Below are positions 1 through 38,830 of a stretch of DNA of 38,830 nt, piece by piece. The notes beneath the pieces were generated by a model. The model ran no database searches. It was not told the origin of the DNA and saw only the letters and a program-made list of their open reading frames with translations. The translations under genes were made by a program, and so were the position numbers. Source of the stretch: Deltaproteobacteria bacterium (lineage in GTDB: Bacteria > Desulfobacterota > Desulfobacteria > Desulfobacterales > C00003060); NCBI GenBank assembly GCA_003647275.1, contig QMMN01000022.1:1-38830 (forward strand), written 5' to 3'. The first letter of the stretch is position 1. Every line of letters starts with the position of its first letter.

Positions 1-350
1 ACGTAGGGTAAAACCAGTTCCTTCACATTTGACAGAACCTTTTCTTCAAGCTCGGTCTTGTCTTCCTCCCTCCGTCTTAGCAAGACTTTCAAGGCGGTAT
101 TCACTTCCTCAAGATTACGAGCCTGGGCCTTCAATGCTGCCTCTCTCTTCCGGAGGGTCTCCTCGGCCCGTTTGCGCTCTGTTATTTCTTCGTTGAGTTG
201 CTCTGCATAGATGATGGATTGGTCATAAGCAACCCGCAGCCGGCGAATACTCTCTCGCAGCGCCTCCTCGGCGCGCTTGCGCTCAACGGATTCTTTTTCC
301 AACTGTTTGACCGTTTTCACCAACTCTTCATGGGTGGGCTTTTTCCGCAT
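1..350 (-). CDS. LuxR-type transcriptional regulator, N-terminal part (cut by window edge)
   Basis: The gene starts at ATG 350-348, preceded by GGAGGG seven bases upstream, and runs off the left edge, so only about 116 residues are visible. They are almost entirely charged helix. Two copies of the linker motif that usually flanks PAS domains are present (ERKRAEEALRES near residue 22 and ERKRAEETLRKRE near residue 56), followed by NTALKVLLRRREEDKTELEEKV and then VKELVLPY. That last block matches what I recall from a deltaproteobacterial family that ends in a LuxR-type helix-turn-helix, but the DNA-binding domain is outside the window, so the call is family-based inference. No PAS domain separates the two linkers. 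A sigma70-like promoter on the same strand lies about 280 bases upstream. The alternative is a sensor kinase or other PAS-linked protein. Confidence 0.6.
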   Translation of the reverse strand, partial: MRKKPTHEELVKTVKQLEKESVERKRAEEALRESIRRLRVAYDQSIIYAEQLNEEITERKRAEETLRKREAALKAQARNLEEVNTALKVLLRRREEDKTELEEKVLSNVKELVLPY

Positions 351-626
351 TAGCACACCCTCCACAGGGCTATTGAACCAAAAAAGGCTTCTATGCGCCG
401 GACACAATGAGGCGTTCCCCCTGATAATGGAGGCATATAACTCGCGCCTTTAGTTACAGAACATAGCCCGGCTGGTATAAACGTTTGGCAGGCAATATGA
501 AAAATATAGGAATGAAGGCATAACATCCATCCTCCTTTACGGCTGGGGCATGAAAGCCTTGAGAAGGGCGACATCGGATGGACGAACTATGCTGCTTAAT
601 TATAACAAACTTATTTTATAATGTTT

Positions 627-655
627 TTTATATACATAAACGCTTGCCTTGTCAA
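627..655 (-). promoter_or_regulatory. sigma70-like promoter for the LuxR-type gene
   Basis: On the minus strand TTGACA (655-650) is followed by a 17-base spacer and TATAAA (632-627). It faces the LuxR-type gene that starts at 350, which would have a leader of about 270 bases. The -35 region sits in GCTTGACAAGGC, a 12-mer also found at the promoter near 7219. Confidence 0.5.
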
Positions 656-1019
656 GCCAAAACAAACCACCCTAAACCCGAGACTCTGAAAAATGCGGCG
701 ATCATTTTGTCGAAACCCGTGTATTCACGTTTCTGGTTTCATAAAGATACATTTTGGTTAAGGGCTCTTAATCGTTATGAAATGCCGGCGGCCTTGAGGG
801 GCACCCTTTCTATGCAAGGGGTTGGATACAATCCCGCACAGGTGCACTTATTCTCATGATGCTTTTTTTATGGGGATACAGACTCACCTCTTTATGTTTG
901 GTGCTATCTTGCGTGAGGCCCAAATTTGAGGCTTTGCGTGTTTTTTTCGGATATTGCTTCTGAATGGGCCTAAGCTGCCATGTCTGCGAATATGTATTAT
1001 AGCATCAGCCGTTAAGATC

Positions 1020-1048
1020 TTGACATTTAGTTAAAGTTTATGTATGAT
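1020..1048 (+). promoter_or_regulatory. sigma70-like promoter for the cytochrome-sensor operon
   Basis: TTGACA (1020-1025), a 17-base spacer and TATGAT (1043-1048) give a near-consensus promoter about 80 bases upstream of the cytochrome start. It is the only strong promoter seen ahead of the five plus-strand genes that end at 6085, so it probably drives all of them. Confidence 0.65.
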
Positions 1049-1129
1049 ATTATTTTATGGTGGACATTTTCGAATCGAAAATAAGACTTGAGGCCCTTGA
1101 AAAACAGGCCGTGGCCCTGGGTGCCTGAA

Positions 1130-1666
1130 ATGGTCAAACCTGCGTTCACCATCATCTTTATAGCCTTACTCCTCGAGACAATTTTCTCTTTCCTGGTAAC
1201 CTGTCCGTTCCAACTGGGTACCTGCGACGCCCTCGCTGAAGTTGAAGAAGAACCTTACCATATTGGCAACAGGAAGTGCCGCCTTTGTCATTTTGAATAT
1301 TTTAAGGAATGGGAAAAAGACCCTCATGCTAATGCCTTTGCCCGGCTGGGGAGGATGAAAAACAACCCATACTGTTTAAAGTGTCATACGACGGGCTATG
1401 GCCAACCGCAGGGTTTTGTCAGTGAAAAGATTACGCCGGAGCTAAGGGGGGTCCAGTGTGAGGCCTGCCACGGGCCTGGCAGCAAACATAAAGACAACCC
1501 TTACGACAAAGGGGCCTTCCCGATTGGAAGAAGGATAGATTATCAAAGGGTCTGCATCAAGTGTCATGATCGCAACTGGACCCCGGAATTCGACTATGAC
1601 AAATACCGAAAACGAATTGAACACAGAATCAAGCCCAAAGTAGAAAAAGGGGCGCCTTCAAGATGA
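1130..1666 (+). CDS. tetraheme cytochrome c, cytochrome c554-like
   Basis: This is an exported electron carrier or heme sensor. From ATG 1130 the protein has 178 residues. It opens with a signal peptide or signal anchor (about residues 1-35, hydrophobic core IIFIALLLETIFSFLV). Four CXXCH heme sites follow: CRLCH, CLKCH, CEACH and CIKCH. The blocks CLKCHTTGYG and GVQCEACHGPG are typical of the cytochrome c554 (NrfB/c-prime-like) multiheme family. The frame is also open back to a TTG at 1088, but that would put a proline-rich hydrophilic stretch ahead of the signal sequence, so 1130 is preferred. The stop codon overlaps the next start as ATGA, which implies translational coupling to the helical sensor protein. 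Electron partners are unknown. Confidence 0.85.
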   Translation: MVKPAFTIIFIALLLETIFSFLVTCPFQLGTCDALAEVEEEPYHIGNRKCRLCHFEYFKEWEKDPHANAFARLGRMKNNPYCLKCHTTGYGQPQGFVSEKITPELRGVQCEACHGPGSKHKDNPYDKGAFPIGRRIDYQRVCIKCHDRNWTPEFDYDKYRKRIEHRIKPKVEKGAPSR

Positions 1667-2538
1667 AAAAGACCGGGGTGGTTAAAACCGCCTTTAGTAT
1701 CTCCACTGCCCTTTCTCTCCTTATCGGCATCTTCATCTTGTTCAACGTCAAGACCATCCCACAGTACACTCGTATAATCGATACTGGAAAGCAGATACTA
1801 GAGTTAGTATTAGAGATGGAATTAAAAGAAAACAGTTATCTCCTTTACCACCGAAAGGACGCGGTAGACGATCTTAAAGATAAGATCAGCAAGTTAAGAA
1901 AGCTACTCTCCACCTATGAAAAATCAACATTCGCTGAAAAGCAAGCAGAGTTCTTCAGGCTTGCCGACTGGGAAGAGGCCATTAACCTGTATGACCGATT
2001 GTTTGATCAGTTTGTCCTCTACCATCAAGCCGTTGAAAAGAACATTGCTGAGATAAGAAATTTAGAAAAAAGTATTCTGGCGGTCATATTTTCGAAGATG
2101 AATCCCGAGCGCGGCATCATTGCCTTGCAGGAGATTCGCATACACGAGAAGGGCTACTTGCTTTACCGAAACTATCCCGAACCTCCGGATGAACGCTCTT
2201 TTCAGGATAAGCGCAAGGAAGCAGTTTCAAATCTTTTGATGTGGGCACAGAAAGATAAAAGGATTGAAGAATTGATGGACAAAGACAATCAGCTGTTTAG
2301 CGAAATTATAAACAACTACGAAAGTCAAGATAACACCCTCCTTGCACTAAAGAGGGAAGGTGGGAAAATAAGGAACATAGCCGAGAAGTTTTTGGAGGAA
2401 GGAAATAAAAGATTATACATCACCTTTCGTCGTTGTACATTTCTATGCACCGTCCTCTTGATTATGTGGCTGATCACAGCCACTGCCATTGTCGCTACCA
2501 GTGTCGCTGACAAGCTCGGCACCAAAGACAAGGGGTAA
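1663..2538 (+). CDS. stand-alone membrane sensor protein, HBM-like helical bundle, no output domain
   Basis: The protein has 291 residues. There is one membrane helix near residues 8-28, a mostly helical extracytoplasmic region of about 230 residues, a second membrane helix near 260-283, and only about a dozen cytoplasmic residues after it. The periplasmic part contains two related blocks, KENSYLLYHRKDAVDDLK and HEKGYLLYRNYPEPPDE, spaced as in the helical bimodular (HBM) sensor domains of chemoreceptors. In such proteins a HAMP and signalling domain would follow the second helix. Here there is none, and a HAMP histidine kinase is encoded 10 bases downstream. The start overlaps the cytochrome stop (ATGA). 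It could be a sensory subunit that acts on the kinase through membrane contacts. The HBM assignment is pattern recognition rather than a profile match. Confidence 0.6.
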   Translation: MKKTGVVKTAFSISTALSLLIGIFILFNVKTIPQYTRIIDTGKQILELVLEMELKENSYLLYHRKDAVDDLKDKISKLRKLLSTYEKSTFAEKQAEFFRLADWEEAINLYDRLFDQFVLYHQAVEKNIAEIRNLEKSILAVIFSKMNPERGIIALQEIRIHEKGYLLYRNYPEPPDERSFQDKRKEAVSNLLMWAQKDKRIEELMDKDNQLFSEIINNYESQDNTLLALKREGGKIRNIAEKFLEEGNKRLYITFRRCTFLCTVLLIMWLITATAIVATSVADKLGTKDKG

Positions 2539-2548
2539 TTTTTGAGAT

Positions 2549-4465
2549 ATGGTATCCCTAAAAGACAGGGGCATCCGGACCAAGATTATAGCGTCTATGG
2601 TTGTCTTGCTCGTGTTCATTCTCTTGCTCTCCTTTTGGGTCAGCTATATGCACGAACAAAAGAGCCTCCTGACCAACATGCAGGACAACGCAATCATCTT
2701 GAACCGTGCACTGATTATCGGCATCATTAACCAAAAAAGTATTGCCGAAAAGGTGAACCTGCAAGCATTGGTGGAAGAATTATCGCTAACCGAAGGGGTT
2801 TTCGGTGTATGGGTTATTGATAACCATTCGCGAATTACATCCGCCACATTCAGGGAGCAAGTGGGGGAAGTCGCATCTTGCCGTTTCATTTCGGAGGCCT
2901 TACAAGAGGGCTATTATGTTAGCGGATTTGACACGAAGATGGGAGAGGAGGTTTACACGGCAGTTTATCCCCTTAAGAAAGGGAATAGGATTTTTGGGGT
3001 GCTGGAGGTTGCCTTTGAATTGCGGGAATATCTGCGAGCTGCTCCCAAGGATCGGAAACAACTCCTCAGCCAGATGAAAAAAGACAGCCGCATCATGGCC
3101 GAATCGCTCAGTTACAGTATCAAAAATATGCGGGATGTAAACGAACTGATCCATATTCAAAAATTAGTAGACAGGTTAACCACAGAATCCGAAATTATTT
3201 CGCGGATCATGATTGTCGACGATAACAGCCGGATCATCGCCTGCAATGACCTGAACAGGGTAGGCATGATTGCCGATGACAAAGGGGTCAGGGCAATTAT
3301 CAATGGGGCGGAAATCTACACCCGGCTGTTTCCTCGTCAAAAAATCTATATGGTCGATATGCCGTTAAAAATCGGTGATGAATTTAAAGGCGTGGTCAGT
3401 ATTGGTTATGATGCAACGAATTATTATACACATTTGTCTGAAATCTTTCACTTTGGCCTGTTGATTTCCGGTATGGGTGTTCTCATGGGCATATTGCTTT
3501 CCTTTCAAGTGGCCAACCCCATTATTACGCCCATCCAGCGCCTGACAGAGGTGACAAAAAAACTGGCGGCAGGAGATCTCTCCCAACGCGCCACTGTAAG
3601 TTCCAAAGATGAGGTTGGCGCTTTAGCCAGGGCCTTCAATCGGATGGCTGCGGATCTGTCACGCTCCAAGGAGGAAATAGATCAATATAGCAAAACCCTT
3701 GAGGAAAAGGTACGGCAACGCACACGGGAGCTGGAAATTAGTAACCAGGAATTAAGGAGCATTCAAAATGAGTTGATGGAAGCCAACATAGTCAAGTCAG
3801 AATTGTTGAGCATCGCCTCTCATGAGCTTCGTACCCCCCTGACCACCCTTTTGGGATACAGCGAGCTCCTACTAACCAGACCCTTGACGGAAAGTCAGAA
3901 AAAGGAGTTTTTGGGCTTTATCAATGAGGAGTCGATCCGCCTGAGCAAGATCGTCGATGACCTTCTAGATATCTCCCGGATAGAATCCCAACAGGTTGTT
4001 GGATTTGTGAAAAAACCTGTGCAACTGGCCGAGGTTTTGTTGAAAAACATTAAGTTTTATTCTGGAGTAGAGACAGGTCACCGCATTATCACAAATATAA
4101 AACAAGATTTACCCCTTGTAAGTGCAGATGGCGAGAAGATTGGCCAGGTGATAAAGAACCTTATTGATAATGCAATTAAATACTCTCGAGGTGGCGATAT
4201 TATGTGTAGAGCCTCTGTAAAGGATGAGATGGTCTGGATTGATATTCAAGATCAGGGCATTGGAATATCAGAACAGGACCTTCCTCGTATCTTTGATAAG
4301 TTCTTTCGGGTAGAGCGCAAGGAGACAGCACATATTAGCGGCACAGGCCTTGGGTTGTCTATCGCAAAATATATTATAGAGTCTCATGGTGGCGAGATAG
4401 AAGTAGAAAGCCAACTGGGCAAAGGGACAACAATCGGTTTTGGACTCCCTATTTTTAAGGATTGA
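2549..4465 (+). CDS. HAMP sensor histidine kinase with double extracytoplasmic sensor
   Basis: This 638-residue transmembrane kinase probably phosphorylates the response regulator encoded next. It has a membrane helix near residues 12-34, an extracytoplasmic region to about 300, and a second helix near 300-322. A HAMP domain (about 322-375) and a coiled coil (EEKVRQRTRELEISNQEL) follow. The HisKA domain carries phosphoacceptor His425 in SHELRTPLTTLLGY. The ATPase domain has an N box near 541 (NLIDNAIKYS), DQGIGIS near 568 and GTGLGLSIAK near 597. Two similar segments in the sensor, VWVIDNHSRITSAT and IMIVDDNSRIIACN, suggest tandem cache or PAS-like halves. The gene begins 10 bases after the previous stop with no clear ribosome site, so it probably relies on coupling. 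Its stop overlaps a possible TTG start of the regulator. Confidence 0.9.
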   Translation: MVSLKDRGIRTKIIASMVVLLVFILLLSFWVSYMHEQKSLLTNMQDNAIILNRALIIGIINQKSIAEKVNLQALVEELSLTEGVFGVWVIDNHSRITSATFREQVGEVASCRFISEALQEGYYVSGFDTKMGEEVYTAVYPLKKGNRIFGVLEVAFELREYLRAAPKDRKQLLSQMKKDSRIMAESLSYSIKNMRDVNELIHIQKLVDRLTTESEIISRIMIVDDNSRIIACNDLNRVGMIADDKGVRAIINGAEIYTRLFPRQKIYMVDMPLKIGDEFKGVVSIGYDATNYYTHLSEIFHFGLLISGMGVLMGILLSFQVANPIITPIQRLTEVTKKLAAGDLSQRATVSSKDEVGALARAFNRMAADLSRSKEEIDQYSKTLEEKVRQRTRELEISNQELRSIQNELMEANIVKSELLSIASHELRTPLTTLLGYSELLLTRPLTESQKKEFLGFINEESIRLSKIVDDLLDISRIESQQVVGFVKKPVQLAEVLLKNIKFYSGVETGHRIITNIKQDLPLVSADGEKIGQVIKNLIDNAIKYSRGGDIMCRASVKDEMVWIDIQDQGIGISEQDLPRIFDKFFRVERKETAHISGTGLGLSIAKYIIESHGGEIEVESQLGKGTTIGFGLPIFKD

Positions 4466-4473
4466 GACTTAAC

Positions 4474-4839
4474 ATGAAAAAGATATTAATTGTCGATGAT
4501 GAGGAAAAAGTAAGAAGGCTGGTAGAAGTCACGCTTTCTATAGGCAAGTTTGATATCCTGCATGCCTCGTCAGGCGAAGAGGCCTTAAAGATAGCCCGAG
4601 AGAGTAAGCCTGATATCATGTTATTAGACATTATGATGCCAGGCAAATTGGATGGCTTTGATGTGTGCAGGCTTCTCAAAAAAGACCCTGATATAGCGAA
4701 TATTTACATTATTATGCTGACGGCTAAAGGACAAAAAGTTGACAAAGAAAAAGGGCTTGCCTTAGGCGCGGACGATTATTTTGTGAAGCCATTTAGCCCT
4801 ATGGAGTTAATCGATAAGATAGACAGAGTCCTAGCCTAA
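4474..4839 (+). CDS. single-domain response regulator (CheY-like receiver)
   Basis: From ATG 4474 this is a 121-residue receiver domain with no output domain. The acidic pocket is D8/D9, the phosphoacceptor is D52 (LLDIMMPG), the switch threonine is T83 (LTAK) and the conserved lysine is K105 (VKPF). An in-frame TTG at 4462 overlaps the kinase stop as TTGA and could also be used, which would add four residues. The gene follows its probable kinase directly. Without a DNA-binding or enzymatic domain it must act through protein contacts or as a phosphorelay intermediate, so the system's transcriptional output, if there is one, must lie elsewhere. The convergent soluble kinase at 6089-6946 is one possible further partner. 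Confidence 0.92.
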   Translation: MKKILIVDDEEKVRRLVEVTLSIGKFDILHASSGEEALKIARESKPDIMLLDIMMPGKLDGFDVCRLLKKDPDIANIYIIMLTAKGQKVDKEKGLALGADDYFVKPFSPMELIDKIDRVLA

Positions 4840-4855
4840 AAACGGGGGAAAGACC

Positions 4856-6085
4856 TTGCAGAAGATATGGTATGCCGTCATTATCATTTTGATTGGCCTT
4901 GGTGTTTATAGCCTCTATGGCTATCTTCGCTTAGAATCACCGCCGATCCAAGAAGAAGCGGTTTTGAAGACACCGCCGCCTGCGCATGTGGCTCCAACCC
5001 CTGGGGTAACCCCCAATGAGATCGTCATCGGTTCGTCTTTGGCCCTCGGGGGACATGCCAGCTTTTTGGGCACCCAATACCTCCATGGTGCCATGTGCCT
5101 GATCAACCAAATAAACAAGGAGGGCGGCATCCACCATCGTAAGATCACGGTGATTGCCTATGATGATGGATACGACCCGCCACAATGTGTGGCCAATACA
5201 GAGAGGTTAATCCACAAGGACAAGGTCTTTTGCCTCTTCTGCTATGTGGGGACACCGACCAGCGTAAAGATTATAGACATTGTGGAAGAGGCCAAAATCC
5301 CGCTTCTGGGTCTCTTCACCGGGGCGGATAAACTACGCTTTCCTTTTCGGCATTATATCTTTAATGTCCGATCCTCTTACTACCAGGAGACCAACGCGGT
5401 TGTCCGTTACTTTGTGGAAGAGAAGGGGCTGCGCCGAATAGCAGTATTCTACCAATACGATGACTATGGTTTTGACGGGCTTAAGGGTACACAGATTGCC
5501 TTGCAAAAATATGGTCTTTCTCCAGTGGCCACGGGGAGCTTTATAAGGGGAACCTTGGAGATTGAGGATGCCCTGGACAAGATCCAGGCGTCTCGAGCCC
5601 AAGCAGTCATCATGATAGGTACCTATAGTCCTTGTGCCAAGTTTATCAAAGAGGCCAGGGCCAGGGGGTTTAATCCTTTATTTCACAACGTCTCTTTTGT
5701 AGGGGCAGATAAGCTGGTTCAAGAACTTGGTGATGCTGGCGAGGGGGTCCTGATCACCCAGGTTGTACCTCCACCTACGGAACGGATTCTTTTGCCTGCC
5801 ACAGAGCAATATTCTCGCCTTTTAACGCAATATTATCCGCAGGATGAACCGAACTTTGTAAGTTTTGAGGGCTTTATTAATGCCAGGATTTTGATCGAAG
5901 CCTTGAGGCGGGCAGGACGAGATATTACGCGGGAAGGTTTTATCCGGGCATTAGAATCTATTAGGGAACATTACGTAGGAATTGGGGCGGTTATTAACTT
6001 TGGGCCGCGGGATCACCAGGGGATAGATGACGTATACCTGACTGAGGTCAGGAACGGAAAACTCCAGCTTCTATTGTACAAGTAA
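4856..6085 (+). CDS. membrane-tethered branched-chain-type periplasmic binding protein
   Basis: The predicted start is TTG 4856, with GGGGGAA seven bases upstream and no better in-frame start. The 409 residues begin with an uncleaved-looking membrane helix (about 4-24), then a proline-rich tether (PPPAHVAPTPGVTP). The rest is a type I periplasmic binding fold of the Leu/Ile/Val (Peripla_BP_6) family, with characteristic segments EIVIGSSLALGGHASFLG, GGIHHRKITVIAYDD and VGTPTSVKIIDIVEEAKIP. Such proteins normally deliver amino acids or related ligands to an ABC permease, but no permease or ATPase gene is nearby. As the last gene of a sensor operon it more likely presents a small ligand to the sensor proteins. 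The ligand cannot be predicted. The gene ends 3 bp from a convergent kinase gene. Confidence 0.8.
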   Translation: MQKIWYAVIIILIGLGVYSLYGYLRLESPPIQEEAVLKTPPPAHVAPTPGVTPNEIVIGSSLALGGHASFLGTQYLHGAMCLINQINKEGGIHHRKITVIAYDDGYDPPQCVANTERLIHKDKVFCLFCYVGTPTSVKIIDIVEEAKIPLLGLFTGADKLRFPFRHYIFNVRSSYYQETNAVVRYFVEEKGLRRIAVFYQYDDYGFDGLKGTQIALQKYGLSPVATGSFIRGTLEIEDALDKIQASRAQAVIMIGTYSPCAKFIKEARARGFNPLFHNVSFVGADKLVQELGDAGEGVLITQVVPPPTERILLPATEQYSRLLTQYYPQDEPNFVSFEGFINARILIEALRRAGRDITREGFIRALESIREHYVGIGAVINFGPRDHQGIDDVYLTEVRNGKLQLLLYK

Positions 6086-6088
6086 GAA

Positions 6089-6946
6089 TTAGGATGCCGG
6101 CAGGCATATCTTAAATTGGGTACCCTCATTAGGTGCACTTGTTACATCTATCATCCCTCCGTGTTTCTCTATAATCCCATAGCATATAAATAGGCCGAGA
6201 CCCGTGCCGCGGCCTTCACCTTTTGTTGTGTAAAACGGCTCAAAGACATGCTCCAAGTTCTCAGGGGGTATGCCGCAACCGGTATCTTCAAACAGGATTT
6301 CTACGTAAGGCTGTTTTTTTGTTGATTTTTCCGGATGATAACAGGTGGCAATGCGCAAGGTACCACCCTGCTCCATGGCCTCGATGGCATTGAGGGTCAG
6401 ATTCGTGAAAACCTGTTCAATTTGAGTATCATCTATCCAAAGTTTTGGCAGGTTATGTTGGAAGTTTTTTTCGACCTTTATCTGGCTCTTTATAAATCTA
6501 TATTTCAACAAGAAAAGGCTCTGTTCCAAGATCGCACTGATATCTTTAGGTTCTCTTTTTTCAGGCTTCTTACGCGATAGGTCGAGAATCTGTTGCAACA
6601 TGGAAGAAGCCTTCATTAAGCTTTGTTCTATTAACTCCAGGCGTTCAACCACCCCTTCCGAAAAGTTGGCCCTATCCATGAGTAAGAGAGACAAATGACC
6701 CGCCGCCGGGGTTAGTATGTTGTTAATCTCGTGCGCAATACCAGCTGCCAGTTCCCCCAAGAGGGTGATCCTGGCCGAACGCTCCAGCTGTTGTTTGGTT
6801 AATTCTAATTGCCTCTCCTGCTCCTTTCTTTCCATAAAGACCCTGGCCAGGTCTTTAGCGTAAAGCAACGCCTGTTCTTCAATGGCTTTCAAATTATTTT
6901 CTAAGTTTTTCACAGGAGGTTCCGGTGTTCTTCTCTTTTCTGTCAT
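6089..6946 (-). CDS. soluble NtrB-type histidine kinase without a sensor domain
   Basis: This 285-residue protein has no membrane segment. A coiled coil (about 15-60) leads into a HisKA domain with phosphoacceptor His72 in AAGIAHEINNILTPAAGH. The HATPase domain has NLTLNAIEAM, EDTGCGIP and GTGLGLFICYG. The arrangement resembles the NtrB/ZraS class of kinases stripped of its sensing part, so it probably takes its input from a partner protein. It is encoded convergently with the binding-protein gene and ends 3 bp from it, so the two transcripts must overlap. A sigma70-like promoter lies upstream at 7196-7224. No clear ribosome site precedes ATG 6946. Its response regulator is not obvious; the CheY-like protein at 4474 is one possibility. 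Confidence 0.85.
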   Translation of the reverse strand: MTEKRRTPEPPVKNLENNLKAIEEQALLYAKDLARVFMERKEQERQLELTKQQLERSARITLLGELAAGIAHEINNILTPAAGHLSLLLMDRANFSEGVVERLELIEQSLMKASSMLQQILDLSRKKPEKREPKDISAILEQSLFLLKYRFIKSQIKVEKNFQHNLPKLWIDDTQIEQVFTNLTLNAIEAMEQGGTLRIATCYHPEKSTKKQPYVEILFEDTGCGIPPENLEHVFEPFYTTKGEGRGTGLGLFICYGIIEKHGGMIDVTSAPNEGTQFKICLPAS

Positions 6947-7195
6947 CGGATCTACAGACGTTCAATCATGGGTTTGCTGTATATATAGGACTTAGTTCAC
7001 TTGGCTAACGACGGGGTGACATTAAACGTCGCCTGGTGACGGTACAGGAAGGAATTGTATGTACTCAAGCCATCAGACCTCCGGAGCGGAGCGCTCAACC
7101 TTTGAGTTGCTCCTGGGTTGAGATGACCCTTTAAGGGTTAGATCGACCCGCAAAAATATGCCGAATGGAATATAATGCATTTACTCTATTACATT

Positions 7196-7224
7196 TCTAT
7201 AGGCTAACAAAATCGCCTTGTCAA
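7196..7224 (-). promoter_or_regulatory. sigma70-like promoter for the soluble histidine kinase
   Basis: On the minus strand TTGACA (7224-7219), a 17-base spacer and TATAGA (7201-7196) form a plausible promoter about 250 bases upstream of the kinase start at 6946. The -35 context GCTTGACAAGGC is identical to that of the LuxR-type gene promoter. Confidence 0.45.
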
Positions 7225-7265
7225 GCTCCAAATCCCATAGCCCAAAGGGCTTCCTTTGAAGCTCC

Positions 7266-7281
7266 CTGCAGCTTGCTGCAG
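7266..7281. repeat. palindrome CTGCAGC-TT-GCTGCAG
   Basis: A perfect 7-base inverted repeat with a 2-base centre lies about 60 bases downstream of aspS. It is not followed by a T-run on the minus strand, so it is not a convincing intrinsic terminator. It resembles REP-type hairpins, but only one copy occurs in this window. Confidence 0.4.
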
Positions 7282-7340
7282 AGAATGCGCTCGCTTTTGC
7301 GGTTCAAAATTATCTTTTTTAATAAACCCTTACACCCATG

Positions 7341-9107
7341 TTATCCCTTCAAGGTCCGCACCTTCAAGGAGAGTTCCTCAAGTTGGGCGGCCGAGGCCTC
7401 GCAAGGGGCGCCCGTAAGAAGACAGGCCGCCTTTTGAGTCTTTGGAAAGGCGATGACATCCCGGATGGACGCCTGTTGAGCCATTAGCATAACGAGCCTG
7501 TCAAACCCAAGCGCGATCCCGCCATGGGGGGGAGCACCAAAATCAAGGGCTTCTAGCAAAAAACCAAACTTTTTCTCGTAAGTTTCTCGATCAATGCCAA
7601 GGGCCTCAAATACCCTTTCCTGAACCACGCGTTGGTGGTTCCGGATGCTACCGCCGCCGACTTCGGCTCCGTTCAGGACAAGGTCGTAGGCGCGGGACCG
7701 GACAGCAAGGGGGTCTTCAGTGAGCCATTTCATGTCCTGCTCAAGAGGAGCTGTAAAGGGATGGTGCAGGGCGACATACCGTTTTTCATCCTCGTCATAT
7801 TCCATCAGGGGGAACTCTGTCACCCATATAAAGTCATATTGGTCACGTTCCAACAAACCGAGTTTATGGCCCAGGTAACTTCGAAGATGCCCTAAGGCCT
7901 CATTTACCACCTTGAGTTGATCGGCGATGAAGAAGACAAGGTCGCCAGGCACCATATCAAGCCTTTGGCGTAAAGATTCCTTTTCCGAATCGGAAAAGAA
8001 TTTGGCAATGGGTGATTGCCAGGCATCGGGACGGACTTTGATCCAGGCCAGGCCTTTGGCCTTGTAAATGGCCACAAAGTTTGTGAGGTCGTCGATCTCT
8101 TTTCGGGAAAAGTCGATGCATCCTTTGGCGTTTATGGCCTTAACCCGCCCCCCGGCCCTGATCACATTAGCAAAAGCTTTGAACTCGGTATTTGCAATAA
8201 TATCAGAAATATCCTTCAACTCCAGGCCAAATCGAAGATCCGGCTTATCCAGGCCGAACCGGCCTGTGGCCTCCTCATAGGTCAGACGCTTGAAGGGACG
8301 CTTTAGCTCGATACCAAGGACCTCTTTAAACAGGGCCGCCATCATCCCTTCGGTGACCTCCATAACATCATCTTCCGTGACAAAGGACATCTCCATGTCG
8401 ACCTGGGTAAATTCTGGCTGCCGGTCTGCCCTAAGGTCTTCGTCCCGAAAGCACCGAACAATCTGGTAGTATCTTTCAAACCCCGCCAGCATTAAAAGCT
8501 GCTTAAAGATCTGAGGCGATTGCGGCAGCGCATAGAATTGCCCTGGATTGATCCGGCTTGGTACGAGGTAGTCTCGGGCGCCCTCCGGTGTACTTTTAGT
8601 CAAGAAGGGGGTTTCAATGTCGAGAAATCCCAACTCGTTTAGATAAGAACGAACGACTTGGGCTGCCCGGTGTCGGAGCATAAGGTTCTTCTGAAGTACC
8701 GGACGACGCATATCAAGATAGCGGTAACGAAGACGTATGTTTTCAGATACTTGTGCATTATCTTCCAAAACAAACGGCGTCGTCTGTGACTGATTCAAGA
8801 TCCTCAACTCTGAGACCATCACGTCAATCTCACCGGTTTTTAACGTCGGGTTGATCATTCCCTCAGGCCTGAGCACCACGACCCCCCGAACTGCCAACAC
8901 AAACTCGTTTCGAATGGCATGGGCCTTCTGGTGAACTTCTTCATTGACCTCTGGGTTAAAAACCACCTGGGTAATCCCCTCGCGGTCGCGAAGATCCACA
9001 AATATCACCCCACCATGGTCCCGCCGGCGCTGAACCCACCCCATCAGGACCACTTCTTCCCCTACATCTTTAGCCCTCAATGCTGAACAGTGATGGGTCC
9101 GTTTCAT
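7341..9107 (-). CDS. aspS: aspartyl-tRNA synthetase, probably non-discriminating (aspartate--tRNA(Asp/Asn) ligase)
   Basis: This class II synthetase charges tRNA(Asp) with aspartate. From ATG 9107 it has 588 residues, the usual bacterial length. It has an OB-fold anticodon domain ([21 protein letters not shown]), motif 1 ([20 protein letters not shown]), motif 2 ([16 protein letters not shown]), the bacterial insertion domain and motif 3 ([10 protein letters not shown]). Sixteen more in-frame residues extend to an ATG at 9155, but MKRTHHC is the normal N-terminus and fixes residue numbering with known enzymes. Residues His31 and Gly83 are those reported for the non-discriminating enzyme of Pseudomonas aeruginosa, so this protein may also make Asp-tRNA(Asn) for amidation. 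It lies downstream of hisS on the same strand with a gap of about 130-180 bases. Confidence 0.96.
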
Positions 9108-9284
9108 ATCCCCAAGGGAGTCAAACAAAGTTTTTTCTTCTCCTGTTTTCATCATTCATCCATACAGCTATTTTTTTTACCGATCACGGGTTCTCTCGCC
9201 CGCTTCCTTCGGTCGCTATTCGTTATTCATAAATTGTTTTTCGATTCAGGCTCTGGGCCCTTGGTCAAAGACAAGATACTTGCT

Positions 9285-10556
9285 CTAATGAATCGACTGT
9301 TCGGCCCTTATCCTATTAGCAACAAGCGTTACAACATTTTGCAAAGAGACCTTTTCCTGCTCCTTGGTCGTCATATTTCTGAGCACCGCAGCCCCGTCAT
9401 CCAATTCGCGGTCGCCCACGATCAACGCATATGTTACCCCAAGCTTATCCGCCCGGCGCATCTGACTCTTAAGGCTCCGGTTTTCAAAATCCATCTCAGC
9501 CCGAACTCTTTGGCGTCGAAGATCCTGCACCCACTGAAAGGCTATGTTCTGGGCTTGCTCACCAATAGCGGCAATAAAGATATGAGGTCGCTTCTCAAAA
9601 TCTTGAGCTCGGCCTGCCAAAAGCGCCATCAATCGATCAATACCAATAGCAAAGCCTATGCCAGGCTGATCAGGGCCCCCTAACGCCTTTACAAGGCCAT
9701 CATATCGTCCGCCCCCTGCCACAGCATCTTGAGCTCCCAAGGTTTCGGCAAGCACCTCGAATGTCGTCCGGGTGTAGTAGTCCAATCCTCTCACCAGACG
9801 GGGATTAACCTGGTAAGGCATCTGAAACCTGTCCAGGGATGTTTTCACAATTTCAAAATGACTCTGGCATGTATTACAAAGGTGCTCCAGGATAGAAGGG
9901 GCATCTTGCATGGTTTCCTTACAGGCGGGCACTTTGCAGTCAAAAATCCGCAGGGGGTTTTTATCCCGCCGCCTGAGGCAGTCTGAACAGAGTTGCTCGG
10001 AGCGGCCTGTCAGAAAGGATTTTAGCGCATCCTTAAAACGGGGACGGCATGCAGGGCAGCCCAGGGAGTTGATATGAAGCACGATGCCAGAAAGCTCAAG
10101 GCGACCCATGAACGTCATCAATAAAAGAATCAGTTCGGCATCTGCTCTGGGATCGTGTAGCCCAAAGACCTCAGCGTTGATTTGGTAAAACTGTCTGTAC
10201 CGACCTTTCTGGGGACGCTCCCTGCGAAACATCGGGCCGATTGTGTATAATTTTCGTACAGGGTTTTTGGCATATAACCTATGCTCGATGTAGGCCCTGA
10301 CGACGGAGGCCGTGGCCTCGGGCCGCAATGTGAGGGACTCCCCACTCCGGTCAATAAAGGTATACATCTCTTTTTCTACAATGTCGGTACTCGTCCCAAT
10401 ACTGCGGGCAAAGAGTTCGGTTTGCTCAAGGATAGGGATACGAAGCTCAGCAAAACCAAAGTCTTCAAGTAACTCCCGCACCAGCATTTCAACATGCTGC
10501 CAAAGTCCAGCTTCCTCTGGAAGAATATCCTTAAAGCCCTTGACCAGTTTGATCAT
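9285..10556 (-). CDS. hisS: histidyl-tRNA synthetase
   Basis: This class II synthetase attaches histidine to tRNA(His) in the cytoplasm. The 423 residues match the family length. The N-terminus is typical (KGFKDILPEEAGLW). Motif 2 is FRRERPQKGRYRQFYQ. The histidine-specific motif GLDYYTRTTFEV and the adjacent GGGRYDGLVKALGG are intact, as is motif 3 (GIGFAIGIDRLMALL). A C-terminal anticodon-binding domain follows from about residue 325 (HIFIAAIGEQAQNIAF). The gene precedes aspS on the same strand, a common hisS-aspS pairing, and diverges from the archease gene. No strong promoter was found in the roughly 200-base divergent gap. Nothing suggests truncation. Confidence 0.97.
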   Translation of the reverse strand: MIKLVKGFKDILPEEAGLWQHVEMLVRELLEDFGFAELRIPILEQTELFARSIGTSTDIVEKEMYTFIDRSGESLTLRPEATASVVRAYIEHRLYAKNPVRKLYTIGPMFRRERPQKGRYRQFYQINAEVFGLHDPRADAELILLLMTFMGRLELSGIVLHINSLGCPACRPRFKDALKSFLTGRSEQLCSDCLRRRDKNPLRIFDCKVPACKETMQDAPSILEHLCNTCQSHFEIVKTSLDRFQMPYQVNPRLVRGLDYYTRTTFEVLAETLGAQDAVAGGGRYDGLVKALGGPDQPGIGFAIGIDRLMALLAGRAQDFEKRPHIFIAAIGEQAQNIAFQWVQDLRRQRVRAEMDFENRSLKSQMRRADKLGVTYALIVGDRELDDGAAVLRNMTTKEQEKVSLQNVVTLVANRIRAEQSIH

Positions 10557-10669
10557 CTTGGCAACGCCTCATTTTAGTTAGATGATACGCCTATAACCTT
10601 CATAAAACCTTAGATCTTTAACGCAGAGAAAACATAGAAGTCAACATAAATAATGCCAGCTTCAACGAG

Positions 10670-10698
10670 TTGCGCGTTTGTTTCCATCATGCTATGAG
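10670..10698 (+). promoter_or_regulatory. possible promoter of the archease gene
   Basis: TTGCGC (10670-10675), a 17-base spacer and TATGAG (10693-10698) lie about 65 bases upstream of the GTG start. The -35 element is weak, so this is tentative. Confidence 0.25.
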
Positions 10699-10762
10699 TG
10701 GTTTTATTTGGCCAGAAGCAAAAAGCGGGCTAATCATCCGGGATCGGGCGAAAGGGGTTGCA

Positions 10763-11182
10763 GTGCCCAAAAAATATGAATTTATTGAGCATACAGCGGA
10801 TCTGGGGTTCATGGCCTACGGTGCCAGCATAGAGGAGTTGTTTGCCCATGCGGCCGAGGCCTTCTTTGAAGCCATTGTGGGGCTTGAAAGCGTTGAGGAA
10901 AGGATAGAGAGGGCTATAGAGGTGGAGGCATACGCCGTGGACAATCTGATGGTCAGCTGGCTGGGTGAACTCCTTTATCTGTACGATACTGAAAGGTTGG
11001 TCTTTAAGCGTTTTCAGATCAAATGGATCGAGGATAACCACCTGCAGGCGAGCGTGTACGGAGAAGTCTTAGATCCTGCTCGCCATGAGATCAAAACAGG
11101 GATCAAGGCGGTCACCTATCATCAACTGTATGTAAAGGAAAGAAAAGGAGGCTGGGAAGCCCGGGTTATATTTGATATATAG
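10763..11182 (+). CDS. archease, RtcB-activating protein
   Basis: Archease speeds up guanylylation and turnover of the RNA ligase RtcB, which is encoded next. The chosen start is GTG 10763, with AAAGGGG five bases upstream. It gives 139 residues, the family's normal size, beginning PKKYEFIEHTADLGF. The open frame continues upstream to 10670, but those residues do not resemble archease. Visible family features are the HTADLGF block with its conserved Asp, an acidic helix (SIEELFAHAAEAFFEAI), the LLYLYDTERLVF segment and the C-terminal AVTYHQLYV...VIFDI with the second conserved Asp. A weak promoter candidate (TTGCGC, 17 bases, TATGAG) lies at 10670-10698. The gene is separated from rtcB by about 240 bases containing an inverted-repeat element. 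Confidence 0.9.
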   Translation: MPKKYEFIEHTADLGFMAYGASIEELFAHAAEAFFEAIVGLESVEERIERAIEVEAYAVDNLMVSWLGELLYLYDTERLVFKRFQIKWIEDNHLQASVYGEVLDPARHEIKTGIKAVTYHQLYVKERKGGWEARVIFDI

Positions 11183-11213
11183 ATCTAACCGGGACAAGCC
11201 GGAACCAAAAAGA

Positions 11214-11346
11214 GGTGCCTAAAGTGTGAAGTGCCTAAAGTGAGCTAAAGTTAAGGAATGCGCCTCCGGCGCAACACATTTGAAGTAGGCAAAATACCTC
11301 AACTTTAGGCATTTTAGGCACTTTAGATCACTTTAGATCACTTTGT
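11214..11346. repeat. inverted-repeat element made of CTAAAGTG units (copy 1)
   Basis: The left arm repeats GTGCCTAAAGTG and ends in GCTAAAGTT at 11252. The right arm starts AACTTTAGGCATTTTAGGC near 11300 and continues with direct repeats of ACTTTAGATC. The arms are complementary with small mismatches, and the centre carries a GC-rich palindrome (GCGCCTCCGGCGC). A 24-base segment at 11229-11252 recurs with two mismatches at 23791-23814. The element sits between archease and rtcB and is probably a small non-autonomous dispersed repeat. Confidence 0.7.
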
Positions 11347-11408
11347 ACTTGTTCGTTTTCTGTCACCAAAAAACACGAATTTTATCGCCAAGGCACCAAA
11401 GAATTCAT

Positions 11409-11416
11409 GGAGGTGA
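11409..11416 (+). promoter_or_regulatory. strong Shine-Dalgarno site deciding the rtcB start
   Basis: GGAGGTGA lies five bases upstream of ATG 11422. It would be inside the coding sequence if translation began at the in-frame ATG 11407, so it argues for the downstream start. Confidence 0.75.
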
Positions 11417-11421
11417 CTTCC

Positions 11422-12870
11422 ATGTCAACCGATATAGAGATACAAAAACTGGATGATTTTCGCTGGATTATTCCCAAAAAGGGGAAAATGAAAACCGAGG
11501 GGCTGGTCTATGCGGATGAGCGGATGCTGGCTGTCATCAGAAAGGACGCAAGCCTTGAGCAGGTGGCTAATGTGGCCTGTCTCCCGGGCATCGTGGGCCG
11601 CTCTCTGGCCATGCCTGACATCCACTGGGGATATGGATTTCCTATCGGCGGGGTTGCGGCCTTTGATATGGAGGATGGCATTGTATCTCCTGGCGGGGTT
11701 GGCTACGACATCAACTGTGGTGTTCGTCTTTTGCGCTCCGAGCTCGATGCCAGAGATATAAGGGACCAGATACCGACTCTGGTGAATGCCTTATTCAGGA
11801 ATATTCCTTCAGGTGTTGGATCTCGGCGCAAAGACCTTAAACTGTCAGCTCATGAGATGGAAAAAGTGCTCATAAAGGGAGCCGGGTGGGCCGTTTCTCA
11901 TGGGTATGGCAGCCAAGAGGACATTGAACATATTGAAGCAAGGGGTTGTATCCCTGGCGGTAATCCAGAGTATATTTCTCAGAGGGCATACACACGCGGT
12001 AAGGATCAATTGGGAACCCTGGGCTCGGGCAATCATTTTGTAGAAGTCGGTTACGTTGAAGAGGTTTATGACGAGGCGGCTGCCACGGCTTTATCCTTAC
12101 GCAAAGGGCAGGTCACCGTGATTGTGCACACAGGTTCAAGGGGGCTCGGACACCAAGTCTGTGACGACTACATCAAGGTGCTGCTAAAGGCTTCAACCAA
12201 ATACAAGATAGACTTGCCGGATAAACAGCTGTGCTGTGCTCCCATTGCATCCAAGGAAAGCCAGCAGTACCTTTCGGCTATGGCCTGCGCGGCTAATTTT
12301 GCCTTTTGCAACCGCCAGCTGATTACCCACTGGGTTCGAGAGACCTTTCAAGACGTGTTTCAGGCAGGGCCCCGGGAACTTGGGCTCCATCTCGTTTATG
12401 ATGTCTGCCACAATATAGCCAAAGTGGAGGAGCACGAGATAGACGGCAAAACCCGCAAGTTATGTGTACACCGTAAAGGGGCCACCAGGGCCTTCCCGCC
12501 TCATTCTCCATTTATACCGGAAGACTACAAAGAAGCAGGGCAACCTGTGTTGATTCCCGGAGACATGGGCCGGTATTCTTACGTATTGGTGGGCACTGAC
12601 ACCGCGTTTAAAGAGACCTTTGGAAGCACGTGCCACGGGGCTGGTCGCGTTATGAGCAGGCACCAGGCACAAAAGGCTGCCAGGGGACGTTCAATTGTCC
12701 GTGAGCTTGAAGACCAGGGGATCTATGTCCGGGGAGCTGCCAAAGGGACCATCAATGAAGAGATCTCTGAAGCCTATAAGGATGTGAGCGATGTGGTGAA
12801 TGTAGTGCACCAGGCAGGGATCGGCAAGAAGGTGGCCAGGCTAAAACCGATGGGAGTGATAAAAGGATAA
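11422..12870 (+). CDS. rtcB: RNA-splicing ligase RtcB (3'-phosphate/5'-OH ligase)
   Basis: RtcB joins RNA 2',3'-cyclic phosphate or 3'-phosphate ends to 5'-OH ends using GTP and Mn2+. From ATG 11422 it has 482 residues, close to the intein-free archaeal enzyme. Metal and nucleotide sites are visible: GGVGYDINCGVRLL, GTLGSGNHFVEV, VIVHTGSRGLGHQV, HRKGATRAFPPH and STCHGAGR, in which His405 would be the guanylylated residue. The C-terminus has the usual DVVNVVHQAGIGKKVARLKPMGVIKG. The order archease-rtcB suggests the pair works together in RNA repair or tRNA ligation. No rtcA cyclase or RtcR regulator is nearby, unlike in Escherichia coli. Nothing indicates an intein or truncation. Confidence 0.97.
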   Translation: MSTDIEIQKLDDFRWIIPKKGKMKTEGLVYADERMLAVIRKDASLEQVANVACLPGIVGRSLAMPDIHWGYGFPIGGVAAFDMEDGIVSPGGVGYDINCGVRLLRSELDARDIRDQIPTLVNALFRNIPSGVGSRRKDLKLSAHEMEKVLIKGAGWAVSHGYGSQEDIEHIEARGCIPGGNPEYISQRAYTRGKDQLGTLGSGNHFVEVGYVEEVYDEAAATALSLRKGQVTVIVHTGSRGLGHQVCDDYIKVLLKASTKYKIDLPDKQLCCAPIASKESQQYLSAMACAANFAFCNRQLITHWVRETFQDVFQAGPRELGLHLVYDVCHNIAKVEEHEIDGKTRKLCVHRKGATRAFPPHSPFIPEDYKEAGQPVLIPGDMGRYSYVLVGTDTAFKETFGSTCHGAGRVMSRHQAQKAARGRSIVRELEDQGIYVRGAAKGTINEEISEAYKDVSDVVNVVHQAGIGKKVARLKPMGVIKG

Positions 12871-12922
12871 TCGATTTTAAAACTCTCACAAAATTATGTG
12901 TTTAAATGGCAAAGGAGATTTT

Positions 12923-13300
12923 ATGAAAGAAACAATCTTTACAAAAAATGCTCCTGAAGCAGTAGGGCCTTACTCTCAAGCAATAAGATACGGTAATCTT
13001 CTCTTTACTTCAGGGCAAATTGCTATCGACCCAAAGACAGGCAAAATTATAGAAGAAGATATCGAAACACAAACAAGAATGGTTTTAGAAAATCTGAAAG
13101 CAATCATCGAGGCAAGTGGTATGACTTTACAAAATGTTTTAAAATGCACCTGTTTTCTAAAAGATATGGAAGATTTTACAAAATTTAATTCAGTCTATGA
13201 GACATATTTCAGAGAAATTCTGCCTGCACGAGAATGTGTTGAAGTATCAAGACTTCCAAAAGACGTTTTAGTTGAAATTTCTGCTATCTGTGGAAGTTAA
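12923..13300 (+). CDS. ridA: RidA-family enamine/imine deaminase
   Basis: RidA hydrolyses reactive 2-aminoacrylate and related imines released by PLP enzymes. From ATG 12923, with AAAGGAG upstream at 12911-12917, the protein has 125 residues, the usual family length. Signature segments are [27 protein letters not shown], the [22 protein letters not shown] block and [19 protein letters not shown]. The arginine of PAR is the expected substrate carboxylate contact. An in-frame ATG further upstream would add nine residues but lacks a ribosome site. The gene is visibly richer in A and T than rtcB before it and the binding protein after it, with many AAA, ATT and TTA codons, which suggests recent acquisition. 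It follows rtcB by about 50 bases. Confidence 0.93.
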
Positions 13301-13372
13301 TCTGTTGAAAAAGTAATAGAATCGGGAGCCTACACTATCTTTGTGTCGAAGAAACTGATCTATGGAGGCAAA

Positions 13373-14275
13373 ATGAAGCCCGGAAAAAGCCTCTTGTCTC
13401 ATGTGAAAACCTGGGTATGGACTATCGTCATAGTAGTAAGCATTCTCATCGGGTGTGCCTTTGGAGCTGATCTTCGGGAAATCAAGGAAAGAGGGTCTCT
13501 GCGACACCTTGGAGTTCCTTATGCTAATTTTGTCACGGGAAGCGGAGACGGACTGGATGTGGAATTAGTAAAACTTTTTGCTCAACATTTGGGCGTGAGA
13601 TATGAATACGTTAAGACTTCCTGGAAAGATGTGATCGGGGACTTGTCCGGGAAAAAGGTCAAGCCTAAAGGTGACGATATTGAGATCCTCGGCGACGTAC
13701 CCGTTAAAGGTGATATTATCGCCAATGGCTTGACCATCCTTCCTTGGCGTGAGAAGATTATAGATTATTCCACTCCAACCTTCCCGACCCAGGTCTGGCT
13801 GGTCGCGCGAGCGGATTCGGCCATGAAACCGATCAAGCCCAGCGGCGATATTAACAAGGATATTGCTGCAGTAAAGGCGATGCTCAGGGAGAGGAGCGTC
13901 CTGGGAAAGGCTGATACCTGCCTTGACCCGGCCCTTTACAGCCTGAAAAAGGTCGGAGCTATGGTCAGGTTATTTAACGGAAGCCTTAACGCATTGGCTC
14001 CCGCTGTCATCAACCGCGATGCCGAGGCAACTATCCTGGACCTACCTGATGCCCTGATCGCCCTGGAAAAATGGCCCGGTAACATTAAAGTCATCGGTCC
14101 GGTTTCTCCCATGCAAAATATGGGTTATGCGTTCCCCAAAACATCCCCGCGGTTACGGGATACCTTTAACCAGTTTTTCAAACAGTGCAGGAAGGATGGA
14201 ACGTATTTGCGCCTCATCAAAAAATACTACCCGGCTGTTTTTAGGTACTACCCTGAATTCTTTGAGGAAAAGTAA
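13373..14275 (+). CDS. family 3-like extracellular solute-binding protein, possible lipoprotein
   Basis: From ATG 13373, with GGAGG four bases upstream, the protein has 300 residues. The N-terminus is a signal sequence with hydrophobic core VWTIVIVVSILIG. The sequence LIGC fits a lipobox, so it may be lipid-anchored, although cleavage after CAFGA is also possible. The mature part resembles amino-acid or glutamine-type binding proteins (SBP family 3): DLREIKERGSLRHLGVPY, GLDVELVKLFAQHLGV, then DIIANGLTILPWREKIIDYS and a C-terminal FFKQCRKDGTYLRLIKKYYP. No ABC transporter gene is adjacent. The next gene, 33 bases on, is a large membrane histidine kinase. This suggests a sensing role, possibly ligand presentation to that kinase. 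The ligand is unknown. Confidence 0.8.
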   Translation: MKPGKSLLSHVKTWVWTIVIVVSILIGCAFGADLREIKERGSLRHLGVPYANFVTGSGDGLDVELVKLFAQHLGVRYEYVKTSWKDVIGDLSGKKVKPKGDDIEILGDVPVKGDIIANGLTILPWREKIIDYSTPTFPTQVWLVARADSAMKPIKPSGDINKDIAAVKAMLRERSVLGKADTCLDPALYSLKKVGAMVRLFNGSLNALAPAVINRDAEATILDLPDALIALEKWPGNIKVIGPVSPMQNMGYAFPKTSPRLRDTFNQFFKQCRKDGTYLRLIKKYYPAVFRYYPEFFEEK

Positions 14276-14308
14276 GGCGGAGAAACGAGGCTCCACAGCA
14301 GTAGAGTA

Positions 14309-17026
14309 GTGGATATGCGATCAGTTTGGACGCTGCCAAAAAGGAGAAATTTCGCTCTTGTTGTCGTAAGCGTTGCCCTTGTTACGTACATCGGCTTCCT
14401 GCTTGGTGCGAATTATCTGTCACAGCTCGAGCTGCAGGAATCCGCTCTGGAACAATTAAGGCAGGACACGGAAAAGCGCGCAACAGCAGTGAGCTACTTT
14501 TACTCCGAGCGCAAAAATGATCTAAAGGACCTCGCGGCAAGCAGGGAAATCTCTATATTTTTTGAAAATAAGGCCCTCGGGATGTCAATGGAATATGGGT
14601 TGCGGGCCAGCTTGTTTGGCATAGCTCAGAGTTTTGAGCGTCTTTTGGAGGACAGGAAGCTTGACGAAGATAGGATCTATACCCGGATCGTTTTTGTCGA
14701 CAGCGACGGGAAATTACTTATCGACAGCCAACCGATAAACGCAAAACGAGGACATGAGTGGGACTGGAAAAAGTTCCTTGCCCCTGAAAGCTTGGCCGCA
14801 ACCATTATCGCCAAACATGATAGGGGGAGGTCGAGGGTGATGGTTTCCATTCCCTATTTTTTCAAGAACAAATATACCGGGCAAATCATTGCATGGATCT
14901 CAGCTCAGACCCTTTACAATCATCTCGTCAAGGTGGCGGGAGCCTCTTCGAAACGGTCTGTTTTTATCATTTCCGGGAAAGATCAATTCCACTTTCCAGC
15001 AGACGTAGAATCAGAAGCCGCCTTTTCCGGGCTGTCTGACCTTGGCAATATAGAAATCGGCAAAACCCATCGGTTTGAGGCAGTCCGTAAAGACGGGGCC
15101 AAGGTGAACATGCTTGCTGTTCGGGTTCCGGTCAATGATACGCCGTTCTCCCTGGTCACCGTTTTGCCAGTCACCGAGGTGTTTGGCCGTGCAGCCCCAC
15201 AGCACTTGCTCTTGGCGATGGGGGTATTAGCGCTGATCCTTCTGAGCGGAACGGCTATCGTCTTACGGATCAACACACAGAACCTGGTTCTTCATGCGCG
15301 ACTCAAGGAGGCATCTGGTAGGAAGCGAGAAATTGAGGAAAAAAATCAGCAGCTCGAGAAGGAAATCGCCGAGCGCAAACGCGCCGAGGATTTACTAAAA
15401 AGGACTCACGATGAGTTAGAAAGACGGGTTGAACAACGAACTGCGGAACTTGCAAAAGCCAATAAAGAATTGCGGATTGAGATCACTGAGCGCAAGCGGG
15501 TCGAGGAGGCGCTGCGGGAAAGTGAGGAACGCCACCGCTTGTTGTTGGAATCATCGCCTGACCCTATCGTGGTGTACGATATGGAAGGAAAAGCAACTTA
15601 TATCAATCCCGCTTTCGTTCAAACCTTTGGTTGGTCGCGTGATGAGTTCCTTGGGAATCGTATAGATTTTGTTCCTGAAAAAAATTGGCCAGAGACAAAA
15701 GCTGCCATGGGTATGCTGAGAGGTGAAAAGGTTGAATCATTTGAAACCAAGTGCTTCACCAAGGATGAGAAACTGTTGGATATCCACCTTAGTTCTTCCA
15801 TCTTCAAGGGCAAGGATGGACAACCAGCCGGAAATATAGTTGTGCTCCGAGATATCACCGAAACAAAGCGACTCGAAGCTCAATTGCATCATGCTCAAAA
15901 GATGGAGGCCATTGGGACTCTTGCGGGAGGAGTGGCTCACGACCTCAACAACGTCTTAAGTGGGCTTGTAAGCTATCCTGATTTGCTACTGATGGAAATC
16001 CCCGAATACAGCCCTTTAAGAAAGCCCATTTTAACCATACAGCAGTCAGGAGAAAGAGCTGCAGCGATTGTGCAGGATCTGTTAACTTTAGCAAGAAGGG
16101 GAGCTGCTATTACAGACGTGATAAATTTAAATGATATTATTTCTGATTATTTCAAAACTCCTGAGCATATAAAATTAGAAGCATTGCACCCCCATGTTCA
16201 ATTTGAAATGAATCTCGAAAAAAACTTGCTAAATATTTTGGGATCTCCGGTTCACTTATCAAAAACCATCATGAATTTGGTCTCTAATGCAGCAGAGGCC
16301 ATTCCTTATGGAGGAAAGGTTTTCATATCCACAACTAACCGATATATCGATTGCCCAATAAAGGGTTATGACGATGTACAAGAGGGCGATTATGTCGTTT
16401 TGAGCGTATCTGACACTGGAATAGGCATCTCTCCTGATGACTTAAAAAAAATATTTGAGCCTTTCTATACCAAAAAAGTGATGGGAAGAAGCGGAACAGG
16501 CTTGGGCATGGCAGTGGTGTGGGGAACAGTAAAAGACCACAAAGGATATATTGATGTTATAAGCACTGAAGGAAAAGGAACAAGATTTGAACTCTATTTT
16601 CCAGTAACCAGACAAGAGCCAGTCGACAAACAGACCTCTGTATCAATTGAACATTATATGGGTAGTGAGACAATTTTAGTCGTAGATGATGTGGAAGAAC
16701 AAAGACAAATTGCATCCCAGATGTTAAGCAAATTGGGATATTCTGTCAGAGCCGTTTCAAGTGGCGAAGAAGCAGTTGAATATATGAAGAACAATCCAGT
16801 AGATTTATTGGTTTTAGATATGATCATGGACCCTGGGATTGATGGTCTTGACACATACAAAAGGATTCTCGAATTTCATCCAGGGCAAAAAGCAATCATT
16901 GTAAGTGGATTTTCTGAAACAGAACGTGTCAAAGAAGCTCAAAGATTGGGGGCTGGAGCCTATGTAAAAAAACCATACATTTTAGAAAAAATAGGGTTAC
17001 ATGTCAGAACAGAATTAGACAAATAA
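14309..17026 (+). CDS. hybrid sensor histidine kinase with PAS and C-terminal receiver
   Basis: This 905-residue membrane protein starts at GTG 14309 (ATG 14315 is the alternative). A membrane helix near 15-37 is followed by a cache-like extracytoplasmic domain (about 40-295), including IYTRIVFVDSDGKLLIDSQP, and a second helix near 300-322. Next come a long coiled coil with two ERKR-type linkers (about 325-410), a PAS domain (about 410-525) and HisKA with His544 in GGVAHDLNNVLSG. The HATPase has SDTGIGISPDD and GTGLGMAVVWG. The receiver has ILVVDD, phosphoacceptor D837 and a conserved lysine in VKKPY. The kinase and receiver half is clearly more AT-rich than the sensor half. It follows the binding protein and probably signals its ligand. 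No DNA-binding output is adjacent. Confidence 0.92.
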   Translation: MDMRSVWTLPKRRNFALVVVSVALVTYIGFLLGANYLSQLELQESALEQLRQDTEKRATAVSYFYSERKNDLKDLAASREISIFFENKALGMSMEYGLRASLFGIAQSFERLLEDRKLDEDRIYTRIVFVDSDGKLLIDSQPINAKRGHEWDWKKFLAPESLAATIIAKHDRGRSRVMVSIPYFFKNKYTGQIIAWISAQTLYNHLVKVAGASSKRSVFIISGKDQFHFPADVESEAAFSGLSDLGNIEIGKTHRFEAVRKDGAKVNMLAVRVPVNDTPFSLVTVLPVTEVFGRAAPQHLLLAMGVLALILLSGTAIVLRINTQNLVLHARLKEASGRKREIEEKNQQLEKEIAERKRAEDLLKRTHDELERRVEQRTAELAKANKELRIEITERKRVEEALRESEERHRLLLESSPDPIVVYDMEGKATYINPAFVQTFGWSRDEFLGNRIDFVPEKNWPETKAAMGMLRGEKVESFETKCFTKDEKLLDIHLSSSIFKGKDGQPAGNIVVLRDITETKRLEAQLHHAQKMEAIGTLAGGVAHDLNNVLSGLVSYPDLLLMEIPEYSPLRKPILTIQQSGERAAAIVQDLLTLARRGAAITDVINLNDIISDYFKTPEHIKLEALHPHVQFEMNLEKNLLNILGSPVHLSKTIMNLVSNAAEAIPYGGKVFISTTNRYIDCPIKGYDDVQEGDYVVLSVSDTGIGISPDDLKKIFEPFYTKKVMGRSGTGLGMAVVWGTVKDHKGYIDVISTEGKGTRFELYFPVTRQEPVDKQTSVSIEHYMGSETILVVDDVEEQRQIASQMLSKLGYSVRAVSSGEEAVEYMKNNPVDLLVLDMIMDPGIDGLDTYKRILEFHPGQKAIIVSGFSETERVKEAQRLGAGAYVKKPYILEKIGLHVRTELDK

Positions 17027-17039
17027 CACTTTGTGCCCT

Positions 17040-17394
17040 TTTCCCCTTGAGAACGAGAAACGCAAGCTTGCCTGGCCCGCAGCTTCGGCGTATTTTCGTG
17101 ATCTTGCTGGCTGCATCATGAGTACCGGAGATGATGTAGATGGCAATACGGCCTCCCGCAACCTGGTCATTTGTGAGATAAGATAGAGCCCTATGAATCC
17201 TTCCAATCACCATCGTACAGGTCGACAGCTATGAGGATAAACAAAACACCCTCGGCGATAGCCAGCTCCACTAGGTTCTCGAATGCCCGGAGGGTCGCAT
17301 AACGGAGCGCTTCGACCGGTGCACCTTCGTAATGCTCAAGCTTCAACAAAGGACTATCCAGGTGAATATCTGCGACATGAAGGAAGGTGAACAC
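17040..17394 (-). pseudogene. decayed 5' fragment of an SbcD/YhaO-like DNA exonuclease gene
   Basis: On the minus strand a GTG at 17394, preceded by AGGAG, opens FTFLHVADIHLDSPL, then APVEALRYATLRAFENLVELAIAEGV and LIAVDLYDGDWKD. This is the N-terminus of the calcineurin-type metallophosphoesterase family that includes SbcD and YhaO. The normal AGDLYDGDW has become AVDLYDGDW. Translation then stops near 17191. The next expected motifs continue in other frames: GLYLISQMTRLREA in one and IYIISGTHDAASKITK in another, corresponding to the family's SGNHDAAS. Everything after about residue 115 is missing, against some 400 residues normally. So this is a frameshifted, 3'-deleted remnant next to the end of the hybrid kinase gene. 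No partner ATPase gene (SbcC/YhaN type) is present. Confidence 0.75.
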
Positions 17395-17656
17395 TTCCAA
17401 CTCCTGCAATAAAACAGGGTAACCGTTCAGCGGGCAAAGAAAACCGCTGAACGTAGGCCTCCGGCCCGGAGGGCATGCAGCCGTTTGCACCAAGGGTAAC
17501 AGCACACCTGCTCAAGGCATTGAATGCCAAAGTGAAGCGGGTTCTACTTGTGCCAGGTAGCAAGCCGGTCAAGTGGTGAGCTATTACGTTTTTTCTAATA
17601 GGAGAGAGGGCGGGCCTTGGAAAGTCAGTTTCCATTTGGTAGAAAAGTGTCATTGC
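17395..17656. other. non-coding stretch with stem-loops upstream of the penicillin-binding protein gene
   Basis: With the pseudogene this fills the gap between the hybrid kinase and the penicillin-binding protein gene. It holds the strong stem-loop listed at 17424-17453 and a second GC-rich palindrome (CCTCCGGCCCGGAGG) near 17459. Short open frames occur but none has a ribosome site or a recognisable product. Confidence 0.5.
17424..17453. repeat. perfect 10-bp stem-loop
   Basis: CGTTCAGCGG (17424-17433) and CCGCTGAACG (17444-17453) are perfectly complementary around a 10-base A-rich loop. There is no T-run after it. It lies just upstream of the nuclease remnant and next to a second palindrome, and may be the end of an inserted element. 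Confidence 0.6.
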
Positions 17657-17685
17657 TTGTTAAGATTAAAAGATCTCCCTATCAT
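17657..17685 (+). promoter_or_regulatory. sigma70-like promoter of the penicillin-binding protein gene
   Basis: TTGTTA (17657-17662), a 17-base spacer and TATCAT (17680-17685) lie about 30 bases upstream of the ATG at 17718. The -10 is close to consensus and the -35 matches at four positions. Confidence 0.45.
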
Positions 17686-17717
17686 GCCCCTGAGGAATTT
17701 GATATATTGAGAGCGTT

Positions 17718-19709
17718 ATGACTACTTCACGCCGACGCGTCATCTATATCGTTTTTCTTCTGATAGCCGTAATCAGCGGGGCCATGGGCGGCGTATTCCT
17801 GGCCCTCACCCATGACCTGCCCCAGATTCGAGCCCTGGAGACCTTTAAACCCGCAGCCATTACCCGCATCTATTCAACAGACAAGGAGTTACTGGCCGAA
17901 CTTTTCACCCAGAAACGGGTCCCTGTGCCCCTGCACATGATCCCCGATTATCTCAAACAGGCGGTCATTGCGACGGAAGACCGCCAGTTCTATGAGCATA
18001 CCGGGGTCGACTTGAAAGGAATCCTGCGGGCTATCGTAAGGGACATCAGGGCCGGTGAATTCGTAGAAGGGGCCAGCACGATCACCCAGCAGCTTGCAAA
18101 AACCCTGTTCCTCACCCCCCGAAAGAGTATCATACGCAAGCTCAAGGAGGCCTTTCTGGCCTTTCAGATTGAGCGCCGCTATACGAAAGAGGAGATCCTG
18201 GAACTCTATTTGAATCAGGTCTATTTTGGAAGCGGGGCCTACGGGGTGGAAGCCGCAGCACAGACGTTTTTCGCAAAACCTGTCAGCAAGCTGACCTTAG
18301 ATGAATGCGCCCTCATTGCAGGCATGCCCAAATCGCCATCCCGCTACTCGCCCCTGGTCAACAAATCCCTGGCACTCAAACGGCGCGCAGTGGTTCTGGA
18401 ACAGATGGCTCGAAATGGCATGATCACATCACAACAACTCATAGCGGCCAAGTCCTCCCCACTCAATCTTGCGAAAAGACGAGACATTTCAATGAAGGCC
18501 CCCTACTTTGTGGCCTATGTACGGAATTTCCTTGAGAAAGCGTTCGGGGGTGACCGCTTGTACCGCACAGGTCTTACGGTGCATACGACACTCAACTATG
18601 AGCTGCAGAAAGCCGCTGAAAAAGCGGTCACAAAGGGCCTCGAGCAGCTTTCCACCCGGATGCAAAGACACGGCCTGCTTGGACTCGAAAGTCCGCAGGC
18701 CGCCCTAGCTAGTATAGATGCAAGCCGGGGGGCAATCCTGGCCATGGTGGGCGGGAAAGACTTTCAGGAGAGTCCGTTCAACCGGGCCACCATGGCCCGA
18801 AGACAACCAGGCTCAGCATTCAAGCCCTTGATCTATGCCTGTGCCCTGGAAAACGGTTTTGCTCAAAACGATGTGATATGGGACGCCCCGATCGTCTTCA
18901 AGGGGGCTAAGGCGGGTGCGGACTGGACCCCCAAAAACTTTTCCAACAAATTCAGGGGGGACATGACGCTCAGACAGGCCCTGGCTGTATCGCAAAACAT
19001 CCCAGCTGTAAAACTCCTTAACAAGCTTGGTCCCTCTACTGCCGTGCAGTGGGCATACAGGATGGGTATAGAGTCTCCCCTACAGCCAAACCTCTCCCTG
19101 GTGCTTGGAACCTCTGAGGTCACCCTCCTTGAATTGACCGCAGCCTATGCCGTCTTCCCAAACAGGGGGGTGTGGACAAGACCCTTTGCGATCCTGGAGG
19201 TTCTGGACCGGGAAGGGCGTTCTATCTGGCGGGCAAAACCTCAGATGCGCACCGCAATCAGCCCTGAAACCGCAGCCATCATGACCGATATGCTGCAGGC
19301 AGTCGTGCAGGAGGGGACTGGCAAGGCAGCAAGGTGTATCAATCGGCCTTTGGCGGGCAAAACCGGAACGACCGACAGTTACAGGGATGCCCTTTTTGTA
19401 GGATTTTCTCCAACGATTGTTACAGGCGTGTGGGTGGGTCTGGACCACCATGGAACATTGGGCAACAAGGAAACAGGTGCCCGGGCTGCCCTTCCCATAT
19501 GGATCGATTTTATGGAGCAGGCGCTGGCAGGCCGACCTTATCGTGATTTCTCTTTGCCAGAAGGGGTTGTAAGGGTGCGAATCGATGCCGAATCAGGGCT
19601 CCTTGCATCCGAGAATTGCCCGAATGCGGTCACAGCGGTGTTCAAGAAGGGGACAGAACCCAAACATTACTGCAAACACGCATCAGGCACTAGCCTGACG
19701 GGCCTGTAA
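17718..19709 (+). CDS. class A penicillin-binding protein 1A (glycosyltransferase/transpeptidase)
   Basis: This enzyme polymerises and cross-links peptidoglycan at the outer face of the inner membrane. Its 663 residues start with a signal anchor (about 8-30). The GT51 domain has the catalytic glutamate E87 in ATEDRQFYEHTGVD, plus GASTITQQLAKTLFL and RRYTKEEILELYLNQVYFG. The transpeptidase domain has SXXK at Ser366 (RQPGSAFKPL), the SQN motif (AVSQNIPAVK) and KTGTTDSYRDALFVG. The C-terminus (AESGLLASENCP...) is the usual PBP1A tail. At 663 residues it is shorter than the Escherichia coli protein, probably without a large OB-like insertion. A promoter lies just upstream. The 3' end overlaps the convergent VOC-protein gene by 20 bases. 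Confidence 0.95.
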   Translation: MTTSRRRVIYIVFLLIAVISGAMGGVFLALTHDLPQIRALETFKPAAITRIYSTDKELLAELFTQKRVPVPLHMIPDYLKQAVIATEDRQFYEHTGVDLKGILRAIVRDIRAGEFVEGASTITQQLAKTLFLTPRKSIIRKLKEAFLAFQIERRYTKEEILELYLNQVYFGSGAYGVEAAAQTFFAKPVSKLTLDECALIAGMPKSPSRYSPLVNKSLALKRRAVVLEQMARNGMITSQQLIAAKSSPLNLAKRRDISMKAPYFVAYVRNFLEKAFGGDRLYRTGLTVHTTLNYELQKAAEKAVTKGLEQLSTRMQRHGLLGLESPQAALASIDASRGAILAMVGGKDFQESPFNRATMARRQPGSAFKPLIYACALENGFAQNDVIWDAPIVFKGAKAGADWTPKNFSNKFRGDMTLRQALAVSQNIPAVKLLNKLGPSTAVQWAYRMGIESPLQPNLSLVLGTSEVTLLELTAAYAVFPNRGVWTRPFAILEVLDREGRSIWRAKPQMRTAISPETAAIMTDMLQAVVQEGTGKAARCINRPLAGKTGTTDSYRDALFVGFSPTIVTGVWVGLDHHGTLGNKETGARAALPIWIDFMEQALAGRPYRDFSLPEGVVRVRIDAESGLLASENCPNAVTAVFKKGTEPKHYCKHASGTSLTGL

Positions 19710-20097
19710 GTTCTCCAGCCAGCTCTTTTATCTCAAACAGGTTCCCATCGTAATCCTTAACAAATGTGAGCAAGGCGTCCCCTTTGGGGATTTGGTTCAC
19801 CGCCACTTCCATGGCATGACACCTTTTAACAAAGGCATCTCTGTCCTGCACTTCAAGGCAAACGTGTTCAAAGCCGGCGCCCCGCTCAGGGGCGCGGGCG
19901 GCCACAAATACCTCTGCCGTGAATTGATCGTTTCCATAGACAACAACCGGGCACTCATGATCAATACCAAATATTTGACGTGATAAATCCTTGGATAGTA
20001 CGAATGATTTTATCTTTTTTAACCCGAGAATGCCTTCATAGAAGGCATCGGCTCTTTGTTCGGAGCTGCAAACCAGGGCGACATGGTTCAGCCTCAT
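19690..20097 (-). CDS. VOC-superfamily (glyoxalase-like) protein
   Basis: From ATG 20097, preceded by AAGGAG at 20108-20103, the protein has 135 residues. The frame is open 63 bases further upstream without a ribosome site. The paired beta-alpha-beta pattern of the vicinal oxygen chelate fold is visible: MRLNHVALVCSSEQRADAFYEGILGL at the start, then GAGFEHVCLEVQDRDAFVKRC, and a closing FVKDYDGNLFEIKEL that carries a conserved metal-ligand glutamate. Histidines at NHVAL and EHVCL would be further ligands. The substrate is unknown; glyoxalase, epimerase and lyase activities all occur in this fold. It follows ttcA closely on the same strand and may share its transcript. Its 3' end overlaps the penicillin-binding protein gene. 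Confidence 0.82.
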   Translation of the reverse strand: MRLNHVALVCSSEQRADAFYEGILGLKKIKSFVLSKDLSRQIFGIDHECPVVVYGNDQFTAEVFVAARAPERGAGFEHVCLEVQDRDAFVKRCHAMEVAVNQIPKGDALLTFVKDYDGNLFEIKELAGELTGPSG

Positions 20098-20135
20098 TTT
20101 CGCTCCTTCATATTTTCTTGTTGAATCAACAACGC

Positions 20136-20888
20136 TCAATTCAACTGATTGGGTTTCCATGAAGTGCTCAGAAGATAATCCGGCTTCACATGGCTCATGG
20201 CGCGAAAGATATTGCCCTTTATTTTTTTATTGGTCTTATACAGGCTGTTAAGCATCTTCTTGATTTCATAGCGCTTTGAAAGCATCGCCGTGGGGCATGG
20301 ATTCTTGAACTCAGGAAATCCGTAATCTTCTGCAAACCGGTTGATTTTTGACTCATCTAAGAAAGCAAGCGGCCGAATCACCGTGAGTTTCCCTTTGAAA
20401 AAGGGCTGGTTCGGGACCATGGTGCTGATCTCCCCACTGTAAAACATGTTCAAAAACAACGTTTCGATTATGTCATCCATGTTGTGACCAAGCGCCAGCT
20501 TATTGCACCCTAGTTCGTGGGCCAGTTCAAATAGTCGTTTTCTTCGGAGTCTCGAGCAGAGAAAACACGGATTTTCGCGATTTTTCTCGCTGTGGCCCCG
20601 CCTCCCATAATCAGTATGTTCGACCGTCAATCCATAGCCCATCTTTTTGCAGTAATCTGCAATAAGACCAGCTGGATCCCCTTCAAAACCCAGATCGATG
20701 TAAATGGCAAAAAGGGAATAATGGATGGGTATGCGGGATAGGCGCTCCTGGAGGGCCCACATCAGGGTCAGGCTGTCTTTTCCACCAGACAGGCCCACAG
20801 CAACTCGATCCCCTTCTGAGATCATCTCATAGTGGTGTATTGCCCGGCCAACTGCCCGCAACACGGCTTTGCCCCTGTCAAGAGACAT
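20136..20888 (-). CDS. ttcA: TtcA-like tRNA 2-thiocytidine synthetase
   Basis: TtcA-type enzymes thiolate cytidine 32 of tRNA using ATP and an iron-sulfur cluster. From ATG 20888, with a GGGGG tract just upstream, the protein has 250 residues. The PP-loop SGGKDS is at residues 34-39. Cluster ligands are expected at the CFLC pair (ENPCFLCSRLRRKRLF) and the later cysteine in FKNPCPTA, the pattern of TtcA. LGHNMDDIIETLFLNMFYSG is the family's ATP-binding neighbourhood. Eleven further in-frame residues upstream are probably not translated. It begins 10 bases after the rpoZ stop, so the two are co-transcribed. A related but distinct TtcA/TtuA subgroup with another tRNA target cannot be excluded. 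Confidence 0.87.
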   Translation of the reverse strand: MSLDRGKAVLRAVGRAIHHYEMISEGDRVAVGLSGGKDSLTLMWALQERLSRIPIHYSLFAIYIDLGFEGDPAGLIADYCKKMGYGLTVEHTDYGRRGHSEKNRENPCFLCSRLRRKRLFELAHELGCNKLALGHNMDDIIETLFLNMFYSGEISTMVPNQPFFKGKLTVIRPLAFLDESKINRFAEDYGFPEFKNPCPTAMLSKRYEIKKMLNSLYKTNKKIKGNIFRAMSHVKPDYLLSTSWKPNQLN

Positions 20889-20898
20889 CCGGCCCCCT

Positions 20899-21108
20899 TT
20901 ATTCCGCTTCTGTGTCTCCAAATTCTTTTAGACGGATTTTTCCGGCTGCAATTTCTCGCAGGGCGATGACGATATCCTCGTTCTTGGGCGAGTGCACCAG
21001 ATACTGGGAACCTTCTCGCATCTGCCGAACGCGTTTTGCGGCAACATGAACCAACTTGTAGCGATTCGGAACCCGCATTAAGCAATCTTCGATAGTGACA
21101 CGAGCCAT
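20899..21108 (-). CDS. rpoZ: DNA-directed RNA polymerase omega subunit
   Basis: Omega helps fold and assemble the beta' subunit of RNA polymerase. From ATG 21108, with AGGAGGT at 21124-21118, the protein has 69 residues, a normal size. The conserved N-terminus is MARVTIEDCLMRVPNRYKLV, followed by AAKRVRQM and EDIVIALREIAAGKI. The C-terminal extension is short. An in-frame ATG 36 bases upstream would include the ribosome site inside the gene, so it is rejected. The gene heads an rpoZ-ttcA-VOC run on the minus strand. The 280 bases upstream contain a GGAGCG-bounded repeat but no clear promoter. In other proteobacteria rpoZ is often beside spoT or gmk, which are absent here. Confidence 0.95.
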   Translation of the reverse strand: MARVTIEDCLMRVPNRYKLVHVAAKRVRQMREGSQYLVHSPKNEDIVIALREIAAGKIRLKEFGDTEAE

Positions 21109-21193
21109 TTTATGAAAACCTCCTTTTCCATACCCGTTCAACAAGGGTACTTTGAACTATAGAAAAATGATTCACCACAGAGAAATATACGAA

Positions 21194-21310
21194 AGGAGCG
21201 CCTTGTTTGAGAATCGTTTCGCTTAGGTGCAAGACAAAGAAAATTTCGCCTTCATCCTCAAGGCCCCAAAGGGCCGGGCCTCGAGTCCCAAAGGCTTTCA
21301 GGACGCTCCT
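21194..21310. repeat. GGAGCG/CGCTCC-bounded dispersed repeat, copy A
   Basis: It begins AAGGAGCG and ends GGACGCTCCT, so the ends are inverted repeats. It shares the internal segment around GAAAATT-GCCT-CA-CCTC with the element at 25592-25723. It lies upstream of rpoZ. The centre contains a GC-rich palindrome (GGCCCCAAAGGGCC). Confidence 0.5.
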
Positions 21311-21388
21311 TCATCTGTAATAGGCCGAAAAAGGGGTTAGCCGCACGATAAAAGAAACGCCACAATGAATTAAGAAACGCACCCCTTT

Positions 21389-22120
21389 CTACAGGCCAAG
21401 GCGAATGGTGTATATATCGCCGGTCTCTATTACCCGCAACTGAAGCCTCAGCTCACCTGCACCCTTGGCCTCACCAGGGAAGAAAATGAATCCGTGAGCA
21501 ATACTACGGGGCGCGATGGCCTCGTTTTCCAAGGACTTTTCCCTCAGGTCGTCGGCAATCTCAGCCCGGGCGTCCGCACCAGAAGTGGCGGCCTGTACCC
21601 CACCGGCTGTTGCACCAATGGCACCACCTAGAGCAGCACCCTTGCCGGCAGCTTTGAGCACATTTTCGCCGCTGATAATCCCAATGGCAGCCCCCAGCAA
21701 TGCGCCTGCCGCACCACTCAAAATGCCAGGTTTGACACCCGCTCTTGCAATTCGGGACATCTTGGTTTTCTCGGTCACGCGATCATAGGCAAGACTGGAG
21801 TCGACAATCGACCACAAATTTCCTTCTCCGTCAATCAGGAAGGTCTGGGAAGGCTCAATCTGAAGGGAGTGGTCGCTTAGGTTATCAAAGATGACCTGCA
21901 CAGGGTAAAGCCCTGCACCCCGGATATCAAATCCAAAGGCTTCCTTGGCTTCTTTAGGGTTGTCATAGGCCTTTGCAGCAACAGTCGCCCCGGCCACCTT
22001 TATCGCATTGGGATAAGCTGCAGGCATCTTAAAAGAGACAGGTTGTCTCTTGTAGGTGGTACAACCTGCCACAAGCAAAACCATGGCGAAAAAGAAACAA
22101 AATAATTTATTCCGGATCAT
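21389..22120 (-). CDS. glycine-zipper lipoprotein of unknown function
   Basis: The 243 residues start at ATG 22120 with AGGAG eight bases upstream. A signal peptide with lipobox LVAGC near residue 20 marks a lipoprotein. The outer half (about 35-120) contains a predicted beta-rich domain (YPVQVIFDNLSDHSLQIEPSQTFLIDGEGNLW) that looks like a domain describing surface or envelope binding, without any catalytic motif. A glycine/alanine-rich hydrophobic segment follows (about 133-180, GAAGALLGAAIGI and GKGAALGGAIGATAGG), a glycine zipper of the kind that can insert in or span the outer membrane. A final beta-rich region ends GDIYTIRLGL. I do not recognise a named family. It lies 53 bases after greA on the same strand. 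Confidence 0.8.
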   Translation of the reverse strand: MIRNKLFCFFFAMVLLVAGCTTYKRQPVSFKMPAAYPNAIKVAGATVAAKAYDNPKEAKEAFGFDIRGAGLYPVQVIFDNLSDHSLQIEPSQTFLIDGEGNLWSIVDSSLAYDRVTEKTKMSRIARAGVKPGILSGAAGALLGAAIGIISGENVLKAAGKGAALGGAIGATAGGVQAATSGADARAEIADDLREKSLENEAIAPRSIAHGFIFFPGEAKGAGELRLQLRVIETGDIYTIRLGL

Positions 22121-22173
22121 GATATAATCTCCTGTTGCTTCTAAACGGGGATGTCAAAAGCCAAATAGCGTTC

Positions 22174-22647
22174 TCACAAGGCCAAAATGTCAACCACTTC
22201 ATATCGCCGTTGCCCGCCAGGGGCCTGGACGACAATCTCATCGCCTACCCTTTTTCCGATCAACGCCTTTCCGAGTGGCGAGGATACTGAGATACGCCCT
22301 TGGTTCACATCCGATTCGTCCGGCCCCACAAGCTGATATCGCACTTCTTCTTCTGTACCCAGATTCTCCAGAATGACCGTACAGCCAAACGTAACCCAGT
22401 CGGTCTTCACTTTACTCGGGTCGATTACATCAGCGTGAACAATCTTGTGTTCAAGTTCTCTAATCTTCCCTTCAACAAACGCCTGGCGTTCTTTGGCGGC
22501 TTCAAATTCTGCATTTTCTGAAATGTCCCCATGGGCTCGGGCCTCCTGAATGGCCTTTATGACCTCTGGCCTTTCAATTTCCTTAAGGTATCTTACCTTC
22601 TCTTTCAGGGTCTCATAGCCCGCTCGTGTTATAGGGATGCGTTCCAA
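22174..22647 (-). CDS. greA: transcription elongation factor GreA
   Basis: GreA reactivates backtracked RNA polymerase by stimulating transcript cleavage. The 157 residues match the family. The N-terminal coiled coil carries the acidic tip (GDISENAEFEAAKERQAF), and the C-terminal FKBP-like domain has GRISVSSPLGKALIGKRVGDEIVV. The start is TTG 22647, because no ATG fits and AAGGAG lies nine bases upstream at 22662-22657. It lies between asd and the lipoprotein gene, all on the minus strand, with about 95 bases separating it from asd. No convincing promoter was seen in that gap, so transcription may continue from asd. Confidence 0.96.
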   Translation of the reverse strand: MERIPITRAGYETLKEKVRYLKEIERPEVIKAIQEARAHGDISENAEFEAAKERQAFVEGKIRELEHKIVHADVIDPSKVKTDWVTFGCTVILENLGTEEEVRYQLVGPDESDVNQGRISVSSPLGKALIGKRVGDEIVVQAPGGQRRYEVVDILAL

Positions 22648-22741
22648 GGTGTTTCACTCCTTGTTCGGTATTTGTCATCCAGCATGAACAATTGGACATC
22701 TATTATGAGCCTTCATACTCACGGGTCACGATCAAGGCCCC

Positions 22742-23767
22742 TCATGAGCCAAGATAGTTCTGTGCTAAAATCTCTGCAATTTGGACCGCATTGGTCGCCG
22801 CGCCCTTGCGGATATTGTCCGATACGATCCATAGATTGATCCCATTTGACACAGACTCATCCGCCCTGATACGACCCACAAAGGTTTCATCCCGACCCGC
22901 CGCATCAATAGCCATGGGATAAAGGTTCTTTGAGGGGTCATCCGCAACAATTACCCCTGGAGCATTTTCGAGCAAGGCTCGTACCTCCTCTGGAGTAATG
23001 GGATGGCGTGTCTCCACATTAACCGATTCTGAATGGCTGAAAAAGACCGGCACGCGTACAGTTGTCGCCGTAATCCCGATGGAATCATCCTCTAGGATCT
23101 TTCGGGTCTCGTTGACCATCTTCATCTCTTCCTTGGTATATCCATTGTCAAGGAAAACATCGATGTGCGGGAGGCAGTTAAAGGCGATCCTATGAGGATA
23201 GACTCTTTTTTCAGGCTCCAGGAAATTCAGAATAGCCTTCGTCTGGTTGTAAAGTTCGTCTATGGCCTTCTTGCCGGTGCCAGAGACCGCCTGATAGGTG
23301 GAAACCACGATCCGCTTGATGCCAACCTTCCTGTGAATGGGAGCCAGGGCCACCACCATCTGGATGGTAGAGCAATTCGGGTTCGCAATGATCCCCTTGT
23401 CGGCATACTTGGCCACAGCATGGGGATTCACCTCAGGAACGACTAAGGGAACATCAGGATCCATGCGCCAAGCTGCAGAATTGTCAACGACCACACATCC
23501 GTCTTTGGCTGCAAAGGGTGCATATTTTTGGCTGGTTGCCCCGCCAGCCGAAAAGATGCCGATGTCAACGCCCTTGAACGAGGTCTCGGTCAATGCCTCA
23601 ACCTGAACCTCCTCCCCCTTGAATCGGAGTTTTCGGCCTGCGGATCTGCTTGTTGCCAGTAATTTTAGATTGTTTACTGGAAAATTCCGCTCTTCCAGGC
23701 AGGTTATCATCTGATTTCCCACCGCCCCGGTCGCCCCGACCACTGCGACATTGAACAGTTTCCCCAT
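22742..23767 (-). CDS. asd: aspartate-semialdehyde dehydrogenase
   Basis: This enzyme reduces beta-aspartyl phosphate to aspartate semialdehyde with NADPH, feeding lysine, threonine, methionine and diaminopimelate synthesis. The 341 residues match the bacterial Asd family. The nucleotide-binding motif is VAVVGATGAVGNQM. The catalytic cysteine is Cys132 in NPNCSTIQM, and the active-site histidine lies in VETRHPITPEEV or the HPITPEE segment. FNCLPHIDVF and SVNVETRH are further family blocks. GGGAGG precedes ATG 23767. It follows leuB on the same strand, an arrangement also known in pseudomonads, but a repeat-rich gap of about 165 bases separates them here. Confidence 0.96.
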   Translation of the reverse strand: MGKLFNVAVVGATGAVGNQMITCLEERNFPVNNLKLLATSRSAGRKLRFKGEEVQVEALTETSFKGVDIGIFSAGGATSQKYAPFAAKDGCVVVDNSAAWRMDPDVPLVVPEVNPHAVAKYADKGIIANPNCSTIQMVVALAPIHRKVGIKRIVVSTYQAVSGTGKKAIDELYNQTKAILNFLEPEKRVYPHRIAFNCLPHIDVFLDNGYTKEEMKMVNETRKILEDDSIGITATTVRVPVFFSHSESVNVETRHPITPEEVRALLENAPGVIVADDPSKNLYPMAIDAAGRDETFVGRIRADESVSNGINLWIVSDNIRKGAATNAVQIAEILAQNYLGS

Positions 23768-23786
23768 TGTTGGCCTCCCCTCAACA

Positions 23787-23823
23787 GTGAAAGTGCCTAA
23801 AGTGAACTAAAGTGCCTAAAGTG
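23787..23823. repeat. CTAAAGTG-type dispersed repeat, copy 2
   Basis: AAAGTGCCTAAAGTG occurs twice in direct orientation around AACTAAAGTG. The 24 bases at 23791-23814 match 11229-11252 except at two positions. It lies just upstream of asd and abuts the repeat at 23822-23907. Confidence 0.7.
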
Positions 23824-23907
23824 GTTTCAAAATCTCTTTGCGAGCCAATTTTGACCATTTTGTGAAGTTCTTAGCGAAGCGAGAAGAGAGGTTTTGAAAT
23901 AGCTTCT
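23822..23907. repeat. TTTCAAAA-bounded inverted-repeat element, copy 1
   Basis: The left end GGTTTCAAAATCTC and the right end GAGGTTTTGAAATAGCTTCT are inverted repeats. The interior has AAGTTCTTAGCGAAGCG. A longer copy lies at 35733-35876. It sits between leuB and asd. Confidence 0.65.
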
Positions 23908-23934
23908 AAAGTTGTTAATCCAAAATCCCAATCG

Positions 23935-25005
23935 TCATGCTGCTTCTATAAAGTCGACAATCAAGTCCCCTACCTCGGACGTAGAATATCCCATCTGGCC
24001 CGCTGCCACACCTTTCAGGTCCTCCTGTAGGACCTTCATGACAGCCTTTTCGATGATCTGTGCGGCATCTGTTTCCCCTAATGTCTCAAGCATAAGCTGT
24101 GCGGCCAGGATGGCTGCAATGGGGTTGATGATGTTCTTCCCTGTATATTTTGGTGCCGAACCACCAATAGGTTCAAACATGGAGATCCCTTCAGGGTTGA
24201 TATTGGCCCCTGCTGTCACCCCCATGCCACCCTGGAGAATGGCTGCCAGGTCCGTAATAATATCACCGAACATGTTATCTGTCACAATGACATCAAACCT
24301 TTCCGGGTTTTTGATCATCCACATACACAACGCATCCACATGTACATAGTCGGTCTCAATATCCGGATAGGCCTGTGCTACCTCCTTGAACGTGCGTTCC
24401 CACAAATCAAAGGCATAGGTCAAAACATTGGTCTTGCCACACAGCGTCAATTTCTTAGCCCCATTGCGTCGCCTGCAGAGTTCAAAGGCATACCGAATGC
24501 AGCGTTCCACCCCCATCCTGGTATTGATCGATTCCTGAATAGCCACCTCCTGGGGCGTCCCGCGCCTCAGACATCCTCCTGCTCCCGCATACAGGCCTTC
24601 GGTATTTTCCCGAACGACCACAAAGTCAATGTCCTCAGGCCCCTTATCCTTCAAGGGAATCTCCACACCAGGATAAAGCTTTACAGGGCGCAGGTTCACA
24701 TATTGATCCAGCTCAAACCGAAGCTTTAAGAGGATCCCTTTCTCCAGTACACCAGGCGGCACCTCAGGATGACCAATCGCACCCAAATAAATTGCATGGC
24801 GCCCCCTTATCGCTTCAAGTACCTCATCAGGCAGGGTTTCTCCCGTCTTCTTGAAGTGTTCACCACCCAGGTCATAGGTGTAAAAAGAAAGCTGAAAGCC
24901 GTACTTTCGGGAGACGACATTAAGGACTTTTAGCCCCTCAGCGATCACCTCAGGGCCTGTGCCATCGCCCGGAATCACAGCGATATCATATTGCTTTTGT
25001 GTCAT
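23935..25005 (-). CDS. leuB: 3-isopropylmalate dehydrogenase (leucine biosynthesis)
   Basis: This cytoplasmic enzyme oxidatively decarboxylates 3-isopropylmalate in leucine biosynthesis. The 356 residues carry the beta-decarboxylating dehydrogenase motifs: IAVIPGDGTGPEV at the N-terminus, LRFELDQYVNLRPVKLYPG, VVVRENTEGLYAG, the metal-binding VTDNMFGDIITDLAA, and the nucleotide-binding EPIGGSAPKYTGKNIINPIA. Its ATG overlaps the leuD stop as ATGA, so translation is coupled. By sequence alone it could act on a related substrate, such as 3-methylmalate in the citramalate route to isoleucine or homoisocitrate, but its position after leuC and leuD supports the leucine role. No leuA is in the window. 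Confidence 0.9.
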   Translation of the reverse strand: MTQKQYDIAVIPGDGTGPEVIAEGLKVLNVVSRKYGFQLSFYTYDLGGEHFKKTGETLPDEVLEAIRGRHAIYLGAIGHPEVPPGVLEKGILLKLRFELDQYVNLRPVKLYPGVEIPLKDKGPEDIDFVVVRENTEGLYAGAGGCLRRGTPQEVAIQESINTRMGVERCIRYAFELCRRRNGAKKLTLCGKTNVLTYAFDLWERTFKEVAQAYPDIETDYVHVDALCMWMIKNPERFDVIVTDNMFGDIITDLAAILQGGMGVTAGANINPEGISMFEPIGGSAPKYTGKNIINPIAAILAAQLMLETLGETDAAQIIEKAVMKVLQEDLKGVAAGQMGYSTSEVGDLIVDFIEAA

Positions 25006-25505
25006 GGGTTTACGTGCACCTTTTTCTTAAGTATATATGGCATAAGCCCGCCAGCCTCAATCAGCTCCTGCATGAATGGCGGTATCGGGTTCGCAAAAAA
25101 TCGTTTTCCAATTGTATGGTCTATAATTTCGCCTGTATCTTGATCAACCGAGACCCGATCCCCATCCCGGATCCCCTGAAAGACCCCCGTGGATTCAAAA
25201 ATCGGAAGGCCCATGTTAAAGGCATTTCTGAAAAATATACGGGCAAAGCTTTCTGCGATCACGCATGCAATACCAACCCCTTTTATGGCCATCGGGGCAT
25301 GTTCCCGCGAGGAGCCGCAGCCGAAATTCTTTCCCGCCACGATAATATCTCCCGGCTGGACCTTTTGAGAAAATGTGGCATCTACCCCCTCCATGCAATG
25401 CTTGCCTAGTTCGCCCATGTCTGTGGTAACCAGGTAAGGGGCGGGGATAATCACATCCGTATCGATATTATCGCCAAACTTCCAGACAGTCCCTTCAAGC
25501 ACCAT
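25002..25505 (-). CDS. leuD: 3-isopropylmalate dehydratase small subunit
   Basis: LeuD forms the swivelling domain of isopropylmalate isomerase with LeuC. From ATG 25505 it has 167 residues, the size of the short LeuD/HacB class. Conserved segments are [32 protein letters not shown] and the C-terminal [19 protein letters not shown] at 25556 is in frame and has AAGGAG three bases upstream, but the resulting 17 extra residues do not resemble the family, so the shorter protein is preferred with some doubt. It overlaps leuB by four bases. A repeat element of about 130 bases lies between it and leuC, which is unusual for subunits that must be made together. Confidence 0.93.
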
Positions 25506-25591
25506 AAGTCGTTTTCCGTATCCAGTCGCGGTTGCTCCGTCCCAGGCGGATCTCACCTGCTCCTTTTTAAGATTCGAGGACCGCTTCGCTC

Positions 25592-25723
25592 AAGGAGCGT
25601 TTCAGTTGAGGCAAAAGCCAGAAAATTCTGCCTCCAACCTCTAATGTCTTTCTCACATCTCAAGCCCGCCGCAGGCAAACGATCCTTCAGCGAAGTGCCC
25701 CTCAAGTCCGCAAGGACGCTCCT
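25592..25723. repeat. GGAGCG/CGCTCC-bounded dispersed repeat, copy B
   Basis: It begins AAGGAGCGTTTCAGTTGAGG and ends CAAGGACGCTCCT, two bases before the leuC stop codon. It resembles the element at 21194-21310 in its ends and in the GAAAATT-GCCTCCA-CCTC segment. It occupies most of the leuC-leuD gap. Confidence 0.5.
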
Positions 25724-25725
25724 AT

Positions 25726-26985
25726 TTACAGTTCTTCCGGACTCCCAATCCGCCCTAGTACAGCTGAGGCGGCCGCCACAGCAGGATTGGCAAGATAGAC
25801 CTCACTTGAGGGATGCCCCATGCGGCCCACAAAGTTACGATTGGTGGTGGCCACGGCCCGCTCTCCTGGCCCCAGGATTCCCATAAAACCACCCAGGCAC
25901 GGGCCGCAGGTGGGTGGGCTCACAATCCCCTTGGCTGATAGAAAAATCTCCAACAGCCCCTCGGCCATCGCCTGGCGGTAAATAGTAGGCGTCGCAGGCA
26001 CGATAATGAGACGTACATTGCTGTCGATCGTCCGGCCATTCAGGACACGAGCTGCCAGGCGAAGGTCATCAATCCGGCCGTTCGTACAAGACCCGATCAC
26101 CACCTGATCAATGGGAATCCTGTCTACCGATGAGATACTTCGGGTATTCTCGGGAAGATGGGGAAAGGCGACCTGGGGCTCGATGTCGGAGACATCGTAG
26201 GTCCTGACCTCTGCATAGGTAGCATCCGGGTCACTCGTATAGCATTTAAAGGAGCGTTTTGCCCGCGGCTTTATGTAATCGAGCGTTATTTCATCTGGTG
26301 AAATGATACCACTTTTGGCCCCCGCTTCAATCGCCATGTTGGCCATAGTCATTCGATCGGCCATGGGCAAGGCATTGATCACATCGCCTGCAAATTCCAT
26401 GGCTTTATATGTGGCGCCGTCAACTCCGATGTCACCAATGGTATAAAGAATCAAGTCCTTTCCGGTGACCCATTTCCTGCGCTGGCCATGATATACGAGC
26501 TTGATCGACTCGGGAACCTTAAACCAGATTTCACCCGTGATCATGGCTGCTGCGATGTCTGTACTTCCAACACCTGTTGCAAAGGCCCCCAATGCCCCAT
26601 AAGTGCATGTATGACTGTCGGCACCAATCACCACATCCCCGGGCAGTACCAAGCCTCGTTCTGGCAGGAGTACATGCTCAATCCCCATTTCACCAAGTTC
26701 AAAAAAATGCTTGATATGATATTTTCTGGCAAAATTGCGCATGGCCTGCACTTGAATAGCAGAGCGGACGTCCTTATTGGGTACAAAGTGATCTGGCACC
26801 AAGGCGATCTTTTCTGGGTCAAACACAGACGCCTCATCTGATTTTTCAAACAGATCAATGGCAATGGGAGCCGTAATATCGTTGGCCAGAGCCATATCGA
26901 TGCGAACAGTGATGAGTTCACCTGGTACCACAGTGTCGCGCCCTGCATGGGCAGCCAAAATCTTTTCCGTAATGGTTTGGGGCAT
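25726..26985 (-). CDS. leuC: 3-isopropylmalate dehydratase large subunit
   Basis: LeuC carries the [4Fe-4S] cluster of isopropylmalate isomerase. From ATG 26985 it has 419 residues, matching the shorter LeuC/HacA class found in archaea and many anaerobes. Cluster cysteines are visible in [13 protein letters not shown] and [10 protein letters not shown]. Other conserved blocks are [28 protein letters not shown] and [25 protein letters not shown]. The start lies two bases after the pssA stop, indicating co-transcription. A further 26 residues are open upstream inside pssA but are not family-like. The same protein class also isomerises methylmalate or homocitrate, so exact substrate use is inferred from the neighbouring leuD and leuB. 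Confidence 0.93.
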
Positions 26986-26987
26986 GC

Positions 26988-27770
26988 TTATACGGGCTCT
27001 TCGTGGGGTGTCTTGAGCCTGTCGCCAGAGGCCGCTTCGTCCTGGCGCTTCTTGCGAAGCCACAGGGTGGTGAAGGGGCCTGAAAGGACATAGCTCAGCA
27101 TGATAACAAAGAAGGTGATACTTGGTTCTGCCGCAATGACGATAAACAACAGGACGACAGACACCAACATGTTGAACTTCATCTTTTTAAACAACTCTGC
27201 CTGCTTAAAGCTATAATACTTGATCGTGCTGACCATCAAAAAGGACAAAACGTAGATCATGATCAAGATGGTCACGTGTTTAGTCGTCCCCGTCCAGCCA
27301 AAACGATAGAGGAGGAGAACCGTAGTAGCGATCATGAAGGCGGCCGCTGGAATCGGAAGTCCGTTAAAGTAATCACTACCAACCACATGGACCTGGGTAT
27401 TAAACCGTGCCAGTCGAAGCGTACCACAGGCGACGAAAAGTAGTGCTGCCAACCATCCCAATCTCCCGAAGGGCTGAAGGGCCCACAGATAAACCAGGAT
27501 GCCAGGAGCCACGCCAAAGGATATGGCATCGCACAGGGAATCATATTCAAGACCGAATCTGCTCACCGTGCGGGTGACTCGGGCGATCTTACCGTCCAGC
27601 GCATCAAACACGGCCGCCACCATTATAGCCATGGCCGCCTTCAAAAAGTGGCCCTGGATAGCACTAACAATGGCATAAAAGCCACAGAAAAGGTTGGCAG
27701 AGGTAAGAAGGTTCGGCAGGACATAGATCCCGCGCTGCAATTTCATTCTTTGTGAACGTTTTCTCTTCAT
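26988..27770 (-). CDS. pssA: CDP-diacylglycerol--serine O-phosphatidyltransferase
   Basis: PssA makes phosphatidylserine from CDP-diacylglycerol and L-serine in the inner membrane. The 260 residues contain the CDP-alcohol phosphotransferase motif D-G-x2-A-R-x8-G-x3-D-x3-D in [16 protein letters not shown] followed by LEYDSLCD. They also hold about six to eight hydrophobic helices, including [19 protein letters not shown] between two of them. This is the type II, integral-membrane form, unlike the Escherichia coli enzyme. Its ATG overlaps the psd stop (ATGA), and leuC starts two bases after its stop. Together with psd it completes phosphatidylethanolamine synthesis. Confidence 0.95.
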
Positions 27771-28531
27771 GATAGATGCGCCAATACCGATGTTCCGGCC
27801 AAGACCTTATCGCCTACAGACACAGCGGGAGCAGCGTCTGGCGGAAGATAGACATCCAAGCGAGACCCGAAACAGATCATACCAAATCGCGCCCCCCGGC
27901 TTAAGCGGTCTCCCTCGCGTATCTTGCAGATGATCCGTCTTGCAATGAGCCCTGCAACCTGAACAACAATCAGTCTGCGACCACCACTTATCTCCAGAGT
28001 CACTGCATTTCGTTCATTATCTCTCGAGGCCTTGTCCAGGTTAGCTGAAAAAAATTTGCCTGGATAGTAATTCACTTCAGTGACCTTCCCATGATCAGGT
28101 ATTCGGTTGACGTGAACGTTGAAGACGGACATAAAGATACTGATCTTAAGCATTTTTTCGGCGGAGAAATCACTCTCTTGCAAGACACCAACGTCCACGA
28201 TCTTGCCATCGGCCGGGGAGACCACGGCCCCTTCTTCGTCTGGAATGGCCCGTTCTGGATCCCTGAAAAAAAAACAAATAAAGAGGGTGACCGCCAAACA
28301 AAACAGGGTCAGCACGTGGAGTCCCAAAACGGCAAAAACGGCCGTTACAAGGGCCGATCCAAGTATGAGCGGGTAGCCCTCTCGGGCAACTGGAAGAACC
28401 CTTTGGTTGGCCAGCTCAGAACGCTCAGAATGGATCATTGAACCCACGGTTACAGCTACTCCCGCACCGAGACATTTGTCCTGTTTGATCTCTACGAATT
28501 TCCCCACCGTCTGTTCGGTGCAACTTCGCAT
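27767..28531 (-). CDS. psd: phosphatidylserine decarboxylase, short archaeal-type
   Basis: Psd decarboxylates phosphatidylserine to phosphatidylethanolamine using a self-generated pyruvoyl group. The frame gives 254 residues from ATG 28531. Comparison with the short Psd class (about 215-225 residues) suggests that translation may begin at ATG 28438, at MIHSERSELANQ. Neither start has a good ribosome site. Two hydrophobic helices (about 50-90) lead to FFRDPERAIPDEEGAVVSPADGKIV, ISIFMSVFNVHVNRIPDHG, KASRDNERNAV and the cleavage site FGSRLDVYLP, where the serine after glycine becomes the pyruvoyl group. The gene is first in a psd-pssA-leuC-leuD-leuB unit and has its own strong promoter. Confidence 0.92.
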   Translation of the reverse strand: MRSCTEQTVGKFVEIKQDKCLGAGVAVTVGSMIHSERSELANQRVLPVAREGYPLILGSALVTAVFAVLGLHVLTLFCLAVTLFICFFFRDPERAIPDEEGAVVSPADGKIVDVGVLQESDFSAEKMLKISIFMSVFNVHVNRIPDHGKVTEVNYYPGKFFSANLDKASRDNERNAVTLEISGGRRLIVVQVAGLIARRIICKIREGDRLSRGARFGMICFGSRLDVYLPPDAAPAVSVGDKVLAGTSVLAHLS

Positions 28532-28568
28532 TAAATTAAAAAGTCATGCTAAATTGTAAAAAAATTTT

Positions 28569-28596
28569 ATTATACTTTCTTTAGGCCTTTTGTCAA
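28569..28596 (-). promoter_or_regulatory. strong sigma70-like promoter of the psd-pssA-leuCDB operon, overlapping the tsaB stop
   Basis: On the minus strand TTGACA (28596-28591), a 16-base spacer and TATAAT (28574-28569) are both perfect consensus boxes. The -35 contains the TGA stop codon of tsaB (28595-28593). Transcription would start about 30 bases before the first possible psd start codon. Confidence 0.7.
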
Positions 28597-29294
28597 TAGG
28601 CGACACCCTTCTCGAGTTTTATTTCAGCATCCGATTTCCGGATATAATGGGGGACCAGCTGCGCAACATCCACAAGCTGACCATCTTGAATCTGTCTCAT
28701 CCCAATATAAGCCACCACCGAGGCCCGGATTGTGTTGAGATACGGTGGTGCAAAGTGCGCCAGCCTTCCAAGGGCATCCTTAATTAATTCTTTGTACACA
28801 TGTGCACCATCACCCACAAAGAGACACAAACCCTGAATCTGCTTCAGCCATTGCCTGGGTTCTACCGCACAATCTTCGACCACTCTTTCCCAGTCCATGT
28901 AACTGGCACATTCATAAAGGGCTGTGTAAATTTGTCCTTTACGAGCATCCAAGACCGGGCAAATGAGATGGGGAAAAGAAGGAAACTGGTAGGCCAGGGC
29001 ATCCAGCGTGGACACAGCTGTTACCGGCTTCTGGGTGGCAAACCCCAATCCCTTAACCGTGCTGACCCCGATCCGCAGACCTGTGAAGCTTCCCGGGCCC
29101 GTTGTTACGGCAAATCCCTCACATTCTCCAATTGTCAGGCCCGCCATCCAAAGGGTCATGTCTATGGCAGACATGAGGCGTTTTGCATGCGTCTGTGTGC
29201 TGGTCACTGCCACCTCGGCTAATACCGTATCGCCCTCCAAGATGGCCACGCTTCCTGTGGGGCCAGATGTATCAACTGCAAGGATTTTCATCAC
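28593..29294 (-). CDS. tsaB: TsaB, tRNA t6A37 threonylcarbamoyltransferase complex subunit
   Basis: TsaB is the scaffold partner of TsaD in threonylcarbamoylation of adenosine 37 of ANN-decoding tRNAs. The 233 residues match the family. The ASKHA-type N-terminus is MKILAVDTSGPTGSVAIL, followed by the conserved THAKRLMSAID and TGPGSFTGLRIGVSTVKGLGFA. PVLDARKGQIYTALYE is the next family block. A variable C-terminal domain ends in ...DVAQLVPHYIRKSDAE, as in TsaB generally. Two in-frame ATGs begin the gene. It lies about 100 bases after lon, with a perfect inverted repeat in between. Its stop codon is within the -35 of the psd promoter. TsaD, TsaE and TsaC are not in the window. Confidence 0.95.
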   Translation of the reverse strand: MMKILAVDTSGPTGSVAILEGDTVLAEVAVTSTQTHAKRLMSAIDMTLWMAGLTIGECEGFAVTTGPGSFTGLRIGVSTVKGLGFATQKPVTAVSTLDALAYQFPSFPHLICPVLDARKGQIYTALYECASYMDWERVVEDCAVEPRQWLKQIQGLCLFVGDGAHVYKELIKDALGRLAHFAPPYLNTIRASVVAYIGMRQIQDGQLVDVAQLVPHYIRKSDAEIKLEKGVAY

Positions 29295-29307
29295 TATTCA
29301 CGGTTAA

Positions 29308-29380
29308 GTCGTTAAAACGCTGATTACACTGATTAATCTGCGGACGCTGCAAAATCAATCGCAATCTGCGTTTTAACGAC
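29308..29380. repeat. perfect 13-bp inverted repeat with 47-base interior
   Basis: GTCGTTAAAACGC (29308-29320) and GCGTTTTAACGAC (29368-29380) are exact inverted repeats between lon and tsaB. The interior repeats CTGATTA-type motifs. The loop is too long and lacks a T-run for a normal terminator, so it looks like a small insertion with terminal inverted repeats. Confidence 0.65.
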
Positions 29381-29396
29381 TCGACCAAACATGTCC

Positions 29397-31802
29397 TCAA
29401 CGGGACTTGCGGGTTCGCTTCCTGGCAGGCTTTGGGTTCAGGGCAATCTTCAAGGCCTCATCCATGTGACTTACTGGTAAAAAGGCAAGTTTTCGCTTGA
29501 TGTTTGAAGGAATTTCAGCCAGATCCTTCTTGTTTTTCTCAGGAATAATAATCTTTCGGACATCGGCCCTGAGTGCGGCCAATGCCTTTTCCTTGAGTCC
29601 CCCCACCGGAAGGATGCGTCCACGGAGGGTGATTTCTCCAGTCATGGCCACGTCTCTATTCACCGGTCGTCCGCTCAAGGTCGAAACCAGTGCTGTGACT
29701 ATGGCAGCACCGGCCGAAGGCCCGTCCTTGGGAATCGCTCCTGCAGGAACGTGTATGTGAATGTCAAGATCCTGGTAAAAATTGTTTTTAATGCCAAGTG
29801 TCTTTGCAAATGAGCGGGCATAGGTCAGGGCGGCTTTTGCAGATTCCTGCATTACCTCTCCCAATTGGCCCGTAAGGGTCAAGTCGCCCTTTCCTTTCAT
29901 CGTGGAGGCCTCTACATACAAAACCTCTCCCCCGGCTTGGGTCCATGCCAATCCTGTGGCAACCCCAATTTCATGTGATTTCTGCTCCAATTCAGGGAGA
30001 TATTTTGGAACACCCAAGTAGCGGTGAAGGTTGGCACTGGTGACCTTGAACGGACCCTTTTCGCCTTCAGCCACCTTGCGCGCGACCTTGCGGCATATGG
30101 TGCCAATCTCGCGCTCCAGATTCCTGACGCCCGCCTCAAAGGTATATTGTGATATGATCTTGCGTAACGCCTCTTGGCTAATTCCTAAATGCTTTGACTT
30201 GATCCCGTTTTCTTTGATCTGGCGTGGGACTAGGAACTGTTGGGCGATGGCAAGTTTTTCTTCTTCCGTATATCCAGCAAGTTCTATAATCTCCATCCGA
30301 TCTCTCAGGGCCGAGAGGATGGGGTCGACTAGGTTGGCCGTGGTGATAAACATAACTTTTGACAAATCAAAAGGAAGGTTCAAATAGTGGTCACTGAAGC
30401 TAACGTTTTGTTCAGGATCAAGGGCTTCCAGGAGGGCAGCAGCCGGGTCCCCGCGAAAATCAGCACCTATCTTATCTACTTCATCCATCATGAATACAGG
30501 ATTATTTGTACCACACTGCTTCAAGCCCTGGATGATCCGCCCAGGCATGGCCCCAATATACGTACGGCGGTGTCCTCGAATCTCGGCCTCGTCTCGAATA
30601 CCACCCAAGGATATCCGAAAGAACTTCCGGTTCATAGCCTTTGCAATCGATCGCCCTAGTGAGGTCTTTCCCACCCCGGGAGGTCCCACAAAACACAGGA
30701 TAGGGCCCTTCATGTGCTTGTTAAGCTTTCGTACGCTCAGATATTCTAGGATGCGCTCTTTTACTTTCTTGAGATCATAATGGTCCTCATCCAGGACTTC
30801 ATGGGCCTTTTTTATATCAAGCACTTCTTTCGTTGATTTACGCCACGGGACCTCAACCAGCCAATCCAGGTAGGTACGCACAATGGAGGCCTCAGCAGCA
30901 TCCGGGTGCATTTGCTCGAGGCGCTTTAGTTGCTTAAAGGCCTCTTTCTCAGCCTCCTTTGACATTTTGGCCTTCTTGATCTTCTTGGTATATTCTGAAA
31001 CCTCCTGAGCCTTTTCGTCAATATCTCCCAATTCCTTGTGAATAGCTCGCATCTGCTCCCTGAGAAAATACTCCCGTTGCGTCTTGGAGATTTCTTCTCT
31101 GGCATCTGACTGGATCTTGGCCTGCATGGCAGAGACTTCCAGCTCTTTACCCAGCAGCTCATTGACTCTTTGAAGCTTCTGAAAGGGGTCATTTATTTCC
31201 AGAAGTCCCTGGGCTTGTTCCACCTTTAACCTAAGGTTTGAAGCCACTAGATCCGCCAGTCTACCTGGCTCATCGATGCCACGTAAAATAGCGCTCACAT
31301 CACCGGTCAGCTCGCCTCGCAATTCAAGAATCTTTTCACTCTCTTCACAGACATTCCGCATGAGTGCCTCGGCCTCAACGCTTATGTTCTCTACTTCCTG
31401 TTCGGGAATCTCTTCGATCCGGACCTGATAGAAAGGTTCCGTTTTTGTATAATTGACGACTCGGGCTTTGCCTAAGCCCTGGACTAAAACCTTCACTCGG
31501 CCGTCTGGAAGCTTGAGCATACGTAAGATCATCGCCACTGTGCCCACCCTGTAAATATCTCCGGGTTTTGGATTTTCAACCGTAGGGTTACTTTGAGTGG
31601 ACAGAAGAAGTAGGCGATCCTTGGCCATAGCAGCATCCACGGCGCGAACTGACTTGTCTCTACCCACAAATAGGGGGATAATCATATACGTAAAGACAAC
31701 GACGTCGCGCAAAGGAAGCAGGGGGAGTATATCCGGGATATCTATGGCTTCACCATCTTCGTGGATGATGTCAACCGTATCCAAACCATTTATTTGTGCC
31801 AT
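29397..31802 (-). CDS. lon: ATP-dependent protease Lon
   Basis: Lon is a cytoplasmic hexameric AAA+ serine protease that degrades misfolded and regulatory proteins. The 801 residues match LonA. The N-terminal substrate-binding domain (LPLLPLRDVVVFTYMIIPLFVGR) and a coiled coil (residues about 220-290, QREYFLREQMRAIHKELG) precede the AAA+ module. That module has Walker A GPPGVGKTSLG with Lys379 and Walker B PVFMMDEVDKIG. The protease domain has the catalytic serine Ser696 in KDGPSAGAAI and the lysine near 739 in GGLKEKALAAL. The start ATG 31802 has AAGGAA upstream. The C-terminus is basic (PARKRTRKSR). No heat-shock promoter could be identified with confidence in the 480-base gap upstream. Confidence 0.98.
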   Translation of the reverse strand: MAQINGLDTVDIIHEDGEAIDIPDILPLLPLRDVVVFTYMIIPLFVGRDKSVRAVDAAMAKDRLLLLSTQSNPTVENPKPGDIYRVGTVAMILRMLKLPDGRVKVLVQGLGKARVVNYTKTEPFYQVRIEEIPEQEVENISVEAEALMRNVCEESEKILELRGELTGDVSAILRGIDEPGRLADLVASNLRLKVEQAQGLLEINDPFQKLQRVNELLGKELEVSAMQAKIQSDAREEISKTQREYFLREQMRAIHKELGDIDEKAQEVSEYTKKIKKAKMSKEAEKEAFKQLKRLEQMHPDAAEASIVRTYLDWLVEVPWRKSTKEVLDIKKAHEVLDEDHYDLKKVKERILEYLSVRKLNKHMKGPILCFVGPPGVGKTSLGRSIAKAMNRKFFRISLGGIRDEAEIRGHRRTYIGAMPGRIIQGLKQCGTNNPVFMMDEVDKIGADFRGDPAAALLEALDPEQNVSFSDHYLNLPFDLSKVMFITTANLVDPILSALRDRMEIIELAGYTEEEKLAIAQQFLVPRQIKENGIKSKHLGISQEALRKIISQYTFEAGVRNLEREIGTICRKVARKVAEGEKGPFKVTSANLHRYLGVPKYLPELEQKSHEIGVATGLAWTQAGGEVLYVEASTMKGKGDLTLTGQLGEVMQESAKAALTYARSFAKTLGIKNNFYQDLDIHIHVPAGAIPKDGPSAGAAIVTALVSTLSGRPVNRDVAMTGEITLRGRILPVGGLKEKALAALRADVRKIIIPEKNKKDLAEIPSNIKRKLAFLPVSHMDEALKIALNPKPARKRTRKSR

Positions 31803-32285
31803 GTACGTTCCTTAATTTCCAAGCCGGTGTTCATCAGGGCTTATGGTTCTGCAAGGCTTGCCCCTTAAATATATCAGCTCATAGCTGGTTCACGTCTAAG
31901 ACGCTAATTTAACAGGCCCTACAGATATCAGTTGATCTCAAACGGTTTTAAAGAAAATCGCAGCCCATAGACTGCCTAAACAACAAAACCAATATGAAGT
32001 ATTCGTCAATTTAATAATAACATATAAATTATATATATAGTATAGGACACTATCTCTTGATGACAACAAAAATCTTGATTTTTTGGACCATCCCCTATAC
32101 TTAATTTTTTTAAGTGTTTGTGATTTTTCAGCTTTAATAAGCTGGCCATGTTCACCAAATGAGAGCTGAAACTTGAAAATGCCCAGCGAGCGCTGACCCC
32201 GAAGCTTGCTCCAAGGAGCTTTAATTGTCGTGGTTTGGGAAACAGCCCGTTAACATGTAACCCATCGAATTGGAAAGACCTTCGT
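31803..32285. other. divergent intergenic region between lon and the prepilin peptidase gene
   Basis: It contains a very AT-rich segment at 32005-32045 with runs of alternating TA, and a short hairpin CAGCTT-TAAT-AAGCTG at 32129-32144. A GC-rich stretch (AAGCTTGCTCCAAGGAGCTT) follows near 32201. Promoters for both flanking genes are expected here, but none fits the consensus well. No gene was seen. Confidence 0.5.
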
Positions 32286-33068
32286 GTGGAGCCCCTCGTT
32301 GTTAAAGTTTGGATCTTTTTGTTCGGCATGGCCGTAGGGAGTTTTTTGAATGTTTGTATTTACCGCCTTCCCCGGTCACTTTCTTTGATACATCCTCGAT
32401 CTATATGTCCAAGCTGCCAGTCCAAAATTGCCTTTTATGATAACGTGCCCGTGGTGAGCTATCTTTGGCTTCGAGGGCGATGTCGGCACTGTGGCACTGC
32501 AATTCCCTTGAGGTATCTCCTGGTTGAACTTGTATCAGGCCTTTTTGCACTTTCGGTCTTTGCACACTATGGTCTCTCGTGGGAAGGCCTTTTTCTATAC
32601 GGACTGGTCTCAGCCCTTATCGTGATCACCTTCATTGACCTTGATCATCAAATCATCCCTGATGTAATTACCTACCCAGGAATCGCAATTGGATTCCTCG
32701 CATCGTTTGTCCTTAAACACATCACATACAAAGAATCCTTGATTGGGATGATCTTGGGCGGAGGTATTTTGCTTTTGATTGCCTGGGGTTACTATTTGCT
32801 GACCAAAAAGGAAGGGATGGGCGGTGGTGACATCAAGCTACTTGCCATGATCGGTGCATTTTTGGGTTGGAAGGCTGTTATATTTACGATTTTTGTCGGG
32901 TCAGCCATTGGAACTGTCGCAGGCATCGTCCTGGCGATCCGCACGAATGGCGGTCGAAGGCTGGCGATCCCTTTTGGTCCCTTTCTTGGCATCGGAGCGC
33001 TGCTTTTCCTGTTTTTCGGGCCCCAAATCTTGGGCTGGTACGTGGCCTTAATGGGGTGGAAGCCTTGA
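32286..33068 (+). CDS. pilD: prepilin peptidase (type IV prepilin leader peptidase/N-methyltransferase)
   Basis: This inner-membrane aspartic protease cleaves and methylates type IV pilin and type II secretion pseudopilin leaders. From GTG 32286, with GGAAAGA seven bases upstream, it has 260 residues. An in-frame TTG at 32235 would add 17 non-family residues. The N-terminus is FLFGMAVGSFLNVCIYRLP. Two CXXC pairs, CPSCQ and CRHCG, form the zinc-binding cytoplasmic loop. The catalytic aspartates lie in FIDLDHQIIPD and GGGDIKLLAMIG. About seven membrane helices are visible. It overlaps the next kinase gene by four to thirteen bases, depending on that gene's start. No pilus structural gene is in the window. 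Confidence 0.95.
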   Translation: MEPLVVKVWIFLFGMAVGSFLNVCIYRLPRSLSLIHPRSICPSCQSKIAFYDNVPVVSYLWLRGRCRHCGTAIPLRYLLVELVSGLFALSVFAHYGLSWEGLFLYGLVSALIVITFIDLDHQIIPDVITYPGIAIGFLASFVLKHITYKESLIGMILGGGILLLIAWGYYLLTKKEGMGGGDIKLLAMIGAFLGWKAVIFTIFVGSAIGTVAGIVLAIRTNGGRRLAIPFGPFLGIGALLFLFFGPQILGWYVALMGWKP

Positions 33069-34615
33069 AAACATTTAGCGTGGGCCTTCGAACCGAAATC
33101 CTGCTGAGTTTAACTCTCCTTTTAGTTGCTGCCATGACCCTAACCAGCTTTGTTGGTTTGCGGGTCACGGAGCGTGATTTACTTCGATATAAAACCCGTG
33201 ATGGCATGGCCGTCGTCCAAAGGATACAAGCGGCCGTCCAGGGCAGTAAAAAACAGAGTCACCCGCCTTCTCTGCAACGCTTAAAGGAACGCCTTCACGA
33301 TGGAATTTCCTGGATGGGCCATCCAGGACTATACGAAGGGATCACTGTGGTAGGAAAAGATGGCTCCGTATGGGTTGGTCAGGAGCATTTAAAGGGCTCA
33401 AACGTGCTTACCGACAGTCAAATTGCTGAAGTCCTTAAGACAGAAAAACTCAGCACCAAGATAAACAAGGACCGCACTCTACTTAACATAACAGCCCCCA
33501 TCTTTGCCGATGGACAATGCATTGCGGCCGTGCGAGTGCCTGTTCGCCTTGATGCGGTGACCCAGGGATTGAGGAGGTCCCAGCTGCTTATCTGGTTTTA
33601 CATAGGTTTGAATGTGATAGTGCTTGTCGTCTTTGGAAACTTTCTTTTGTCTAGAATCGTGATCCGGCCTATCAAGCGTCTGGTCAACATAGCCGATCAC
33701 TTTGAAGAGACCGATCTCTTTTCCATGATGACCAAGAGCGAACGGAATGAGATTGCCCACTTGACCGTGGCTCTTAATCGGATGCTAAAGAGACTTGCAG
33801 AAAACAAGGAGCGCCTGGAAGCCCATATTCGTTCTCTGGAAGCGGCCAACCTGGAACTCAAACAGGCCCGGGAGGAAGTACTACGCTCGGAAAAGCTTTC
33901 TTCTATAGGTCGGCTCGCTGCAGGTGTGGCCCACGAAGTGGGCAATCCGATCGGAGCTATCCTGGGCTATACAAACCTCTTAATGGATCAGGTGGCGGAC
34001 AACGCTGAAGCTATGGATTATCTCGTGAGGATCGAAAAGGAGATGACCAGAATCAGTACCATCATCCGTGAACTCCTCGATTTTTCAAGACCCTCTCCAT
34101 GTGAGCCAGTACCAGTGGATGTGAATGCCTTGGTTTTGGAGAGCACCTCTTTTCTTGCTCGTCAAAGCCTGATGGCATCTATTAAAACCGAGACGCATCT
34201 TGAGAAAGAAGTTGGGATGGTGTGGGCCGACCCCAACCAATTAAAGCAGGTTATAGTCAACCTGATGCTAAATGCGTGTGACGCCATGGAAGGGGCGGGG
34301 ACTCTGGCGATTGCTACAAGGCGAGTTTCTGGTCCCGACCCAAGGGGGCCAGGTTCGGACGAGACTCCAAAGGAATTTATTGAAATCTCGGTTTCTGATA
34401 CAGGTAGGGGAATTGCCACATCTGAACTCAACAAGATTTTTGATCCGTTTTATACCACAAAACCCCCGGGCAAGGGGACCGGGTTAGGGCTTGCCATCAG
34501 TCTGCGCATTATTGAAACATTCAGCGGCAGCATCCACGTGGAAAGCACCGAAGGTAAGGGAAGTACCTTCACAGTTAAACTTCCCCTATGGGAGCCGAAC
34601 CATGATACCCAATGA
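33065..34615 (+). CDS. HAMP sensor histidine kinase (NtrB/ZraS type)
   Basis: This membrane kinase has about 516 residues from TTG 33065, which overlaps the pilD stop as TTGA and has GGTGGA upstream. GTG 33056 is an in-frame alternative. Membrane helices lie near residues 11-31 and 173-195, enclosing a sensor of about 140 residues (LYEGITVVGKDGSVWVGQ). A HAMP domain follows, then a coiled coil (LEAHIRSLEAANLELKQ). HisKA has His290 in AAGVAHEVGNPIGAILGY. The ATPase domain has NLMLNACDAM, SDTGRGIATSEL and GTGLGLAISLRI. No response regulator is adjacent, so its partner is elsewhere. It overlaps the following alr gene by 14 bases. Its place between prepilin peptidase and alanine racemase gives no clear clue to its signal. 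Confidence 0.9.
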   Translation: MKTFSVGLRTEILLSLTLLLVAAMTLTSFVGLRVTERDLLRYKTRDGMAVVQRIQAAVQGSKKQSHPPSLQRLKERLHDGISWMGHPGLYEGITVVGKDGSVWVGQEHLKGSNVLTDSQIAEVLKTEKLSTKINKDRTLLNITAPIFADGQCIAAVRVPVRLDAVTQGLRRSQLLIWFYIGLNVIVLVVFGNFLLSRIVIRPIKRLVNIADHFEETDLFSMMTKSERNEIAHLTVALNRMLKRLAENKERLEAHIRSLEAANLELKQAREEVLRSEKLSSIGRLAAGVAHEVGNPIGAILGYTNLLMDQVADNAEAMDYLVRIEKEMTRISTIIRELLDFSRPSPCEPVPVDVNALVLESTSFLARQSLMASIKTETHLEKEVGMVWADPNQLKQVIVNLMLNACDAMEGAGTLAIATRRVSGPDPRGPGSDETPKEFIEISVSDTGRGIATSELNKIFDPFYTTKPPGKGTGLGLAISLRIIETFSGSIHVESTEGKGSTFTVKLPLWEPNHDTQ

Positions 34616-35717
34616 AGTGATCATTGACCTTGGTGCGCTCAGGCACAATTTTTTTGAGATCAAGCGATTGGCCGGTCCTCACACCCGGATACTTGCCGTT
34701 GTCAAGTCAGATGCCTACGGCCATGGCATGATACCTGTGGCCAGGACTCTGGAGTCGGCAGGTATTGATTATCTCGGGGTATTCGAGCTGGAAGAGGGTC
34801 TGGCGCTCAGAAAAGCTGGCTGCAAGGTCCCGATCTTGATCATGATGGGAATCACATCCAACGAGGTTTCGGCCGTTGTTGAACATGGCCTCACGCCATC
34901 ACTCTTTCAACTGGACATTGCGGAAAAACTCTCCCGAATATCGGCCGAACAGGGCAAGGTGACACCGGTCCACGTCAAAGTAGACACGGGTATGACCCGC
35001 CTAGGAGTTTGCTTCAAAGACCTGCGAAATTTCTTAAAAGAGATCTTGCCGCTAAAGGGAATTGAACTCGAAGGGCTATTTTCCCACCTTGCCATAGCCG
35101 ATCAGCCTAGTCACCCGTTCACCGACCAACAGATAAGGCGGTTCCATAAGGTTATAGAAGAGAGCAGGCGACTCGGGGTCTCCCCTCGTGTCATTCATAT
35201 TTCAAATAGCGGTGCACTTTTGGGAAATAAGGGCTTAGACCTTGGTATGGCACGACCCGGGATCCTCCTTTATGGTTCGCCGCCTGCCCAGGGGTGGGCG
35301 GCTTCAGTGTCCTTCAAGCCGGTCATGACTTTCAAATCCCGAGTGATTCAGATCAGAACCGTCCCGCTGGGCACCTCCATTAGCTATGGCTGCACCTATA
35401 CGACCCCCAAAAGGTGCACCATCGCAACCATCCCTGTCGGCTATGATGACGGATACAGTCGTTTACTTTCGAATAATGGAGAGGTACTGATCCACGGGCG
35501 ACGCGTACCGGTGGTGGGTCGTGTGTGTATGAACTTGACCATGGTGGATGTCACCGGGGTAGAGGGCGTTTCGGTCGGCGATGAAGTGGTACTTTTGGGA
35601 GCCCAAGGCGATGAACGGATTACAGCCGAGGAGATTTCAACAAGGATCGGGACGATCAACTATGAAGTTTATTGCGCCATCGGGAAAAGTAACCGTCGCG
35701 TCTATATTGATCCTTAA
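34602..35717 (+). CDS. alr: alanine racemase
   Basis: Alr is a cytoplasmic PLP enzyme that interconverts L- and D-alanine for peptidoglycan. From ATG 34602, with GGGAG seven bases upstream, it has 371 residues, the normal length. The PLP lysine is Lys35 in VVKSDAYGHG. The catalytic tyrosine lies in TSISYGCTY. Other family blocks are HVKVDTGMTRLG, FSHLAIAD, LDLGMARPGILLYG, and GYDDGYSR with VGRVCMNLTMVDVT. Open frame continues upstream inside the kinase gene but is not Alr-like. The overlap of 14 bases with the kinase gene implies coupled translation. The C-terminus (INYEVYCAIGKSNRRVY) is complete. Confidence 0.97.
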   Translation: MIPNEVIIDLGALRHNFFEIKRLAGPHTRILAVVKSDAYGHGMIPVARTLESAGIDYLGVFELEEGLALRKAGCKVPILIMMGITSNEVSAVVEHGLTPSLFQLDIAEKLSRISAEQGKVTPVHVKVDTGMTRLGVCFKDLRNFLKEILPLKGIELEGLFSHLAIADQPSHPFTDQQIRRFHKVIEESRRLGVSPRVIHISNSGALLGNKGLDLGMARPGILLYGSPPAQGWAASVSFKPVMTFKSRVIQIRTVPLGTSISYGCTYTTPKRCTIATIPVGYDDGYSRLLSNNGEVLIHGRRVPVVGRVCMNLTMVDVTGVEGVSVGDEVVLLGAQGDERITAEEISTRIGTINYEVYCAIGKSNRRVYIDP

Positions 35718-35732
35718 TTTCACAATTTTCTT

Positions 35733-35876
35733 AGAAGCTGTTTCAAAACCCTTTGACGACTCCATTTTGGCCGTTTCTGCCAAAAGTTCTTAGCAAAGCG
35801 CCAAAAAAATGTAACTGTTTTAGGGCGTTAGCCCGAGTTTTATAATCTTAGCAAAGAGAGTTTTGAAATAGGTTCT
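35733..35876. repeat. TTTCAAAA-bounded inverted-repeat element, copy 2
   Basis: Its ends AGAAGCTGTTTCAAAAC (35733-35749) and GTTTTGAAATAGGTTCT (35860-35876) are inverted repeats matching at 15 of 17 positions. The interior has AAGTTCTTAGCAAAGCG, nearly identical to the copy at 23822-23907, plus a small GGGC-GTTA-GCCC hairpin. It lies between the convergent ends of alr and the next gene. Confidence 0.7.
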
Positions 35877-35922
35877 ATCTTGCCCCGGACGTATTTGGCA
35901 GAAAACGCTTTTCCCAGGAAAG

Positions 35923-36477
35923 TCACTTCGTGTGCCCTTTCCGACTATCGTCCGTACCTGCCTCATATTGTGGCCCCCCATAATAAATATGAATATCTGA
36001 TACCCACTTCACAGTCCGCCTGTCAATCACTTTGTCATCAGGGGTAATAAGACAAAACATCCCTCCCAATCTGGGTTTGAGATACTGGAATGCGCCTTGA
36101 CTGCCTGCATAGCGACGCTTGAACACGATCACGATCCGACTACCATCACGACGGTTAAAGATTTCCCCGCACGAAAAGACTGCAAAATTGCCATCCAGGC
36201 CCTTAACCATAAAAACGAACCGCCCCCAGTGATGTAACCTTTTTGGAAAACCGGCCCTTCTGATAACATCTCTCAGAGGAACGCCAACATAGTCATAAAC
36301 ACCTGTATATACCCTGACATTATTCAGAAGCACCTGGCTCATTGCCTCAAGATCTTTTAGGGTTAAGGTAACGGTCTTAGCATTATCGCCGCTTACCCTG
36401 ATCTCTTTTGAGTAGTATTCCTCAACAGCGTATGCAGTCGTAATAACAAGCAATGAGAAAGTAAAGAGGTATGTCAA
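35923..36477 (-). CDS. small exported protein with sulfite-oxidase-like fold, cofactor site apparently missing
   Basis: The frame is open from ATG 36612, but its first 40 residues look non-coding. The protein probably begins near the signal peptide LTYLFTFSLLVITTAYA at a TTG (36477) or a start close by. No ribosome site settles the matter. The mature part, about 165 residues, has TLTLKDLEAMSQVLLNN, YTGVYDYVGVPLRDVIRRAG, FMVKGLDGNFAVFSCGEIF, LITPDDKVIDRRTVKWVSDIHIYYG. These resemble the molybdopterin-binding domain of sulfite-oxidase-like proteins, but the ECAGN-type cysteine motif is absent. It may be a non-catalytic binding or chaperone-like protein. It follows the HAMP-only protein and the pentaheme cytochrome on the same strand and may work with them. 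Confidence 0.6.
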   Translation of the reverse strand: MTYLFTFSLLVITTAYAVEEYYSKEIRVSGDNAKTVTLTLKDLEAMSQVLLNNVRVYTGVYDYVGVPLRDVIRRAGFPKRLHHWGRFVFMVKGLDGNFAVFSCGEIFNRRDGSRIVIVFKRRYAGSQGAFQYLKPRLGGMFCLITPDDKVIDRRTVKWVSDIHIYYGGPQYEAGTDDSRKGHTK

Positions 36478-36702
36478 GATAACTTTCGTTATCTTCCCAC
36501 CCTTCTCCAGCTTGTAATGTCTCTTGTCTTGTCGGTTCAACAAATCAATCCCATGCGAAGCTCCCTGCGCACAAGGCGGAGTTGAGAAAAGCAGGCCGGT
36601 CAACGCCACCATTTTGTATGGCCTTGAAAAGGCGACCCCACTCGCTCATAGGTGGTGTAATATCCTATGTCGGAGCATGGCAAATCCTTACTTACTTTGT
36701 CA

Positions 36703-37278
36703 TTATAACTTGAACTTCTTAATGGTCTCCTGTAAGTTCGCGTTTGCGGCTTTAATCTTTTTGATGGTTTCAGCAGGCTCTTCGCCTTTTGCACTTGCGA
36801 CAAGCGCCTCAATCTCCATGGAAATATCACTGATTGCCTTGATGTTATCCCTCAATCCCCGGATCATAACGTTAATAGCATCTGCCAAATCCCCGAGTTC
36901 ATCCCCTTTTCGAATATCCATCTTACTGCGCAAATTGCCTTTTCCGATGTCAACGAGTTCCCTCTCTATTCTATAAAGGGGCCCGGCAATGGGATGGGGA
37001 AAGAAGAGACTCGCAACCACACCCAAAATTAGGCTCGCCAAAAAACCGGTAAGCAGCACGGGAATAAGAAAATCCAAGAAATTGGTGGCCTTCACGTGAA
37101 ATGAACGGTAGGATTTTCCTACGTTTATGTCACTATAAAAATAAAAAATAATACTTGTAATGAGTAACGACACAAGAATAATACCCCATATTTTTAACAA
37201 AATCCGCCACTGCAGCTTTCTTTTTATGGAAAAGTTAAAGAACTTTTTCCGTTTATAAACCTTGCCTGGAGTTGACAT
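36703..37278 (-). CDS. HAMP-domain membrane protein without output domain
   Basis: The 191 residues start at ATG 37278 with a near-perfect AAGGAGGG upstream. Two membrane helices (about 27-48 and 68-92) flank a short loop of about 20 residues, too small for a normal periplasmic sensor. A HAMP domain follows (about 93-145, FPHPIAGPLYRIERELVDIGKGNLR and GDELGDLADAINVMIRGLR). The remainder is a helix that could be a coiled coil, ending in IKKIKAANANLQETIKKFKL. No kinase, receiver, methyl-accepting or cyclase domain is present. It is encoded about 80 bases after the pentaheme cytochrome gene on the same strand. It might pass a redox state from the cytochrome to a separate signalling protein. Such HAMP-only proteins are poorly understood. 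Confidence 0.7.
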   Translation of the reverse strand: MSTPGKVYKRKKFFNFSIKRKLQWRILLKIWGIILVSLLITSIIFYFYSDINVGKSYRSFHVKATNFLDFLIPVLLTGFLASLILGVVASLFFPHPIAGPLYRIERELVDIGKGNLRSKMDIRKGDELGDLADAINVMIRGLRDNIKAISDISMEIEALVASAKGEEPAETIKKIKAANANLQETIKKFKL

Positions 37279-37356
37279 TCTTCCCTCCTTTGTTCGAATT
37301 TAGTCCGCTTAGCTCAGGAACCTATATCTGCTGATCTTGTCTTCTACAATATCCCT

Positions 37357-38508
37357 TTAGTCCCCGTGACAGGTATCACAACTGGTTGTCTCCCTTCGCA
37401 CAAAATGTTTCATGTTCCCTCCGTGGACGTTATGGCAGGTGACGCAGGTGATAATGCCTCCTGTCAACGCGGGCAAATCATCGGGAATCCTTGTTGTCCC
37501 TTTGGCGGCCACACCTACAGGGTGGGATAGACCCAGAACGTCAGGGGGATGGCACTGATAGCAGGCATCGATGGTGAGGCCCTTGCCAACATTCAAATCG
37601 GTACACCCATCTCTGACCTTCATGTATTCAATGGTTACATTGGCAGGTTTTGTGGTCTCCAAGTATAAACCAATGTCTGACTTTTTTCCCTTTTTACGCC
37701 TTAGAAAGGCGTGCGCCTTCTTCACAGCCAATTTTACAGACTCTATATTGCTGTCCCCCTTTTCCTCGGCACCAGAAACCTGTAACACCTTCGCTGTACT
37801 GAACACGCAATCCTCAGAGACCGCCTTATTACCAAACATATCCCGGGAGATGACCCTAAAGTGGTAATCCTTTCCCTCTTCCAGTTCATAGATCCTGATG
37901 CGGTGATGCTTAACTAGGACGATATCCTCAGAAGTGCATTCGCCATATCGATCAGAAAGCCCGTATTCCACGCAAGAAGTTGAGAGCTCATCCGTATCCC
38001 ATGTTATGGTGGTCTCAAGAAATACAGATTTTGTTATTGAACCCACCCGAATCCCGGATATCACCGGTGGTTTTCTTTCGTATGTCTTTATATCCTGTAT
38101 CCTTGCCGGGATGACCTTTCCAAAGCTTGTTCTTATCTTATTTCCTGAGAGATCCTTAAAAATAATATTGATACGATAAATCGCCTGATTAATGAGCCCT
38201 TTTAGTATAATGGTATGTTCCGTCAGGTAATCGGGTTTACTCAAGATAACCCGCTCAGCTGCCTTTAGCTTTGCGACGCCTTTTCCCTGAATGGCGTGTC
38301 CCTGTTTCAAGTGGCAGGCCCCACATGCCCTTTTCTTAAACGGGGAGTGCTGATAGACACTGGAGACCCCCTTTTTGTAAACCTCTCCATGGCATAACAG
38401 GCAGTCATTTCCCATGTTCTGTGCTTTAGACAAAGCAGGCAAGCCAGAAAGAGAAATAGCAATTGTAAGATTCAATATAATCAAGGTTCTCCATAACCTC
38501 ATAATCAT
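37357..38508 (-). CDS. exported pentaheme cytochrome c with fibronectin-III-like middle domain
   Basis: The 383 residues begin with a signal peptide (about 1-29, ending LSKAQ). Two CXXCH sites near residues 36 and 62 (CLLCH, CGACH) precede a long heme-free middle. Three more sites near residues 314-378 (CYQCH, CVTCH, CDTCH) lie close to the C-terminus. The middle contains a segment around residues 150-240 (TSCVEYGLSDRYGEC, HRIRIYELEEGKDYHFRVIS) with the pattern of a fibronectin-III or purple acid phosphatase N-terminal domain, a likely protein-contact module. GAGGG precedes ATG 38508. It is first in the order cytochrome, HAMP-only protein, sulfite-oxidase-like protein. The electron partners are unknown. 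A homologous heme arrangement occurs in various deltaproteobacterial cytochromes. Confidence 0.85.
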   Translation of the reverse strand: MIMRLWRTLIILNLTIAISLSGLPALSKAQNMGNDCLLCHGEVYKKGVSSVYQHSPFKKRACGACHLKQGHAIQGKGVAKLKAAERVILSKPDYLTEHTIILKGLINQAIYRINIIFKDLSGNKIRTSFGKVIPARIQDIKTYERKPPVISGIRVGSITKSVFLETTITWDTDELSTSCVEYGLSDRYGECTSEDIVLVKHHRIRIYELEEGKDYHFRVISRDMFGNKAVSEDCVFSTAKVLQVSGAEEKGDSNIESVKLAVKKAHAFLRRKKGKKSDIGLYLETTKPANVTIEYMKVRDGCTDLNVGKGLTIDACYQCHPPDVLGLSHPVGVAAKGTTRIPDDLPALTGGIITCVTCHNVHGGNMKHFVRRETTSCDTCHGD

Positions 38509-38830
38509 AAGCCCTCAACCCAGTGTCTTATTTTTTCCCATGGATAGCTCCACCCCAATTATTCGAGGCTCAGAGGGAGTTAAAGGTTGTTTTTTTCTGC
38601 CTGGGAGCACTCTCGTGCAAATCGTGTTTTGCCCGATCGGCCTGATAGCCCCCACAAAGCAAAAGACAAAATACTCAAGAATTTCGTGCTTAAATAAAAA
38701 ATTTTATAACGGGCTGTTGCCCGAATCCCTTTTCGCTTGTCTAAAACGTTTTTTGATAAATCTAAGGCTCGCTCCAGGCGATCTCGCACGTCGTGCCTCT
38801 GTTTAAGCCGTCAGGTGCAACCTTTGCGCT
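38509..38830. other. region upstream of the pentaheme cytochrome gene
   Basis: This stretch holds the cytochrome ribosome site, AT-rich sequence and a hairpin CGGGC-TGTT-GCCCG at 38710-38723. An open frame of 69 codons at 38580-38789 on the minus strand lacks a ribosome site and is probably not a gene. The promoter was not identified. The right edge of the window cuts the region. Confidence 0.4.

Follow-up and report, generated by a model that had tools for sequence, protein, structure and literature searches.

In E. coli, TorT activates the sensor kinase TorS, and the cytochrome TorC binds the TorS periplasmic domain with a KD of about 1 uM, apo- and holo-TorC both being bound (KD 0.94 and 1.03 uM, respectively), according to the passages of PMC11727998 on these proteins. 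Binding proteins also act on other receptors: passages of PMC6321045 describe the helical-bimodular (HBM) chemoreceptor CtpL as driven by the binding protein PstS, and LuxP-LuxQ and XylFII-LytS as kinases activated by solute-binding proteins (SBPs). A passage of PMC11113362 states that an sbp gene lying next to a kinase gene does not always imply a functional link. The sCache_heme sensors, as presented in part of PMC12889525, use c-type heme in extracytoplasmic sensing and are stand-alone modules, and part of PMC10553843 counts c554-type cytochromes among the periplasmic carriers that are conserved in syntrophic sulfate reducers. A literature search, conducted mostly by titles and abstract beginnings, found no description of an operon such as the one analysed here, and sensor and kinase terms gave no passage on such an operon in the portions of PMC10553843 and PMC5539420 covered.

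The window, meaning the whole 38,830-nucleotide stretch of deltaproteobacterial DNA that was analysed, carries five genes at positions 1130-6085, all on one strand and all confirmed as open reading frames, in the order cyt, sens, HK, RR, SBP. These genes, their promoter and two neighbours are the following:

3..350, minus strand: putative LuxR-type regulator, N-terminal part, truncated at the contig end; candidate output (similarity to an L124 protein)
1020..1048, plus strand: sigma-70-like promoter of the operon, TTGACA-17-TATGAT (11/12 consensus matches; TTGACA column shared upstream)
1130..1666, plus strand: cyt, secreted tetraheme c554-type cytochrome, 178 aa from ATG 1130 (PF13435, E 1.2e-17; four CxxCH)
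1663..2538, plus strand: sens, predicted stand-alone HBM-like membrane receptor without output domain, 291 aa (AlphaFold2 model; structural matches)
2549..4465, plus strand: HK, kinase of the layout TM-sCache_3-Cache_WalK-TM-HAMP-HisKA-HATPase, 638 aa (Pfam sCache_3_2, Cache_WalK, HAMP, HisKA, HATPase_c)
4474..4839, plus strand: RR, lone receiver domain without output domain, 121 aa (Pfam profile match)
4856..6085, plus strand: SBP, Peripla_BP_6 binding protein with N-terminal TM anchor, 409 aa (E 6e-64; one N-terminal hydrophobic segment)
6089..6946, minus strand: HK2, soluble histidine kinase encoded convergently, often next to the operon (Pfam profile match)

Successive genes are separated by -4, 10, 8 and 16 nt (no gap above 16 nt), which bears out the overlapping or closely spaced genes of the original prediction; the 4-nt overlap between cyt and sens reads ATGA and recurs in many loci. 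The single strong promoter that had been proposed was the best of 18 sites in a scan of positions 600-7400 on both strands (expected 10.9, sd 3.4), and its TTGACA occupies a common alignment column, as judged by eye, in 11 of 14 upstream regions (it is absent there in L124, L125 and L127). Because relatives align from ATG 1130, the true start of cyt is probably this codon instead of TTG 1088.

The five genes had been proposed to form a unit, with conserved co-occurrence as the check; when this was run, they proved not to be scattered. Among 389 genomes of the order (E cut-offs of <=1e-100 for sens, <=1e-40 for cyt and <=1e-30 for the kinase ectodomain), sens and cyt share an identical set of 15 genomes, and the kinase ectodomain is found in those 15 and in G020, where the contig begins 68 nt before the kinase. 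Complete loci, with all five genes in a single order on one strand and with differing flanks, make up 14 of 19; four of the other five are truncated at contig ends, and the fifth, L012, is broken by Ns inside the kinase. In this 20.8-kb locus, from the 75% complete genome G001, the kinase runs into Ns, and RR and SBP are absent; the best SBP match of G001 is 63% identical. The same five-gene order is also present in G425, a genome of another order. Since the 15 genomes are related (5 genera), the counts are not independent, and the inter-gene distance correlations, calculated without L130 and with no housekeeping control, are 0.50-0.77, the lowest values belonging to pairs that include cyt or RR. 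Nevertheless, conserved order and phyletic co-occurrence strongly support a single five-gene unit; the set appears to be fixed, in sulfate-reducing bacteria, and to build one membrane sensor. As the searched genomes showed none of cyt, sens and the double-Cache kinase without the other two, except at contig breaks, the three could serve as a marker gene set. The distribution is patchy (by sens, 8 of 22 genomes of the genus and 1 of 6 searched in G425's order), as would be expected if a horizontally moved island held the genes together by linkage only. Yet L130 keeps the order and the tight spacing even though its flanks differ and identity ranges from about 36% in sens to 70% in cyt, and cohesion by linkage only seems very improbable.

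The secreted tetraheme cytochrome of the original prediction belongs to the cytochrome c554 family by its PF13435 match and four c-type heme motifs, and it matches the solved structure 1bvb (E 2.9e-8). The four CxxCH are present in 18/18 orthologues, in which the non-motif residues H66, H120, H165 and M76 are invariant. Between loci, identity is 40% in the signal region versus 88% in the mature part, the most conserved stretch among the five gene products. A motif check found CxxCH in none of the other four gene products. Although cyt resembles c554-type periplasmic cytochromes, including those of syntrophic sulfate reducers in part of PMC10553843, in its PF13435 domain and four hemes, none of the searched genomes showed its orthologue group without sens and the double-Cache kinase, and its link to the published c554 proteins is putative.

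The second gene had been described as an output-less two-helix sensor. The lack of an output domain and the two hydrophobic segments (residues 9-27 and 260-278, in a TM-helical-TM layout) stand; the description says too little, as the protein is predicted to be a complete receptor. No Pfam profile matches sens above any cut-off, the HBM profile gives no match at E<=0.1 (nor at 0.001 in two MCP homologues of sens), and the sequence returned nothing credible among solved structures, the best E of 0.014 being to a 38-residue designed peptide. The AlphaFold2 model (pLDDT 84.7) aligns with the McpS LBD (VIA-align Z 15.4 over 208 residues, 2.6 A) and with the TorS sensor (Z 13.2), scores to be read knowing that helical bundles reach Z near 13 through common arrangement; in Foldseek the HBM match has an E of 1.9e-3, and no match falls below 0.001. 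Matches of lower Z include unrelated helical proteins such as IpaD (Z 10.5), which we take as common helical arrangements. The model stacks one helical bundle on another between the two TM helices, the layout of HBM domains, and in this prediction sens forms a complete helical-bimodular receptor with the fold of the TorS sensor. Its periplasmic part is predicted to share the fold of the HBM chemoreceptor McpS, and CtpL is a case in which a binding protein drives such a receptor (same passages of PMC6321045), but sens, unlike both, lacks HAMP and MCP signalling parts. The idea that sens is itself a heme protein, through its invariant H161 and M146, was rejected: both residues are replaced in L130, and CxxCH is missing. 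At E<=1e-3, sens matched 39 genomes of the order, 24 of them weakly only (best 3.1e-7). Weak relatives were translated from 15 loci of the order and from L009, the readings excluding L111 and L116: by eye, eleven resemble HAMP kinases and L115 a HAMP-repeat protein, and L009 and L110 are MCPs (Pfam was run on L009, L110 and L112 only).

The HAMP kinase and the single-domain regulator were recovered as predicted, the former with HAMP, HisKA, HATPase_c and, in addition, two Cache domains, the latter as a receiver domain only. Together, a HisKA/HATPase kinase and a receiver partner make a two-component system. The kinase chain ends after HATPase_c, the receiver being a separate protein; the L130 orthologue has an additional PAS domain, and the RR motifs DD, LLD and KPFSP are kept in 16/16 orthologues listed. 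As HK has no CxxCH, it was rejected as an sCache_heme sensor. The five-gene system would share c-type heme in extracytoplasmic sensing and stand-alone modules with these sensors as presented in part of PMC12889525, but here the heme is on a separate protein.

The binding protein, with its Peripla_BP_6 domain and single N-terminal hydrophobic segment, agrees with the membrane-tethered protein proposed. Between loci (L130 left out), residues 1-28 are 75% identical versus 47% in the linker 29-50. No ABC transporter had been noticed nearby, and indeed no PF02653 permease is encoded on the window contig (C22), the 10 matches of the genome being on C1, C4, C13 and C54. In an alignment of 17 SBP sequences with LivJ and LivK, G and S occupy the positions of T102 and E226, the amino-acid contacts of LivJ. 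A role in a LIV ABC transporter was rejected on account of the missing permease on the contig and the changed ligand contacts. In 6 of 8 loci of SBP paralogues in the genus, a kinase, recognised by similarity, directly adjoins the SBP gene, and inspection by eye revealed no permease; of the other two loci, L088 stops at a contig end and L090 (45% identity) has no visible kinase. A scan of four of the six adjoining kinases gave an sCache_3_2 match above the cut-off in three and below it in the fourth, with no Cache_WalK match at E<=0.001 in any. SBP would therefore pair with sCache_3, and the second Cache domain would come with cyt and sens. As in SBP-activated kinases, SBP and kinase genes are clustered without an ABC permease, with RR between HK and SBP. 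LuxP-LuxQ and XylFII-LytS likewise combine a sensor kinase with a binding protein, but here a heme protein and a separate receptor are added and the SBP-kinase contact is putative.

One might see an ordinary SBP-activated two-component system, with cyt as a periplasmic carrier under its control and sens as a membrane scaffold or anti-kinase receiving no ligand or heme input. The paralogous SBP-kinase neighbours of the genus and the c554-type carriers of syntrophic sulfate reducers (part of PMC10553843) agree with this, but it leaves unexplained both the joint travel of the second Cache domain, sens and cyt and the HBM receptor fold of sens, and we regard it as unlikely.

Compared with E. coli TorT/TorS/TorR and TorC, the locus likewise joins a periplasmic binding protein, a helical-bimodular receptor domain, a kinase, a receiver and a multiheme c cytochrome in one putative circuit. 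However, the helical receptor is a separate ORF instead of being fused to the kinase, which has its own two Cache domains; the kinase is non-hybrid, with no receiver (or HPt) in its chain, and scores 204 bits against the TorS profile (cut-off 676.5); the binding protein is of the Peripla_BP_6 family; the cytochrome is of the tetraheme c554 type, with four CxxCH and 20.4 bits to PF03264 (cut-off 24.1), and not a NapC/NirT pentaheme protein like TorC; and the regulator has a receiver domain only, without the DNA-binding domain of TorR. Membership in the Tor system was rejected, as the defining features tested are lacking. By analogy, the five-gene system most likely works like the TorT/TorS/TorC trio, and the paralogous SBP-kinase pairs together with this precedent make it plausible that, as originally proposed, the heme protein and the binding protein feed one kinase.

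Our preferred reading, to which we give an even chance, is that the five genes form one periplasm-facing sensory complex in which two inputs reach one kinase. The TM-tethered SBP would bind a small ligand and dock on the membrane-distal sCache_3 of HK, and the secreted tetraheme cyt would be read by sens, a receptor without output of its own. The latter would pass the signal sideways, via the periplasm or the membrane, to HK, its target there probably being the second, membrane-proximal Cache domain. HK would integrate both inputs and phosphorylate the co-encoded RR, which may hand on the phosphoryl group or act as a protein-binding switch, the output being encoded at another site. The analysis itself gives gene content, order, co-occurrence, domains and the predicted fold; the contacts, the signal direction, redox state or heme loading as the sensed quantity, and the output are what we infer. 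Counted for the two-input model were co-occurrence, order, spacing, the promoter column, the SBP-kinase paralogues, the sens fold, the TorT/TorS/TorC and CtpL/PstS precedents, and the conserved SBP anchor (75%) beside the variable cyt signal region (40%). Counted against it were genome relatedness, the weak distance correlations, the L012 gaps, the weak Foldseek score and the statement on sbp-kinase adjacency in PMC11113362 (the passage concerned); cyt may also be merely a co-regulated electron carrier, which counts against the model as well. If the two-input model is true, a sulfate-reducer kinase would balance a chemical ligand against electron flow in the periplasm, heme protein and receptor being separable parts, and the operon would make the sensing of periplasmic cytochrome state directly testable; it would also suggest that a kinase can be served by a helical receptor on another polypeptide.

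A more specific version, possible but tentative, is a split receptor: sens would work in trans, reading a dedicated cyt with one open heme site for its redox or ligand state and gating a kinase that also reads the TM-tethered SBP. Sulfate reducers, perhaps syntrophic ones among them, would then have a two-input coincidence sensor that combines a nutrient or partner signal with electron-acceptor status. Alternatively, and somewhat more doubtfully, cyt could be the controlled carrier, its unoccupied or heme-free form binding sens and damping the kinase, as apo-TorC damps TorS, with the SBP ligand as the only environmental input. The binding of both apo- and holo-TorC to the TorS periplasmic domain (passages of PMC11727998) speaks for such feedback, as do the position of cyt as first gene, overlapping sens, and its mature part, the best-conserved stretch among the five gene products. 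Nevertheless, at the thresholds used cyt was not seen apart from sens and the kinase in the 389 genomes, which is odd for a general carrier, and no reductase is among the five genes.

Among the neighbours, HK2 was rejected as a core part because many loci gave no match to it: at >50% identity it is full-length or nearly so in L011, L014, L016, L017 and L122, is represented by an 84-aa piece in L013, and was not found in L015, L018, L124-L128 or L130. The product of 3..350 has no Pfam match and is 66% identical over 116 aa to a GerE/LuxR-HTH protein adjoining the operon in L124; a homologue is full-length and divergently upstream in L017, L018 gives a 54-aa match, and the other loci scanned gave none. 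The original view that no electron-transfer enzyme lies nearby holds for the window genes identified, but not for the relatives L011 and L013, where a formate dehydrogenase is encoded divergently about 0.5 kb upstream.

The operon can be described as a two-component system with accessory proteins, and no description of it was found in the literature searched. The five open reading frames of the original prediction are real: all lie on the forward strand between positions 1130 and 6085, with intergenic gaps of -4, 10, 8 and 16 nt. Since the alignment of relatives begins at the ATG at 1130, this is most likely the start of the first gene. The single strong promoter proposed for the unit corresponds to a promoter-like TTGACA-17-TATGAT at 1020-1048, which has the top score (11/12) of the 18 sites in the region; by eye, its TTGACA lines up in 11 of the 14 upstream regions compared.

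Genes of the operon in order, all on the forward strand (domains from Pfam, hydrophobic segments from hydropathy)
cyt, secreted tetraheme c554-type cytochrome: PF13435, four CxxCH; one N-terminal hydrophobic segment
sens, helical membrane protein: no family; two hydrophobic segments
HK, histidine kinase: sCache_3_2, Cache_WalK, HAMP, HisKA and HATPase_c; two hydrophobic segments
RR, regulator: receiver domain alone; no hydrophobic segment
SBP, binding protein: Peripla_BP_6; one N-terminal hydrophobic segment

The genes recur as a unit in relatives, the check that the original prediction asked for. Gene order was read in 19 loci, and 14 of them have the full set of five, on a single strand and in the same order, while the remaining five are incomplete.

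Loci with all five genes
Window's family: window, L011, L013, L017, L018
Family f64: L122, L124
Family f24: L125-L128
Named metagenome-assembled genomes (labelled Desulfobacterales, Desulfobacteria or Deltaproteobacteria): L014, L015
G425, a genome of another order: L130

The cytochrome gene is clipped by the contig end in L015 and L128. Among the incomplete loci, L016 and L021 come from separate contigs of a single genome, and L019 and L123 each end at a contig end. The L012 kinase is interrupted by a run of Ns, and neither RR nor SBP was found within the locus; as the best SBP match in its genome (75% complete) is merely 63% identical, this locus is either uninformative or an exception. In the stretch L012 10883-12917, the sequence after the Ns has open reading frames that resemble those around L085 and L091, where paralogous SBP-kinase pairs lie; a scaffolding error is possible. 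Another genome, G014, has the SBP part alone on a short contig. The flanks of the operon vary from family to family.

The window's contig belongs to a 3.0-Mb draft genome containing dsrA, which points to an organism that is probably a sulfate or sulfite reducer. Within its genus, sens is present in 8 of 22 genomes. Profile searches of 389 genomes of the order retrieved sens in 15 (E<=1e-100; another 24 had weak matches alone) and cyt in the identical 15 (E<=1e-40). A profile of HK residues 1-330, covering the ectodomain, retrieved the same 15 (E<=1e-30) plus G020, whose short contig begins 68 nt before the kinase gene and carries the HK-RR-SBP part alone. The chance of two identical sets of 15 would be 10^-26.6 if genomes were independent, but they are actually related (five genera). 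Phylum-level samples (395 genomes for sens, E<=1e-15; 317 for cyt, E<=1e-35) added only G425, the sole carrier among six genomes searched in its order. Its proteins are 70% (cyt), 36-40% (sens), 48% (HK), 69% (RR) and 67% (SBP) identical; the SBP is a tandem double and the kinase has an extra PAS domain. Upstream of this operon, on the same strand, lie dsrB, dsrA and qmoC (L130 14130-18001), beginning about 3 kb away with two other open reading frames between. With L130 excluded, gene-to-gene distance correlations are only 0.50-0.77.

All 18 cyt orthologues have four CxxCH motifs. Only three non-motif histidines are invariant (H66, H120, H165), as is M76, so one heme would lack an obvious histidine partner. 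In this respect cyt, judged by its sequence, resembles the c554 of N. europaea, which contains a five-coordinate heme and whose structure (1bvb) it matches with E 2.9e-8. Between loci other than L130, identity is 88% in the mature part and 40% in the signal region; the remaining c554-like proteins of the genus are much more distant (best 6e-27). A periplasmic c554 is reported to be common to syntrophic sulfate reducers (PMC10553843).

The AlphaFold2 model of sens (10 sequences; mean pLDDT 84.7, pTM 0.71) is all helical, with predicted helices at 2-62, 65-87, 91-94, 100-145, 148-168, 180-194 and 199-288. Foldseek gave no match under 0.001 among solved structures (best E 0.0019). With VIA-align, the model matches the malate/succinate receptor domain of McpS (Z 15.4, 2.6-2.7 A, 208 residues), the TorS sensor of V. 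parahaemolyticus (Z 13.2) and TorS in TorS-TorT complexes (Z 11.2-11.6). Since a common arrangement alone can bring helical bundles to Z near 13, we put weight on the McpS match, with which the TorS matches agree. Weak sequence relatives include chemoreceptors and, by eye, HAMP kinases. From these fold matches and relatives, we read sens as a predicted receptor without output rather than a mere anchor.

The top-scoring solved relative of SBP is a probable LIV-binding protein (4kv7, E 1.8e-76). At what we take to be the LivJ contact positions (S79, T102, E226), the 17 SBP sequences aligned with E. coli LivJ and LivK have T102->G, E226->S and S79->T, changes that make a plain branched-chain amino acid an unlikely ligand. 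Identity in the N-terminal hydrophobic helix (75%) is similar to that of the kinase transmembrane segments (67% and 77%) and above that of the next linker (47%), which suggests a role for the helix inside the membrane. The SBP paralogues of the genus look lipoprotein-like by eye. Among eight paralogue loci fetched, six have a kinase beside the SBP gene, L088 is truncated where its contig stops, and no kinase was found in L090. Scans of four of these six kinases placed sCache_3_2 above the cut-off in L084, L091 and L086 and below it in L087, and found Cache_WalK (E<=0.001) in none. Comparing the two kinds of loci suggests that SBP and sCache_3 are the common part, with cyt, sens and the second Cache as additions. 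SBP would then act on the first Cache domain of HK, and cyt, via sens, on the second. Neighbouring sbp and kinase genes can be functionally unrelated, according to a published account (PMC11113362).

The wider Peripla_BP_6-kinase neighbours lie at L084 8226-12379, L085 3050-7383, L086 5669-10120, L087 7962-12486, L089 2684-7144 and L091 4367-8679. The binding protein is a fused tandem of about 780 aa in L084, L085 and L091; in L086, L087 and L089 a second kinase-like open reading frame with an N-terminal receiver comes next (Pfam receiver in L086 only).

The operon would work similarly to the Tor circuit of E. coli, yet it is not a member of the Tor system. According to PMC11727998, TorS is activated by TorT, and TorC, holo and apo alike, binds the TorS periplasmic domain with a KD of about 1 uM; inhibition by TorC is described in a second source as well (PMC8534201). 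The helical-bimodular receptor CtpL is driven by PstS (PMC6321045). By analogy these may serve as precedents, not as evidence for the operon. Since RR has no output domain, the signalling output would be encoded elsewhere. The window (where it is cut), L017 and L124 have a LuxR-type gene close to the operon, L018 shows a short match, and the remaining loci scanned gave none; the neighbouring soluble kinase HK2 (window 6089-6946, reverse strand) is near the operon in several loci. Both are mere candidates for the output.

The original view that no electron-transfer enzyme lies nearby fails in relatives: a divergent formate dehydrogenase is about 0.5 kb from the operon in L011 and L013, and a hydrogenase small subunit is encoded about 1 kb downstream in L124, beyond the LuxR gene. 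The formate dehydrogenase-N alpha gene (L011 5868-8936, L013 5808-8858) is split by an in-frame TGA into open reading frames in the same frame, 48 nt apart, the pattern expected for selenocysteine.

Elsewhere in the window, 11407-12867 encodes a 487-aa member of the RtcB family. Its best profile, of 961 positions, is that of an intein-containing form, and only the C-terminal part of this profile is covered by the best stretch, consistent with an intein-free relative. The 905-aa protein at 14309-17023 matches CckA/VirA-type kinase profiles over residues 369-904 and is probably a hybrid kinase.
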